From Polytrichum commune (Eukaryota; Streptophyta; Polytrichopsida; Polytrichales; Polytrichaceae): DNA of 64,000 bases. Below the pieces are notes generated by a model. It worked only from the letters and a program-made list of their open reading frames with translations, had not been told where the DNA came from and made no database searches. The stretch lies in assembly GCA_950295325.1 (NCBI GenBank), contig OX485808.1, forward strand, positions 39,574,527 through 39,638,526. The letters are read 5' to 3'. Of the stretch, positions 1 through 64,000 are shown one piece after another. The translations under genes were made by a program, and so were the position numbers. Within the stretch, counting starts at the first letter, position 1; each line of letters starts with the position of its first letter.

Positions 1-59
1 ACAATATGGTGACAGTAATGTAAAGATTTATCAACACAAATTTTCATGTACAAGGTGAT

Positions 60-365
60 AGGTCCCACGTAGAAGGGCCTATAAACTCCAAAATCAAGCA
101 AGCCTATTCATCAAGAGCAATTTTTTTGACTCAAGCATACTATATTAAGATTCGGCTTCATGCTATGAAAGGATGAAGTGGCACTAATGTGGCATCAATT
201 TCCCACCAATTCGCTGGTCCCAATCAAAGAAATGCTCATGCCCCTTTGATAAACCAATATGCAAACATAGGTCCAATCTCTAGTCTAAAAGCAATGTTCA
301 TTAAGGGGTGTTTAAGACCTCGAGTTTCTTGGACACAAACCCTTTGTGAACCAACCCCTGAATAG
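60..365. mobile_element. Diverged copy of the 33.7-kb MITE family
   Basis: Shares AAGTGGCACTAATGTGGCATC, the CCCACCAATTCG segment, CATTAAGGGGTGTTTAAGACC and TTTCTTGGACACAAACCCT with 33694-33978. The right end reads GTGAACCAACCCCTG. The left boundary is unclear. Confidence 0.55.
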
Positions 366-3044
366 TTGACAAAAACACATGTTTGTTTTCCATTCAACAA
401 CCTTGAAACTTGTGGCAAAGCCATGTAAGGGGTCCGATTAAACCCTACCTCTTGTAAGTTTACGGTTTATTTAATCAAATCTATCGTCACTAGACTAATT
501 CAAGGTTTGCGACACTAACCTTGTGTTCAAATATGATCAAAAGTAGAAATTTCAATTCAAAGGGTACCTTTTCAAATTCAATTTACATGGGTGCCACAAA
601 TCGTGACCAAGTGAGTGTCTCTAAAACAAATGACAACACAAATAAATGTGCAAAGGAGAAAAGTAATGAATACTTGCCTTCACCGTGTGACACATATATT
701 TAGTTATTAGGGTTCAAGACCAAATAAATAGAATTTAAAACATCCTTTAATTGGGTCTTATGTTGGGCCATGCAGTTGGACCCAAGCTTAAAGTTTGGTT
801 TCTTAAACTACATTAAATATGGCATATAGTGTGGGGCACTCTAATTTTGAAACAAGAATTATAATGGATGCCACACATGTGGTTTAAGTGCTTAAGGATT
901 GATCAACTTATTAGTATAAATAAATTGCACACGATTGTTTTATCCATTGCCCACGCCAATATTACAACCACGTGTTTAATTCTCCCTTCAATCATCACTA
1001 CATGTATTGCAATTCCATACCACTAGTTATCTTCCACTAGACAAGTTTGAGATCTATGAATATGAATTGAAAATCTACTATTATAATAGATCATTGAACC
1101 ATGCAGTGAAAGGAAACTAGTGGTGAAGAACCCGCAATTCATGTAGTAAATGACTAGTGAGACTAATACTCGACAAACAAAAGTTAGACAAAAAAAACCC
1201 AATAGACCCCCTCCCCCTAGATCCCCCCTGGACCTCAGTCAGACCCCCATACTCTCACATACCCTATTAGGCAGTAGATACTACACCCCTTGAAAACTAT
1301 TGGAGCCCACCTCCCGAGAGGGAGGAAGTACTCCTACCGTGTAGCTTGGTTAAACATGAACATGGTAATGAGGAACGGGCTCCCATTCACATCGGAGTAA
1401 AACCCAAAACTCTTATGTTACTTTTATTTATTTATATGATTAGTGAGACTTTGCTTAAAAAATGATATAACATGAATGCCACTTCCGGTTTCATACTTTG
1501 GATGTACACCAAAATATTAACTCCTTGAAATTTAATTTTGATTAAAATCTTTGGGGTGCCTATTGACCAATTAAACAATTATGGAAGTTTGGACTAAATG
1601 TAAATCCACTCTTATTTCTTGCACAATTGACTTTGCCTTTAAAATTTTGATTAGGCACGCGACTCGTATTGGGTATACATAAGGGTCCAAGTCCACTAAG
1701 GTGTGTTTTGGACCTAGGGTTTTCTAACCTTGACCTTAATCTATATTGGATGAGCCTATTTCCATGTGGTCAACCATATCTTGCCACCCACATTTCAAAA
1801 CTCATTTATGCTACTATTTCATCTTCATTTGAGTTTGTAGAGACATAGGCATGTCAACAACTTATTATGATTATATGTAATTTCAAAATACAATATGACT
1901 GATTTTTTAATATTTATACAACATTAAAAATTACATAAATTCTTTAAAACTATGAACCAAATCCAAAAATTACATCCACAAAACGTGTAACACATCTACA
2001 ACGATGCTATGACATGGTTGCATTTAGCCATATAATGTAAACTCAAAACTTTAATACAAAACTTGAGCACATAGTAGAGTTATTCGTAAAGTAGAGCAAA
2101 TGAAACCATGGGTTTAGTCCAAACCCTGAGTTTATGGGGAAGAAAACAAAATAATCCAAGTCTTCTTTAAATTACTATACACAAGAGTTGGTGTCATGCT
2201 ATTGAAAAAATGGATTTCTAGCTTGTCATACTAGAATGGGTGGACCAAGCTAGCCTTACATAGGTTGATTTATGATTAAAGACAACAGGTTCCATTCGCA
2301 TACCTTATTTTTAGATCCTATTATTTTCTCAAAGTTTGAGAGATGGAAAGAAGAGGTCCCAACATTTTCACCCAGCTTGCAAAATAGGCTTTGATACATG
2401 ATGAGCTAATGAACTCTTAATATTTTATTTTATTTCTCGAAGAAGGATCAAGCCCAAAATTTCATGCCTATTTGAGGGACTTTATGGATAAATCTAGTGT
2501 AGTTTACACCTTATAGCTATAAAGATTGCAAGTGTAACACCAACCGCTACCCCAAACACTAGACCCCCCATAGATAAAGTCATAAAGCCTTAACAACTAA
2601 GCCACTCCACTCCACCCGCTAACAATGCACTAGAGCCCTAGCAACCAAACTCACATTAATAACACCTGTAAACTAACCATTATGATTCTTGTTACTAGTG
2701 ACTGGTGACTATAGTGTCTACTCTCGAAAGGGAGGAGTAGATATGTACTTTCATACCTTTGTCCTGTGGGCATCGGATTGGAGGTGGATCGAACAGACAC
2801 TTAATTCACGTCGGTCTCCTCCGGAGACCGAAGTTTTTCTCTCTCTCTACAAGTGTAATAAAAAAATACTCAATTGTTTTCAGAAAAAAATAACATTTGT
2901 AAAGTGATATAGAAAGTAGACTTCAAGAATTTAATTCCATTGAGCATATAATCACAACTCAGATCCTCTTCAAGGTGGAATTTAACTTTGACCAACAAAA
3001 AACCCCTAGGGGAATCCTAATGCAACCAATAGCTAACATATGGT

Positions 3045-3440
3045 AGATGTGCCTAAATTGAACATAGCAATTATATGAACACGTGTATTTGAGTGTTATG
3101 TTATTAAATGTAGATGTAAGACTGGACACCAAAACGACATGTGTTTAAAATTGATTGGACTACATGCTTCACATATGCTAACCATTCTAGGTTTAATAAT
3201 CAACATAATTGGGGGGAGGGGGGGAGGCTATATGACCACTTATTGAACATGAAAGTCTTCACTTGTCAATAAATAGAATACTCATGTGAGCTCCGAATAT
3301 TGTGAGGCAAATGGCTACGAGCACGATTTGGATTTGCTAATCATCTTGCACTAAATTGCGTGTCTCATATCTCAGAAGAAGTGGGTGCAAAGAGAAAACT
3401 TGAAGCATCCGAATTAATCCACCCTAATAGAGTTATCCAT
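3045..3440 (+). repeat. Dispersed repeat R1, full-looking copy
   Basis: Contains the R1 order seen in several copies: GACTGGACACCAAAACGACATG, AACCATTCTAGG, AATCAACATAATTGGG, ATGACCACTTATTG, GAGCTCCGAATATTGTGAGGC, GGCTACGAGCACGATTTGG, ATTTGCTAATCATCTTGCAC. No coding potential. Other copies: 8283-8845 (interrupted), 8846-10670 (interrupted), 14740-15065 (reverse), 30395-30725 (reverse), 49730-49870 and 63470-63680 (parts). Confidence 0.75.
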
Positions 3441-4133
3441 GAAGTCCCTCAAAGAGATACGAGACTGTGAGTTTGATTTGAAAAAATATATTTTAAGAGC
3501 TCATTAGCTCATCGTGTACTGGAGGCTCTTTTGAAAGTTGGGTGAAACTTTTGGGACCTCCTATTTTCACCTCTTGAACTTTGAGAAATTTTAGGATGTA
3601 AAATAAAGCATCCACATGGAACTCGCTATCATAAATCCCAAGTTGATCTACGCAAGGCTAGATTTGCCCACCCATTGTAGTAGGACAAGCTAGAAAGCCG
3701 GTTTCTAATAGCCTGACATCACTCCTTATGTATGGTAAATTATCACTAAGAAAACTTGGGTGACTCTACGTTAGTTTTCTTAGGATCAAGGTTTGGGGCT
3801 AAACTCGTGGTTTCATATGCTTGCCTTTACAATTAATGCTAATATATATTGGGGATTGTTAAATCAATCACACATTGGTTAAAATGATCACAATGAACAC
3901 ATAACATGTTGAGTAAGGTCTAACAAGTTTATCAATTCTAACACAAAGTTGATACCTTGCTCCTCTTCATGTGTGTAATGAAAAGAAAAAAAGAAAAAAA
4001 GAATCAAGTTTTGACATGCCATGCGACTAACCATGTGATGCATTTGTGGTCGATGTAACAATTTCCACCATGTGAACATGACTAGGAGAGGGTGAACGGA
4101 CGCTGCACGCCGGTACAAATAGCATTGACGTTC

Positions 4134-4211
4134 ATCATCATCATCAACAACAACAACAACAACATCTTCTTCATCATCATCTTCATCATCATCTTCATCA
4201 TCATCATCACC
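4134..4211. repeat. Trinucleotide microsatellite (CAT/CAA/CTT)
   Basis: Runs of ATC, AAC and TTC/ATC triplets over about 78 bp. No gene context. Confidence 0.9.
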
Positions 4212-4516
4212 ATTAAAAATTCCAATGATATTTCTTCCTAAAATATCTACCCAAACTTGCCATGTGAGTCAAGCTCCCTTGAGTTCCTTACTTGTAACTA
4301 AGGTATGTGGGTGTTATTTGGTTCATTTTTCATGCTCTATGACTTCTACCAATTAGATTTACACAACAAAACTTGTGTTGCATTAGCAAATCTACAATGA
4401 AACAAATGCAAAAACCGGATTGAAAATCAAACCTTCCCCAATTTAGTAATGGTTATCGGAAGTGCATGTTTATTGATTTCTTATTTGGATACATAGGTCC
4501 TCCCAATTGTGTTCAC

Positions 4517-5004
4517 TACACCCTAAACTCCGTAATATCAACCTCCATAATGTCACACTCTCTCTAATATCCCAAAACCTTAGGGAACGGATGTTCGTAG
4601 TTCAAATCTCACTCCTTATTGTCACATTTCTCTCCCTTATATCACAAAAGTTGTCATCAATGCAAAGCACCAAAGAAGTCAACCCACACCCTCGCATTGC
4701 GCCATGTGTCAACATGTGGAGTATCACCTTCTTATTCTTATTCTTGTTCTTCTTATGTCACTTGTTGAATGTCGGTGCACGCGTCCACCACATCGCCCTG
4801 GAAGGCCAAGTGGAGTGGACCACAATAGCGTAGGTGACGGGAGAACGAATTCAAATTTTCCTCATATCTCCTTTGTGTTATTCCATAATGCCACATGCTA
4901 CACTAATTCTATAGTATCACGCATCCATGTTAACACTACAAAACTCCGTAATATCACATGCACTTTGGTTGCCATTCGTGTGATACTATGGAGTTTAGAG
5001 CGTA
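4517..5004. mobile_element. MITE family R2 copy, 488 bp
   Basis: Left end TACACCCTAAACTCCGTAATA and right end TACTATGGAGTTTAGAGCGTA are inverted. The interior has CACACTCTCTCTAATATCCC, TGTCAACATGTGGAGTATCACC and GGCCAAGTGGAGTGGACCAC. It matches 61754-62219 in reverse orientation. TA is the likely target duplication. Confidence 0.88.
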
Positions 5005-5551
5005 TTGAGTGCAGAGTAGTTATAATATTTGAAAATGTAGTCCAATCTCTTTTAAACACATGTCTTTATGATGTTTGCTTTTTGATCATCACCGAACCAC
5101 ATACCAAACAAAATATAGAGGTTTGATGAAGAAAACGAGCCACTTAAGACTCATCTACCTTAGCACCAAAAACGCGAGTTCTCGGCCATGTGGCAAAACA
5201 CTATACTAGAGGACCACCTGCCCCCATTTATTTATTGGGTGGGCCTAAATCCCTCCACTCTAAGTTATGGCCACGGCAGCCTTTCAATGGACGGGACCTC
5301 CCAAAATTAGGGTTTGGCCAATCCAAAAGCCACTTCGTACCTAGTAACAAGTTAGTAGGATCACAAAGAACAAGAAAGCATCGAATCAAAATAAGCTAGC
5401 CATCAATAATATGTATAAAATATCATCCCAAGATGCCTCCGCACAAACCTTGTGTTCCAAAAGTACGACTTGATAAATTTGGATAAGCTTAAAGCCTTAA
5501 ACCCCTTGTACTTGTCTAGGAGGTCGTTCATTTACGAGGTCCATGAACTAA

Positions 5552-6064
5552 GGGCCACGTCACACACAAGCCAAGAGCCGTGACCATGAAGTTGTGAGAG
5601 CCCGAAAGAAAGTGTCCAAAGGCCGTCCCAACACACCTCCAAAATCATGTAGTGTGGTCACGGATCCTCAAGTGTAGTGTGAAGCCATATGTGACCGGGC
5701 CCTCAACCAAATGTTATTTCAATGATTTTTTATTCATGCGGGTCCTCATGCATGATAAAATAGATTAAACCAACCGGTTGCGAGCATTCGGAGTGCTATG
5801 GTCTCATGGTTTAGGGTTAGACCTATCCCCAAGTGAGGGTTTTTGACAATAGTCCAAGTGACCATGAAACATGATTCCATTCGAGGCCATGTAGGAATCC
5901 ATGTAGACTTTACATCCATCTTGCATTCACATACTCCGTTGGTCCTCAAGCGTAGTGTGAAGCGAACTTGGACCGGCTCCACCTTTTCCACTAATGAGAG
6001 TGCTTGCAGTGCAATGGTCATGGGATTGAGTCATGGGCTCTCAATCTCGTGTGTGAAGTGGCCC
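5552..6064. mobile_element. PIF/Harbinger-type MITE, GGGCCAC family, 513 bp
   Basis: Left end GGGCCACGTCACACAC and right end GTGTGTGAAGTGGCCC are inverted repeats. TAA flanks both sides (5549-5551 and 6065-6067). A diverged relative sits in SUV3 intron 5. Open frames on both strands within it are palindrome by-products. Confidence 0.9.
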
Positions 6065-6093
6065 TAAGCTAACTATGGTGTTCACTTCATTGA

Positions 6094-6229
6094 TTATCCC
6101 AATTACAATAATACGTGTTACTATTCAGAGTTACACATTGCAATAACGTGTTAATCAATAGTTCAATAGGTGGTTCGGACATTATAGAACTACATAATTC
6201 TTAATAGTAATACACACTAATTGGGATAA
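6094..6229. mobile_element. Short MITE, 136 bp, TTATCCCAATTA ends
   Basis: Terminal inverted repeats TTATCCCAATTA and TAATTGGGATAA bound an AT-rich 136-bp segment that lies 27 bp beyond the preceding MITE's target duplication. Confidence 0.65.
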
Positions 6230-6394
6230 TTAGTGTAGTGCAAGAAGCAAGTTCGAGTGGGGTTTTCATTAGTGAAACAAGCAAGTAAAGCTTGAGTCTT
6301 GATGGCACCCAAAAATCCATACAAGTTGAGCACAAGTAAATACATGTGATTTTTGCTAATGAAAATTACACTTATTTAATATTCAATAACCTTG

Positions 6395-6610
6395 ATTGTG
6401 GTACACCGTTTATGGTATTTAGTGCCACTTAATATTCGTAGTTACGTTGTGCTATAATGTTTTACTGTAGATCTCATTTTTTACCAACAAAGGTCAAATT
6501 GGTTGTTTGGACACTATAAAACATTAACATCTTTACTTGGTAAAAACTTACATTAACAATATACTGTTAGTAATGCATAACTCTGAATATTAAGTGAAAC
6601 TAGTTACATT
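6395..6610. mobile_element. MITE family R9 copy
   Basis: Parallels 16672-16880: ATGGTATTTAGTG(C/T)CACTTA, TTACCAACAAAGGTCAAATTGG, TAGAACATTAACA-type phrase, and an end near GTAATGCATAACTCTGAATATTAAGTG that is inverse to the start. Non-coding. Confidence 0.6.
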
Positions 6611-6675
6611 AATAGTCTCAAATTGCTATTACAACCATGCTTAACATAAAACAAGCCTTACAAAGAGAGAAAGAA

Positions 6676-6813
6676 TGACGAAGAAGAAGAAGAAGAAGAA
6701 GAAGAATGGTTTTGTATTGAACCTGCAAAATAAAATATGAAGCCCGTGGAGTTTATATGTAATCCATGGAAATCAAGAAAGGTGATTGTCACAATGGACC
6801 TTTAATCACCACG

Positions 6814-6862
<49 letters not shown>
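6676..6862. repeat. GAA run and GT microsatellite
   Basis: A GAA/AAG triplet run at about 6678-6705, and about 23 GT dinucleotides at about 6815-6860 followed by a T/G homopolymer stretch. Confidence 0.9.
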
Positions 6863-6863
<1 letters not shown>

Positions 6864-8510
6864 GGGGGGGTCATTATTGTTGGATTTTTTTGATGGGAAT
6901 GACCATTGTAAATCAACCTTTTAACTCTTGTTGAGCGAGTGGATCCTAGGATAACCATTACGACTCATCAAAGTTGGCGTTCTTTCTTAATTGATGTTGC
7001 ATCAACTTTGGGTTACATGGTGGCTTCTAATGTGGTTTCCTTAATGCTTGTCGCACTTAGTACTTCACAATAATGATATCAAATTAAGTAATACCAAAAG
7101 AAGGTGATAAATTAAACAAAAGCAGAGGTGTAGTATGGCACATGCACATGCACATATGTTGTGTAGCATGCCTTGACAACATATGTGGAGGCTCCAACAT
7201 ACTAGACATGGCCATTGAGTTGCCTATTTAACATACAATGAACAATATGTAAGGCATTACAAGCAAATATGACATGAATTTCCATTCACTACAATCACGA
7301 GGTTTTAGGCAAGTTCATAATACATAGGTTAGTCATGAAACAATTCACCCCATGCCATAACATTACTTGGGCTCCATTACTCCATTACTTTCCAAAAGGA
7401 GACATTTCATGCCTACCACAACATCCTGGGGACATGGCTATCACATTAGCATGTTGTAAATTGCTTACATGGACTTTTCGGTGGTCCACAAACATAGGTC
7501 TACTATGTGAATTAAAGTTTTGTACATCCACATGCTTGTCACTTCTTCTGATAACCTTTGTCCGAGTTAATCCAACTACTGGTGTTGATTGCCAACTCAT
7601 GAACAAATTTCAAGTTGAGTAGACCCAAAATACAAGGGAGCCGTAATAAAAGCGGCATAATACCCAACAAATTCATGGCCTCACAATGCATATATACATC
7701 GCCAAGTAATGTTATGGCAAAAATGTGGGCACAGTGAAGATACGCACATTGCAACTAAATGTCCTTGTATGGACACAATGAATGTTGGAATAATTTGGAA
7801 TAAACAATCTAAAAGAAGCTAGATTGTTATTTTTAGGTCACGTGCTTTCCTCATCCACTTTGAAAGGCTAAACCAATGAGGTAATTGACATAATAAATCT
7901 GATCATTCTAAGTACCCGAACTTGTCCAAGTGTTAGGATTAGGAGGATCTACCTCAACACCAATGCTCTAGGTGGGCCATTTGCACTAAACATGCTCAGT
8001 AGCATGACCTTTTGAATAGTTTGACTTTGACTTGTAGTTCCAAGTTGTTGACATAAAGTCAATCTCACTTAATGAATGTGGAGACACAAAGAGTTGTGTG
8101 AGTGTGTATACTATTCTTATGTGTGAGAATGCCTTAGGCTATTTATTTAATGCAATAGGATGGGTCCAATATTATAGTTATTGTTTTTGTCATGTCGCTT
8201 TGGCAAATTGAAGTATTTTAGTATTTTAGGAGAATGGTATTCATCACACTAATGAACCTAAGGTAGCCATGTCTTAATCAAAAAGTGGACAACATTGGAC
8301 ACCTATATTTGTGTGGTATGTGGTTAGGTGTGGGCCTAAGATGGACATCCCAAAGACATATATTTGAAAAGAATTGGACTCCGTGCTCAAAGAATGGCAA
8401 CCATTCTAGACTCAATAATCAACATGGTTGGAGGGGCCTACATGACCACATCATGAGTGCGAGAATCTTTAATTTTGTAAGAAATAAATATTCATATGGG
8501 CTCCATAAAG

Positions 8511-8791
8511 TGCACTCTAACCTCCCTAATATCACGCATGTGGCAACTAGAGTGCACATGATATTAAGGAGGTTTGTAGTGTTAACATGAACACGTGATA
8601 ATAGAGAACTAGTGTAGCATGTGACAGTATGTTATAACACAAAGTCAAACATGCAATAATGACAATGATGAAAATGTGATGCGCGCGAGTCAGTGGTTTG
8701 AATTCTTTAGTGGATTATTTTAATGAGCACATCCATTCCCTAGGCTTTCAAGATGTGGGAGAGGGAGTGACATTATGGAGGTTAGGGTGTA
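8511..8791. mobile_element. Shortened MITE family R2 copy nested in an R1 repeat
   Basis: Starts TGCACTCTAACCTCCCTAATA, ends GGAGGTTAGGGTGTA, and keeps the inner palindrome and the GTAGTGTTAACATGAACACGTGATA phrase of R2. The middle of R2 is deleted. Flanking R1 sequence is interrupted exactly here (GGGCTCCATAAAG before, TGAGGCAAATGACTAC after). Confidence 0.8.
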
Positions 8792-9008
8792 TGAGGCAAA
8801 TGACTACGGCCACAATTTGGATTTGCTAAAGTAAATGTGCCTAATTCGGTTACTTATCTTGTTTATACACCTATGTTTGAGTGGTATGTGGTTAGGTGTG
8901 ACCCCAAGAACATGTACCAAGAAGACATGTGTCTAAGAGAGATTGGACTATGTGCTCAAATATGAGAACCATTCTAAGCTCAATAGTCAACATAATTGGG
9001 AAGACCTA

Positions 9009-10453
9009 TACTAACCCTCAAAACTAAATCAATTAGCAAAACAACAAATTATGGGAGACCATATATGGAAGAGTATTGCTCTTTTTGCCAAACCACAAAT
9101 TGGGTTAGATGCGCAACCAAGTTGGCTATCATCCGTCCAAATTCTAGCTTGTGTTTCACAATAATGAGAAAGAAATTGCATTTCAAATGAACTTAGGTCT
9201 ATTGACTTAGTTTTGAAATCGATTTCATCACTCACCTTCAATTGCAATAATGAGTTGAGAGCGCCGCCTAAGGTTATTCTCTCTCACTTTTAGTTAGTAT
9301 TGTGGTCTCTCATGAATTTCTCTCTTAAAATTGTGAAGTTTTACTTTGCCCATGAAAGCATTACCAGAGGAGAAGATGTTGAATGTTATAGCCCCATTGC
9401 AACATTGGCGTAGGACATGTGAAATGTCAAAATTGTTGGGTATCTCTCAATCTACATGCTCTAAGATTCGTAGAGAGTGTGTTCCTCATGTAGAGCCTTC
9501 AAAAGGAGGGCACCTAAGAAGCATCACCCCTACTCAATGACGAGCATGTGTAAGAGCCATCATATTTGGTGGACTAGATAATGTTGTAGATGCGAAGAAT
9601 GCTTTGAGGACCATCTATGATTGGTTAGGGTGATTTTTAGTGATGGGCTAGGATCAATCAATTTCAGTTTGATGGTTGCGGTTGGTGTTGAGTGAGGAAT
9701 GGAAAATCTCAATTACAAACTCATCATGTGAGTCAAACAATCAAACATTGTGGTGGTGCAATTTTTGTGTGGGGTTGTATGAATTCATGTGGCATGGGTT
9801 ACATGTGCAAGATAGAGGGGAGGATGACACAAACTTTATATCTTAGCATCCTTCAAGATGGGGTCATGAATACAATTGAATGGTATCATTTCAACCCTTC
9901 TTGTGTCATAGTTTAGCATGATAATGATCCTAAACATACTGCAAAATTAATCAAGCAATTCTTGTTAATGCAAAAAAATTGATGTCCTTACTTGGTCTCC
10001 TCAATCACCTAACATAAATCTACTTGAGCATGTGTGCGCACTTGTGAAATGGAAGTTAAATGAGTATCCAACACCAACCAAAGGAACGCTTCAATTGTGG
10101 GAGCATGTGCAAGCTTTTTTCCATTCCATCACTCATGAGCAATGTCAAAAGTTCTATCATAACATGCCCAATTATGTCCAAGTTCTTTTAGCTTCTCAAG
10201 GAGGGTAGACAAATCATTGATCTATATGTAGAGATGTACTTTAAAATTTTGAATCAATGTATATAGTTCTCTTCAAATCATTATTTCTTCATGTGTAGTT
10301 TTGTAATGAGTGTGAGACTTTGGAAATGATGTACTAGACTATGGCTATTGACTTACAGAAGTGAAAGTTTGTATGTTCTTAAATTGATTTGCTTGGGATT
10401 GTGTGTGAAAATTGATGTAGTGAATCATTGACTTGGTTTTGAGAATCAGTGTA
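9009..10453 (+). mobile_element. Tc1/mariner DNA transposon, decayed, 1445 bp
   Basis: Terminal inverted repeats TACTAACCCTCAAAACTAAA (left) and TTTGGTTTTGAGA-type (right, TTGACTTGGTTTTGAGAATC) bound the element, with TA on both sides. It encodes a broken Tc1-type transposase (separate entry). It sits inside an R1 repeat whose two halves resume on each side. Confidence 0.85.
9346..10208 (+). pseudogene. Tc1-type transposase pseudogene
   Basis: The N-terminal part has a helix-turn-helix stretch (LLGISQSTCSKIRREC) followed by KGGHLRSITPTQ. After stops and frame changes, the catalytic core appears: GGAIFVWGCMNSCGMG, then HDNDPKHTAK with the second catalytic Asp, and SPNINLLEHVCALVKWKLNE, whose Glu fits the third acid. 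The tail LWEHVQAFFHS...MPNYVQVLLASQGG is typical of Tc1 and ends at a stop. A TGA at about 9538 and a TAG before HDNDPKH break the frame, so it is not active as read. Confidence 0.85.
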
Positions 10454-10751
10454 TATGACCAATTAACGAGCACAAAAAAATTCTTTTGCTTTTGAAATGA
10501 ATAAGATATTCATACAAACTCCAAAAATCTCAAGGAAAAGTGGCTACAAACTCGATTTGGATTTGCTAACCATCTCCATGTACTAGACACACATTTCATA
10601 TATCCTAGGGAGAAATGGGCTAGCCAAAAAAAGTAACCACTTAAGACCCATCCACCCTAAGTTAGGTCTGCATGAACTCTTCACAACCCCATGTATTGTG
10701 GTCCTATGGCTTATCATATAAAACATTGGCTTGGAAAGAGGGAAAAAAAAA

Positions 10752-11108
10752 ACACTAAACATTGTATTTAGTATCACCGATTCTATTTGTCTTGTCCAAC
10801 ACTAATTGTAAACCACCCGTGGAGTGTCACCAACACTACATGTAAACCTAAAATTATTTGTCGTTCCTATTGGACATTATAGATTTACAATTGTTGCAAT
10901 TATTATCACTTACTAAGCGATTTTCATCCAAATTTCAATCATCCATGACAAGGATTCGTTACATAAATGTTAGGACGTAGAATATACCAAAAGTGGATGA
11001 ACTGAATGTAAGTTGGGATGACAATTGTTGTAAACTTATTCATAAGAAGTGTCATTAAAAAAGTTAACCATAGTGACATAATATACCACATGACACTAAA
11101 TACAATAT
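10752..11108. mobile_element. MITE family R3 copy
   Basis: Ends ACATTGTATTTAGTATCAC and GTGACACTAAATACAATATT are inverted to each other. The interior matches 52940-53322. Its right end abuts the next element at 11112 directly. Confidence 0.82.
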
Positions 11109-11111
11109 TTA

Positions 11112-11663
11112 CGGGATGTTTACACCATGGACCATGAAGTCATCCCAAGGCCCTGTAAATATTTGTGATTGACTATTGAACTTGTCCCGGGATCATTTCA
11201 GTTTACACCAAGGAAAAAAAACTCATAGTGACCATGGAGTTCGAGGTCCCCAAAAAACATATTTCAAGGCCTACATTATCCACCGACATGAACCAATGGG
11301 TTTTGTAGTGGGAGAGGCAAAAATGGTGCTCTGGTAGAAAAAATAACAAGAACCCATGGCAGAGAAATATAGTTATATTTAATTAATTTTTTTTGGGAGA
11401 AAAAAAGATGAAGACATGAGAATACAAGAGAATGGTCAAACTTTGTTTTTCAAAAATTTCCCTTTTTAGACATATATAAAAGAAAAAATTCAGCACATTC
11501 ACTTTTTGATGCATGGTCTTTCCTCTTGGTCCGCATTCGGTTTATACCTACCGAGGGGCCCAAAGACTTTGTAAATGGATTCTTTTAAGGAAATCGGACC
11601 ATGGAAAAGACCAAAGACCATGTTCCATGGTCCGACTTCATGGTCCAAGGTGTGAAGCGGCCC
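11112..11663. mobile_element. PIF/Harbinger-type MITE, about 550 bp
   Basis: Left end CGGGATGTTTACACCATGGACC and right end GGTCCAAGGTGTGAAGCGGCCC are inverted, continuing into ATGAAGTC / GACTTCAT. TTA flanks both ends (11109-11111 and 11664-11666). No coding frame. Confidence 0.82.
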
Positions 11664-12243
11664 TTACTGTAGTTTTGGTAGGCTATAAGATAAAAGCATA
11701 TGCCATTTTTGCAAGTATCTTCTATATATATATATTTTTAAAGTTCAACGTAAGCCGGTGACAAATCTCGGTTGACAAGTGGTGGCCCAAGTGAAGCCAC
11801 CGCTTTGAGACCCGGGGCAAAGGAGGTGCGCCGTCATGCATCTACACGAGAATGAAAGAATGTTTGCATTAGAATGGAATATTGTTTCCCTCCCAAGCTC
11901 TCTATTGGAGGAGGAGGAGGATGATGAAGAAGTGTTTTCATTGGGACTAAACAACCATAGGCACAAGTGGTGGTGTTTGTGGGGGCTTTTTCATAGCGTT
12001 TTTTTGACTTTTTACGGGATCTCGGTTCTTACGCACTTTTGTAGGCCCACCTTCAATTGTAAAGAGGAACGCTTTCACGGATAGTTGGTGAGAGATGGAG
12101 TGTGCATGGTACATGCTTTTGATTTCGTCAACACCGCAACCTCAAAGCGCGAAGAATAACACCCAAATATCTCAAAACTTTTCACATCCGATGAGATATT
12201 TTGTTGCCTAGATGTAAATGCAATGACAATCTTTGGGTCCGTT

Positions 12244-12484
12244 AAGGGTGGGTTCGTGTCCAAGAGACTTGGGGTTCAAAACAACCCTTAACGTAACCTT
12301 AATTTTAGAGTCAGTTTTGAAGATTGCTTTCTTGATGTATTGGCAGTCTTTTTTTCCAGTGGAGACTATTGTGAATTTGGTTGAAGAATGATGCCACTGC
12401 ATAAGCGTTGCTTCCTTTTTCCGTCCTTAATATCTCTCAATTTTTAGAGTTTATTTGGTGTCGGACCCTAGTGTGAACCCACCT
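12244..12484. mobile_element. Possible MITE, GGGTGGGTTCGTG ends
   Basis: AAGGGTGGGTTCGTGTCC at the left faces GGACCCTAGTGTGAACCCACCTT at the right, about 240 bp apart. The arms are imperfect and no exact target duplication was seen. Confidence 0.5.
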
Positions 12485-14739
12485 TGATTTGATTTGTAAA
12501 GTTGTTCCTCACTAATACATGCCAAAGAGTACACTCAAATTCACATGAGAGACAAAGTAGACTAAATAATCTTATTAGTGTGGATGGAAAATTAAAGCGG
12601 AAATAATGAGCACTAGCCATTCTAGTTGTCCAATAAGGGTAGATACAATAGGGGTCCCAGACGAAGTCTTTCATGGGTCCTCCACACAATCTTACTCAAG
12701 ACTTCCGACCAACACCTTACATAATTAAAACAATTGCCTTACATCAAAAGCATCATGTAATAAAAATATGCACCCACATCAATTTTCTACATCAAGGCTC
12801 GGGGAGAACCGGCGGTTAGTTACAGATGAACCAGTTGAGTTTGATAAATAGCCAGTTGAAGTTGAAGACTTCAGGAGAATTACTGATCATTCTAGAGGAA
12901 TCTAGAGAATATATCTCAAATGAACAAAGCAAAACTAGAAGATGTCAACATGTAACCAGTTGGATTTAGAATCACTAGGATCTTGACCGACTATGCCCAA
13001 AAACTTCCCGGGCACTGTTCTACATAACCAAAATCAACGTGACCCCACACTAATTTTGAACTAGAGATTTTGTGTGGGTTGAAAACTAATATGACCTCAT
13101 TGATTCTCATTGTGAGACTTAGTGTGGGCTCTAGAGAAGTAGTGTGGCCAACGCGAACATAACTATTTAGTTAGTGTACTTAGCTGGTTAATAATATATC
13201 ATAACATGAGGTGGGCCCTTGAATCTCGATTGTAGGTTGGAACAAGTCGACCTAACACATGAGCCTTTAAGTGGACTCCTACTCCAACTAAGTTATGTAC
13301 TATACGGACGACATAACTTCGCTTCTCTTGTACATAACATTCAAATGTAGATTCCTTCCTATCGAAGGGATTGGAAAAAAAAAAATTGCACACATTACGG
13401 AACCCTATTAATACAATACTCCAAACCGGTCACCGGCATCTTCCATGTTGCCCATGAACTCGCTTTGAGTTTGGTACATTCCGAGAGATTCTTGGTGTTT
13501 ATTATATTTGCACAAGCCTGTCGACACAAATCGGCATCAAAATAGAATCTCAACACTTATACTTGAGCAAATGATCCGGGGAACCCAAAAAAATCCGCTT
13601 TTACGATGTACTTCATTTTGTGTTGCAGTCTTTCCACTACAACTTCATTAGAAGATAGTCTATCCTCCCACCCCCCAATAAAATAAAATAAAAAATTCAT
13701 GTAGAATGTAGTACCATGCAGTCTCTAGTCGTTCTTCTAGTTGGACCACCATGTTGATAGTAACCTTTTATCTCACAAAGGTCATTGTACTATGTTGTTT
13801 TTGAGGATTGATGTCTTTCTTTTGCCACCAATTATGATGTACTTTATAGTCTCAAAAGCATTTTGACTTGTTGGACTTTAAAATCAATTTCATATCATTT
13901 CATTACAACCATTGAGTACTAGGAGAGAGAGAGAGATGTGGGTTGAAAATTGGTTGTTTCATGTAATTTGAGATATATACTGGACCTAAAACAACAACTT
14001 TCCTAGATTGGGCATTTATTATTAGCCAACAAATGTTAAACCTAAGTACGATGTTAGCTGCTTCGAAGATATTTATGCATTTTTGAAGTAAGATGATGTA
14101 ATATGATGACGTGGTTGAATACTCAAAACCACTTGCCCAAAACAAAGTTATGGAATCAACCGCTAAAGCCCTAAATGAGGATTTTTGTCCAATTTCGAAA
14201 TTTGGAACCTGGGTGGATGGCGATGCAAATAAATTCAATGACGTTCAAGTTTTTGTGTGGAAAATAGTTTTTTAATCTATACCTATCACGTGACAAAATA
14301 TTGGGTCAAAGAATTTGATTAAAAAATAATATTAAAATGAAAATGCATGTAAATTCTCAAAACAACAACATAATTTCAACCCAAAACCACATACCCTCAA
14401 GTTTAAACTAATAAAACCCCATTATGGAATGAGGACATCAACAATACGAATATGATTTTAAAATTGATATCAATAAGTTTGCTTCACAAAGTTTCTACTT
14501 TTTAGCCTTGCAACCTTCATCATTCTATAGCACGCTAACAATATGTTGTGGGTACTATGTGAAACATGCTTTTGGGGTTAACCCAAAGATAATAACCCCT
14601 ATGGGTGAAGTGGGTAACCCTCCTCCCATGGAAAACTTTATTATTTTTTGGGACTAACATAGTATCAAAGATTTTGAGTACCTTTGTCTATGAGCAACGA
14701 ATGTTAGGAAGAAGGAACATTTGAGTGGGCAACCGTGAG

Positions 14740-15065
14740 CGAGAAGTTGGGGCCCGATCAATATGCATATGAGTAAGATAAACGGGTCTTAAATGCACAC
14801 GAGATTAGTGTGAGAAGATTAGCAAATCCAAATCATGCCCATAGTCGCTTTCCTCATAATTTATGGAACTCATATGAGTATCTCATTCAATATTAAAGCG
14901 AACTTGATTCTCATCCACATCGCATGATCGTATAGCCCCTCCCCCCCCCCCCCCCCCAATTATGTAAACCATTGAACCTAGAATGGTTAATGTATTCTAA
15001 GCACAAAAACCAATCTCTTTTAAGTAATAACATGGCATTTTGGTGGTATGTATGTTCTTGGAGCC
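14740..15065 (-). repeat. Dispersed repeat R1, reverse copy
   Basis: Reverse complement of R1: GATTAGCAAATCCAAATCATG, GTCGCTTTCCTCATAATTTATGG, CCATTGAACCTAGAATGGTTA, CCAATCTCTTTTAAG. A C homopolymer occupies about 14939-14957. Confidence 0.72.
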
Positions 15066-16671
15066 ATCCCTGACGACACACCACTCAAATCTAGGCGTCC
15101 GATTAAGAATAAGTTAGTTGATTTAGGCATGTCTATCTCATAGCGGCTTGTGTAGAAGATGTTGTTTCCAAGAGCCAATCCTCTCTTGTACTCAGGATGA
15201 CTATTCACAACACCTATTGAGCGGGGGGGGGGGGGGGGTTGGTTCTGTTGTAGACACTGGGATGCACTATTTTGAGACAAAATAACCCTTTTGAAAATTT
15301 GGTTGGAGACTCCGGAGTACTGTAGTGAACTTCAACTAGGATGCAACATCAACCAACCTACAAGGGGTACGATTTTAATATTACCCCCCTGGTAGGTGTT
15401 TATGAAAACCGAATCCTTTTGTTCGCTAATAACACGATGCACGATCCCAAGCAACATAGGTTCCAAACACAATTGCTTTGTTATATCATTAATTAGATTT
15501 AGTGTGACCTACGTTGATCATGGGTTGACTCACATAACTGATCTTAAAAATCATGGGTTGGCAACCGAGAAGATGACATCGGACACTTGCTACTACATGA
15601 GAAGTCATAGAAACTTGCACTTTGACTAGTAGGACACACCAATTTTAATGCCACACTAGATTAGAAATAGTGTGGCGAACCCTTCCTTTGATGCCACACG
15701 TTAACTCGACTATGGCATAGATTAGACTCTTGCCATGCACACAAGATTTGCCTCAAAGTGCATGGCGACTTTTGACATGGGTTCTCGAGCTTGGATGAAC
15801 CCTCGACGGGCCAAGTGGATGTCGAAATCGCCCAATGGGAATGCGCCACTTGGGGTCTCATCCACTTCCCGCATCCACATCCGTTGGACAAGTGTAGGTA
15901 AAATGAAGACAAGGCACTTACTATGTGCAAGAAGTGGGGAGTTGGACTTTCGCCACTTGGAGGCCCCCCATTCGTCCACATGCCATGCAACTCTTTGTGG
16001 CAACTTCTTTAGAGTTTCTGGTGATCATACTACCGTAGCTACTCGTGTTACGTGGGACCCGCATCCCAAAAGGCGATCGGGTTGTAAATGGCTACTTTTT
16101 GCGCTTATCCCATTTTTAATTTTTTTCTTCTTCTAGGCAATAAAACATGCAATTAGTGTGCCACAATTAGCAATTCCAAATCAAGAATGTAGTCATTTTT
16201 CTTCGTAAATTTTGGGGCGCTCATATGAAAATTTGTTCGTATTAGAATTGGATCTTGTGTTCTGTGTTTTTGTACTTAAAAAAATCCCTTTCACTTATTG
16301 GGGTTGCTTCAAAACAATCAACTATCTTGAGAATGTAATCCAAGTTCCTTGCAATACACATCTTTTGGCTGAGATGCACACCACTCATAACATTATTCAT
16401 ATCCATAACAATATTCCACGGAATACCCACAACTTTAAAAAAAAACATTATTTGTATTTGGAGACGATGTGACTCAATTGAAATTCTAGCTCCCGCATGA
16501 GGCTGTATGAAGACATTGTTTTTGTATTCCCAACTCACATTAGTCTATATTTAATCAACAATGGAAAATAGGACCCTAACTTAAATATAGTCAATCTAAC
16601 TACATCAGTGTCCCGATCAGTGCAATGCATTTGTTGAATGAGATTAGGGGGTTCAAAGAATATGCAAGCAC

Positions 16672-16880
16672 TACACTAAATATGGTATTTAGTGTCACTT
16701 ACTATGTGGAATTGTGCAATGCTATATATATTTATTTAATATCTCATATTTTTCCAACAAATGTGAAATTGGTAGTTTGGGTATTATAGAACATTAACAA
16801 TTTTTCTTGGTGAAAGAGAAATACATCAATAATAAATAGATATAGCACTATGTAAATCCAAATAATAAGTGCCACTAAAG
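16672..16880. mobile_element. MITE family R9 copy
   Basis: ATGGTATTTAGTGTCACTTA at the left, then TTCCAACAAATGTGAAATTGG and TTATAGAACATTAACAATTT. The right end, AATAATAAGTGCCAC, is inverse to the left. Same order as 6395-6610. Confidence 0.6.
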
Positions 16881-17123
16881 AACAAGCATGAGCGTTCCTC
16901 CACTGGAGAAGTTTGGAGGCACCCCCAAGCAATGTGTATGTTTGACAAATTTCATTTGACGGTCAACTTCAAATCCAAAGTTTCACATGATGTTTTCAAA
17001 AACAAAAATGAATGTCAATTGATATATACGTTTCATTCTAAAATGTTGCCTCAATTTTGGGTTACACAATATTTTAGAAAAACTGATATTTTGAATAATA
17101 AAAATACAATCTTGATTTATAAC

Positions 17124-17731
17124 AAAAAAAACTATCAATCGAGCGTAAGTATCCTTCGGTCTCGCATGTTTCTCCAAATGTTGAAAAGATGGCAACCCAA
17201 TCCATTGCATCCACTTCAAGCCCACAAACAGAGACCCACATAAGAGCATCAAAGGGTCTTCAAGTTCAACTTATTGCGCAAGTGGTTTTTGATTGCATTT
17301 TGTTTGGAAAATCCTATCTCACAAATAACTATAGTTGATGGAATGAGTATAATTTTTTGCCAAAGTTGCATAAGTTTAGGCCAATTTGTATGCCATTCCA
17401 AATTGCTACCACAAATGTGCCAAACCTCAAATATCGTTTTGTTCCCACATTTATGTCGAAGTGTTTCCGTAAATTCTAGGAGTTCTCCCTTACACATGTC
17501 ACTTTCTTCTTCAGTGTATTGAAACTTCAACAATATGCTTTTGAGCCACAATTCGGTATTCGTGATTCGATCACTATCATCGCTTGGATAATTACAAGGG
17601 TTGAAAAAAATGGCTACATTGAATACTGGAAGGTCTGTGAAACGATCATTAAAAGCATATACAACTCTTTGTACATAAGATGCACCCAATAATATGCATT
17701 GTTGTAGTTCATTGGGCCCATCAATTGCCAA
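17124..17731 (-). pseudogene. hAT-family transposase C-terminal remnant
   Basis: The open stretch 17731-17249 includes NWPKLMQLWQKIILIPST, then GFSKQNAIKNHLRNKLNLKTL. This matches the hATC dimerisation signature (WP.L..LA..IL.IP.S....ER.FS..N.IK...R..L...). Just after the stop the match continues in another frame with DALMWVSVCGLEVDAMDW, so a frameshift is present. The upstream catalytic region was not found. It could also derive from a hAT-like zinc-finger gene. Confidence 0.72.
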
Positions 17732-17779
17732 TGCATGAATAATACAATCTCATGTATTGTTTTCATAACTCAATCAAAG

Positions 17780-19242
17780 ATTTCATGTAGATTCCCTCAA
17801 GAATTTTCCCATGTACAATATTCCCATGTTCAACCAAACATAGATTCATTTCCAGATAAATAATGATGTGATAAAATTGAAATAGTGATATCAATGGTTG
17901 CACTAATAGTTGTGATATCAACCATATCATAATGAAATTTGATATTCAATTTTTTCTACTCTTGGAAAACATCTACAAGCAAGTTCGAGTAAAAATGGAT
18001 TGTAGATTGTAAATTGTACATTAAACTCAATTTGAAGGGGATCTCTCCACTATGTAAAATCTACCTCAAATCATCCCAGTGTCAAGCCGAGGCGCCTCAT
18101 AATTAACCCAATATTTAATCAGCCAAAGAGTCACTATTTGAGATTTGCTGAGGCAAATTGTTCATTAACATACTTGCACAAAATAGTCATGGAAAAACAT
18201 GCACAAGAGATCAAGAACAATGGTCTTGTCGGCCTTGTACATAGCCTCCACCACCTCTCTAATCACCGTCTCAACTATAGAGCCTTCCCGGTTACAAAGG
18301 AAATTACAAGAACAAGGCTGAATGCAAGTATGTCAGTGTAGGAAGTTCTCCTATTGTTATGGGTTATGTTGTCTATAGTACTTAAGTTGCCTAGTAATAT
18401 TTATCATTTCAATCTCTAGCATGTCAATTGACGTGTTTTTTTTTTCTTCACAAGTCACAGTATGTGTTAACTTCTAAATTATGCGTGTCAATTGAAGTGC
18501 ATTTTATTTTTGGTGCAAGTTTTTGCGTGTCAAAAGTGAAAAACTTGCAAAAACTTTGTCAAACATACACATTGCCCCCAAGCAAGACCCAAAACTTCTC
18601 CATCATGTGCATTGAGGTGGCTACATTGGTTGGTGACATGGCATGTTGGCAAAGTGGACAAACCCTAGGTCTGAAAAGCGCAATGGATAAAGCTGTTATT
18701 TCGACCAATGACCTTTGACAATCTTTTGTTCAGGCGCTTGTCTAAACCAAGCCTTCCTTTTCAAAAGACACCATCAACAACCTCCAAGGGTTACTTAATT
18801 ATAAAAATCTGTGTGTTGGAGGTGGGGTGAAATGTCACTCATTCAAAGTGAAAGGATAAGGAACTAAAAAAATCGTTAACCACAGCATGAGACAAGTCCC
18901 AAAGAAACCGAAAGTCCGCACAGTGACTTCTCAAGCTATTCGGGGTTTAAAGGTTAATGCCATCAATATTTCACCTTTACAAGAAGGCTAGTTGTTGATC
19001 ACCAGCTTCAAGTAGGCAGTTGAAACCGAATCCTGGGCCCAAAGATACAATTGCAATGTTGTATGCAACAAAATCTGCTTTGATAAGCATATCCGTATTG
19101 CTCAGTTCCTGGGTATGTACCCACACCAACACCGCGATTGCCACAGTTAATGGTGTAAAAATTGCACAAAAATTGGAGGGATTGTACGATTCTACCCATT
19201 TCCTGTCAGGTTTGCCCACACCACTGTGTCTGCCTGCAATGA
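17780..19242. other. Spacer and probable RECQL3 3' untranslated region
   Basis: The last few hundred bases before 19243 are probably RECQL3 3' UTR. Upstream of that there is no recognisable gene. Confidence 0.45.
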
Positions 19243-22200
19243 CTACTTTTTGACGAGCAAAGGTGGCTTGAATTTTTTGCGGGGCCTTGGTGGGAGCTGG
19301 TCTTGTAAGCTACTTGTTGACTCTCTCTTGTTACTCAAATACTTACCAAATGAAGGAATATCAGGAAGCTTTGGGATGATAGCAGCGATATTTGGCTTTA
19401 CAGTGGTTTCGTCCCCACTTTGTTGTGGGACAGATCTCAAAGTGGTGCTATCGGTTTCATGCAATTCCAGTGCCCCTGACGTTGATGCTGCTACTGCAGA
19501 TCGCTCCATTTGCAACACCGGAGCTGTCTTCACATCTGCACAGATACTGTTACTCTTCAACCCTGTTGATGTAGCTTCTTTGGTCCGGGAACTGAACTCT
19601 TCCAAACTACATGTTGCAAGCCACCGGACTGTGGTGGCCACTTGTGAGTTGTAAAATGGTCTTCCTGACCTGCCATGCTTTCTGAAGCACTCTACCTCCA
19701 GGAGATTGGCAGCAGCATGAGCTTCAATACTGCAAAAACTCAACAGAGTAGGATCAAATCACAAGGTAGAAAGCTGTGCTTGGAACATGAGAGCATCCTG
19801 GATTCTATTCTGGTGAAATCAGACTAGAAGTGGTAATCTCACCTGTTGCTTTGCAACCGTTCCAGACTCTGCTGCACTGCACCAGCCAGACGCTGGATGG
19901 CTGCATCCCGTACGTCCTGTTGAACTGGAGGTTTTGGTTTAGGTGCATCTTTCTGTTCCAAGACCCCAACCCCATGCCACAGCAGCAAAACCATCAACAT
20001 AGTGCACTATCATCACATACTTCTCTCCAAATCCATATGGCTCCACTTTCCTGAACATGTCTAGATTTCTAAGCACCATGCACATTGACTAATTGATTTT
20101 ACTACATTTTGAGATCAGAGAACTGGGCTTCAGAGCATACAGGCTCTTGCTCTTTACTGCCATTTCGCGCACTGAATGCCTCCTCGGCTCGAAGCAAGGC
20201 ATCCATTTTATTCTCCACTTTCAATCCAGAGGCTCTTTTGTTCTGTTTTCGAATTGCTTCTGCAGCTTCATTTGTTGCTTCATCTGCATCCATTAAAGCT
20301 CATATTAAGTAGTTCAGTGTTTCAGTCCATCTACCACAGGCCATCAAATTGTCAGGCATAATTAATTGCTACTCGCTCAAAAATTGCCAAACATTAAACT
20401 CAGATACTTGGTGGTTTAGAACCAGTTTGGAGGACGTGGACTCTACCAACAGCATTAGAATGATTGTTGATAGATATGTCATGTTCGTTTTAAATATATT
20501 GCAGATGCATCCGTTGGACCTTGATGAATCCCGTCATCTCAATACAGGAAATGCAAAGAGTTACTCATCTCTATGAATATTATCCTTTTGCTGACTGAAC
20601 AGATGACCAGTTCTTTAGGAAGTTGCAAAACAATCCCAATCACAACACGTTTACAGCACAGAAATGTGATGCAGATGGATGAACAAAATTACTGGAATGA
20701 AAGAGAGCTAAGACCGACCTTCAGATGCGGATATGTCTTCATCGGAATGAGCCTTGTCCTCATCATCGTCATGACTCCAAAATTCACTCTTTGTTGCATT
20801 AAATTTTTCCTTGCCACCAGCGGCTGCACTGAAGATGCCAATCGATAGAACGACCATAATTTAGAATAATTTGTGCGTTTGTAAAGACTATTTTAGAAGT
20901 CAAATTCAGTCAAAGATATGGTTTATAAAATAATTTGATTGTATGTTAGTAGGATGCAATGTACATGAAGTGCTTTAAAACAACAACACATTACGTGATG
21001 CCATGAAGTTGGGATGAAAACCTTGCAAGAATGAATGAGGCAGATCGAGATACCCTGGCATCTTTGGCTGCATCGATGAGTCGTGTAAGATCAGCTGATA
21101 CACGATGGGGAAACTTGCAGACATCACATGTCCGATTACATAGAGACTCTGAAACCTGATACATAATCGGATAACCAGAGTCACTAATAACAAGGACACC
21201 AATACACCTGAAGCCTGAAAAATTTGCGAAGAGGTGACCACCCACGCTTTTGAAATGTTTGCGTGCACATCTAATTAGTCCCTTTGTTCACTGATTACTA
21301 CCCTTAACAGGCTATCGTATCCACCCCACAGCTGCTTGTTAAAAGCTTCTTGTCACCTTTAACACCTGTGTTGAAATATTAAGTGGAAGATTGATTGCTT
21401 GTATATATCTAGAGAGAACCAAATTCTGCGCTTTGTAAACTGCAACAAAATCTGAGAGCATACAGGAAAAGCTGTGGCCATTTACATCATGTATAATTGA
21501 TCTGCTGTAGCACGTGATCCACAAATCTGAAATTGGTTATGAGGAGGGTATATTGCCAATACAATTGACTTACCTGTTCACCGAAGTGAGCTAGTACGCT
21601 TTTACGACGGCAGGTAGCTGTCTCACAATATTGGATAACCTTCAAAACACAGGCTCCAAGTCAACAACCACAAACTTGTAGACTGATTGCTGAATAAACC
21701 TCGTAACTTTTACCAACCATTAATGTTCGAGAACATAAACCTTTCTAGCCAATGGTTGCACATAAAAGTACTATTGCCTATATTCCACATGCACAATAGC
21801 TGCTCAACATCACACTGGCAGAACCACACCTAGTAATACAGCCACAAACTCCACAAACTCCTTCCATATGCAAAGTCCCCAGCCCAAGAAATACATAAGA
21901 GATTAACCTCAGACTCTGGCCAGCTGTACCTGAGAGATAGCATCCATGTCTTTATTTAAGAGTGTTTTTCGATCTGCGAATGACTTCCCTTCTGGCTTTA
22001 AGTTCGGCTTTGTTGCAAGAAATTCCTGTCCACATATGATATGAGAGATTTCAACATGTTTATACCCACAAGAAGTGGCCTGACAACATCATCTTGTATT
22101 TAAGCTGTCAAGAAGGTGAAGAGTTCATTGTTGCAGGATGTACCATGAGTCTGCGATCGTCAAGGCCATGGTAGAGTACACTCTTGGCAGGTTTTCCATC

Positions 22201-25200
22201 ACGGCCAGCACGGCCTGATTCCTGATAAAAGCCCTCTAATGTCTTTGGAATATTGAAATGGCAAACTGTGCGTACATCCTTGCGATCAATACCCTGCCAA
22301 ACATAACTTTCACTAAGATGGATAAATAGAATTACTATCAAGCTTCTTTCCGAGCACCAAGTGGACATGTCATAGGGCCATTGGTACTGGATATACAATG
22401 GCCCTATGAAAATATGGTGCTCAAGTGAGACTCGCATATCCTACTTTGAAGAAAACTATTTGTGCAATGGGCATAAAATCGGTGAACCCTTCCTATTACA
22501 AATCCTCTGTTTGTGCAATACTTCAAAGACTTGTCTTGTAAGGCATAGAATTAATTGCAGTGACTACATAATTTGATGGTAGATTGGGTTGTTCGTTGCT
22601 GCGAAGGCACTCACCATACTGCATGTGTCCAACGATAATATGCCATGCAAAAGATACATGAGACACAGAATTAGAGAGCTAGGTAAAGTATAGAATGCAG
22701 TTCAAAGAGCTCTAAAACATGAAATTCACAAAATGATAACAAGACAACAAGAAACTGAACCAAAGACCAACTATTCCAGAGGATCAGGCAACCAGATTAC
22801 TAAACACTTGGTGGATATCTTGCTTCAAGTATTTAGTATTCCAGTTGTCTGATCAAGGCAATGCCTCTAGCATCCACCAAGGAAGTCAGAAATGGAGAAT
22901 TCTAGTGCTCAAAGGAAGTGAACATCTTCATTGTGTCATCACTTCATTGACGAAGGTCGCATCGCATGGAAGGCTATCATGCATGATTGCAAGACTCTCT
23001 CGGTGGCGGTGGCGGCAAAGTGGTTTCTGGAACAATTTGACTAACGGAGGGGTGCGCGTGGAATTATTTGCACGCAGAGTGGCGATAGGGTCACTTGGAT
23101 GCTGCGCCCTCCACTTAATGAAGGTGTAAAAAATTAAGAGATTGGGTATCTAGTTGTTAAGTTCTATGGTCACATTCTTTTATGCCTTCCAACCATGTTG
23201 CAAGGGAGCTGTTGGTTTCTTGCCATTAAGGCTAGTGCCTTTGATTCTTTACTTATGTTGGTAGCTAGCCAAGGCCTTGTCAATTTGTACATCTGGTCTG
23301 GTCTTTGTGTAGATCCCTTCTCCTTGCTTCTCTCCCCAAGCCCGCGTTGGGGTCACTTGAGGTGTATTGTGAGTGTACTGTTACCTATCAATGGGAAAAT
23401 TGCCATTTGATTCAAAAAAAGAAAAGAAAAGAAAAGAAAAGAAGGTTAATATCTGACAAGCTACATACCCGAATGCAACAGTCGCTACCATGATATGAAC
23501 CTTGCCAGATGTCCATTCTCCCAAGTGCTTACTACGTACTTTGTCCCCTAGTCCTGCATGATAGACTGGAAGATCTCCAACATTTATACCACTGTCAACT
23601 ATAGAGCTTGGACATCCAGGATGTTCTTTACTCCTCGGGCTTCAAAAACAGTACCAGCATAAATGCTAAAGCAACAAACTGCTGTATATGATCTGCCATA
23701 CAAGGAATTTTGATAAATGTGACTTACATTACCTCGGCAAGAAAGCCCATCTTTGGACAAGCGGGCACCAATATCATTGCAAGTGTCTTTAGAATGGCAA
23801 TAAACAATTGCACATTCATCAGGGGTGGAGATGAGCAACTCCCGCAAGTCCTTGTAAGAATCCTTCAGCAAGTCTTTGTACCTAACTGGATATAAAGATA
23901 ATAAAAACATTTCCATCAGCGGCTGGGCGTTGATAGTGAGATGAACACTATGATATCCACTCCCTACCACAACCTCAACTGCCAATGAGATGTGCCATTA
24001 AGCAAGGAGTGCTCTCAATGAATGTGACAATCATGTACAGGTTAGGGAGTAGAGTGCAAGCTGTCCAATGAGCCCCTCAGCGTAACTCAGGTAACCCTCT
24101 CAGGACATTATTGAGTGACACAAACCTTCATAAGAGATGTTGGGGCGATTGAATGAAGATATCAGAATGGAGGGCTGACGTAGGCATAACGATTTTACAA
24201 CATCATCCTGCACCCTGCTCATTTCATTGTGAAACACACAATTATCAGCTACTGAATACAACTTTTGACTCCATGTACCAACCCTTTGTGGACAGTTGCA
24301 CAGTATGCGAAGTCTTACTTTTTAGCAGCTGTTGCCGTCAAGGCTAGGATTGGAACACCTGGAAGATAGCTCCTGAGAGATGACAATTTACGGTAGCTGG
24401 GCCTGTGCAAAAATGTTTTACATACCCTAGTGTGAGGCTGCGAACTCCACAGAGGAGTTATGTGAAACACCTTGAGACAATTCAGTTATTCATTTCACTG
24501 ACAATGAAAGTCTAAAAATGTCCATCTCACTTGAGAACAGAATCTTTACATCTAAATGTATCTCAAATATTACATATGCACCCTGAACTGTAAAAACATC
24601 TTGTCAGCTAACCTGAAATCGTGACCCCAGGAAGATATGCAGTGTGCCTGCAAAAACAACAGTCCAATACATTACTACCATCAAGATTGCTGTATATTGT
24701 AGTTGAGAATGATCCATAGTGCCTACCAAATAAATTAATCAAAGATTGTTGCAAAAATACTTATAGATGCAGGCAAGCAAGCAGAGACGAAGTGGAGATC
24801 GTATCTACTAAACAAGACAAACTTTTGGTCCACTACAAAGCAAACTTCTAAAATTGAATATTGGCAAGTTTAATTTTCTTGCTCTTAAACTTCTTGATAA
24901 AATCATAAACAACAATTCCTAACAGGACAACGCTGTTTATGTACAGGAAGCTTCTAGGACTATCACAGGATGAATAACCTGCCAGTCCCTCAGAAATAGT
25001 CCATTGAAAACCAAGAAGTCAAAGACATCGATACAGGATACAGATCAGGGAAAAAATTGGATGTGTATTCTACCTCATCAATGGCAATGAGAGTAAGAAG
25101 ACCCCTGTCATGAAGTTTTTTCAATTTTCCACTGAAGCCTCCAGTGTCGATCAATTCAGGTGTCACATATAGCAACCTCAGATTTGGACTCCCTGAATCC

Positions 25201-27582
25201 AAATCCTTGTAGATCTGATGCAAGGAAATATGTAACGAGGTGAGAGGAAGCACTCACCACGAACAGCAGCACCTCATGTAGCTACAAACATCCAGTAAAC
25301 AAATGCTCCTACTATATATAAGTACTTATCAAATGCAGGAATGCAGATCTCAATCTTCAAGATGGCCCCAAGGCGCTACGCAAATGTTTGATAGAAGTCC
25401 AACTCATCTTGCTACCTTCGCCTTGACAGCTGTTGGTTGTGTCGATGACAGATGCTCAGCAGCAATATTCTGTTTCTTCAGACCTGTGACTTGGTCCTCC
25501 TGTACATGAATAGAGGAACTCATCTTCAGACCAGATATCAACCCACATATGGAAATAGCCAAAGTGACAGTTACAACTTCATTATCTGCTGTATGTAGGC
25601 GATAGATGACATGATTGGGAGCACATGGGTCGTACCATCAGAGCTGCAAGTTGTGGATTCAAACCCAATCGTAGCATCACCCCCGCCCACCAACATCTCC
25701 ATCAGTAGTTGCTAAGCGGATAATTTCGAATCAACTAACCTTTAATTATTTCCATAAGAGCATAACCTTCATAATACAAAATCAGAAGACATTACACAAA
25801 TGTAATCTGTTGTACTACATTACACGAATCCGATGGAAAGCATCACGCATTTGAAGAAACCTGTTACTATTCTTATAGTTCCCGACTAAAGACCACTTTG
25901 CTTCTGGTCTAATCTTGAGCTGGCAGCTAGGCGTATCCTTGCCTATTGTACATAAAAAGAGCAGGAAAAGATATAGATAAGACTGTAGCCATATTTTATT
26001 GATTACGGGGAGATGAAGATACCAATTAGAGGAGATACCACTAGAACAATCCCAGGTTTCACTAGTGCTGGAAGTTCGTAACAGATAGACTTTCCACCAC
26101 CAGTTGGCATTAAACAGAAGCAGTCCTTCCCTACAGCACCAAAGACAAACCCTTCTCTTTAGCACTTCTCTTAAGAACATAAAAATATACTTGCCATCGC
26201 TCTATATTTTGTCAATATGATTAATACGAACAAGGGCGACCTATTGTTCTTTACGCCAGTGCTTGGACTTCGTCCACATGGTCATCAGCTTCAATGCACT
26301 GTATTAAATACTTACTGATACATCTTCATCCCATTTACAAGAAGGCATTAAATAAATTACCCTGAAGGACAGCTTCAATTGCTGGAAGTTGCAAGCCCCT
26401 GAAGCTGGTGTGTCCAAAATGTTCCAGCAGGAGTGCCTGCAGTTCCTTGTGCAAACCATCATTCTCTGCAGCAACTGCTCTAACACATAAATGGGACGTT
26501 AAAGGATGCTTATAAGTTCTCAGTGCCAAGAGAATCGTGAAACTTGCTGTATCAATGCATTCATCCTGAAATATCAGAGTCAAATCTCAAGTCGTTCAAC
26601 AATCCTCTCCAACTATATCAGCCTGTATGGCAATTAAGGAAACCCATCCAATCGATGGAGTAAGGCATCATCTCCGTCAATATGAACGTAAGGGGGACTC
26701 CACTTTACCAGCAATCGTTGAGCATCATCTCAACACTTTAATTGCAAATGTACTGCCTAACTTCCAATGTGCTTATTGAAGAGAATAGTTTTGCTTCTTC
26801 CCACGCAAGATCCTTGTCCTAGAAGGTACAGCATTCTGAAGAGCTGGTAGAAATTCTACCGAAATCAATCCACTCATTTCTGAACCTCTACGTTACCTGT
26901 GCCAGAATTCAGTACAATTGCCATAGCTTATCTAGGGAGCATACTGCGGCAAATACAATACACAGCCTGAATTATCTCCCTCCGTCGCAGCCATCATCAA
27001 TCACCCGAATTTTATAGAGGCAGTGAAAGAGATCATGACTTAAATATACACGTTGAATTTATTGTAGTTATCTTATGAATTGATAGCCATGTATTTAGCT
27101 ATCTCACTCAGCTACAAGTGGTACTCCAGGCATGTAGAGTGCATCGCTCCAAAGCACAACACAATAAATGTGAGGAAAGGATTAAAATAGCACTAGAAGT
27201 AACCAGACTATGTAAATTACAAAAATCGGTAATTCAAAAATTTAAAATGTGTGAGATGTTATTTCCAATCCTGATAGCACGCTGGTACTTACATCGTCGC
27301 TCATTGGAAGCACAAAAACACCAAAGTGCCAGAGAAACAGAACACTACAACTAGCATTACACAAGTAGTAATCAATATTGCACATGAATTGAATGAGGTT
27401 TTCCAACTTCAACAGCTCGGTAAAGCTTACGACCACAAAAGAAGCACACATTCTTCACTGAATACCATCACACAAGATCAAATTGCATTGCTGGGCTTAA
27501 AAATTTTGAGATTAAGACTCGCACCTCGGCCTGTCAGATGTGCCTTCTGTGAGCGCTGCAATGGCAGCGAAGACTTCTTCAT
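19243..27582 (-). CDS. RECQL3: RecQ-type ATP-dependent DNA helicase, RECQL3-like (20 exons)
   Basis: RecQ helicases unwind DNA 3' to 5' using ATP and act in nuclear recombination and repair. Inferred exons, 5' to 3' on the minus strand: 27582-27525, 26477-26361, 26130-26023, 25643-25636, 25499-25416, 25214-25074, 24647-24613, 24402-24319, 24214-24126, 23885-23733, 23565-23469, 22618-22615, 22293-22144, 22025-21930, 21639-21574, 21146-21022, 20828-20719, 20283-20141, 19952-19843, 19729-19243. Together they give 2265 nt, 754 residues, in frame. Visible motifs: PTGGGKS (about 67-73), DEAH (171-174), [28 protein letters not shown] (350-359), and a zinc-binding set C418/C433/C437/C440. The start MKKSSLPLQ and the C-terminal stretch [17 protein letters not shown] resemble the plant RECQ3 group (Arabidopsis about 713 aa); no HRDC domain is seen. 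The least certain splice is the 20141 donor, chosen because it keeps frame. No break was found. Confidence 0.93.
22615..22618 (-). other. RECQL3: 4-nt microexon of RECQL3 (TATG)
   Basis: On the minus strand this reads cacatgcag, then TATG, then gtgagt, a strong acceptor and a consensus donor. The upstream exon ends TTCGG with donor gtatgt, and the downstream exon begins GGTATTGAT. Joining all three restores F-G-M-G-I-D, an invariant RecQ motif V segment. Direct joining of the flanking exons is out of frame. A competing explanation is the donor TAT|gtagct in the upstream exon, which would give FGYGID. Confidence 0.82.
22835..23446 (+). mobile_element. Possible truncated non-LTR retrotransposon 3' end in a RECQL3 intron
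   Basis: The stretch lies in the 850-nt intron between exon 11 and the 4-nt microexon. It is more GC-rich than the surrounding intron and ends TATCAATGGGAAAATTGCC, followed by an A-rich tail and an AAAAG repeat at 23414-23443. That order resembles plant LINE 3' ends. No reverse transcriptase motif and no clear target duplication were found, so the class is uncertain. Confidence 0.4.
25636..25643 (-). other. RECQL3: 8-nt microexon of RECQL3 (CTCTGATG)
   Basis: On the minus strand this reads cttgcag, then CTCTGATG, then gtacg. The exon before it ends in ATTG and the next starts GAGGACCAA. Inserting the 8 nt gives codons for I-A-L-M-E-D-Q-V, the conserved RecQ motif Ia region. Omitting it shifts the frame. 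Inferred from splice signals and family conservation; no transcript was seen. Confidence 0.85.
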
Positions 27583-27986
27583 CGTCGATAACCCTAGCTT
27601 CCCCTCTCTTCTCTGTTTTCCTTCAAAGTTTACTTCCATCCATCGCTCGTGCGATCACGAAATCCATCGCGGCATCACTCGCGACTCAAATTCTATCATT
27701 CTGATCCTTGTGCACCGCCGAGGAAAAGAGATCAGAATCTGCATGCAACCGGTTGTTGGCAACAATTTGCATTCCGGCAACAATTGCGTTCGCGGAAGCT
27801 CGAGGGGAGGCTTTGAAGACGAAGGTTGGTGAAAGATGAGCGACCAAAGTTTTTCGTCTCTTTTTCGTTTCTCTCCTTTCCTATTCTTTGCTTTTTCGTT
27901 CTTATTTGTTAACTTTTCTTTTCTTTTTCCTTTTTTTTCCTGTTCCCTTCCCTTTTCCCCCCTCTCTCTTGAGTGTTGGGCAATTT

Positions 27987-28070
27987 GGGCGAATTAACCC
28001 ATACACCCATTCCTTGTTGGATGTCTAAACCCTTGCCTCTGAGGAACCAGTGTATGGGTTGGTTCGCCCC
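27987..28070. repeat. Short inverted-repeat hairpin upstream of RECQL3
   Basis: Two arms of about 20 bp, GGGCGAATTAACCCATACAC and the complement of GTGTATGGGTTGGTTCGCCC, face each other across about 44 bp. The arms resemble the GGG(C/T)... ends of the larger miniature elements, so this is probably a residual or solo MITE. It lies about 400 bp upstream of the RECQL3 start codon. Confidence 0.6.
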
Positions 28071-29855
28071 AGCCAGTGTCAGGTAGGGTTGTTGTATTCC
28101 TAGAAAACTACCCTTTTAAGTGAAGTTTTTTTACATGATATTAAGAAATGAACGGGGAGAATCGGCTACTAACTTAGTTACAAATGATTCCGTTGAGTTC
28201 CAAATCTTAAGTCGCAATTCAATTGAGGTCAATTTGTGCAATCTCAATTATGGAGAGCATGGAAGTTGGGATTTACCTCTTCACAAGGGGTCCCAAAGTC
28301 CTAAGTCCCAAGCATGGTGCTTATAAACAAGATGTGAAGTAGGTAGGTAAGCGTGCTCAAATGGTCCAAGAAAGATCCATGGATCTTTAAACAACGGTTA
28401 ATGAATACCATAGATTGATTATATTGTCAAGCTATTAATTCATATTTTTATTAACATCAGTGTCTGAGGAGGTTATGGGGTATAGAGTAGGGGTGCCTAT
28501 TCCCAATCATCACCCCACAAGGAGTCTACAAGGTGCCATAAATTTGATCAATTTGAAATTGATTTTAGATTAGGCTAGGATTGGCTTTCGGGTGGAAGGG
28601 CTTGATGGGAGCTGGAACTACCAAGAGCCTAAAAAAAAATAGGCAAAAGAGGAAGAGGAGAGTGCCACAATGCTATTTATGAAGTCTATAGTGTAGATGG
28701 GTGGGTCTGTAAGTGCTCATGGTTGCCCTTATTAAGACTTGAGGCATGTTAGTCGAGAAGAAGTCTATGGGCGATGAAAGCAGCTTCCGGCTTCTGGTGA
28801 GGTCACATTGCATGTGCTTTCTCGACCGTCGGATTTGACCGATGTAACCCTCCTCCCCTTATCTCCTCTGTCCACTACGTGTGCAGACATACATACAGGA
28901 GAAGACAGATAGACACTCACTCTCTTCACCTTCCCGATTACGATTTCTTTGCCGATTCTCTTCGCCAGAGGTCATCTGATTATGCATTCTCTGTTCGGAT
29001 TGGATCGGTGTCAGTAGGGTTTCAAAGTTGGGGTCTAGATTTGTTTGTGGATATATAGCTAGACAAAAGTTAAAAACCTATTAGTTTGGATTTAGTCATG
29101 ATAAGAATCCTTAAACAAGGGGCCATCTTCCACCAAGTGGTATTCTTAGAACCACATAAATAAACTCCATTTCACAAAGATGAAAGTCCACTGCCTTGGG
29201 CTTTGAGATGAGAATACGTAGACATTGCAAAATCCAAGTTGGATGAGAAAGGCTACGACAACACGGGGTCATACTAGTAAATACACAACCCCCTTGGCAA
29301 CCTACATATGTACATTTTGTCGTTCTTTAAACATGTGTTGTTAAGGAATGAATTCTATTGTAATGCACATACAACCTTCCAATCATGGATATGGTAAGTT
29401 AGATAGGTTTTGTAGTACCTTTACCATTTTGGCACTAATTAAATTATTTTTAGGAAACCCAATTTTTTGGAAATTGTAATTTAAAATAGAATAAAATAAT
29501 ATGGGAAATTTCTTTCAAGAGAAAGATACACAAAAATCTTACTATTTCTGTAAAATTCAATCACTTGCCAAATTGTGAGATAAAATAAATCTAAGAGATT
29601 TGCCAAGAGCAACTTGGTGTGACATCAAGTGTTCCATGAAAGGAGAGCATGTTGTCCATTCGCCCCATAACTTTCAAACTTCCGAACATCCCAAACATGA
29701 AAACAAGATAAACACAGCTTATCACATGTCAAAACTACGTGTCTTTTCATCACTGGTCTTTGACATATGTTTGACTACACAAAAATTGCACCATGTTCTT
29801 GGATATGGCGGCACAGACTTCGTCAGGATTTGATTCCACCAATGCATTGAAGCTC

Positions 29856-29886
<31 letters not shown>

Positions 29887-30207
29887 TAGGTAGAAGGTGT
29901 TATCTACTTGGATCGTAAGCTTGAAATTCTCTTGCGGAGCAGGTCTGTTCTATTATTCCTAACCCTAATGCTTTTTCTCCTGTTCCTACCACGGATTTAT
30001 CATCATCGTTAGGCCAGTGTATGTAACCTGTGGTAGACGAGTGTAAGGGTTTCTTTATTGAAATTGGGCACGGAGGAGGTTTGCTGAAGCCATTAAGTAG
30101 GTCAAATGTTGATTTCATTGCTGAATTGAAGCTTGGCGATGGTAAAGGTGGAGAGAGAGAGGGGGGGGGGGGGGGGCTACTTGAAATCTTCTGGTGAAGC
30201 AGGTCTT

Positions 30208-31160
30208 TTCATGTATTTTCTGTTTCTGGCATGAAATCCTGATCATATTAGCATCAGGATCATGTGGAAAACCCTGTGGCAGATGAGGTAAGAGATTCGT
30301 TCCGTTTCTGAGCTGAGCTAATTTTTGGAGGAGGCTTCTCTCGCATTATGGTTAGCGAGCCTTAAAATGGTCCTTAAAGGGACATTTTAAGCTCTGCACC
30401 CACATCTCGTAGGAAACGAAACACACAATTAGTGCAAGATGATTGACCAATCTAAATCGCGGCTGTAGCCATTTTCCTCATAATTTTCGGAGCTGGTATG
30501 AATATCTCTTAATTTATTGTCAAAGTGAAGATTCTGGAGCGCATTAAATGGTCATATACTGTTGAGCCTAGAGTGATTAACAAAAAAATGAGCACGTAGT
30601 CGGATCTCTTTCAAACACATGACATCTTTTTTTGTTTTGGTGTCCGTTCTGAGATCCACACCTACCCATTGACCACTTAAATATAGGTGTCTGATGAAGA
30701 AAAGTAACCGAGTAAGGCCCGCATATCTCCGTCGTTTCGTTGTGGTTTGGCCAGAGGTGTGAACCTGGATTTGCTTCTGGTGAGGGATTTTGACACCGCA
30801 ATTCTGTGTGCCTTTGTGCGCAGAATCAATCGTTTAGGGTAATTGGTAGTAATTGCTTTTGGTGAGCAATGGGTATGTTTGATTTATTTTATGTTTCTGG
30901 CATGGATTCCTGATCATCTTAGCATCAAGATCATGTGGAAAACTCTCTGGCAGATGAGTTAAGAGGTTCGTTCGGTTTCTGAGATGACCTAAAGTTCGGA
31001 GGAGGCATCTCTCGCTTTAGTAGTTTCGTTGTGTGGTTTGGCTGCAGAGGTTGGAGTCTGGATTTGCTTCTGGCGAGGGAATTTGACCCCTTGACACCGC
31101 AATTATGTGTGCCTATGTGCGCAGAATCCATGGTATAGGGTAATTCATAGTAGCACGTCA
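30208..31160. repeat. Tandem duplication in the ZTP29-like 5' flank, one copy split by an insertion
   Basis: The right copy, about 30886-31160, runs from TTTCTGGCATGGATTCCTGA to GTGCGCAGAATCCATGG. The left copy is in two halves, about 30213-30361 and about 30731-30868. The first half matches the beginning (TTTCTGGCATGAAATCCTGA) and the second matches the end (GTGCGCAGAATCAATCG). Between the halves lies about 365 bp of a dispersed repeat that recurs elsewhere in the window. A weaker third copy may start near 29900. Confidence 0.75.
30395..30725 (-). repeat. Dispersed repeat R1, reverse copy inside a duplicated block
   Basis: CAATTAGTGCAAGATGATT, GGCTGTAGCCATTTTCCTCATAATTTTCGG, GAGCCTAGAGTGATTA, GGATCTCTTTCAAACACATG and CACTTAAATATAGGTGTCTG match R1. 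It splits the left copy of the ZTP29-side duplication. Confidence 0.7.
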
Positions 31161-31170
31161 ACGGGCAACC

Positions 31171-32067
31171 ATGGGAAATTCATCGGAGGAAGTTGTGTCC
31201 CTCGGTTCTCAAGTCACGGTGGCGCTCGCTTTGACTCTCGTTGGCGGCCTCAGCACAGCGCTTGGCGGTCTCGTCGTAGTGCTCCAACCAACGCCAAACC
31301 TGAAGCGTCTGGGGCTGATGCAAGGGTTAGCCGCGGGGCTGATGCTGTCGATTTCATTCATGGACCTCATGCACAATGCCATCAACGCCATCGGCTTCCC
31401 GAGGGCTAACCTATGGTTTTTCGGCGGGGTGTTGATGTTCGCGGGTGTGGTAACCATGATCCCCGAGCCAACCCTGAGCTCGTCACAGAACGCTGCCGTG
31501 GACGCAGCTGCCAAGGGGAAGAAAGGGAAGAAAGGGAAGGAAGGGAAAGAAGGGAAAGAAACTTATTCATCGATGCGTCAGCGGCGAAGACAGGTGCTCA
31601 TGAGTGGCATTGTCACTGCGGTTGGAATTGGCCTGCACAATTTCCCTGAAGGAATTGCGGTTTTTCTCGGATCCATCAAGGGTCTAAGGGTGGGAGTTAG
31701 TCTAGCATGTGCCATTGCGCTTCACAATATCCCTGAGGGTGTTGCAGTGGCGTTGCCGGTGTACTTCGCCACCGAGAGTAAGTGGAAAGCATTTCGCCTT
31801 GCAGGTTTTTCTGGGTTAGCCGAACCCCTGGGAGTGATCATTGTGGCTCTCTTGTTTCCACGGAGCTTGTCACATGAGGTTTTAGAAGGCATGTTGGCAG
31901 GTGTGGGCGGGATCATGGCTTTTCTTACCTTGCATGAGATGATTCCCTTGGCACTAGAGTACGCTGGCCACCGCCAGGCCATAGCTTCGGTGTTCATCGG
32001 CATGGCTCTTATGTCTGTTAGCTTGTACTTCTTAGAAATGAGTGTGCCTCAGGACTTGAGATTCTAA
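31171..32067 (+). CDS. ZTP29: ZIP-family zinc transporter, ZTP29-like, single exon
   Basis: ZIP proteins move zinc and related divalent metals into the cytosol; Arabidopsis ZTP29 acts at the endoplasmic reticulum. The uninterrupted 298-residue frame has about eight hydrophobic segments and the two metal-site helices HNFPEG (156-161) and HNIPEG (185-190), with HEMIP near 255-259, as in the GufA/ZIP11 side of the family. The loop between segments 3 and 4, usually histidine-rich, is instead a Lys/Gly/Glu repeat, KGKKGKKGKEGKEGKE (115-130). The ATG context is ACCATGG. Local GC content is well above its surroundings. It is divergent from RECQL3 and convergent with SQD1. The exact substrate and membrane are inferred. 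Confidence 0.93.
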   Translation: MGNSSEEVVSLGSQVTVALALTLVGGLSTALGGLVVVLQPTPNLKRLGLMQGLAAGLMLSISFMDLMHNAINAIGFPRANLWFFGGVLMFAGVVTMIPEPTLSSSQNAAVDAAAKGKKGKKGKEGKEGKETYSSMRQRRRQVLMSGIVTAVGIGLHNFPEGIAVFLGSIKGLRVGVSLACAIALHNIPEGVAVALPVYFATESKWKAFRLAGFSGLAEPLGVIIVALLFPRSLSHEVLEGMLAGVGGIMAFLTLHEMIPLALEYAGHRQAIASVFIGMALMSVSLYFLEMSVPQDLRF

Positions 32068-32398
32068 AGTTTAATTGATTTTGATTCTTTCTCCACAATC
32101 ATCTGCATTTGAAAGTCCTTTGTCTGCTAGATTGAATGATAGGTAAGGTTTGTAGTCATCTAGGGATTCACCTGACTCCGATGCTTCTTAAAGTCACTCG
32201 AAATGTATAGTATTCTACTCCGTTTTGAAGACATAATACAATGTCTACGCCCTGCTACGGAAGATCATTTCGAATGTGTTTTTGAGTTGCATCGGCAAGT
32301 GTGTATGATTAACAGTCCTGGTTGCTTTGCTTTGCTTTGAAAGCTACAATTAACATCCATCATAATGAAACTGATGGCATGTACTCGCAAGTACAGTA

Positions 32399-32807
32399 GG
32401 GGTTGTCACACCCCTTTCCTCCCATTCTCTGAGGTCGGAGAATGGTGACGTGGCACCCTCTCCTTGAATGGCGGAGGGCCCATTCTCGGAGAATGGAAAC
32501 CCTAACTTCTTCTCCTCCGGAGGTGAAGAATGGAGAATTCTCGGAGAAGAATTCACCGCTTCTCACCCGGGGTCGCTTCTTTCATCGGGGTGGCTTTGGA
32601 CTTCAAATCCGAGCGTGTGAATAGAGAATACATTCTTACCACATGCGGGCGGCAAAATGGGAATTGTCATTCTCCATTCTCCGAGAAGGCCACAAAGGGG
32701 TGTCACACCTTTCTCCATGGAGAAGCAATCCTATTGGCTCCTCTTTTTCCTCATTCTCCATTCTCCGAGAACCCATTCTCCGACCTCCGAGAAGGTGTGA
32801 CAACCCC
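32399..32807. mobile_element. MITE with long terminal inverted repeats downstream of ZTP29-like gene
   Basis: The left end, GGGGTTGTCACACC, and the right end, GGTGTGACAACCCC, are exact inverse copies. Inner sequence continues the symmetry with CGGAGAATGG motifs, so almost the whole 409 bp can fold. Flanks are GTA and TAA, sharing TA. No coding capacity; short open frames inside are by-products of the palindrome. Confidence 0.85.
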
Positions 32808-33693
32808 TAAGTAGTTATTCAAGTTCAAGCATTTTTTAAAGAGTTCAGATGTGAACAAAGGTTTGCAATCCCTCTCAAATGTCCTGTTGAGAGTCTCTGA
32901 CTAGTATTGAGTTATATTAAGACATATCTAGAAATCTACTTTCTTTGCAGGGCATTTCAAGTTTGAGTACGTGTTGCAATTGCTCAGGTATATGTACTAA
33001 CTTAAAGATGAATCAGTGGTTGGAAACTTGTAGTTTCACTTGAATTCTATAACCTAGTTCTGTTGTCAGACCTATTTGCTGCATGAAATTGGCCAAGCTT
33101 TAGACTACTGCTGGACAACTGTGCCTTGAACTAAACTGTAGCACAAACTGTATGCAAAGTTAATTGCTTCTCTACTTAGAAGGGTTTTGGTTCAGTCACT
33201 ACTGCATTCAACTTCATTGCTTCATTACAAATGTCTTTCCAGAGTTACACTGGGAACCAGGAATGCATTGCTCCTTTTGGATGTAATCAATTGCACTAAG
33301 AGTGTGACCCAAGAAGAATTATTTGAAAAGCGTACACCTTTTGGGCACCTTCTAAGTACAATATGCCAAAGAGGTATTTTCAGTTCAAATTGCCCCTACA
33401 GATTAGCATATCGCATCAAGTTGCACAAAAGCACTCTCCAGTCAGATGCAATTTCACCATAGATAAACAATTGGACTGGAATGAGTTACAGATTCATGAG
33501 ACATTTTCTGCCTAAGTTCTTCCTGTTGTCCAACTTCACATTCTCCCTACAACGATCAGAATATAGACAAGTATAATATGTTCCGAATTATCTACAATTC
33601 ATGTTCAAACACATCACTTACCATTGACATGATAAAAGAGACTGATAGATTTCATACTCACTAGATTCAAGAACCCAATTGAGCTTGTGAGTA
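32808..33693. other. Intergenic spacer, no gene seen
   Basis: AT-rich sequence between the two MITEs downstream of the ZTP29-like gene. No coding frame with family resemblance, no tRNA-like or satellite structure was recognised. Confidence 0.5.
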
Positions 33694-33978
33694 AGGGTTG
33701 GTTTACACCAGCGTCCAAGACCAAAGAAACTCCACAATCGAGCGATCCTGTTGGGCAAGAGCAACATCTCAGGCCCAAGAAGTTTATGTGAAGGTCCAAG
33801 GTATGAAAAATGAAGTGGCGCTAACATGGCATCACCTTCCCACCAAATCTTGGTGGTCCATACCCAAAAAATACTCCATAAATTTGAGAAACCAATCTTG
33901 AGTCCGAAAGTGAGGTCCATCAAGGGGTGTTTTGGACCTCCAGTTTCTTGGACCCGGACCCTAATGTAAACCCACCCT
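33694..33978. mobile_element. MITE with AGGGT(T/G)GGTTTACA ends
   Basis: The left end AGGGTTGGTTTACAC is matched by the right end GTAAACCCACCCT in inverse orientation, spanning 285 bp. Internal segments (AAGTGGCGCTAACATGGCATCA; TCCATCAAGGGGTGTTTTGGA) recur in diverged form at about 175-330 near the left edge of the window, so this is a dispersed family. It lies about 600 bp beyond the SQD1 stop codon. Confidence 0.75.
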
Positions 33979-34563
33979 GCGTGACCTCTCTAAAACCCTC
34001 ACAGGTCTGTTGCTAACTAATCAAACGTCTTTGGGACACTCAGTAATGTGAGTAGCTAGTAATCTTTCTAATGTATGGCAGCAGGGTTTTAAGAGAGGTT
34101 GGGTAACAGTATTGCTATAAATGAATCTACATGTTCCTTCCCACAACATACCGGATTCATTATGCCCACATGAGAGAGACCATCCTGTACCAACTGACCA
34201 TGGAGATGTGGAGCACAGTAACTGTGTTTGTACTGGAGTATGATACACCCAGGCAATATTTGGAAGAACTGATTTACAATGACTTTTGCACCTCTAGCAG
34301 TAGGGTACCTACATAGTGCTCCCTAACAAATGACCCCCAGCTCTGCATATAATTAGCATAACTAAACGATAAAACATCACCATAATCTCAAAAGTGACTG
34401 TTGCCTACTTCAAAGACCACTCTACTCGAGCCATCAGATGTTTTTCCTGCTAGACAGAGGCTTTTCAGAAATCTCAGCAGCTATTACCGTAGCAAAACTG
34501 GGCCCAAAGCAAAAAAAAATGTTGGGATTCAGCATACATAAGATTTGCGTGCTGCAAAACAGT

Positions 34564-38856
<4,293 letters not shown>

Positions 38857-41800
38857 ATGGCGCTGCGCCTGCTCGCTCGCCGGGCGCTCAAGAGAAGAAC
38901 AACCACACAGTTTCCATATACTCAAGTTTACTCTTCACCAACTGCCATTGTCGATGAAATATCGTCATCTTTGAGAGCATTTTCCACAACAACCACTGTC
39001 AGCAAACAGGTGGAGGAGCTTCTCGCCAAGTTCCATGGCTTTCAATGTAGCCGAGGGTTTAGTACAGAGGCAGAGGCGGAGGCGCCTCCTCGTCCTCCTG
39101 ACGCTGGCGCCGAAGGAGGCGGGGACGATGCAGCGAAGAAGAGGAGGAGGAAGAAACAGCAACAGACCATTAGCCCTATTTTAGATTCTCCTCCTCTTGC
39201 TGCAAGTCCTGCTGCGCAGGAGAGAGAATTTCTGCCTGCGCCTAAGTTTCCGAAGTTGGATGTGACATCCAAGCATCGGGTGATTGAGAAGCTGGAAGCG
39301 GAGGATTGGGTGAGAGGAGGAGGCCAAGGGGCCAAGGTTGTGTTGCCTCCTCAGTACTCTGATTCGCAGAAGGTGTTTCAAATGCTGCAACATGCGAAGC
39401 CGGGATCGTATTCGAGCTCGGAGAAAGCTCGGCTCAGCTGGATTTTTCACCGGTTCTCAGAATCAGGGTTAGTGTGCTTCTAAGGGACATTCCTTCCTTA
39501 ACGAGCCGACTCGAAGTCTTCCATGTGTATATTGAAATGTGTGTTGGAATTCGATGTATATTAGGCACTGATCATTAGCCCTAATTCGGCCAAGTGCATT
39601 GTGGTTTGCTTTTTCGCTCAGTGAGCATGACGAGTTTGTTGAGCTTTTGGCACCTGTTCTGCATATCCAACGCAAGATCTTGGAAACTTGGTGCTAGGAA
39701 TACTGCCACCAAGTCTGCCACTTCTCTTCTCAGACTCAAATTCTTCCATGTGTATATTGAAGATTGTATACAGTGAAGATTGTGTCAAAATCCGATGCAA
39801 ACTGGGCAGTGACCACTAACCCTGATTCGGTCAAGAGCATTGTGTTTTACTCCCTAGCTCAGTGAGCATCAGGGCTTTGTTGGCCTTTTGCACCTATTCT
39901 GCATTGGATATGCAAGATGTTCGAATCCTGGTATTAGGTGTACTGCCTCAAAGTCTGCCACTTCTCTTGTCAGACTGGAATTCTTTCATGTATGCATTGA
40001 AGATTGTTTTGAAATCTGGTACAAACTGTGCACAGACCACTAATCCTAATTCAGTCAACAGCATCGTATTCTCACAGTGATTATTAGGACTTTGTTGGCC
40101 TTTTGGCACCTATTCTCCATTGGATATGGAAGATCTTGGAATCCTTGTACTAGGAACACTGCCTCAAATTCTGCCATTTCTCTTGTCAGACTCGAATTCT
40201 TTCATACATATATTGAAGATTGGATTGAAATCTGATACAAACTGAAAAACTGACCACTGACCCTAATTTGGTCCAACGCATCATCTGTATTTTAAAGCTC
40301 AGTGAGCATCAGGGCTTTGTGGACCTATTTTGCATTGGATTTGCTAGATATTGGAATCCTGGGACTAGGTATACTATCTGGTATGAGACTCAAATTCTTC
40401 CATGTATACCTTGAAGATTGCATCTATTGTATACATTGAAGATTATAGTGAAATCTGATACTAACTTTACACTGACCACTAACCCTAAATTGGTCAAGAG
40501 CATTGTGTTTATTTTCTAGCTCAGTGAGCATCGGGACTTTTATTGACCTTTTGGCACCTATTCTGCACTGGATATACAAGATGTTGGGAATCCTGGTACT
40601 AGGAATACTGTCTCAATGTGTGCCACTTCCTCTTGTCTGTGTTATGAGGGTTGGCCAATTCAGATACTCTTTGCACTGCACTTTTTAATTTAATCCCTGA
40701 TGACGTGTTGGGAGCAGGTGGGTATCTGACCAAGCTCTAGCACTATACATAAACTCAAAGTTCTTCCCAACAGCTGTTTCAAGGTTCCGCAAATTCTTCT
40801 CGTCCCGGTCAACCCCTGAGTTGAGAGGATTGCTGATTCAAATGGGTCCCTCCAATGCTGCGCTCCAATTTCTGTTTCCCATTTTTGCTGAGTTTTGTAT
40901 CACAGAGTTTTCAGCTGAAATTAATCGATACAGGGAGCTTGTCAGCACAGCTGATCTTACAAAACCAGATGCTTGGTGAGCATCACACTCATTTGTATTT
41001 AAAGACTGCTTTTGTGATGTAGACTGCTGTCTGACTTCTGCCATTTCAAGTAGTTAGCAATGGTGTAAATGACAACATGCTCCTGTAGGGTTTAAGGTTT
41101 AAGGTTTTTAAATCCAAAATGAAGGTTTACATGAACATTGAATTGGTTGAAGGTATCCTTTTGCACGGGCAATAAAACGCAAGGTAATATATCACCAGGG
41201 CCCTACCAATAGTGGAAAGACTTACATGGCTCTCAAACGGTTTATGGAGGCATCAAATGGGATTTACTGTAGTCCACTCCGACTTCTTGCCATGGAGGTA
41301 AGCACATGCACACTAATTTTCAACGATGGAAGTGGATTGTCATATGTCTTCTAATTTTACTTTTTGTTGAAGTGAAAGGAAGTGTGTCTCAAGAAGATCT
41401 TAGCATTTTTCCCTAGTCATGAAGGGAATTAATTTCTGAGGCATTCCTTGGACAGGTGTTTGATAAGGTGAATGCACAAGGTATTCACTGCAACCTCCAC
41501 ACGGGGCAAGAAAAGAAAGATGTGCTGTTTGCAAACCACTTAGCATGCACTGTGGAAATGTCTTATCTCAGCAAACAATGGGAGGTTGCTGTCATTGATG
41601 AAGTCCAGGTATTTTTTTCAGCCTAGTTCAAAAAGTAGAATAAGAATGTTTGAAGTGGTAATAAGCCTTGTACAGTCTTTCTGAAAAGGGTTGTTGACAA
41701 GTCCAGGAGGTTTCTAGTCATTTGTGCATCATTCTGTATCTATGTCGAATTGTAATGGTGGTTATATGCCATGGCTGGTTGGTGCAGTTGCCATAGTATG

Positions 41801-44800
41801 ATCCGAATGTTTTCTTCTGTATATGGGGCAATGAAAGAACTTCTCTAAGTAAGCTTACATAAGTGTGCCAGCTTACACTTATGGCTGGCATACTTCTGCA
41901 TGTCCTTGCAGTAGGATTCTTAATGTTGGCATGTGTCTATCTTGATTTTTAATTTTTTTCTTGTGGTTGCAGATGATGAGTGATGAATACCGAGGATGGG
42001 CATGGACACGTGCTTTTCTGGGTTTACAGGCAGATGAAGTCCATGTTTGTGGAGACCCAAGTGCAGTCCCTTTATTGCGGAGCCTTTGTGCTGCAACAGG
42101 AGACATACTTGTACAAAATGAGTATGAGCGATTCAAGCCTCTCACGTTGAATCCTGTAAGCTGTTTTACCTGCTGTAGTTAGGGCCACTAAACACTATGG
42201 CTAAAGGCCGTCACCATGAAATTGTGGGGGCCCTTGAAACTTATCTGAGGCCGTACCATGGAAAATTGAAATTGAGTTTGGTGTGGTCATGGGCCTTCCA
42301 GTGTAGTTGAAAGACTTATGTGACTGGGATCTCAACCAAATGCTATTTCATTATTATCATATTCATGTGGGCTCTTCTACACAATAAGTTACAACAAATC
42401 AAAGGTTGTGCAATTTTGAAGTGTCATGGTCTCTGGTTTTGTTTTACACCCACGTCTTTGAAGTGAGCTCGACACAAAATCCAGTAGACCATGATACAGT
42501 AGTGAAGTGGGATGGTCTGCATTTTCCACAAATGAGAGATTTTATATTTCAATGATCGCGGGCCCTCAAGCTCTGGTATAATGTGCTTCTTAGATGATGT
42601 TGATTCTACATGTTTATGAACGAAATTTCTTAAGACCCATCTTTCCTGACAAAGAGTGGTTCAGAGTAGTCAATGTGTCCCAGGCATAGCAAGCCAACTT
42701 ATATACATCAGCTTTTTCCATATTTTCTGGCCTTTGAACAGATTTTTATTTATCAATAATTCCTTTGCAGTTGTAGCTGGTAGGAAACACTGGAGGTTTT
42801 CTTTACTCTAGTACCTGGTGCTTTCTCTTCTTGTTCGTACCATCTCAACTGTGTTTGGATAATTGCAGACATCACTAAATGGGGACTTTGCAAATGTGGA
42901 AGCGGGGGATTGCATAGTTGCATTTTCACGGAAGGATATCTTTGATGTGAAGGTTTGTACATGCAGAGTGCCATGTCCTTTTTTTAGAATGCAATGTTCA
43001 TACCAGAGTTTCTAGTTCCAGTTAGTGGGTGCTGAGTGTGGGCTGGAGCCTAGTGCAGGGCTCTATCTATGTTTAAAAAATACTCATGAATCCTTCCATT
43101 GATGTCTAGCATAGCAGTTGACTCATTGTTTAACATCTTCAGGCATATTTGTTTTATGCAGGCTTGCCTACAAGTTCTGACACAATATTTCTCACAAAAG
43201 GTCCTTCATTTATAGTAGTTTGTTTTCTCAATAGAGTTATTCTGCAACTTAACATGACTTTTGGTTGGGAGTTCATGTTCAGTAAGTTTGCAGTGCGTGC
43301 TTGGAGGTAGTGTGGAAGTTTGAAAAAAGAACATCCTATATTGGTTCATTGAGGATAATACTCTTTTTGGCATATCACGGGGCGCTAACATGAGTCTGGC
43401 CCTCAATGAACCAAAATAGGTTGCTCTTCATTTAAATTCAAACACTACCTCCAAGGATGGATAAGTGGAAAGAAATTATTGATATTATATACAAAACAAC
43501 CAATGGAAAATCATAGGGGGCCAAATCATGACAAAAAATCCCTTCAAGTGAAAGGATAACTATAATATCTTGCACCATTTATCTTTTTGGTGGAGTTCAT
43601 TAAACGCCAGGTCTGTTGTTCTAACAAGCTGCATCATGTGGTTTTTTTTGGCAACATCAGCGGGAAGTAGAACTTGCAACAAAGCATAAATGCTGTGTAG
43701 TGTATGGTGCTCTCCCACCTGAGACACGAACTCAGCAGGCAAAGCTGTTCAATGACCCTGGGAGTGGGTATGATGTGCTTGTTGCCAGCGATGCAGTTGG
43801 CATGGGTCTCAATTTAAACATTCGGAGAGTTGTGTTCTATTCTCTCGACAAATTTGACGGTGATGCAAAGAGGCCTATTCCTGCCTCTCAGGTGAAACAG
43901 ATTGCAGGAAGAGCTGGCCGGCGAGGCAGTATCTTTCCTGATGGTGTCACAACCTCATTCTACTCTCAGGATATACAGTATTTGGAGTATTCCTTACAGC
44001 AAGACTTTGAGCCGGCCACAGCTGCAGGCCTGTTTCCAGTATTTGAACAGGTGACATTCTTTTGAACACGTGCAGAGTAGAATTTTTTAAAGGATATACA
44101 CTGGTTCACTATGTAATTATCCTGCCTGTGTAATTATCATCTATTCTGTTTCCAAGCTCTGTCTTGTTTACTTTCTTGAGATTTTACTGCTGTTCATGTA
44201 TTAGCTTGTCATCAGATATGAGCAGCTGGGTCAGAAGTATTCAGCTAAATAGAGTTATCCTTTAACTCTTTGGGACATTTTGTTGGGAGTTGGTCCCCTA
44301 TGATTTTTTGTTGATTTTTTATTATATTCATTATATTCCTTTCCACTTGTGGTGTATGCTTGGAGGTAGTATTTGAATTTGAATGAATAGCAAACTATTC
44401 TGGTTCATTTAGGGTCAAATTAATTTTAGCACTTTTTGGCATGCTAAAATGAGTTCCAACCTCAATGAACTGATATAGATTGTTCTTTGTTCAAACCCGC
44501 ACACTACCTCCAAGTGTTCACCAACAACTTACCAAATGTGGAAGGTGTTGTATGCAAAACAACCATCTCCCAACCAAGAGTTCAGTTGAGTTGAAGGATA
44601 CCTCTAATACGTGGGCAGGTTTGACATCAAGGGGTATTAGTTTAACAGGAGATCCTTTTGTCATTCTTCCCTAGTTTCCCTACACATATAAGACACAAGT
44701 GACATGTGTATGTCTTCACATGTTTCTTTTGCACATTACAGGTGGAGCTCTTTGCCAGTCAGCTCCCTGAGATGTCTTTCGCCCAGTTGCTGGAAAGGTT

Positions 44801-46590
44801 ATCCTCTATCCACCTGAATGTTGAAACTATTATTACTTCTGCCTGAGCTGTAGGAATTAATTTGCTTGGGTGTGGGTGATACCTTCTGGTTCAACACGGA
44901 GATATCTCTATTTGTCTACTATAGACCAGTCCATGCTTGCAGTTGTGGTCTCAGCTGATGTATTTGGGCTGCTTGGTGTAGGTTTGCGGAAACATGTCGG
45001 TTGGACGGTTCGTATTTCCTCTGCCGGTATGATAATTTGAAGGTAAGAACAGTGGTTCAAATTTGATCGAGAACCAAAATTTGGTTATTATTAGCCCTTG
45101 TGTCTACACTGGTTTAGTAATTAGGTAAGATGGGCCTGCTTAAATTATTTCTGTCTTGTTTAAGGTAGGCGTCTATGTGAAACGTGTTTCTACCAGAATC
45201 ATGTGTTTTTCTTTTTTCTCAGCTGTGCCATGTATATGAATCTGTATTCTAAGAGTGATTTTTTTTTTCATGATAAATTTCCTTGTTGTGGCTACGTATA
45301 GAGGGTGGCCGGTGTTTTAGACAAGATTAAGGGCTTGTCACTTGAGGACCGGTTCAACTTCTGCTTTGCCCCTGTTAATGTGCGGGACCCACAGTCACTG
45401 GGTGCTTTGTACCGTTATGCAATGGCATTTAGCCAGAAAATTCCTGTGGTTGTACAAATGGGTGCCCCAGTTAATTCGGCCCGTGATGAGTTTGAGCTCA
45501 TGGACCTTGAAACTCGACATCAGGTATTGTGATTTGATTGTTTTACAGTCTCTGTGCTCTGCAGATGTAAGGTAGACATATCTTATTCAAACACTAATTT
45601 TGTGTGTAAAATGGTTCGATATTCTCCTAAAATGAACACTTTCAATATTATTCCTAAGGACCAACACAACGACTCATTGGTTGGGATAGCCAAAAAAGTC
45701 AATGCTCAACACCTGATCAACAGTAACCACTTTATGCACACCTATATAACCACTTAAGATCGCATATTTCTTCTTTAAATATTCATACAAAATGATATTT
45801 TGTCACTTCAATTTCATTCTCATGGCCTTGGATTTGCACAAGATTTGCAATTTGATTGGATTTTTTGTCTGGAAAGTATTGCACATCAGAATAGGCCAAA
45901 CCTTCTGGATGTAACCAGTAGGCTCATCTACCTGAAGTTTTCATAGATTGGCAGTTGAATTAGTAAGTGGCAGGCTGATGATGTTTAGGAAACTGGAGAA
46001 CAGTTATGTTGACATGGGGTCCAGTTACATGACTTTAAAAAACAAAACTGTCAAGTCGGTTATGTACTTAATTGTCAATGAGGAACATCAGGTTGCCTAC
46101 ATTAAGCTACCAACTGAAATGTGCTACCTGTTATAACTGTGAGTGGTAAAGTGGCAGGCTGATGTTGTTTAGAAACTGTAGAGCAATTATGATGACATGG
46201 ACTCCAGTTACATGACCCCTAGAAAACAAATCTGTCAAGTAGGTTATGTAATCAATAAGTTGGACATGTTTTGACACACTCACTTACATGTTGGCATGGA
46301 AATGACAGGTGCTTTCCATGTACTTATGGCTTAGCCAGCACTTCTCTGAGGAGCTTTTTGTTCAGAAAGGCAAGGCAGCGGAGATGGCAACTCATATTGC
46401 AAATCTTTTAGGACAATCCCTTGTGCAGTCAGCTGGTCGGTGGCATGACAAACAAAGAAAACAAGGGCAGAAGAAATCCGGTAGGTTTCCTGCAGGCAAA
46501 CCAAATATGAGGACTAAAGTAATCAGACCTAGAAAGGACGTCATGCATACCTTGGAGGATTTGCCTGACAGAGTGCCTGCCGTTTGCTGA
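38857..46590 (+). CDS. SUV3: SUV3-like DExH-box ATP-dependent RNA helicase, probably mitochondrial (11 exons)
   Basis: SUV3 helicases unwind RNA for organellar degradosome-type RNA decay. Exons: 38857-39467, 40718-40975, 41153-41297, 41456-41608, 41973-42155, 42869-42952, 43661-44050, 44742-44797, 44982-45042, 45302-45523, 46309-46590. They total 2445 nt, 814 residues, in frame. The N-terminus [19 protein letters not shown] is Arg-rich without acids, fitting a mitochondrial presequence. It is followed by a low-complexity Ala/Glu/Lys linker. Helicase motifs: GPTNSGKT (306-313), DEVQ (386-389), [10 protein letters not shown] (415-424), [22 protein letters not shown] (558-567). The SUV3 C-terminal domain includes [34 protein letters not shown] after exon 1 matches the longer plant SUV3-like type (Arabidopsis about 776 aa). 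Introns hold MITEs and tandem repeats but no break in the frame. Confidence 0.95.
39500..40650 (+). repeat. SUV3 intron 1 array: about five tandem units of 218-240 bp
   Basis: The phrase (A)GCTCAGTGAGCAT recurs at about 39617, 39857, 40299 and 40519, with a diverged form (ACAGTGATTATTAGG) near 40075. After each come TTTTG(G)CACCTATTCTGCAT, CTGCC(A)CTTCTCTTGTCAGACT, a CATGTATATTGAAGATTG phrase and GACCACTAACCCTAATTCGGTC. A partial unit lies at the left end. The array fills most of the 1250-nt intron. Confidence 0.88.
42182..42590. mobile_element. PIF/Harbinger-type MITE in SUV3 intron 5 (GGGCCAC family)
   Basis: The left end is flanked by TTA and begins GGGCCACTAAACAC. The right end (GTGCTTC, then TTA) is eroded. 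Internally it parallels 5552-6064: GGCCGTCACCATGAAATTGTG, CTCAACCAAATGCTATTTCA and TCCACAAATGAGAG each have counterparts there. It is a diverged second copy of that family. Confidence 0.72.
43231..43563. mobile_element. Palindromic MITE copy 1 in SUV3 intron 6
   Basis: Ends ATAGAGTTAT...GGATAACTAT are inverted. Inside, GCTTGGAGGTAGTGT pairs with ACACTACCTCCAAGG, and TTGGTTCATTGAGG pairs with CTCAATGAACCAA. The same layout recurs in the next intron at 44249-44607, so this is a repeat family and not a chance hairpin. Confidence 0.8.
44249..44607. mobile_element. Palindromic MITE copy 2 in SUV3 intron 7
   Basis: Begins ATAGAGTTATCCTTTAACTC and ends TTGAAGGATACCTCTAA, inverted to each other. The inner arms GCTTGGAGGTAGTAT / CACTACCTCCAAG and CTGGTTCATTTAGG / CTCAATGAAC match copy 1 at 43231-43563. 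Confidence 0.8.
45958..46255 (+). repeat. Two tandem units in SUV3 intron 10
   Basis: The segment GTGGCAGGCTGATG(A/T)TGTTTAG, CAGTTACATGAC, AAACTGTCAAGT and GGTTATGTA appears at about 45966-46070 and again at about 46150-46250, a period of about 185 bp. Confidence 0.82.
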
Positions 46591-48631
46591 TGTGGACATT
46601 AGGCACCATGTGTATGTTCACTGGCTGAGTTGGGGTCTACTGCGTTTTTAAGGCAAAAGTAAACGCAGTGAAGTGGGTTTGCCCTTCTTTAGATGTGGAC
46701 CATGCAGACCTTGTCAACAGAGACTATTGCAAGATCTATAGGGTGCTATGGTTACGAAGCTCATTGACAGGGTAAAAATGAGAAAATGCATACTGGCCAT
46801 ATATAAGCATATGCATTCCAGGATTTTGTGTTCGGAAGACAAAATCAACATCCAGGTGAGAATTTCATGCACACGAGGGAAGACATTGGATCAGTGGGAA
46901 ATTTAGGGTTACCCATCTTTGTTATTGGAAGAGCCATGCAGAGCCATGTAAGAAATGGTAGATGTCTTCATCAATGGAGTACCTTCCTGAACCCAATGCT
47001 TGAGGGGATGCTTTGATTACTCACCTTCTGATGAGAAGTTGGGGATAACTAACTTCAGAATCAATCTTACAGTTTTCATCTGATTTGAAGGATTCTAAAA
47101 AAGGAATTGCCCATAATGGCCGGCAGACAAGTTCACCCTGGGATCTTGGTCATTGAAGTGACTTGAAAGGGTCCCTTTGGCGTGAAGGAACAGCTATTTG
47201 GGATTCCTTCATCCGAAATACTAGCAAGGACTTCAGCTTTTGGGTCATTTGCATTCAAGCGTGCTGCATCCTTCGCAGCTGTACAAGCTGCATTAGTAGA
47301 ACATTGGAGTTGGGTTACCCACCTTTTATTATGAGGACTAGGTTAAGTCCAGACAGGGTGGATCCATTCTTGTTGTGGTGATATCAATTTAGCCTCATAA
47401 GAAGATGCTGACAGTTTGAAGATTTTGCGAAAGGGAGGCATTATTTGGGCACCCATCAAGTTTTGCAGTTTAGTTTATTCTTTATATTTAATAGATATAG
47501 AGCTGTAGGATATTGTAGGAGGAATCAAGTCTACGTCTGCAGATCTTAGAAGGCTACAAATGGAGAGCACTCAAGTGACTGCTGTGCTTGTGGCCCATTC
47601 TTAGGGAGTAGGAAGCTTGTATTTGATCGCGACAGAAATTTGAGTTCTCAGAATATTTGACTTCAAGGAGGTTTTCCTGTCATCCATGTAGCATGCTCTT
47701 TCACTCGACTATCATACTTGCACATGTTCTTATCTTCGCAGTTACTATTTGACACTGCACTATCTTGGCAGGCACAAATTGTAGTGAAGAAAAGTGAACT
47801 GATGAAAAGCATACCACAGTTAAAATAATTGGACACATTCTTTGGAGATAGTTGGGTTAAACTTATTAGAAGATCAATTAGTTTTCATCATCTCTCATAA
47901 ATGAATCATAACATTAAGTAGCAAGCCCGGAATGACCTTCTCAAAAGAGCATCAAATTGGCGCATGCCGGTTTGATGCCCTTCAAGAGCAAAGATAGCGC
48001 TACCTTTGAGCTTTGCTTAGGCTACCTTCGATCTATATGGGAGTTACTTTCAATGCTTAGAATTAATAATGTCGGGTTCTAGAACAAAATTAATGCCAAG
48101 TGGTGGTAAAGGTTCTAATCTAGGCTAAATTACGATCTAAACAAATCTAAATAGCTATAAACCAGCAGGAAAGTTGGTGAGGTCAAAAAGGTAGTTGTGC
48201 TTTTTGGAAAAGTCTCCAACACCTACATTGGAAACCTCTTTTATACATGTTTAAAGTTACTATATTTGATTAATTGTCCATTCTTTCACCCTTGCTTTGC
48301 AAGCTTTTCCCTTCTTGTTGAGCTAATATTGTGGGTACTCAAAGGGTACCCTACTAGCATTGCTACTTAATGTTATAAATCCAACAAAATCCTACATGGT
48401 TGTGGAAGTGGTAGTTTTCACATATTGTGACAATTACAAAACATAAATAAAATGGATTTGGGCAAAACATTGAAATTTTTCCCAAGATGGATTTTGGCAT
48501 CCATTTTAAGATTGATTGGGGGTTATCAAAAAAAAAAAATCAAATACTGCAAATACTATGTATTGCACAAACTATGTCACATACAAAGTATTTATTGCAC
48601 AGACAAATGTCATGCTTGACATACCCAGATG
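46591..48631. other. SUV3 3' flank and gene-free spacer
   Basis: The first part is probably SUV3 3' untranslated sequence, though I see no decisive poly(A) signal. The rest is AT-rich without a recognisable gene. Short frames here have no family resemblance. Confidence 0.45.
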
Positions 48632-48634
48632 TTA

Positions 48635-49020
48635 GGGCCGATTCACATAGGTCCCAAGTCCTAAGTCCCAACTCACATAAGGTCACTCCATGCAATCTCA
48701 ACCATTGAGATCATAGAAGTTGGGACTTACCACTTCACACGGGTCCTGAATCCTAAGTCCCAACTATGACATGGGTGCCTACATGACAATACTTTTTGAA
48801 GGTGAGGCTTGGGACTTGTGTTGCGAGTTGGGTCAAGCAAAAAACTAGACCCAACCTTCAACCCAAGTCCCGAAAGTTTATTTTCTTAAAATAATCAAAA
48901 TCTGAATTTAATGATAATTAAGCATATTTTAGTGTTACTTGAGGCTCACAAGTTGGGACTTTGCCTCCATATTGGGACTTGCTAACATGAGTGGGACTTG
49001 GGACCTTGTGTGAACCGGCC
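48635..49020. mobile_element. PIF/Harbinger-type MITE, GGGCCGATTCACA ends
   Basis: Left end GGGCCGATTCACATAGG and right end TGTGAACCGGCCC form terminal inverted repeats. TTA lies on both sides (48632-48634 and 49021-49023), the target duplication expected for PIF/Harbinger elements. Inner CCAAGTCCTAAGTCCCAACT phrases repeat several times in both orientations. Related CCTAAGTCCCAAG sequence also occurs near 28300. Confidence 0.88.
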
Positions 49021-49023
49021 CTT

Positions 49024-52000
49024 AGATCTATAATCAAAATGAAAAATTTAAACCCTCTTGCAATGTATATGCAAGACTATGTAAAACTTGCAAAACAAGA
49101 AAACGGTAGAACCGTGAGGCTCTGTCCTTTGCTATGAAAGACTACAATTGTAGTTGATTACTTTGCTCATGCCAATCCATGGCTATTCACTATACCAAAC
49201 CTTTCTTGGATTTTGTGCACCTTTTTTTCAAATATGGGTCAAGGATTGAAGCTACTCATTTATCATCCGAATTTTTTTAAATAAATAATTAAGAACTGCC
49301 GAAATAACTATAGTTAACTAGATTTCTTTCAAATGCACTTTAGGGAGCACTTGTATATATATAAAAAAAAAACTATAGTTAACATCCACATTACATAAAG
49401 TGGACCAAAAATAACAAGAACAAGTAACGTCCAAGTGTGAACACAAAGTGGTTAGGAAATTTGCTCTTGAAACGAAGAAGTTGATGCATAGTCTCTGTCC
49501 TACAGACAGAGCCAACAAATGTCCTCAATAGATTTTCAAATTTAAATTGCACATACAAGGTCTAAATGATGTTTACATTGTGAGGAAGTTCATAATTATC
49601 ACTGTGATTCAAAATCTGAGGTCTGAGAATGTCAGACAAGCATGACTTGATCTACACAACACCTTATTTTGTGCATGATATACACCATACATAAGATATG
49701 CACAATGAATAAGATATGCATATGAGGTCCAAAAATTATGAGCAAAATGGCTACAAACATGATTTGGAATTGGCAATCGTCTCACACTAATTGCGTGTGT
49801 TGGAACTGACAAGAAGTGACCATTTAGCACTCGCTTTCCTTATATATACTTCACACTTGGATATGTATCTAGATAATAATTTGGAAATCGCCTTTTAACT
49901 CCAAAAAGAGACCATTTGATCACCTCACATATTTAATAAAGTAAATATCATAAACATAACATCGGCGTTTTTCTTACACTATTGATGTCAATGGGAGCCT
50001 ATTTTTCCTTATCTTGATCATATTTTACTAAGCTTCAAAGTAGAGTTACATTCTTCCTTTCAGAAGGTGGGCTCCATCACATAGTTATAAGTTAACGGGG
50101 TTTTTGGTTTGTTGATTAATTGATGATCTTGGATTGTTACTCTCTATTACTCTAAACCCGGTGGGTGCACCTGTCACTAAAGACGTAAGAACCATGTGCA
50201 TTCGCAACATACTCTAAAAACCCCCTACATACAAGTATTTTTTTTTTTGGTGAAATCAAGCAATACACGTACAATTTCAATGATTAAAAATACAAGTGAA
50301 AATGTATATATATAGAAAAATTACATTCATATATAGTCATTAACATAAGTATACAAATATACTTTTGAATAACAAGCAACCCCTATCACTCATCATAAAG
50401 TTGTTGAAGACTTTCTCATCCCCTAGATGTAACTCATGAGCATCTAAGTCTACAATATATGTCATAAAAGCTAATGCAATCATTATTTCAAAAGATCAAT
50501 AATATCATTCGAAGTTTTTCATAAAATGATTAGTAAGATTGTAAGTCCACTTGTTGTTGACCTTTTTGATACCAACATAAGCCAATGTCCATGTTTGATG
50601 GATGGTCCATCAAATCAATTGGATCCCTATACTCCACCCTACGATTACCAAATCCTCTACACATCTTATAAATCCTCCCAACAAACCAAACATCAATTGG
50701 AGTTGATTTTTTTTTGTCTACCACACTTTTGACAATTCTACTTTTAGGTGTGCTATTGACTTAACTTTTCATGCTTGCATCTTGTAGTTATGATAGCAAT
50801 CAAAACTCAAAGTATCTTGAACAAAAAAAAGCTACTTGACCCATTTTTATTCCACCGGTTAATAAATCTCTACCATGCATGCTATAATAAAAGCCACAAC
50901 TTAATTCGGAGACAGGACAAGAGGTATTAAGTATCATACATGCATGGATAAGATAAGGAAATGAGAAATTTATTCATCCTAGTTTCACCCAATATTAAAT
51001 ACTTATCCCATAAAGTCTAGTGACACTACCATACAAGTGCAAGTGTTGTAAATTTTCTAGAGGACCTTCATACATGTACATAAAACTACAAGCTGCAATT
51101 TGTGTAGCATATGTATACAAAGTACATCAAAGTTCAAATTAATACCCTTTGTGCATTCAGATATACTCACACGTGTTATGAAAAGTGCACCCCCTAGGCT
51201 CCAACCATCACATGAGTAATTTACTTATCTCTAAGTTATGTGTGTGCTTAAAATTTTGTCAATCCTACACGGTCACTTCGCAGATAGAGTAAATATGATT
51301 TGCAAAAGCCTAAAATCCATGTAAAAGTATCAGGAGGTCAAAGTGAAGAATTTTTCCCCTTTGAGTGATCACAAGGTCCTCCAAATTGTGTTAATTGTTG
51401 AATAGAGTCTAGTGTCCATAGTTTGCACACATAATCCTAAAACACATGTCTTTTTTATATACATTCTTAACAACACAAACCTTGTCATATATCATTGGAA
51501 TGTAATTGTCCAATTAAGAGGGACCACATTAACCCCTAAACCCAGAGCGAAATCCTCCCAAAAGTGTCTAAAACAATTCAATCCAAATCAATAACTCATT
51601 GAAAGAGATAAATCGATACCTCTTATGGTGGATTTGATCATGAATGGCATTTTTGTAAATTAGGATTGTTCACATGATTTTTCAGCAATTCAAGATCAAA
51701 GATCCTTATGCAATGGAAGACTAGGTGATCGTTGGGGTCATTGTGGTCACTTCCACTTTTAGCACTACATCTTTTTCTACTTTTCAGAACTAAGGCTCAT
51801 GGTAAGCCCGGTAGGGCTAATGCTTCTTTCATTGGCTTTGCCATGAGGAAGAGACCTAGGAGTGGTCGATGAAATTGGCCAAACTTTGACAATCAATCGG
51901 AATTGGCCACATATTTGTTGTGATTTTATGATGTTACTAACTCACTTTTAAAGTGGTCTTTAAAATGAGCCAAAGTTTGGCCTTGGTCGGACAACCAACT

Positions 52001-52117
52001 GGAAGTAGTCACATGTGCATGATGATTATAGGGAACATGACTCTTGCAACTACCTGCTTGTTATTATTTTTGAGGATCTTGCAAAGTAAGCTATCCACCC
52101 CAAGGCTTGTGGAGTTA
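49024..52117. other. AT-rich spacer with fragments of dispersed repeats
   Basis: Contains a fragment of the R1 repeat at about 49730-49870 (GGCTACAAACATGATTTGG, CACACTAATTGCGTGTG). Otherwise no gene or structured element was recognised. Confidence 0.45.
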
Positions 52118-52513
52118 GGGTGAGTTTCCACACTAGAATCACACCAAATTCTGGTGTGAATAAGGACAAACTTGCCCAAATATAGAGGGAATTTGGTGGG
52201 GTACGGTTAATATGTGCCAACTAGCTACTCCCATCTTCTCAAATCTGGGCCCACCTACTAACCTCTTCCTCCAAGTTAAAACCTCTTCCTCCTTCTAAAA
52301 CCGGTCTTCAATCTTTTGGGGACTGGCACTTGTAGGTTAAAGATTTTTTAGTGGAAGCATGGAAGTCTAGTGGCCCGTGTCCACAACCCACCACATTCTA
52401 GTGAACCGCCATAATGTGGTTAGATGGCAGCTTGTGCTTAACTACATGTGAACACCTCTGACCCATTATTTTCTAGAATCCAATAGGCAATTGCCTTACA
52501 TGGAAACTCACCC
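52118..52513. mobile_element. PIF/Harbinger-type MITE, GGGTGAGTTTCCA ends
   Basis: Left end GGGTGAGTTTCCACAC and right end TGGAAACTCACCC are inverted repeats. TTA flanks both ends (52115-52117 and 52514-52516). 396 bp, non-coding. Confidence 0.87.
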
Positions 52514-52939
52514 TTAGTAGGCTTGGTAGGCTTGGGCTTACATAGTAAGATGATGCTTTGTAACAGCATGGATCCACGCAAGTTATAACATACACGTGTA
52601 CATTGGTATGGTTGGGTAGCAGTGACTACCCAAACAAAATCACCCACCTTGGCCTTTACATGTTAAGGCTCACATACCTTCAGTGACCACGTGGGAGATG
52701 CCAAGCTAGTGACTCCGTCAACTGTTGGCCCACATGCCCAATGGCAATAGACCTAGAGAAAAGTAAAGTTCATTGTGTAGATGTTTTATTGGCTCTATCC
52801 CATATCACATGATAGAAGCATTGTGAAGATTGCCTTTAAGTGGTAATAGGGCCCATGTAATGTGTGTTAGAACTTAATGGATAACGTTTGGTGAAGCTCA
52901 ACAAAAGCTCAATGAAGTTCCAATTTAATATGAAAAGAG

Positions 52940-53322
52940 CTACAACAAATATTATATCTAGTGTCACCAATTCTTATTATCTTGCTCAGCACTAATTGTA
53001 AATCCTAGTGTAGTGTCACCAACACTCAATGTTAACCTAACATTATTTGTTATTCTTTGTAAAAAAAATTTCAAGGATTATAGATTTATAGTGTTAGCAA
53101 TTACCATCACCTACTAAGTGATTTTTCATCTAAATTTCAATCATTTATGAAAATATTTCATCACAGATTTGTTATGATGCAAATTATGCCAAACTTTGTT
53201 TCAATAATTGGCATTTCAATGAATGAAAAGTAAGCTGGGATGACAGTACTTGCAAACTTATTCTTAAAAAATGTCACTAGAAAAGTTACAACAGTGACAT
53301 AAAATACAATACTTAGTGTAGT
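52940..53322. mobile_element. MITE family R3 copy, about 380 bp
   Basis: Shares with 10752-11108 the order TAGTGTCACC, CACTAATTGTAAA, TAGTGTCACCAACACT, GATTATAGATTTA, CACCTACTAAGTGATTTTTCATC, TTCAATCAT, AAGTAAGCTGGGATGACAGT and the closing CAGTGACATAAAATACAATAC. The ends are TAGTGTCAC-type inverted repeats. Confidence 0.8.
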
Positions 53323-54599
53323 ACAGTAATTAAACATAGTTACTTTACTAAAACGTCATTTAAGGACCAAGCCTCTTGTGACAAAGCCACATTCCCTTAT
53401 TTGTTGCTTTTTAAGTATGTTCTTTATGTGCCAATATGGTCAAAAAAATTGATTGGAATTTGGCATGCCATCACAAGCAGTGTTTGTTTTTGCACAATTG
53501 TGAAGTAGTGGACATGGTGGTGACCACTGGAAGTGAAGGAGCATTTCCTATGGAGGTTATGAATGAAAATAGCTTATAACAACAACAAAATGACAATTTA
53601 ATCCTTTATCACTCTGAAAAGAATGGTCAGCCCACATATTTAAAAGTTCGGTTTGCTGCTCTCCATCTAACATGCTAAATAGAATAGATAATATACATAA
53701 CGTACAATAAAAATGAAAAATGAATTTCTTTGCCCAGTAGATCCCTCAGGCTCCATCATCCTGACAGGCAGACAGGATTAGTGCAATATCCAGAGTGAAG
53801 AAAACTGAACTCGTAAAGGAAATGAGCAAGGCCACAAACTCGATATGCAGCCTGTGCAGGTGGTTGCAGCACAAAAGCAACCTCAACAACCAATTCATCC
53901 AGCCAGTTGAACAAGGAAGTGGCGCACATTACACCTCATTGAAGGTCATGATCAGAGAGGGAAACTTGAATTCCTCTCAAAAGTCTCCTGCAAGGTGCAA
54001 GCAACATCATCATCAGATGTAACATGACTATAACTCTATTTACATATTTACAATAAATAAAATATTAGTCTGTACAGATGGACTTCTATATGATAGACCT
54101 ACACAAAGGGACGGTTGCTTCCCCTAGGAGGGATTCCCAGTCAATATGTTGAAAGGACTAAAAATCTTTGCAAGGGTGATCATGGCGATAGAGTTATCAG
54201 TTGTGGAGCACCCCTTTTATAATAAGGGTAAATCTGCTGGGATTTTGCGTGATGCTCAGCAGAACTCTTGTTCCTGGCATGTATCCTGCACAAGCCCTCA
54301 GAAATAGCTTATGGTGGCAAATCCGATGAGGAGTAATTAATCTTTGTCATGGCACAAAGACATTTTCCTACCAATGGATGATGGCCTTGCACCAACAATG
54401 ATTGATGTTGAGTATAAGTTCAGATGATACTGTGAATCCGAGAGAAATCAATGTCTTCTCCAAGGTTGTCACATGCTTTTACTCACCAGTGGGGCGAACC
54501 TTCTGCATTCTGCTATTCAAGCTATTGTGGATCCAAATGTTTGCTGAACAATTGACCTGCAATCCGTCTTTAGGTTTCCTAATTTTTATCTTTTAACAG
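53323..54599. other. Spacer and probable 3' flank of the RCC1-repeat gene
   Basis: No gene recognised. A moderately GC-rich stretch at about 53740-54020 has an 75-residue frame on the plus strand without known motifs. Sequence adjacent to 54600 is probably the 3' UTR of the minus-strand gene. Confidence 0.4.
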
Positions 54600-57500
54600 C
54601 TACTTTGATGTCAACGTTGAGGTGAACACTTCAGTGGGCATCGTCAAGGTTTCCACGTCTGCGATTCCAAATTGAAACCTTTCATTGTCTCCCATGCCAA
54701 GAACAACACCCTTCTTTGTTAAAGCTAAGGTGTGGTATTGTCCAGCGCTCACAGAAACCACTTTTTGATCCCCTAGAGTTCCAGCAAGTGAATGAGGGCG
54801 GAGCACTTTGTCCTTATCAGCTGGGCCTCGCACACCAAGGCTATCATAGGCACGCCATCCGAAGGCATAGAGAGTTCCATCGTCAGCCAATACAAACGTC
54901 TTCCTTCGACTTGCTGCAACCTACATGGATCAGACAAAATATCAACAACCACAAACCGTGTTGAGAAGATTGTTACAAGATTTATTATGAACACACCTAT
55001 TTCAAGTCAAATACATCCAATGCAAGATATTTGGATTTCCCCCCACAATGATGTACTTTTAAACTTGATGTGCTATGTTGTATGGGCTATCAAAAGAATT
55101 TACATAAGAAAATCACAAGCTAAGGTTAATACAAGATGCACCAATTTGTACATTTGAGATTGCCTTAGCTATCAATGGAGAAATAAAACTCGGACAAACT
55201 TGTGTGGATATTGTTACAAGGCATAAATTCAACAATTTGGAAAACAAGATGCCAACCTGGACAACACGAACATCCTTCAAACTGGAGACTAGCAATGGTG
55301 TCGTTTGGTCTAGCTCAACTCCATGCCCTAGAGCTCCACAGTACCCCTTGCCCCAAGTGTACACCTGTCCAGTGAGTAGTTCACTTCATGTTAGATACCA
55401 ATCCAAGGAACCACGACATTCTATTATTATTTATCTTTACTTTCTATTATATTATACACCTTCTGCCATATATAGAGTAACTTTTTTTTTGAAAGTATAA
55501 AACCTTCACTACATGGAAGGCCCTTAGAAGGTGCAACACGTACTTGCCCCAAGCAATCAATTGCCACTGAGTGTTCAGCTCCGGCTACCGCGGTTGCTAA
55601 GAACAACTCATCGAAACCTCCATGCTCTACCTTCCTTGGCCGCAACTCATTAGCAACATCATCATGACCCAAGCAATGGTTGGAGCCATATCCCCAAGAG
55701 TACAGTGCACCAGATCGTGTCACAGCTAAGGTGTGACAAATGCCTGCTGAAATTTGAGCTACAGGGTTTGATTCACCAAATTCCTCAACCTGCATCGGTC
55801 TCAATTGCTCTTGGAGATTTCCATGTCCTAGTTGACCCTGGGCGGCACAACCCCACGAGTACACTTCCCCTGACCTTGTCAATGCGATAGTGTACTTTTG
55901 TCCAGTAGATACTTGCTGGAGGGGGGTACTCTTGAGAGAAGTCACCAAAGCAGGCTTGGAGATGGCCTTCCCATTTTCGCCAACTCCACAGCAGCATGAA
56001 GAGTTGTCTCCAAATGTATACAACTACACAAACCACATGCCACATGGAATTCAAGACTCCTATTAATTTGCAAATGATGCCTAAAATATCCAAGGATATG
56101 TTGGCCACAGGGTGAAGGGGTAATTCGTGCTGCGATTGTTGTGTACATGCATGTCCCATCTTCCGATCCTGTCATTGTATCTAATTGTACATTGTTTTGC
56201 ACGAATTTGATATGGATGATAACATTTATTCAACCTCTGAGGATAACTTTCATGTTCAAGGAGATGTTCATATAACAAAGACATTATACACCAGCAACAG
56301 TACTCATCAATTTCACTATTGAATTAATTTGTATTCCTGGAATCTACTGATATAAGTCTATTTCCCTGCCAGACTGTTCCATATTAGCCCAGCGACACGG
56401 CTATGCCAGTGACGATGAGCAAGAATCATAATGTTGACATCCTGGTCTCTTGTTCGATACTGCCTAATGTTGACAACATGGTCAATGATGCACTACGCGC
56501 GGAGGAAGTTTTTACTCACTTCGCCAGTTTCGGTGATAAAGGCAGCATGGCTATGGCTGCCAGAGATTTGAACTATGCGTTGTGCAGGTTGTGTACAAAA
56601 CTGAGCTGGAGCTATGCGCGTACTCGTAACAGCGGGGGTCAAGTCCAAGACCTCGATCCACATTCCACAAACGAAAAGGTTTCCGTTCTCGTTAACCAGA
56701 AGACTGTGGTACTTCCCAGCTGCCACAAGAACCTGCGAGAACCATGACCAATAACCATGACCAACAGAGAATCACCCATGAACGGTAACAAGGACCAAAG
56801 ACATACACTGTAAAAACCATACAAATTTCGTCAATTCCAAAAGAAGGAACGTAAAACTGCTGGCACAATATATTTTTCAAAATCTTTTCTGAAGGAGAAT
56901 ATTGTTGCAACAGAGATAATGACCATGGAGATCAGCAAACCCGTAATCTGTACAATAACAGGCAGCATTGAACATGACATGCCTTATCATGTGAGTAAAA
57001 TCCTCCTGAGAGAAGACTCCAATTCAGTCAGGAAGAAAATTTGTGTCGATCATAACATGGTCAATATTCCTGGTATTCAATCAAAAGCTTCTAATGGTGA
57101 TCTTATACCTATTCCAAAGAATAATTTATATTTCCTTAAATTAAAAATAAGACAGAATCTTCAAAGTAAGCGAATATGGAGGATGGAACCTACTCATTTA
57201 GAGGTATTGATAAACCACTAAAACCCATAGCATTATGCGAACCTCAAAAAACACAATTCCCTTATAGCATAGATCTAGACCTTCTGGATTAGAGCAGCAA
57301 CGTACGTAAACGTAAGTACTTGATTGGCAGAGCAATAATCAGAGGGGTGTAGGAACGAGTCCAATTTATTGTAGATCGCAAGGTATGCAGTGCAATGCAA
57401 GAAGACATCTGAAGAGGAAAAGTTACTTTGTTTCTATCATCACCGGAGCATCCAGCAGGCTGCTGCAAAGCTCGCAAGAAGCGCAGAATGAGCTTCCAAT

Positions 57501-57750
57501 TTCCCTCGCATTTCGCCAGCAGTTCAGAGCGTGCTCGACCCGGCATATATTGAAACAAAGGTAGCTTCTGACACATGTGATGAGCAGCTAGCTCCGTAAT
57601 GGACTTGAATCTGTAAGGTTCAATCCCACTCGCCGCGCGAAACAGGTATGAGGACACCTCTAAGTTAGCTAAATCCAGCGCTTCCAGTTTTCCATTGAAG
57701 AGTATTTCTTGAAGTATGTATGGAGGTAAGGTTTCAAACCCGGACGCCAT
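54600..57750 (-). CDS. F-box-like plus RCC1-repeat (beta-propeller) protein (5 exons)
   Basis: Plant RCC1-family protein with an F-box-like N-terminus, resembling the Arabidopsis At3g15430 type. Exons on the minus strand: 57750-57427, 56732-56520, 56023-55544, 55364-55257, 54920-54600. They total 1446 nt and 481 residues in frame. Residues 1-108 (LPPYILQEILFNGKLEALDLANLE in two helices, ending near CEGNWKLILRFLRAL) replace a classic F-box. About seven RCC1 blades follow, with signatures YHSLLVNENGNLFVCG, YTIALTRSGEVYSWG, CHTLAVTRSGALYSWG, EHSVAIDCLGQ|VYTWG, FVLADDGTLYAFGW and YHTLALTKKGVVLGMG. LGHG motifs occur three times. The first blade (about residues 125-150) is degenerate and lacks its GHG. 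The biochemical role is unknown; partner binding or a ubiquitin-ligase adaptor role is inference. The 5' flank is tandemly duplicated. Confidence 0.9.
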
Positions 57751-57920
57751 GATTTGCTCCGGGTGTATTTAATTCACTGGATATCAGTCTTGAGAATGAA
57801 AAACTTCCAAGTAACTCGCTCTTGGAGGTTTCTTGAAACTGATACCAGATATGAGCTGCCAATGCAACCGTAGATGTGCAATTCGACTTATGAGTAAAGC
57901 GAAAATTTCTCTTCAAGTTC

Positions 57921-58650
57921 AAACACTTTATCAGTGAGCTTCACTTTGTTGTTTCACCTACACCCTACTTCTCAGAAACAGTGCTGTCGCCCAGATTTCA
58001 AGGCTAAGGTAGACAGGCCGATCGAACAAACATCTGCATTTTATTTCTTCTCCAATCCAGCAAACTCGGCGGATGCGAGAGAGCTTCACCGCACTGTCAG
58101 TTTTTCGAAAGGATCGGCAGTGGCTACAATGCAATAAATTGATCAAGAAAAAGAAATCTATATCTTTCTTTTCAATCCCGCAATGCACCGAAGCTTCATA
58201 ACTCCTAAACACCACGAGTAGCCTGACTCCGTGATCGGGAAATGCGTCAAGAGGAATCAAGCCAATTTGAGACAACAGAGTCCAAAACACTTTAGCAGTG
58301 AGCTTCACTTTCTTGTTTCATTTACACCTAACTTCTCAGGATCTGTGCTATCACCGAGATTTCAAGGGTAAGGTAGACAGACCAGTCGAACGAAAAAACT
58401 GCATTCAACTCCTTCTCTAATGCAGCGAAAATCGGAGGATGCCACGGAGGTTAACCACGCTCTTAGCTATTCCAAAGGATCGGCACCAGACTGAAGTAGC
58501 TAAATTCAAAAAAGATTCTTATGTGTTTCTTTTCACTCCCGCGATGCACCGGAGCTTCAAAATTCCTAACTACCACGAGTAGCTTGAATCCGTGATCGGG
58601 ACATACATTGAGGAGAAAGCAAGCTAACTTGAGAAAAGAGAGTCCACAAA
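57921..58650. repeat. Tandem duplication, about 364-bp unit, in the 5' flank of the RCC1-repeat gene
   Basis: Copy 1 is about 57921-58286 and copy 2 about 58287-58650. Shared landmarks in order: ACACTTTA(T/G)CAGTGAGCTTC, TTCTCAG, GATTTCAAGG, AAGGTAGACAG, AAAGGATCGGCA, TGTTTCTTTTCA-like, CCCGC(A/G)ATGCACCG(A/G)AGC, CACCACGAGTAGC or TACCACGAGTAGC, TCCGTGATCGGGA, AGAGTCCA. Confidence 0.88.
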
Positions 58651-60109
58651 TTACCGACACACTAAATTCAATAATTTTTCCAGAGATCTCTCTATCGCGG
58701 CGGCCACAATACTTATAAGTTCACGATCGCGTGGACGCGGGCATTGAAGCACACGTTCCGCAAAGCAGAGGCTAAACGGGAGCTACATTTATTCAAGCAC
58801 GCAAGCAGACTCTTCAGTGCGGAAATTCCTCTATTCTGAACCAAAATAAGCAGCGAGGGGATCCATACGTAGAGCGCCAGAAGCGGAGCGTGTGGAAGTT
58901 GACAGTGAAAACGAAGCAGCAAGGAAAGTCTAGTAGAGCGACGATGGAGGGAACGCGAGAACAATAAAGTCGGAGACGACATAGCTGGAGGTCGATAATA
59001 CATGCCATAGTGCACACGGTGGTAGGGTAGCAACCTAAGGCCGCGCCCACGACCCGCGGTGGTGGGGTCTGGTTATTTTTGGAACACCCAAAGCTTGGCC
59101 TGCACTCCAAAGGCACTGGTGATTTGCGATTCTAAACATTGAATGTCTGTGATTATTCTATGATTTCGTGGATGAAGTAGCCAGAAGTGTTACTTAAAAT
59201 CATACAAATTGCATGAGGTTGCCAACTTGTGGATGAATGTGTATAAATCTGGATGAAATTTTGCATAATCATTCATATCTGGCTTCGTCACTTCAAGAGT
59301 TGTAGCCAATCCCTCCTCTCTTGAAAATTTGAAATAAAAATCATTGCTCAAGGTTTGAGCAATGAGTTACTTAACCCTTTATTGCCAGCAGAGATATTCC
59401 AATGAACTTAGAACTTTCATTCCACTGTTGATGTCAGGAGTAATTCACCTCACTATCACCGACACATTTTATGATGGGCCACTTGTTTGTAGAAACCAAC
59501 TCCATTATAAAGGTCTAGGAAGAAACGTTTCTTTGTTTTAGCAAAACATGAGAAGATCTAACATTCACAAACTTGAAGTTTTCCAAGTTAAGATAGCTAG
59601 TGAAAATCTTGTATTTTTTTTTGGTTTAATTCGGACAACATGGTGGATGAATTGGTATTTTTAGTAGGGACCCTGCATGGTTCTCGGTGTCAATAAAAAA
59701 ATACGGTGAGGCATATTGCCCTATTTTAGAGAGTTAAATCTCTAGCTTTAGAAAGTGATAGAAAGTTTCAATATCTACATATGTGAGAAAAACAATTGCT
59801 AAAAATTACTTCTCTTTGAGCAAGATTTGAGCATTTGAATTGAGGAGTCTCGTTTTGGGAAATATAGGCCACCTAGGGAGAAGAGGATCAAATATGCACA
59901 CAAAATTTGATGTGAAAAAATTACAAATGCCCTAAGAGCAAGCCTAGTGACTTCCTGCATCTGGATCCGGAAACAGAAAGTGGCCTCCGTCTGGGATGCA
60001 AGAGCAGATGCACGTAAGCCACCCACTCACCTTGCATCCCTTGCCACCGACAAGTAATTGCTTACCTAGCATTATGTAATTCTTTCTGACTTTCCTCGAC
60101 TAGGAGTTG
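58651..60109. other. GC-richer stretch then AT-rich spacer
   Basis: 58690-59070 is notably GC-rich and partly open on the minus strand (106 codons at 59033-58713) but shows no domain; it may be a promoter or leader for the RCC1-repeat gene. From 59070 on the sequence is AT-rich with no gene seen. Confidence 0.4.
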
Positions 60110-61255
60110 CCGGTAAATGAGAAATAAAAATTGTACAATCAGTAATTAAACGAGAAATGATTACTTTGAGTAAACACATAATCATAAATAGTAATTATGT
60201 ACATATTAATTAGTTTATAATCATAATAGGCTATAATCATAAATATGTTATTAAATAGGTTATAATAATAAATATTAATTAATTATGTGCAGATTAATCA
60301 AATAATCAAGTAATATGAATAACTAGTAACTAGTAATAGTGATTTATATTATATTACTTATATAATCATGTTTTTATATAAATAATTATATAAACAGAAA
60401 ATTGGATAATTGGATAATATATAACCAGAAAATTATATAGAAGCATATACTTATATTAAATATTTAGATCATTTGTATTACATATTATTGGTATGTATTA
60501 TATATCTGAACATAGTATAAATGTCGTCCATATTCATTTTTGAAATATTAAAATTTATTATATAATCCATTTCATCTACAAATTTATAAGTACAAGTGTA
60601 AGTATTTGTAATAAAAGCACTGATCGTTAGTGTCATCGATTCCATTTGTTTTGTGCAAAAATCAATACTAATTGTGAACAACCCATGTAGTGACACTAAA
60701 ACTAAATGTCAAACTAACATTTTTGGGCATTATACATTCACAATGTTGCTATTACTGTTACTTACATAGTGTTTTTAAGTCCACATTTTAATCATCCATT
60801 ACAATATTTCATCATTGAACCACATACCACTCGACTATAGGTGTTTGATTATTGTTGTTAATATTAAATGGTAAGTTTAGCTCAAAATAAACACTAATAA
60901 AGATTATTATTTTATTCATTAACTAGTTTAACATTAAATAACTTAAACTAAAAAATGCTCATTCAATTGAAAATATGATTATTATGTCAATTTACTAAGT
61001 AACTGAGAAAGAAATACTATATAATCAGTAATTAAATGAAAAAGGATTACCTAGAATAAATAGATAATCAGAAACAGCTATTATGTATATATAAATTATC
61101 CAATAATCATAAATAGGTTATAATTAGAAACAGGTTATTAATTAGGTTATAATATGGAATATGTTATAATTAGGTTATAATCAGAATTAGTAATTATGTA
61201 TGTATTAATTAAATATTCACATTATATGAATAACTAGTAATAAGTAACACGGAAA
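60110..61255. repeat. Direct repeat of about 230-bp AT-rich segments
   Basis: 60110-60345 and about 61000-61250 share GAGAAA(T/G)AAA, ATAATCAGTAATTAAA, GATTAC, TAATTATGTA(C/T)(A/G)TATTAATTA, ATAGGTTATAAT words and ATATGAATAACTAGTAA. The copies are about 885-890 bp apart and flank an R3 MITE fragment. Very AT-rich, so the boundaries are uncertain. Confidence 0.6.
60608..60835. mobile_element. Partial MITE family R3 copy
   Basis: Matches the left 60 percent of the R3 copies: TTAGTGTCATCGATTCCATTTG, ACTAATTGTGAACAACCC, GTAGTGACACTAAAACTAAATGT, GGGCATTATACATTCACAATG, then TTTAATCATCCATTACAATATTTCATCA. The right part is missing. Confidence 0.7.
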
Positions 61256-61584
61256 TCATATTGGAAATAGTTAGGCCAACAATTAACTACTAAATAGACA
61301 ATCATTAAATAGCAGTTAAGATATTACCATGTCTTGTCGAAGACCAGTCTTGATGTACCTATCTCCAACCAGGTTGCCACAATCTCGAGTTGTCTTTAGT
61401 GGATACGGCAATAAAGACCCTTGTCCTACCCTGATAACATGCTCCCTACATATTTCAACGAAATGCAAAGAGTTTTGCTCTCCCCCTAAATTTCTTCATC
61501 CAAGCATTGCAGGTAGCAAGCTGACTGGGCCACTTCACTGCATCGCATATGTAAAAGTGCATATGTAGGGTGAGTGGCCTTGCC

Positions 61585-61757
61585 CTAACACTCGCACATG
61601 CGGAGATTCTCATATCCAAGGAGCAAGCACGCCGCTCGCTCATTATTCTAGTGACTGAAGGGTTGACGTGGAGGCCCAAGGTGACATGCCATAGACCAAA
61701 ACACATACTAATTTAATTTCATAAGTCAACAAGGTGATGTGAGCTTTTGAACGTACA
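61585..61757. repeat. Diverged partial copy of the transporter 3' end and its downstream flank
   Basis: GGAGATTCTCATATCCAAGGAGC, GTTGACGTGGAGGCCCAAGGTGAC, and TAAGTCAACAAGGTGATGTGAGC correspond to GGACATTCTCATCGCCAAGGAGC (62352), CCGACGTGGAGGGGCGAGGTGAC and CAAGTCAACAAGGTGGTAAGGAGC (up to 62575). Reading frame is lost. The copy stops where the R2 MITE begins. Confidence 0.72.
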
Positions 61758-62219
61758 CTCTAAACTCCGTAGTATCACGCCTCTGGCAACTAAAGTGCAT
61801 GTGGTATTACGGAGTTTTGTAGTGTTAACATGGATGCATTATACTAGTGAATTAATGTAGCATGTGACACTATGGAACAACACAAAGTGCAACTTATTAA
61901 ATGGTGTGGTGTGGTGTGGTCCACTCCACTTGGCCTTCCCGGGCGATGTGGCATATGCATGCACCAACATTCAACAAGTGGCATAAGCAGAAGAAGAAGA
62001 ATAAGAAGGTGACACTCCACATATTGACACATGGTGCAATGCACGGGTGTGGGTTGACTTCTTGGGTGGTTTGCATTCATGACACAATTTGTGATATAAG
62101 GGAGAGAAAGGTGACAATAAGGAGTGAGATTTGAAGTACGAACATCTGTTCCCTAGGGTTTCGGGATATGAGAGAGTGAGTGACATTATGGGGGTTGATA
62201 TTACGGAGTTTAGGGTGTA
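61754..62219. mobile_element. MITE family R2 copy, opposite orientation
   Basis: Left TACACTCTAAACTCCGTAGTA, right TTACGGAGTTTAGGGTGTA. The body is the reverse complement of 4517-5004, including GGTCCACTCCACTTGGCC and GGTGACACTCCACATATTGACA. The left end carries an extra inner palindrome (TAGTATCACG ... GTGGTATTACGGAG). Confidence 0.88.
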
Positions 62220-62386
62220 TGTGGGAAAAGCAACCAAATTGGTAAAGCACAAGATCCGACCGTGTGAAAGAAGATGAACGATTGATCATAGGTACACAAA
62301 ATTGCATGTGAAGAATTTACAAATGCCCCAACACTCACGTGGGCGGGTGGGCGGACATTCTCATCGCCAAGGAGCCCTCGAGCATG

Positions 62387-62467
62387 CAACTCACTCACTC
62401 ACTAATTAACTCACTCACTCACTCACTAATTAACTCACTAACTCACTTACTAATTAACTCACTCACC
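62387..62467. repeat. CACT/CTAATTAA microsatellite
   Basis: Repeated ACTC and CTAATTAACTC words over about 80 bp, just downstream of the transporter stop codon. The related segment at about 61590-61757 lacks the expansion. Confidence 0.9.
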
Positions 62468-62471
62468 CCAC

Positions 62472-62982
62472 CTATTTTAAAGACTTAAGGTCCGACGTGG
62501 AGGGGCGAGGTGACTTGGCATAAAGAGAGACATACACCACTCTAATTCTACAAGTCAACAAGGTGGTAAGGAGCACGCCGAACGTGCACACGCCAGCCAT
62601 AATGTAGAACGTGAGCCTGAAGCAATGGGCACCAGTGCACACTTGCGCTTTCTCCAACAAGCTTGGCCACAAGAACAGGAGGCGCGCGGAGTCTTTGGCC
62701 GCTTCTCGATCGTAGATGTACCCTGCGATGAGGCCGGAGAAGAGGAGGGATCCCAGCGGATTGGCCATCGTTAAAAAATTGTAAATCATGCCGAAGTGCT
62801 TCAGCCCGAAGAGCTCCGATGCGGTGGGGACCACGATGGAGAAGTGCACTCCGTAGCAGAGGCCGAGGAGGACCGATCCGACGTACAGGGATCCTGGCCA
62901 TGCGGATGCGAACAGAAGGTGAGCGAATATCATGCACACTTGTGCCGCTCCCATCCAGACCGTCCTCGGAATTGCATTGGTC
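62472..62982 (-). CDS. Nodulin-like / NFD4-like major facilitator transporter, 3' exon only
   Basis: This is the last exon of a plant nodulin-like MFS protein, a membrane transporter family of mostly unknown substrate. After acceptor cctcgcag at 62983-62984 it reads TNAIPRTVWMGAAQV, then AWPGSLYVGSVLLGLCYGVH, VPTASELFGLKHFGMIYNFL, NPLGSLLFSGLIAGYIYDREA, and the closing cysteine motif CTGAHCFRLTFYIMAGVC, all family hallmarks, with four or five hydrophobic segments and a short cytosolic tail ending SDLKSLK. The rest of the gene lies beyond the right edge, so the intron is over 1 kb. GC content is much higher than in the flanks. Confidence 0.92.
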
Positions 62983-62984
62983 CT

Positions 62985-63460
62985 GCGAGGATGTGCAAAT
63001 GATGATGGTATGGTCAGTTTTAGATGCCAGAAACCCTAATCCGAAGTGTATTCAGCATCTGTCTGTGAGCAATCACTCAGACATCTCGATGAGGGCATGG
63101 TGTGGTAAAGGTAAAAGCGATGAAAATAGAAAAACACAAATTTGTGGAGCGGATTAGCATTGGCTCTGCAAGGATGTGAAATTGACGGTACAGTCAGGTG
63201 CCAGAAATCCAAACCCTAAGTGTAACGAGCGTCTAGCCTGCAAGCGATTACTCAGACATCTCAATGAGATATGATGTAGCAGAGACGAACGAGATGGAAA
63301 TAGCATACATACAAGTGTGTAAGGAGGATTAGTATTGGCTCTGCAAGGCGGTGACTTGATGAAACAGGTAGGTGACAGAAGCCCTGACCCGAAGGATATT
63401 GAGGACCTGCCTGCAGATGAGTGCTTCGAGATTTCAATGAGACATGTTATAAGGTATGCG
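62985..63460 (-). repeat. Tandem repeat in transporter intron copying the splice acceptor
   Basis: Units of about 175-183 bp. On the plus strand GCATTGGTCCTGCGAGG at the exon edge reappears as GCATTGGCTCTGCAAGG (63158-63174) and GTATTGGCTCTGCAAGG (63332-63348). Each is followed by GGTCAG / AGTCAGGTGCCAGAAATCC / AGGTGACAGAAGCCC and CA(C/T)TCAGACATCTC or equivalent. About 2.7 units. Confidence 0.85.
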
Positions 63461-63469
63461 TGCGTTTAT

Positions 63470-63680
63470 GTGGTCACTCTTCTTGATTGGACACCTAAAT
63501 ATTTGAGTGGTATGTGGTATGTGGCATGGGTTGTAGTTAAGAATGGACACTAAACGACAAGTGCTCCGAGAAGATTGGACTGTTTGCTAAGAATATAGAC
63601 ACTTTGCGATGTTCAATAGATAACACAATTGGGAGGATCTATGTGATTGTTTAATGAGAAAGAATTCTTCACTTTCACCT
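63470..63680 (+). repeat. Dispersed repeat R1, partial copy
   Basis: GGACACCTAAATATTTGAGTGG, GACACTAAACGACAAGTGCTCC, GAAGATTGGACTGTTTGC, AACACAATTGGGAGGATCTATGTGA follow the R1 order. It lies in the long intron of the transporter gene. Confidence 0.65.
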
Positions 63681-64000
63681 CGTATAACTTTTGCATCTCA
63701 ACTCCATTCTGAAACTTGAAATGGCAAATCTTCATGATTTGTAATTGCTAGGCGAGTGTGATACTTTAAGCTTGGATGAGAGAGGTACGAGTACCATAGT
63801 AGGCGTATCAGAAGGGTTAAGTACCAGAATCTGTAATGCAAGTGACCAAATGATGACCTACTTGTTTACTGAAAATTGAGGTCAAAGTGTTTGAGCTACT
63901 TTCTAGCTGTCGAAATTCCATTTTTTTAACAATCGTATCTTTTGTATGTTTGTCTTGCAGTTGCCAGAGCTATGGAAGGACAACAGTGGCATAAGGCTGC
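63681..64000. other. Transporter intron end or unknown sequence at right edge
   Basis: No assignable exon of the transporter was found on the minus strand. On the plus strand a good acceptor-like sequence, tgtttgtcttgcag, precedes LPELWKDNSGIRL, but nothing upstream supports a plus-strand gene. Confidence 0.3.

Follow-up and report, generated by a model that had tools for sequence, protein, structure and literature searches.

A 4-nt microexon predicted to complete motif V in a RECQ3 helicase gene of the moss Polytrichum commune, a new example of a published microexon class

Described RECQ3 microexons and the Polytrichum locus

Two of the plant microexon clusters described by Yu et al. (2022, Nat Commun 13:820; PMC8831610) are assigned to RECQ3 (AT4G35740) in the main text of that paper: Cluster 5, of 4 nt and phase 2, and, distant from it in the same gene, Cluster 18, of 8 nt and phase 1. 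The same text describes 1-nt microexons in APC11 and VPS55, which are likewise tiny, frame-restoring and conserved in land plants, although they belong to other genes and have other sizes. RecQ was not mentioned in the main text of the microexon database paper PMC12409088, and nothing on RECQ3 microexons was found in the accessible text of PMC7042379 or PMC6009662.

The stretch of DNA analyzed here (the window; 64,000 nt of contig OX485808.1 of P. commune, positions 39,574,527 to 39,638,526) carries on its minus strand a RECQ3 (RECQL3) coding region with two predicted coding microexons. The exon TATG (22615..22618) was compared with Cluster 5 by size, phase and gene as given in the main text, and was the same in gene, size (4 nt) and phase (2). 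Exon 4 (25643-25636) agreed with Cluster 18 in gene, size (8 nt) and phase (1), so both window microexons (2/2) matched the published RECQ3 clusters in size and phase. Since size, phase and gene agree with Cluster 5, the TATG exon was considered a correctly recognised member of the published class. The 4-nt RECQ3 exon is already described in other plants, and the exon found here is a new example of a known thing. Conservation in other land plants, which the first-pass annotation of this DNA had proposed to check, is in effect already published as Cluster 5 in the main text of PMC8831610.

Gene model and reading frame

The whole coding region extended over 19243..27582 (minus strand) and consisted of 20 exons with 2289 nt, encoding 762 aa with no internal stop. 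In the assembled gene model, 19 of the 19 introns opened with GT and closed with AG. Three domains were detected above the cut-off in the predicted protein, DEAD (PF00270), Helicase_C (PF00271) and RecQ zinc-binding (PF16124), the same as in the RecQ3 subfamily, which includes Arabidopsis RECQ3 and human RECQ5. When the first 489 aa were compared with the PDB, the eight best distinct sequences were all ATP-dependent DNA helicase Q5 (RECQ5), with 330.8-333.6 bits, while BLM reached 327.8; this lead of about 6 bits (best 333.6 versus 327.8) is one of pairwise PDB matches and not of a phylogeny. A table in a review pairs human RECQ5 with plant RECQ3. The predicted gene agrees with RECQ3 as the host of both clusters in its domains and in its best PDB matches, which are to RECQ5, the RecQ3-subfamily protein of humans.

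Exon 11 (23469..23565, minus strand, 97 nt) ended with GCATTCGG (TTCGG) at 23469, followed by the donor gtatgt, and exon 13 (22144..22293, minus strand, 150 nt) opened with GGTATTGAT at 22293, preceded by ttggcag. These two exons are mutually out of frame. The microexon at 22618-22615, exon 12, is found between them as cag/TATG/gtgagt; its insertion restores the reading frame, and the 962 coding nt upstream place it in phase 2. The positions and letters that the first-pass annotation had given for the end of exon 11, for TATG and for the start of exon 13 were all found in the sequence. The gap of 1.2 kb that it reported was correct in extent, and is more exactly composed of an intron of 850 nt (intron 11, 22619..23468), the 4-nt exon and an intron of 321 nt (intron 12, 22294..22614). 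The spliced join of TTCGG, TATG and GGTATTGAT would be read as TTC GGT ATG GGT ATT GAT, in which the microexon gives the Met of FGMGID, the motif V of RecQ. The proposal that the microexon is needed for motif V was borne out by the frames of exons 11 and 13, by the FGMGID obtained with TATG and by the open frame of 762 aa.

Inclusion of TATG yields the full 762 aa, whereas skipping it shifts the frame and leads to a stop after 339 aa. The protein predicted from the skipped form lacks the zinc-binding domain, and its Helicase_C match fell from 68.1 to 31.6 bits in the profile comparison. Retention of intron 11 would end the protein after 349 aa and retention of intron 12 after 338 aa.

Single inserted exons were enumerated between exons 11 and 13, taking internal exons of 1-60 nt that are bounded by AG and GT, lie 40 nt or more away from the intron ends and keep the whole gene open. 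This gave 36 in-frame, stop-free solutions, in which TATG had the top summed splice score (9.7, the next being 7.2) and was the only one to produce FGMGID. The scores were obtained with a matrix made from 15 other introns of RECQ3, small and blunt and not able alone to tell real from false sites, in which the microexon acceptor scored 4.2 bits, under all 15 training acceptors (5.9-14.5), and its donor 5.5 bits, with two of the 15 training donors lower (range 2.5-10.8). Joins that lead directly from exon 11 into exon 13 were also enumerated; donors were allowed as far as 120 nt beyond exon 11, and acceptors within an interval that begins 200 nt ahead of exon 13 and closes 60 nt inside it. There were 52 such joins in frame and free of stops; among the best 15 of them, six had a donor plus acceptor sum of 10.3-13.4, above the 9.7 of the microexon, although both kinds of sum are not strictly comparable because the path through the microexon involves four sites (6.4, 4.2, 5.5, and 6.5). 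All six were rejected, as they cut exon 11 before motif V.

A second predicted coding microexon was required upstream. The gap between exon 3, ending with CTCTAATTG, and exon 5, starting with GAGGACCAA, requires 8 nt, and these are supplied by cttgcag/CTCTGATG/gtacga at 25643-25636 (exon 4, 25636..25643, minus strand). With 271 coding nt upstream, this exon is in phase 1 and completes SPLIALMEDQV; when it is skipped, a stop follows after 104 aa. It was the best (8.3, next 7.1) of 22 open single-exon solutions for the gap. Its sites were weak in the matrix, with 1.6 for its own acceptor and -0.4 for the donor before the exon. Among the best 8 of the 42 open direct joins across it, two summed above its 8.3 (8.9 and 8.5), and the better one (8.9) was discarded since SPLIALM is lost with it. 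The 8-nt microexon is not mentioned in the first-pass annotation of the TATG exon, although the "exon 11" numbering used there fits a count that includes it.

Regarding the flanking introns, a T-rich stretch was located in intron 11 (23416..23435, minus strand), with 85% T over 20 nt against a maximum of 65% in the other 18 introns, so that intron 11 was the only one of the 19 RECQ3 introns above 80% T over 20 nt; being a single case, this stretch is by itself no proof. No run above 80% G over 10 nt was present in any of the 19. The part of intron 11 at approximately 22933-23440 resembled a degenerate dispersed repeat, with 14 partial matches besides itself (63-83% identity) on contigs C1, C2, C3, C5 and C6. 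It is possibly an old transposon insertion that would have lengthened the intron and left the microexon intact. No further copy of intron 12 was found in the genome. Intron 12 contains, downstream of the microexon, an inverted repeat (22370-22409) with a perfect 14-bp stem and a 12-nt loop, TCATAGGGCCATTG / CAATGGCCCTATGA.

Motif V was also inspected in other RecQ sequences. Met occupied this position in the four printed RECQ5 alignments and in 12 of 13 prokaryotic RecQ loci, with Leu (FGLGID) in the remaining one; these 13 confirmed loci came from 67 matched stretches in a biased scan, whose patterns partly contained FGMGID and which informs motif conservation alone. The description of FGMGID as invariant in RecQ helicases, made in the earlier annotation, proved slightly too strong in view of the locus with Leu. 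In a whole-genome search with a degenerate pattern, AFGMGID was found uninterrupted at four other places, all in RecQ-like contexts, and motif V is therefore kept up in the paralogues. No spliced RECQ3 retrocopy was found in this search, since the four matches are exons of other RecQ paralogues with letters that differ from those of spliced RECQ3.

Among the paralogous places examined, the requirement for a 4-nt exon was seen in RECQ3 alone. In the RecQ paralogue L024 (C5:44780300-44783000), one open stretch has ATVAFGMG at its end, and the next starts with GINKPDV or INKPDV. Its motif V seems to be split as well, with a single ordinary intron following FGMG and no need of a microexon. Given this paralogue, the idea that an interrupted motif V is unique to RECQ3 was dropped. 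Two further RecQ paralogue exons (C2:43549459-43549698 and C2:35337325-35337564) differed by one residue in the compared stretch and may stem from another RecQ gene that was duplicated recently.

Interpretation of the locus and alternative readings

The best explanation, to which we give a probability of about 95%, is that the window holds an intact RECQ3 gene in which a constitutively needed TATG exon would be spliced between exons 11 and 13, as the local member of Cluster 5 and together with its Cluster 18 partner. It is based on what was observed in the letters, the frame and the open reading frame, on the uniqueness of TATG among the single inserted exons and on the match in size and phase. 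The spliceosome would include the 4 nt, and the main text of Yu et al. suggests that the two flanking introns would be removed one after the other. According to the literature, an exon of 4 nt is too short for exonic enhancers, and intronic signals would replace them.

Constitutive inclusion of TATG is the most likely behavior of the exon, and regulated skipping is possible. An alternatively spliced TATG was considered improbable as an account of the locus; in this reading, exon skipping or the retention of an intron, with stops after 338-349 aa, would act as a switch on helicase production by way of a transcript that is truncated or targeted by NMD. In its favor, the skipping of TATG or the retention of either flanking intron ends the frame before the zinc-binding domain, and the main text of PMC8831610 reports higher retention beside microexons, chiefly of the upstream intron. 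Against this, the same text reports that more than 72% (50/69) of the constitutively spliced microexons of Arabidopsis kept an adjoining intron on chromatin, with an unspliced ratio of nearly 0 in nucleoplasm and cytoplasm; this pattern suggests slow rather than alternative splicing.

A gene with no microexon at this point, the alternative that the first-pass annotation had itself named, was judged very unlikely. Exon 11 would then be longer by 4 nt, ending with TTCGGGTAT, and its donor gtagct would lead directly to exon 13 and give FGYGID, by a join that is canonical GT-AG, in frame and stop-free. Nevertheless, that donor scored 0.1 bits, whereas the 15 training donors had 2.5-10.8 and the gtatgt located 4 nt upstream had 6.4. 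A weak donor does not settle the matter by itself, as the one before the 8-nt exon likewise scored only -0.4. Furthermore, the join would place a Tyr where the prokaryotic loci have Met or, in one case, Leu and where the RECQ5 alignments have Met, and it offers no account of the agreement with a published RECQ3 microexon of 4 nt and phase 2.

The chance tests for the TATG site were all designed post hoc, with the site already known. In these terms, the bare AG-NATG-GT core is not rare, with 13 occurrences in the window versus 11.5 expected. The sequence CAGTATGGTGAGT, with at most one mismatch, occurred once in the window (0.12 expected) and was present in 12 of 100 shuffles. A pseudogene or broken junction with TATG matching by chance is scarcely credible: the bare core does appear in 122 of 2000 dinucleotide-shuffled copies of the exon 11-13 intron, but only 2 of the 2000 had the core together with two splice sites whose scores equalled or exceeded the real ones, a second microexon is also required and present, with its equivalent core in 0 of 2000 shuffles, and the 20 exons join in an open frame with GT/AG at every intron.

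Age of the RECQ3 microexons in the context of mosses

Polytrichum-like mosses have seven chromosomes, and 406.07 of the 407.81 Mb of the assembly were contained in seven contigs. Three LEAFY genes were found in this genome, on contigs C1 and C7, one with His/Arg and two with Asp/Cys at the presumed diagnostic sites. The residues compared were taken to be the diagnostic sites 312 and 345, with His/Arg presumed to be type I-like and Asp/Cys type II-like. The reference structures were 4bhk, presumably the Physcomitrella protein, and 2vy1, presumably that of Arabidopsis. Their PDB names are FLORICAULA/LEAFY HOMOLOG 1 (4bhk) and PROTEIN LEAFY (2vy1); the two Asp/Cys copies had 94 and 90 of 102 residues identical to 4bhk and 72 and 74 to 2vy1, and the His/Arg copy had 83 of 102 identical to 4bhk and 77 to 2vy1. 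In the accessible part of a LEAFY study, which names the diagnostic sites, type II is assigned to Bryopsida, and both types to P. commune, to several other moss lineages and also to one liverwort. The LEAFY genes of this assembly most likely indicate a moss outside Bryopsida, perhaps a Polytrichum-like one, with a liverwort as a less likely source. The YABBY family gave 0 matches in the genome, a result with no evidential weight as no control matched. The Self-incomp_S1 family gave 40 matches genome-wide, several of them clustered on C5 and C6, and was uninformative for the clade.

Concerning the age of the microexons, the main text of PMC8831610 distributes 45 clusters as follows: 35 were common to moss, 4 were restricted to flowering plants (4, 12, 39, and 43), 1 was common to Chlorella, and 5 were present in Selaginella but not in Physcomitrella and were dated to early vascular plants. 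The two window examples occur in a moss, whereas the model moss Physcomitrella reportedly has no RecQ3, as stated in a review. Given this reported absence, elimination would place Clusters 5 and 18 among those five. Both RECQ3 microexons are probably as old as the split between mosses and vascular plants, the Physcomitrella lineage having later lost the entire gene; this age is drawn from two papers and one locus.

The TATG exon reveals no new mechanism. The concern that automated annotation would misplace such a junction or call a pseudogene, raised in the first-pass annotation, is borne out in print in the main text of Yu et al. (2022; PMC8831610), and the gene-model trap is confirmed at this locus, where a pipeline that overlooks the 4 nt and the 8 nt would yield a shortened or wrongly spliced model of a DNA-repair helicase. 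If the proposed age is true, the absence of these exons from Physcomitrella would reflect gene loss and not a late origin of the exons, and the dates published for plant microexons would need a slight correction.
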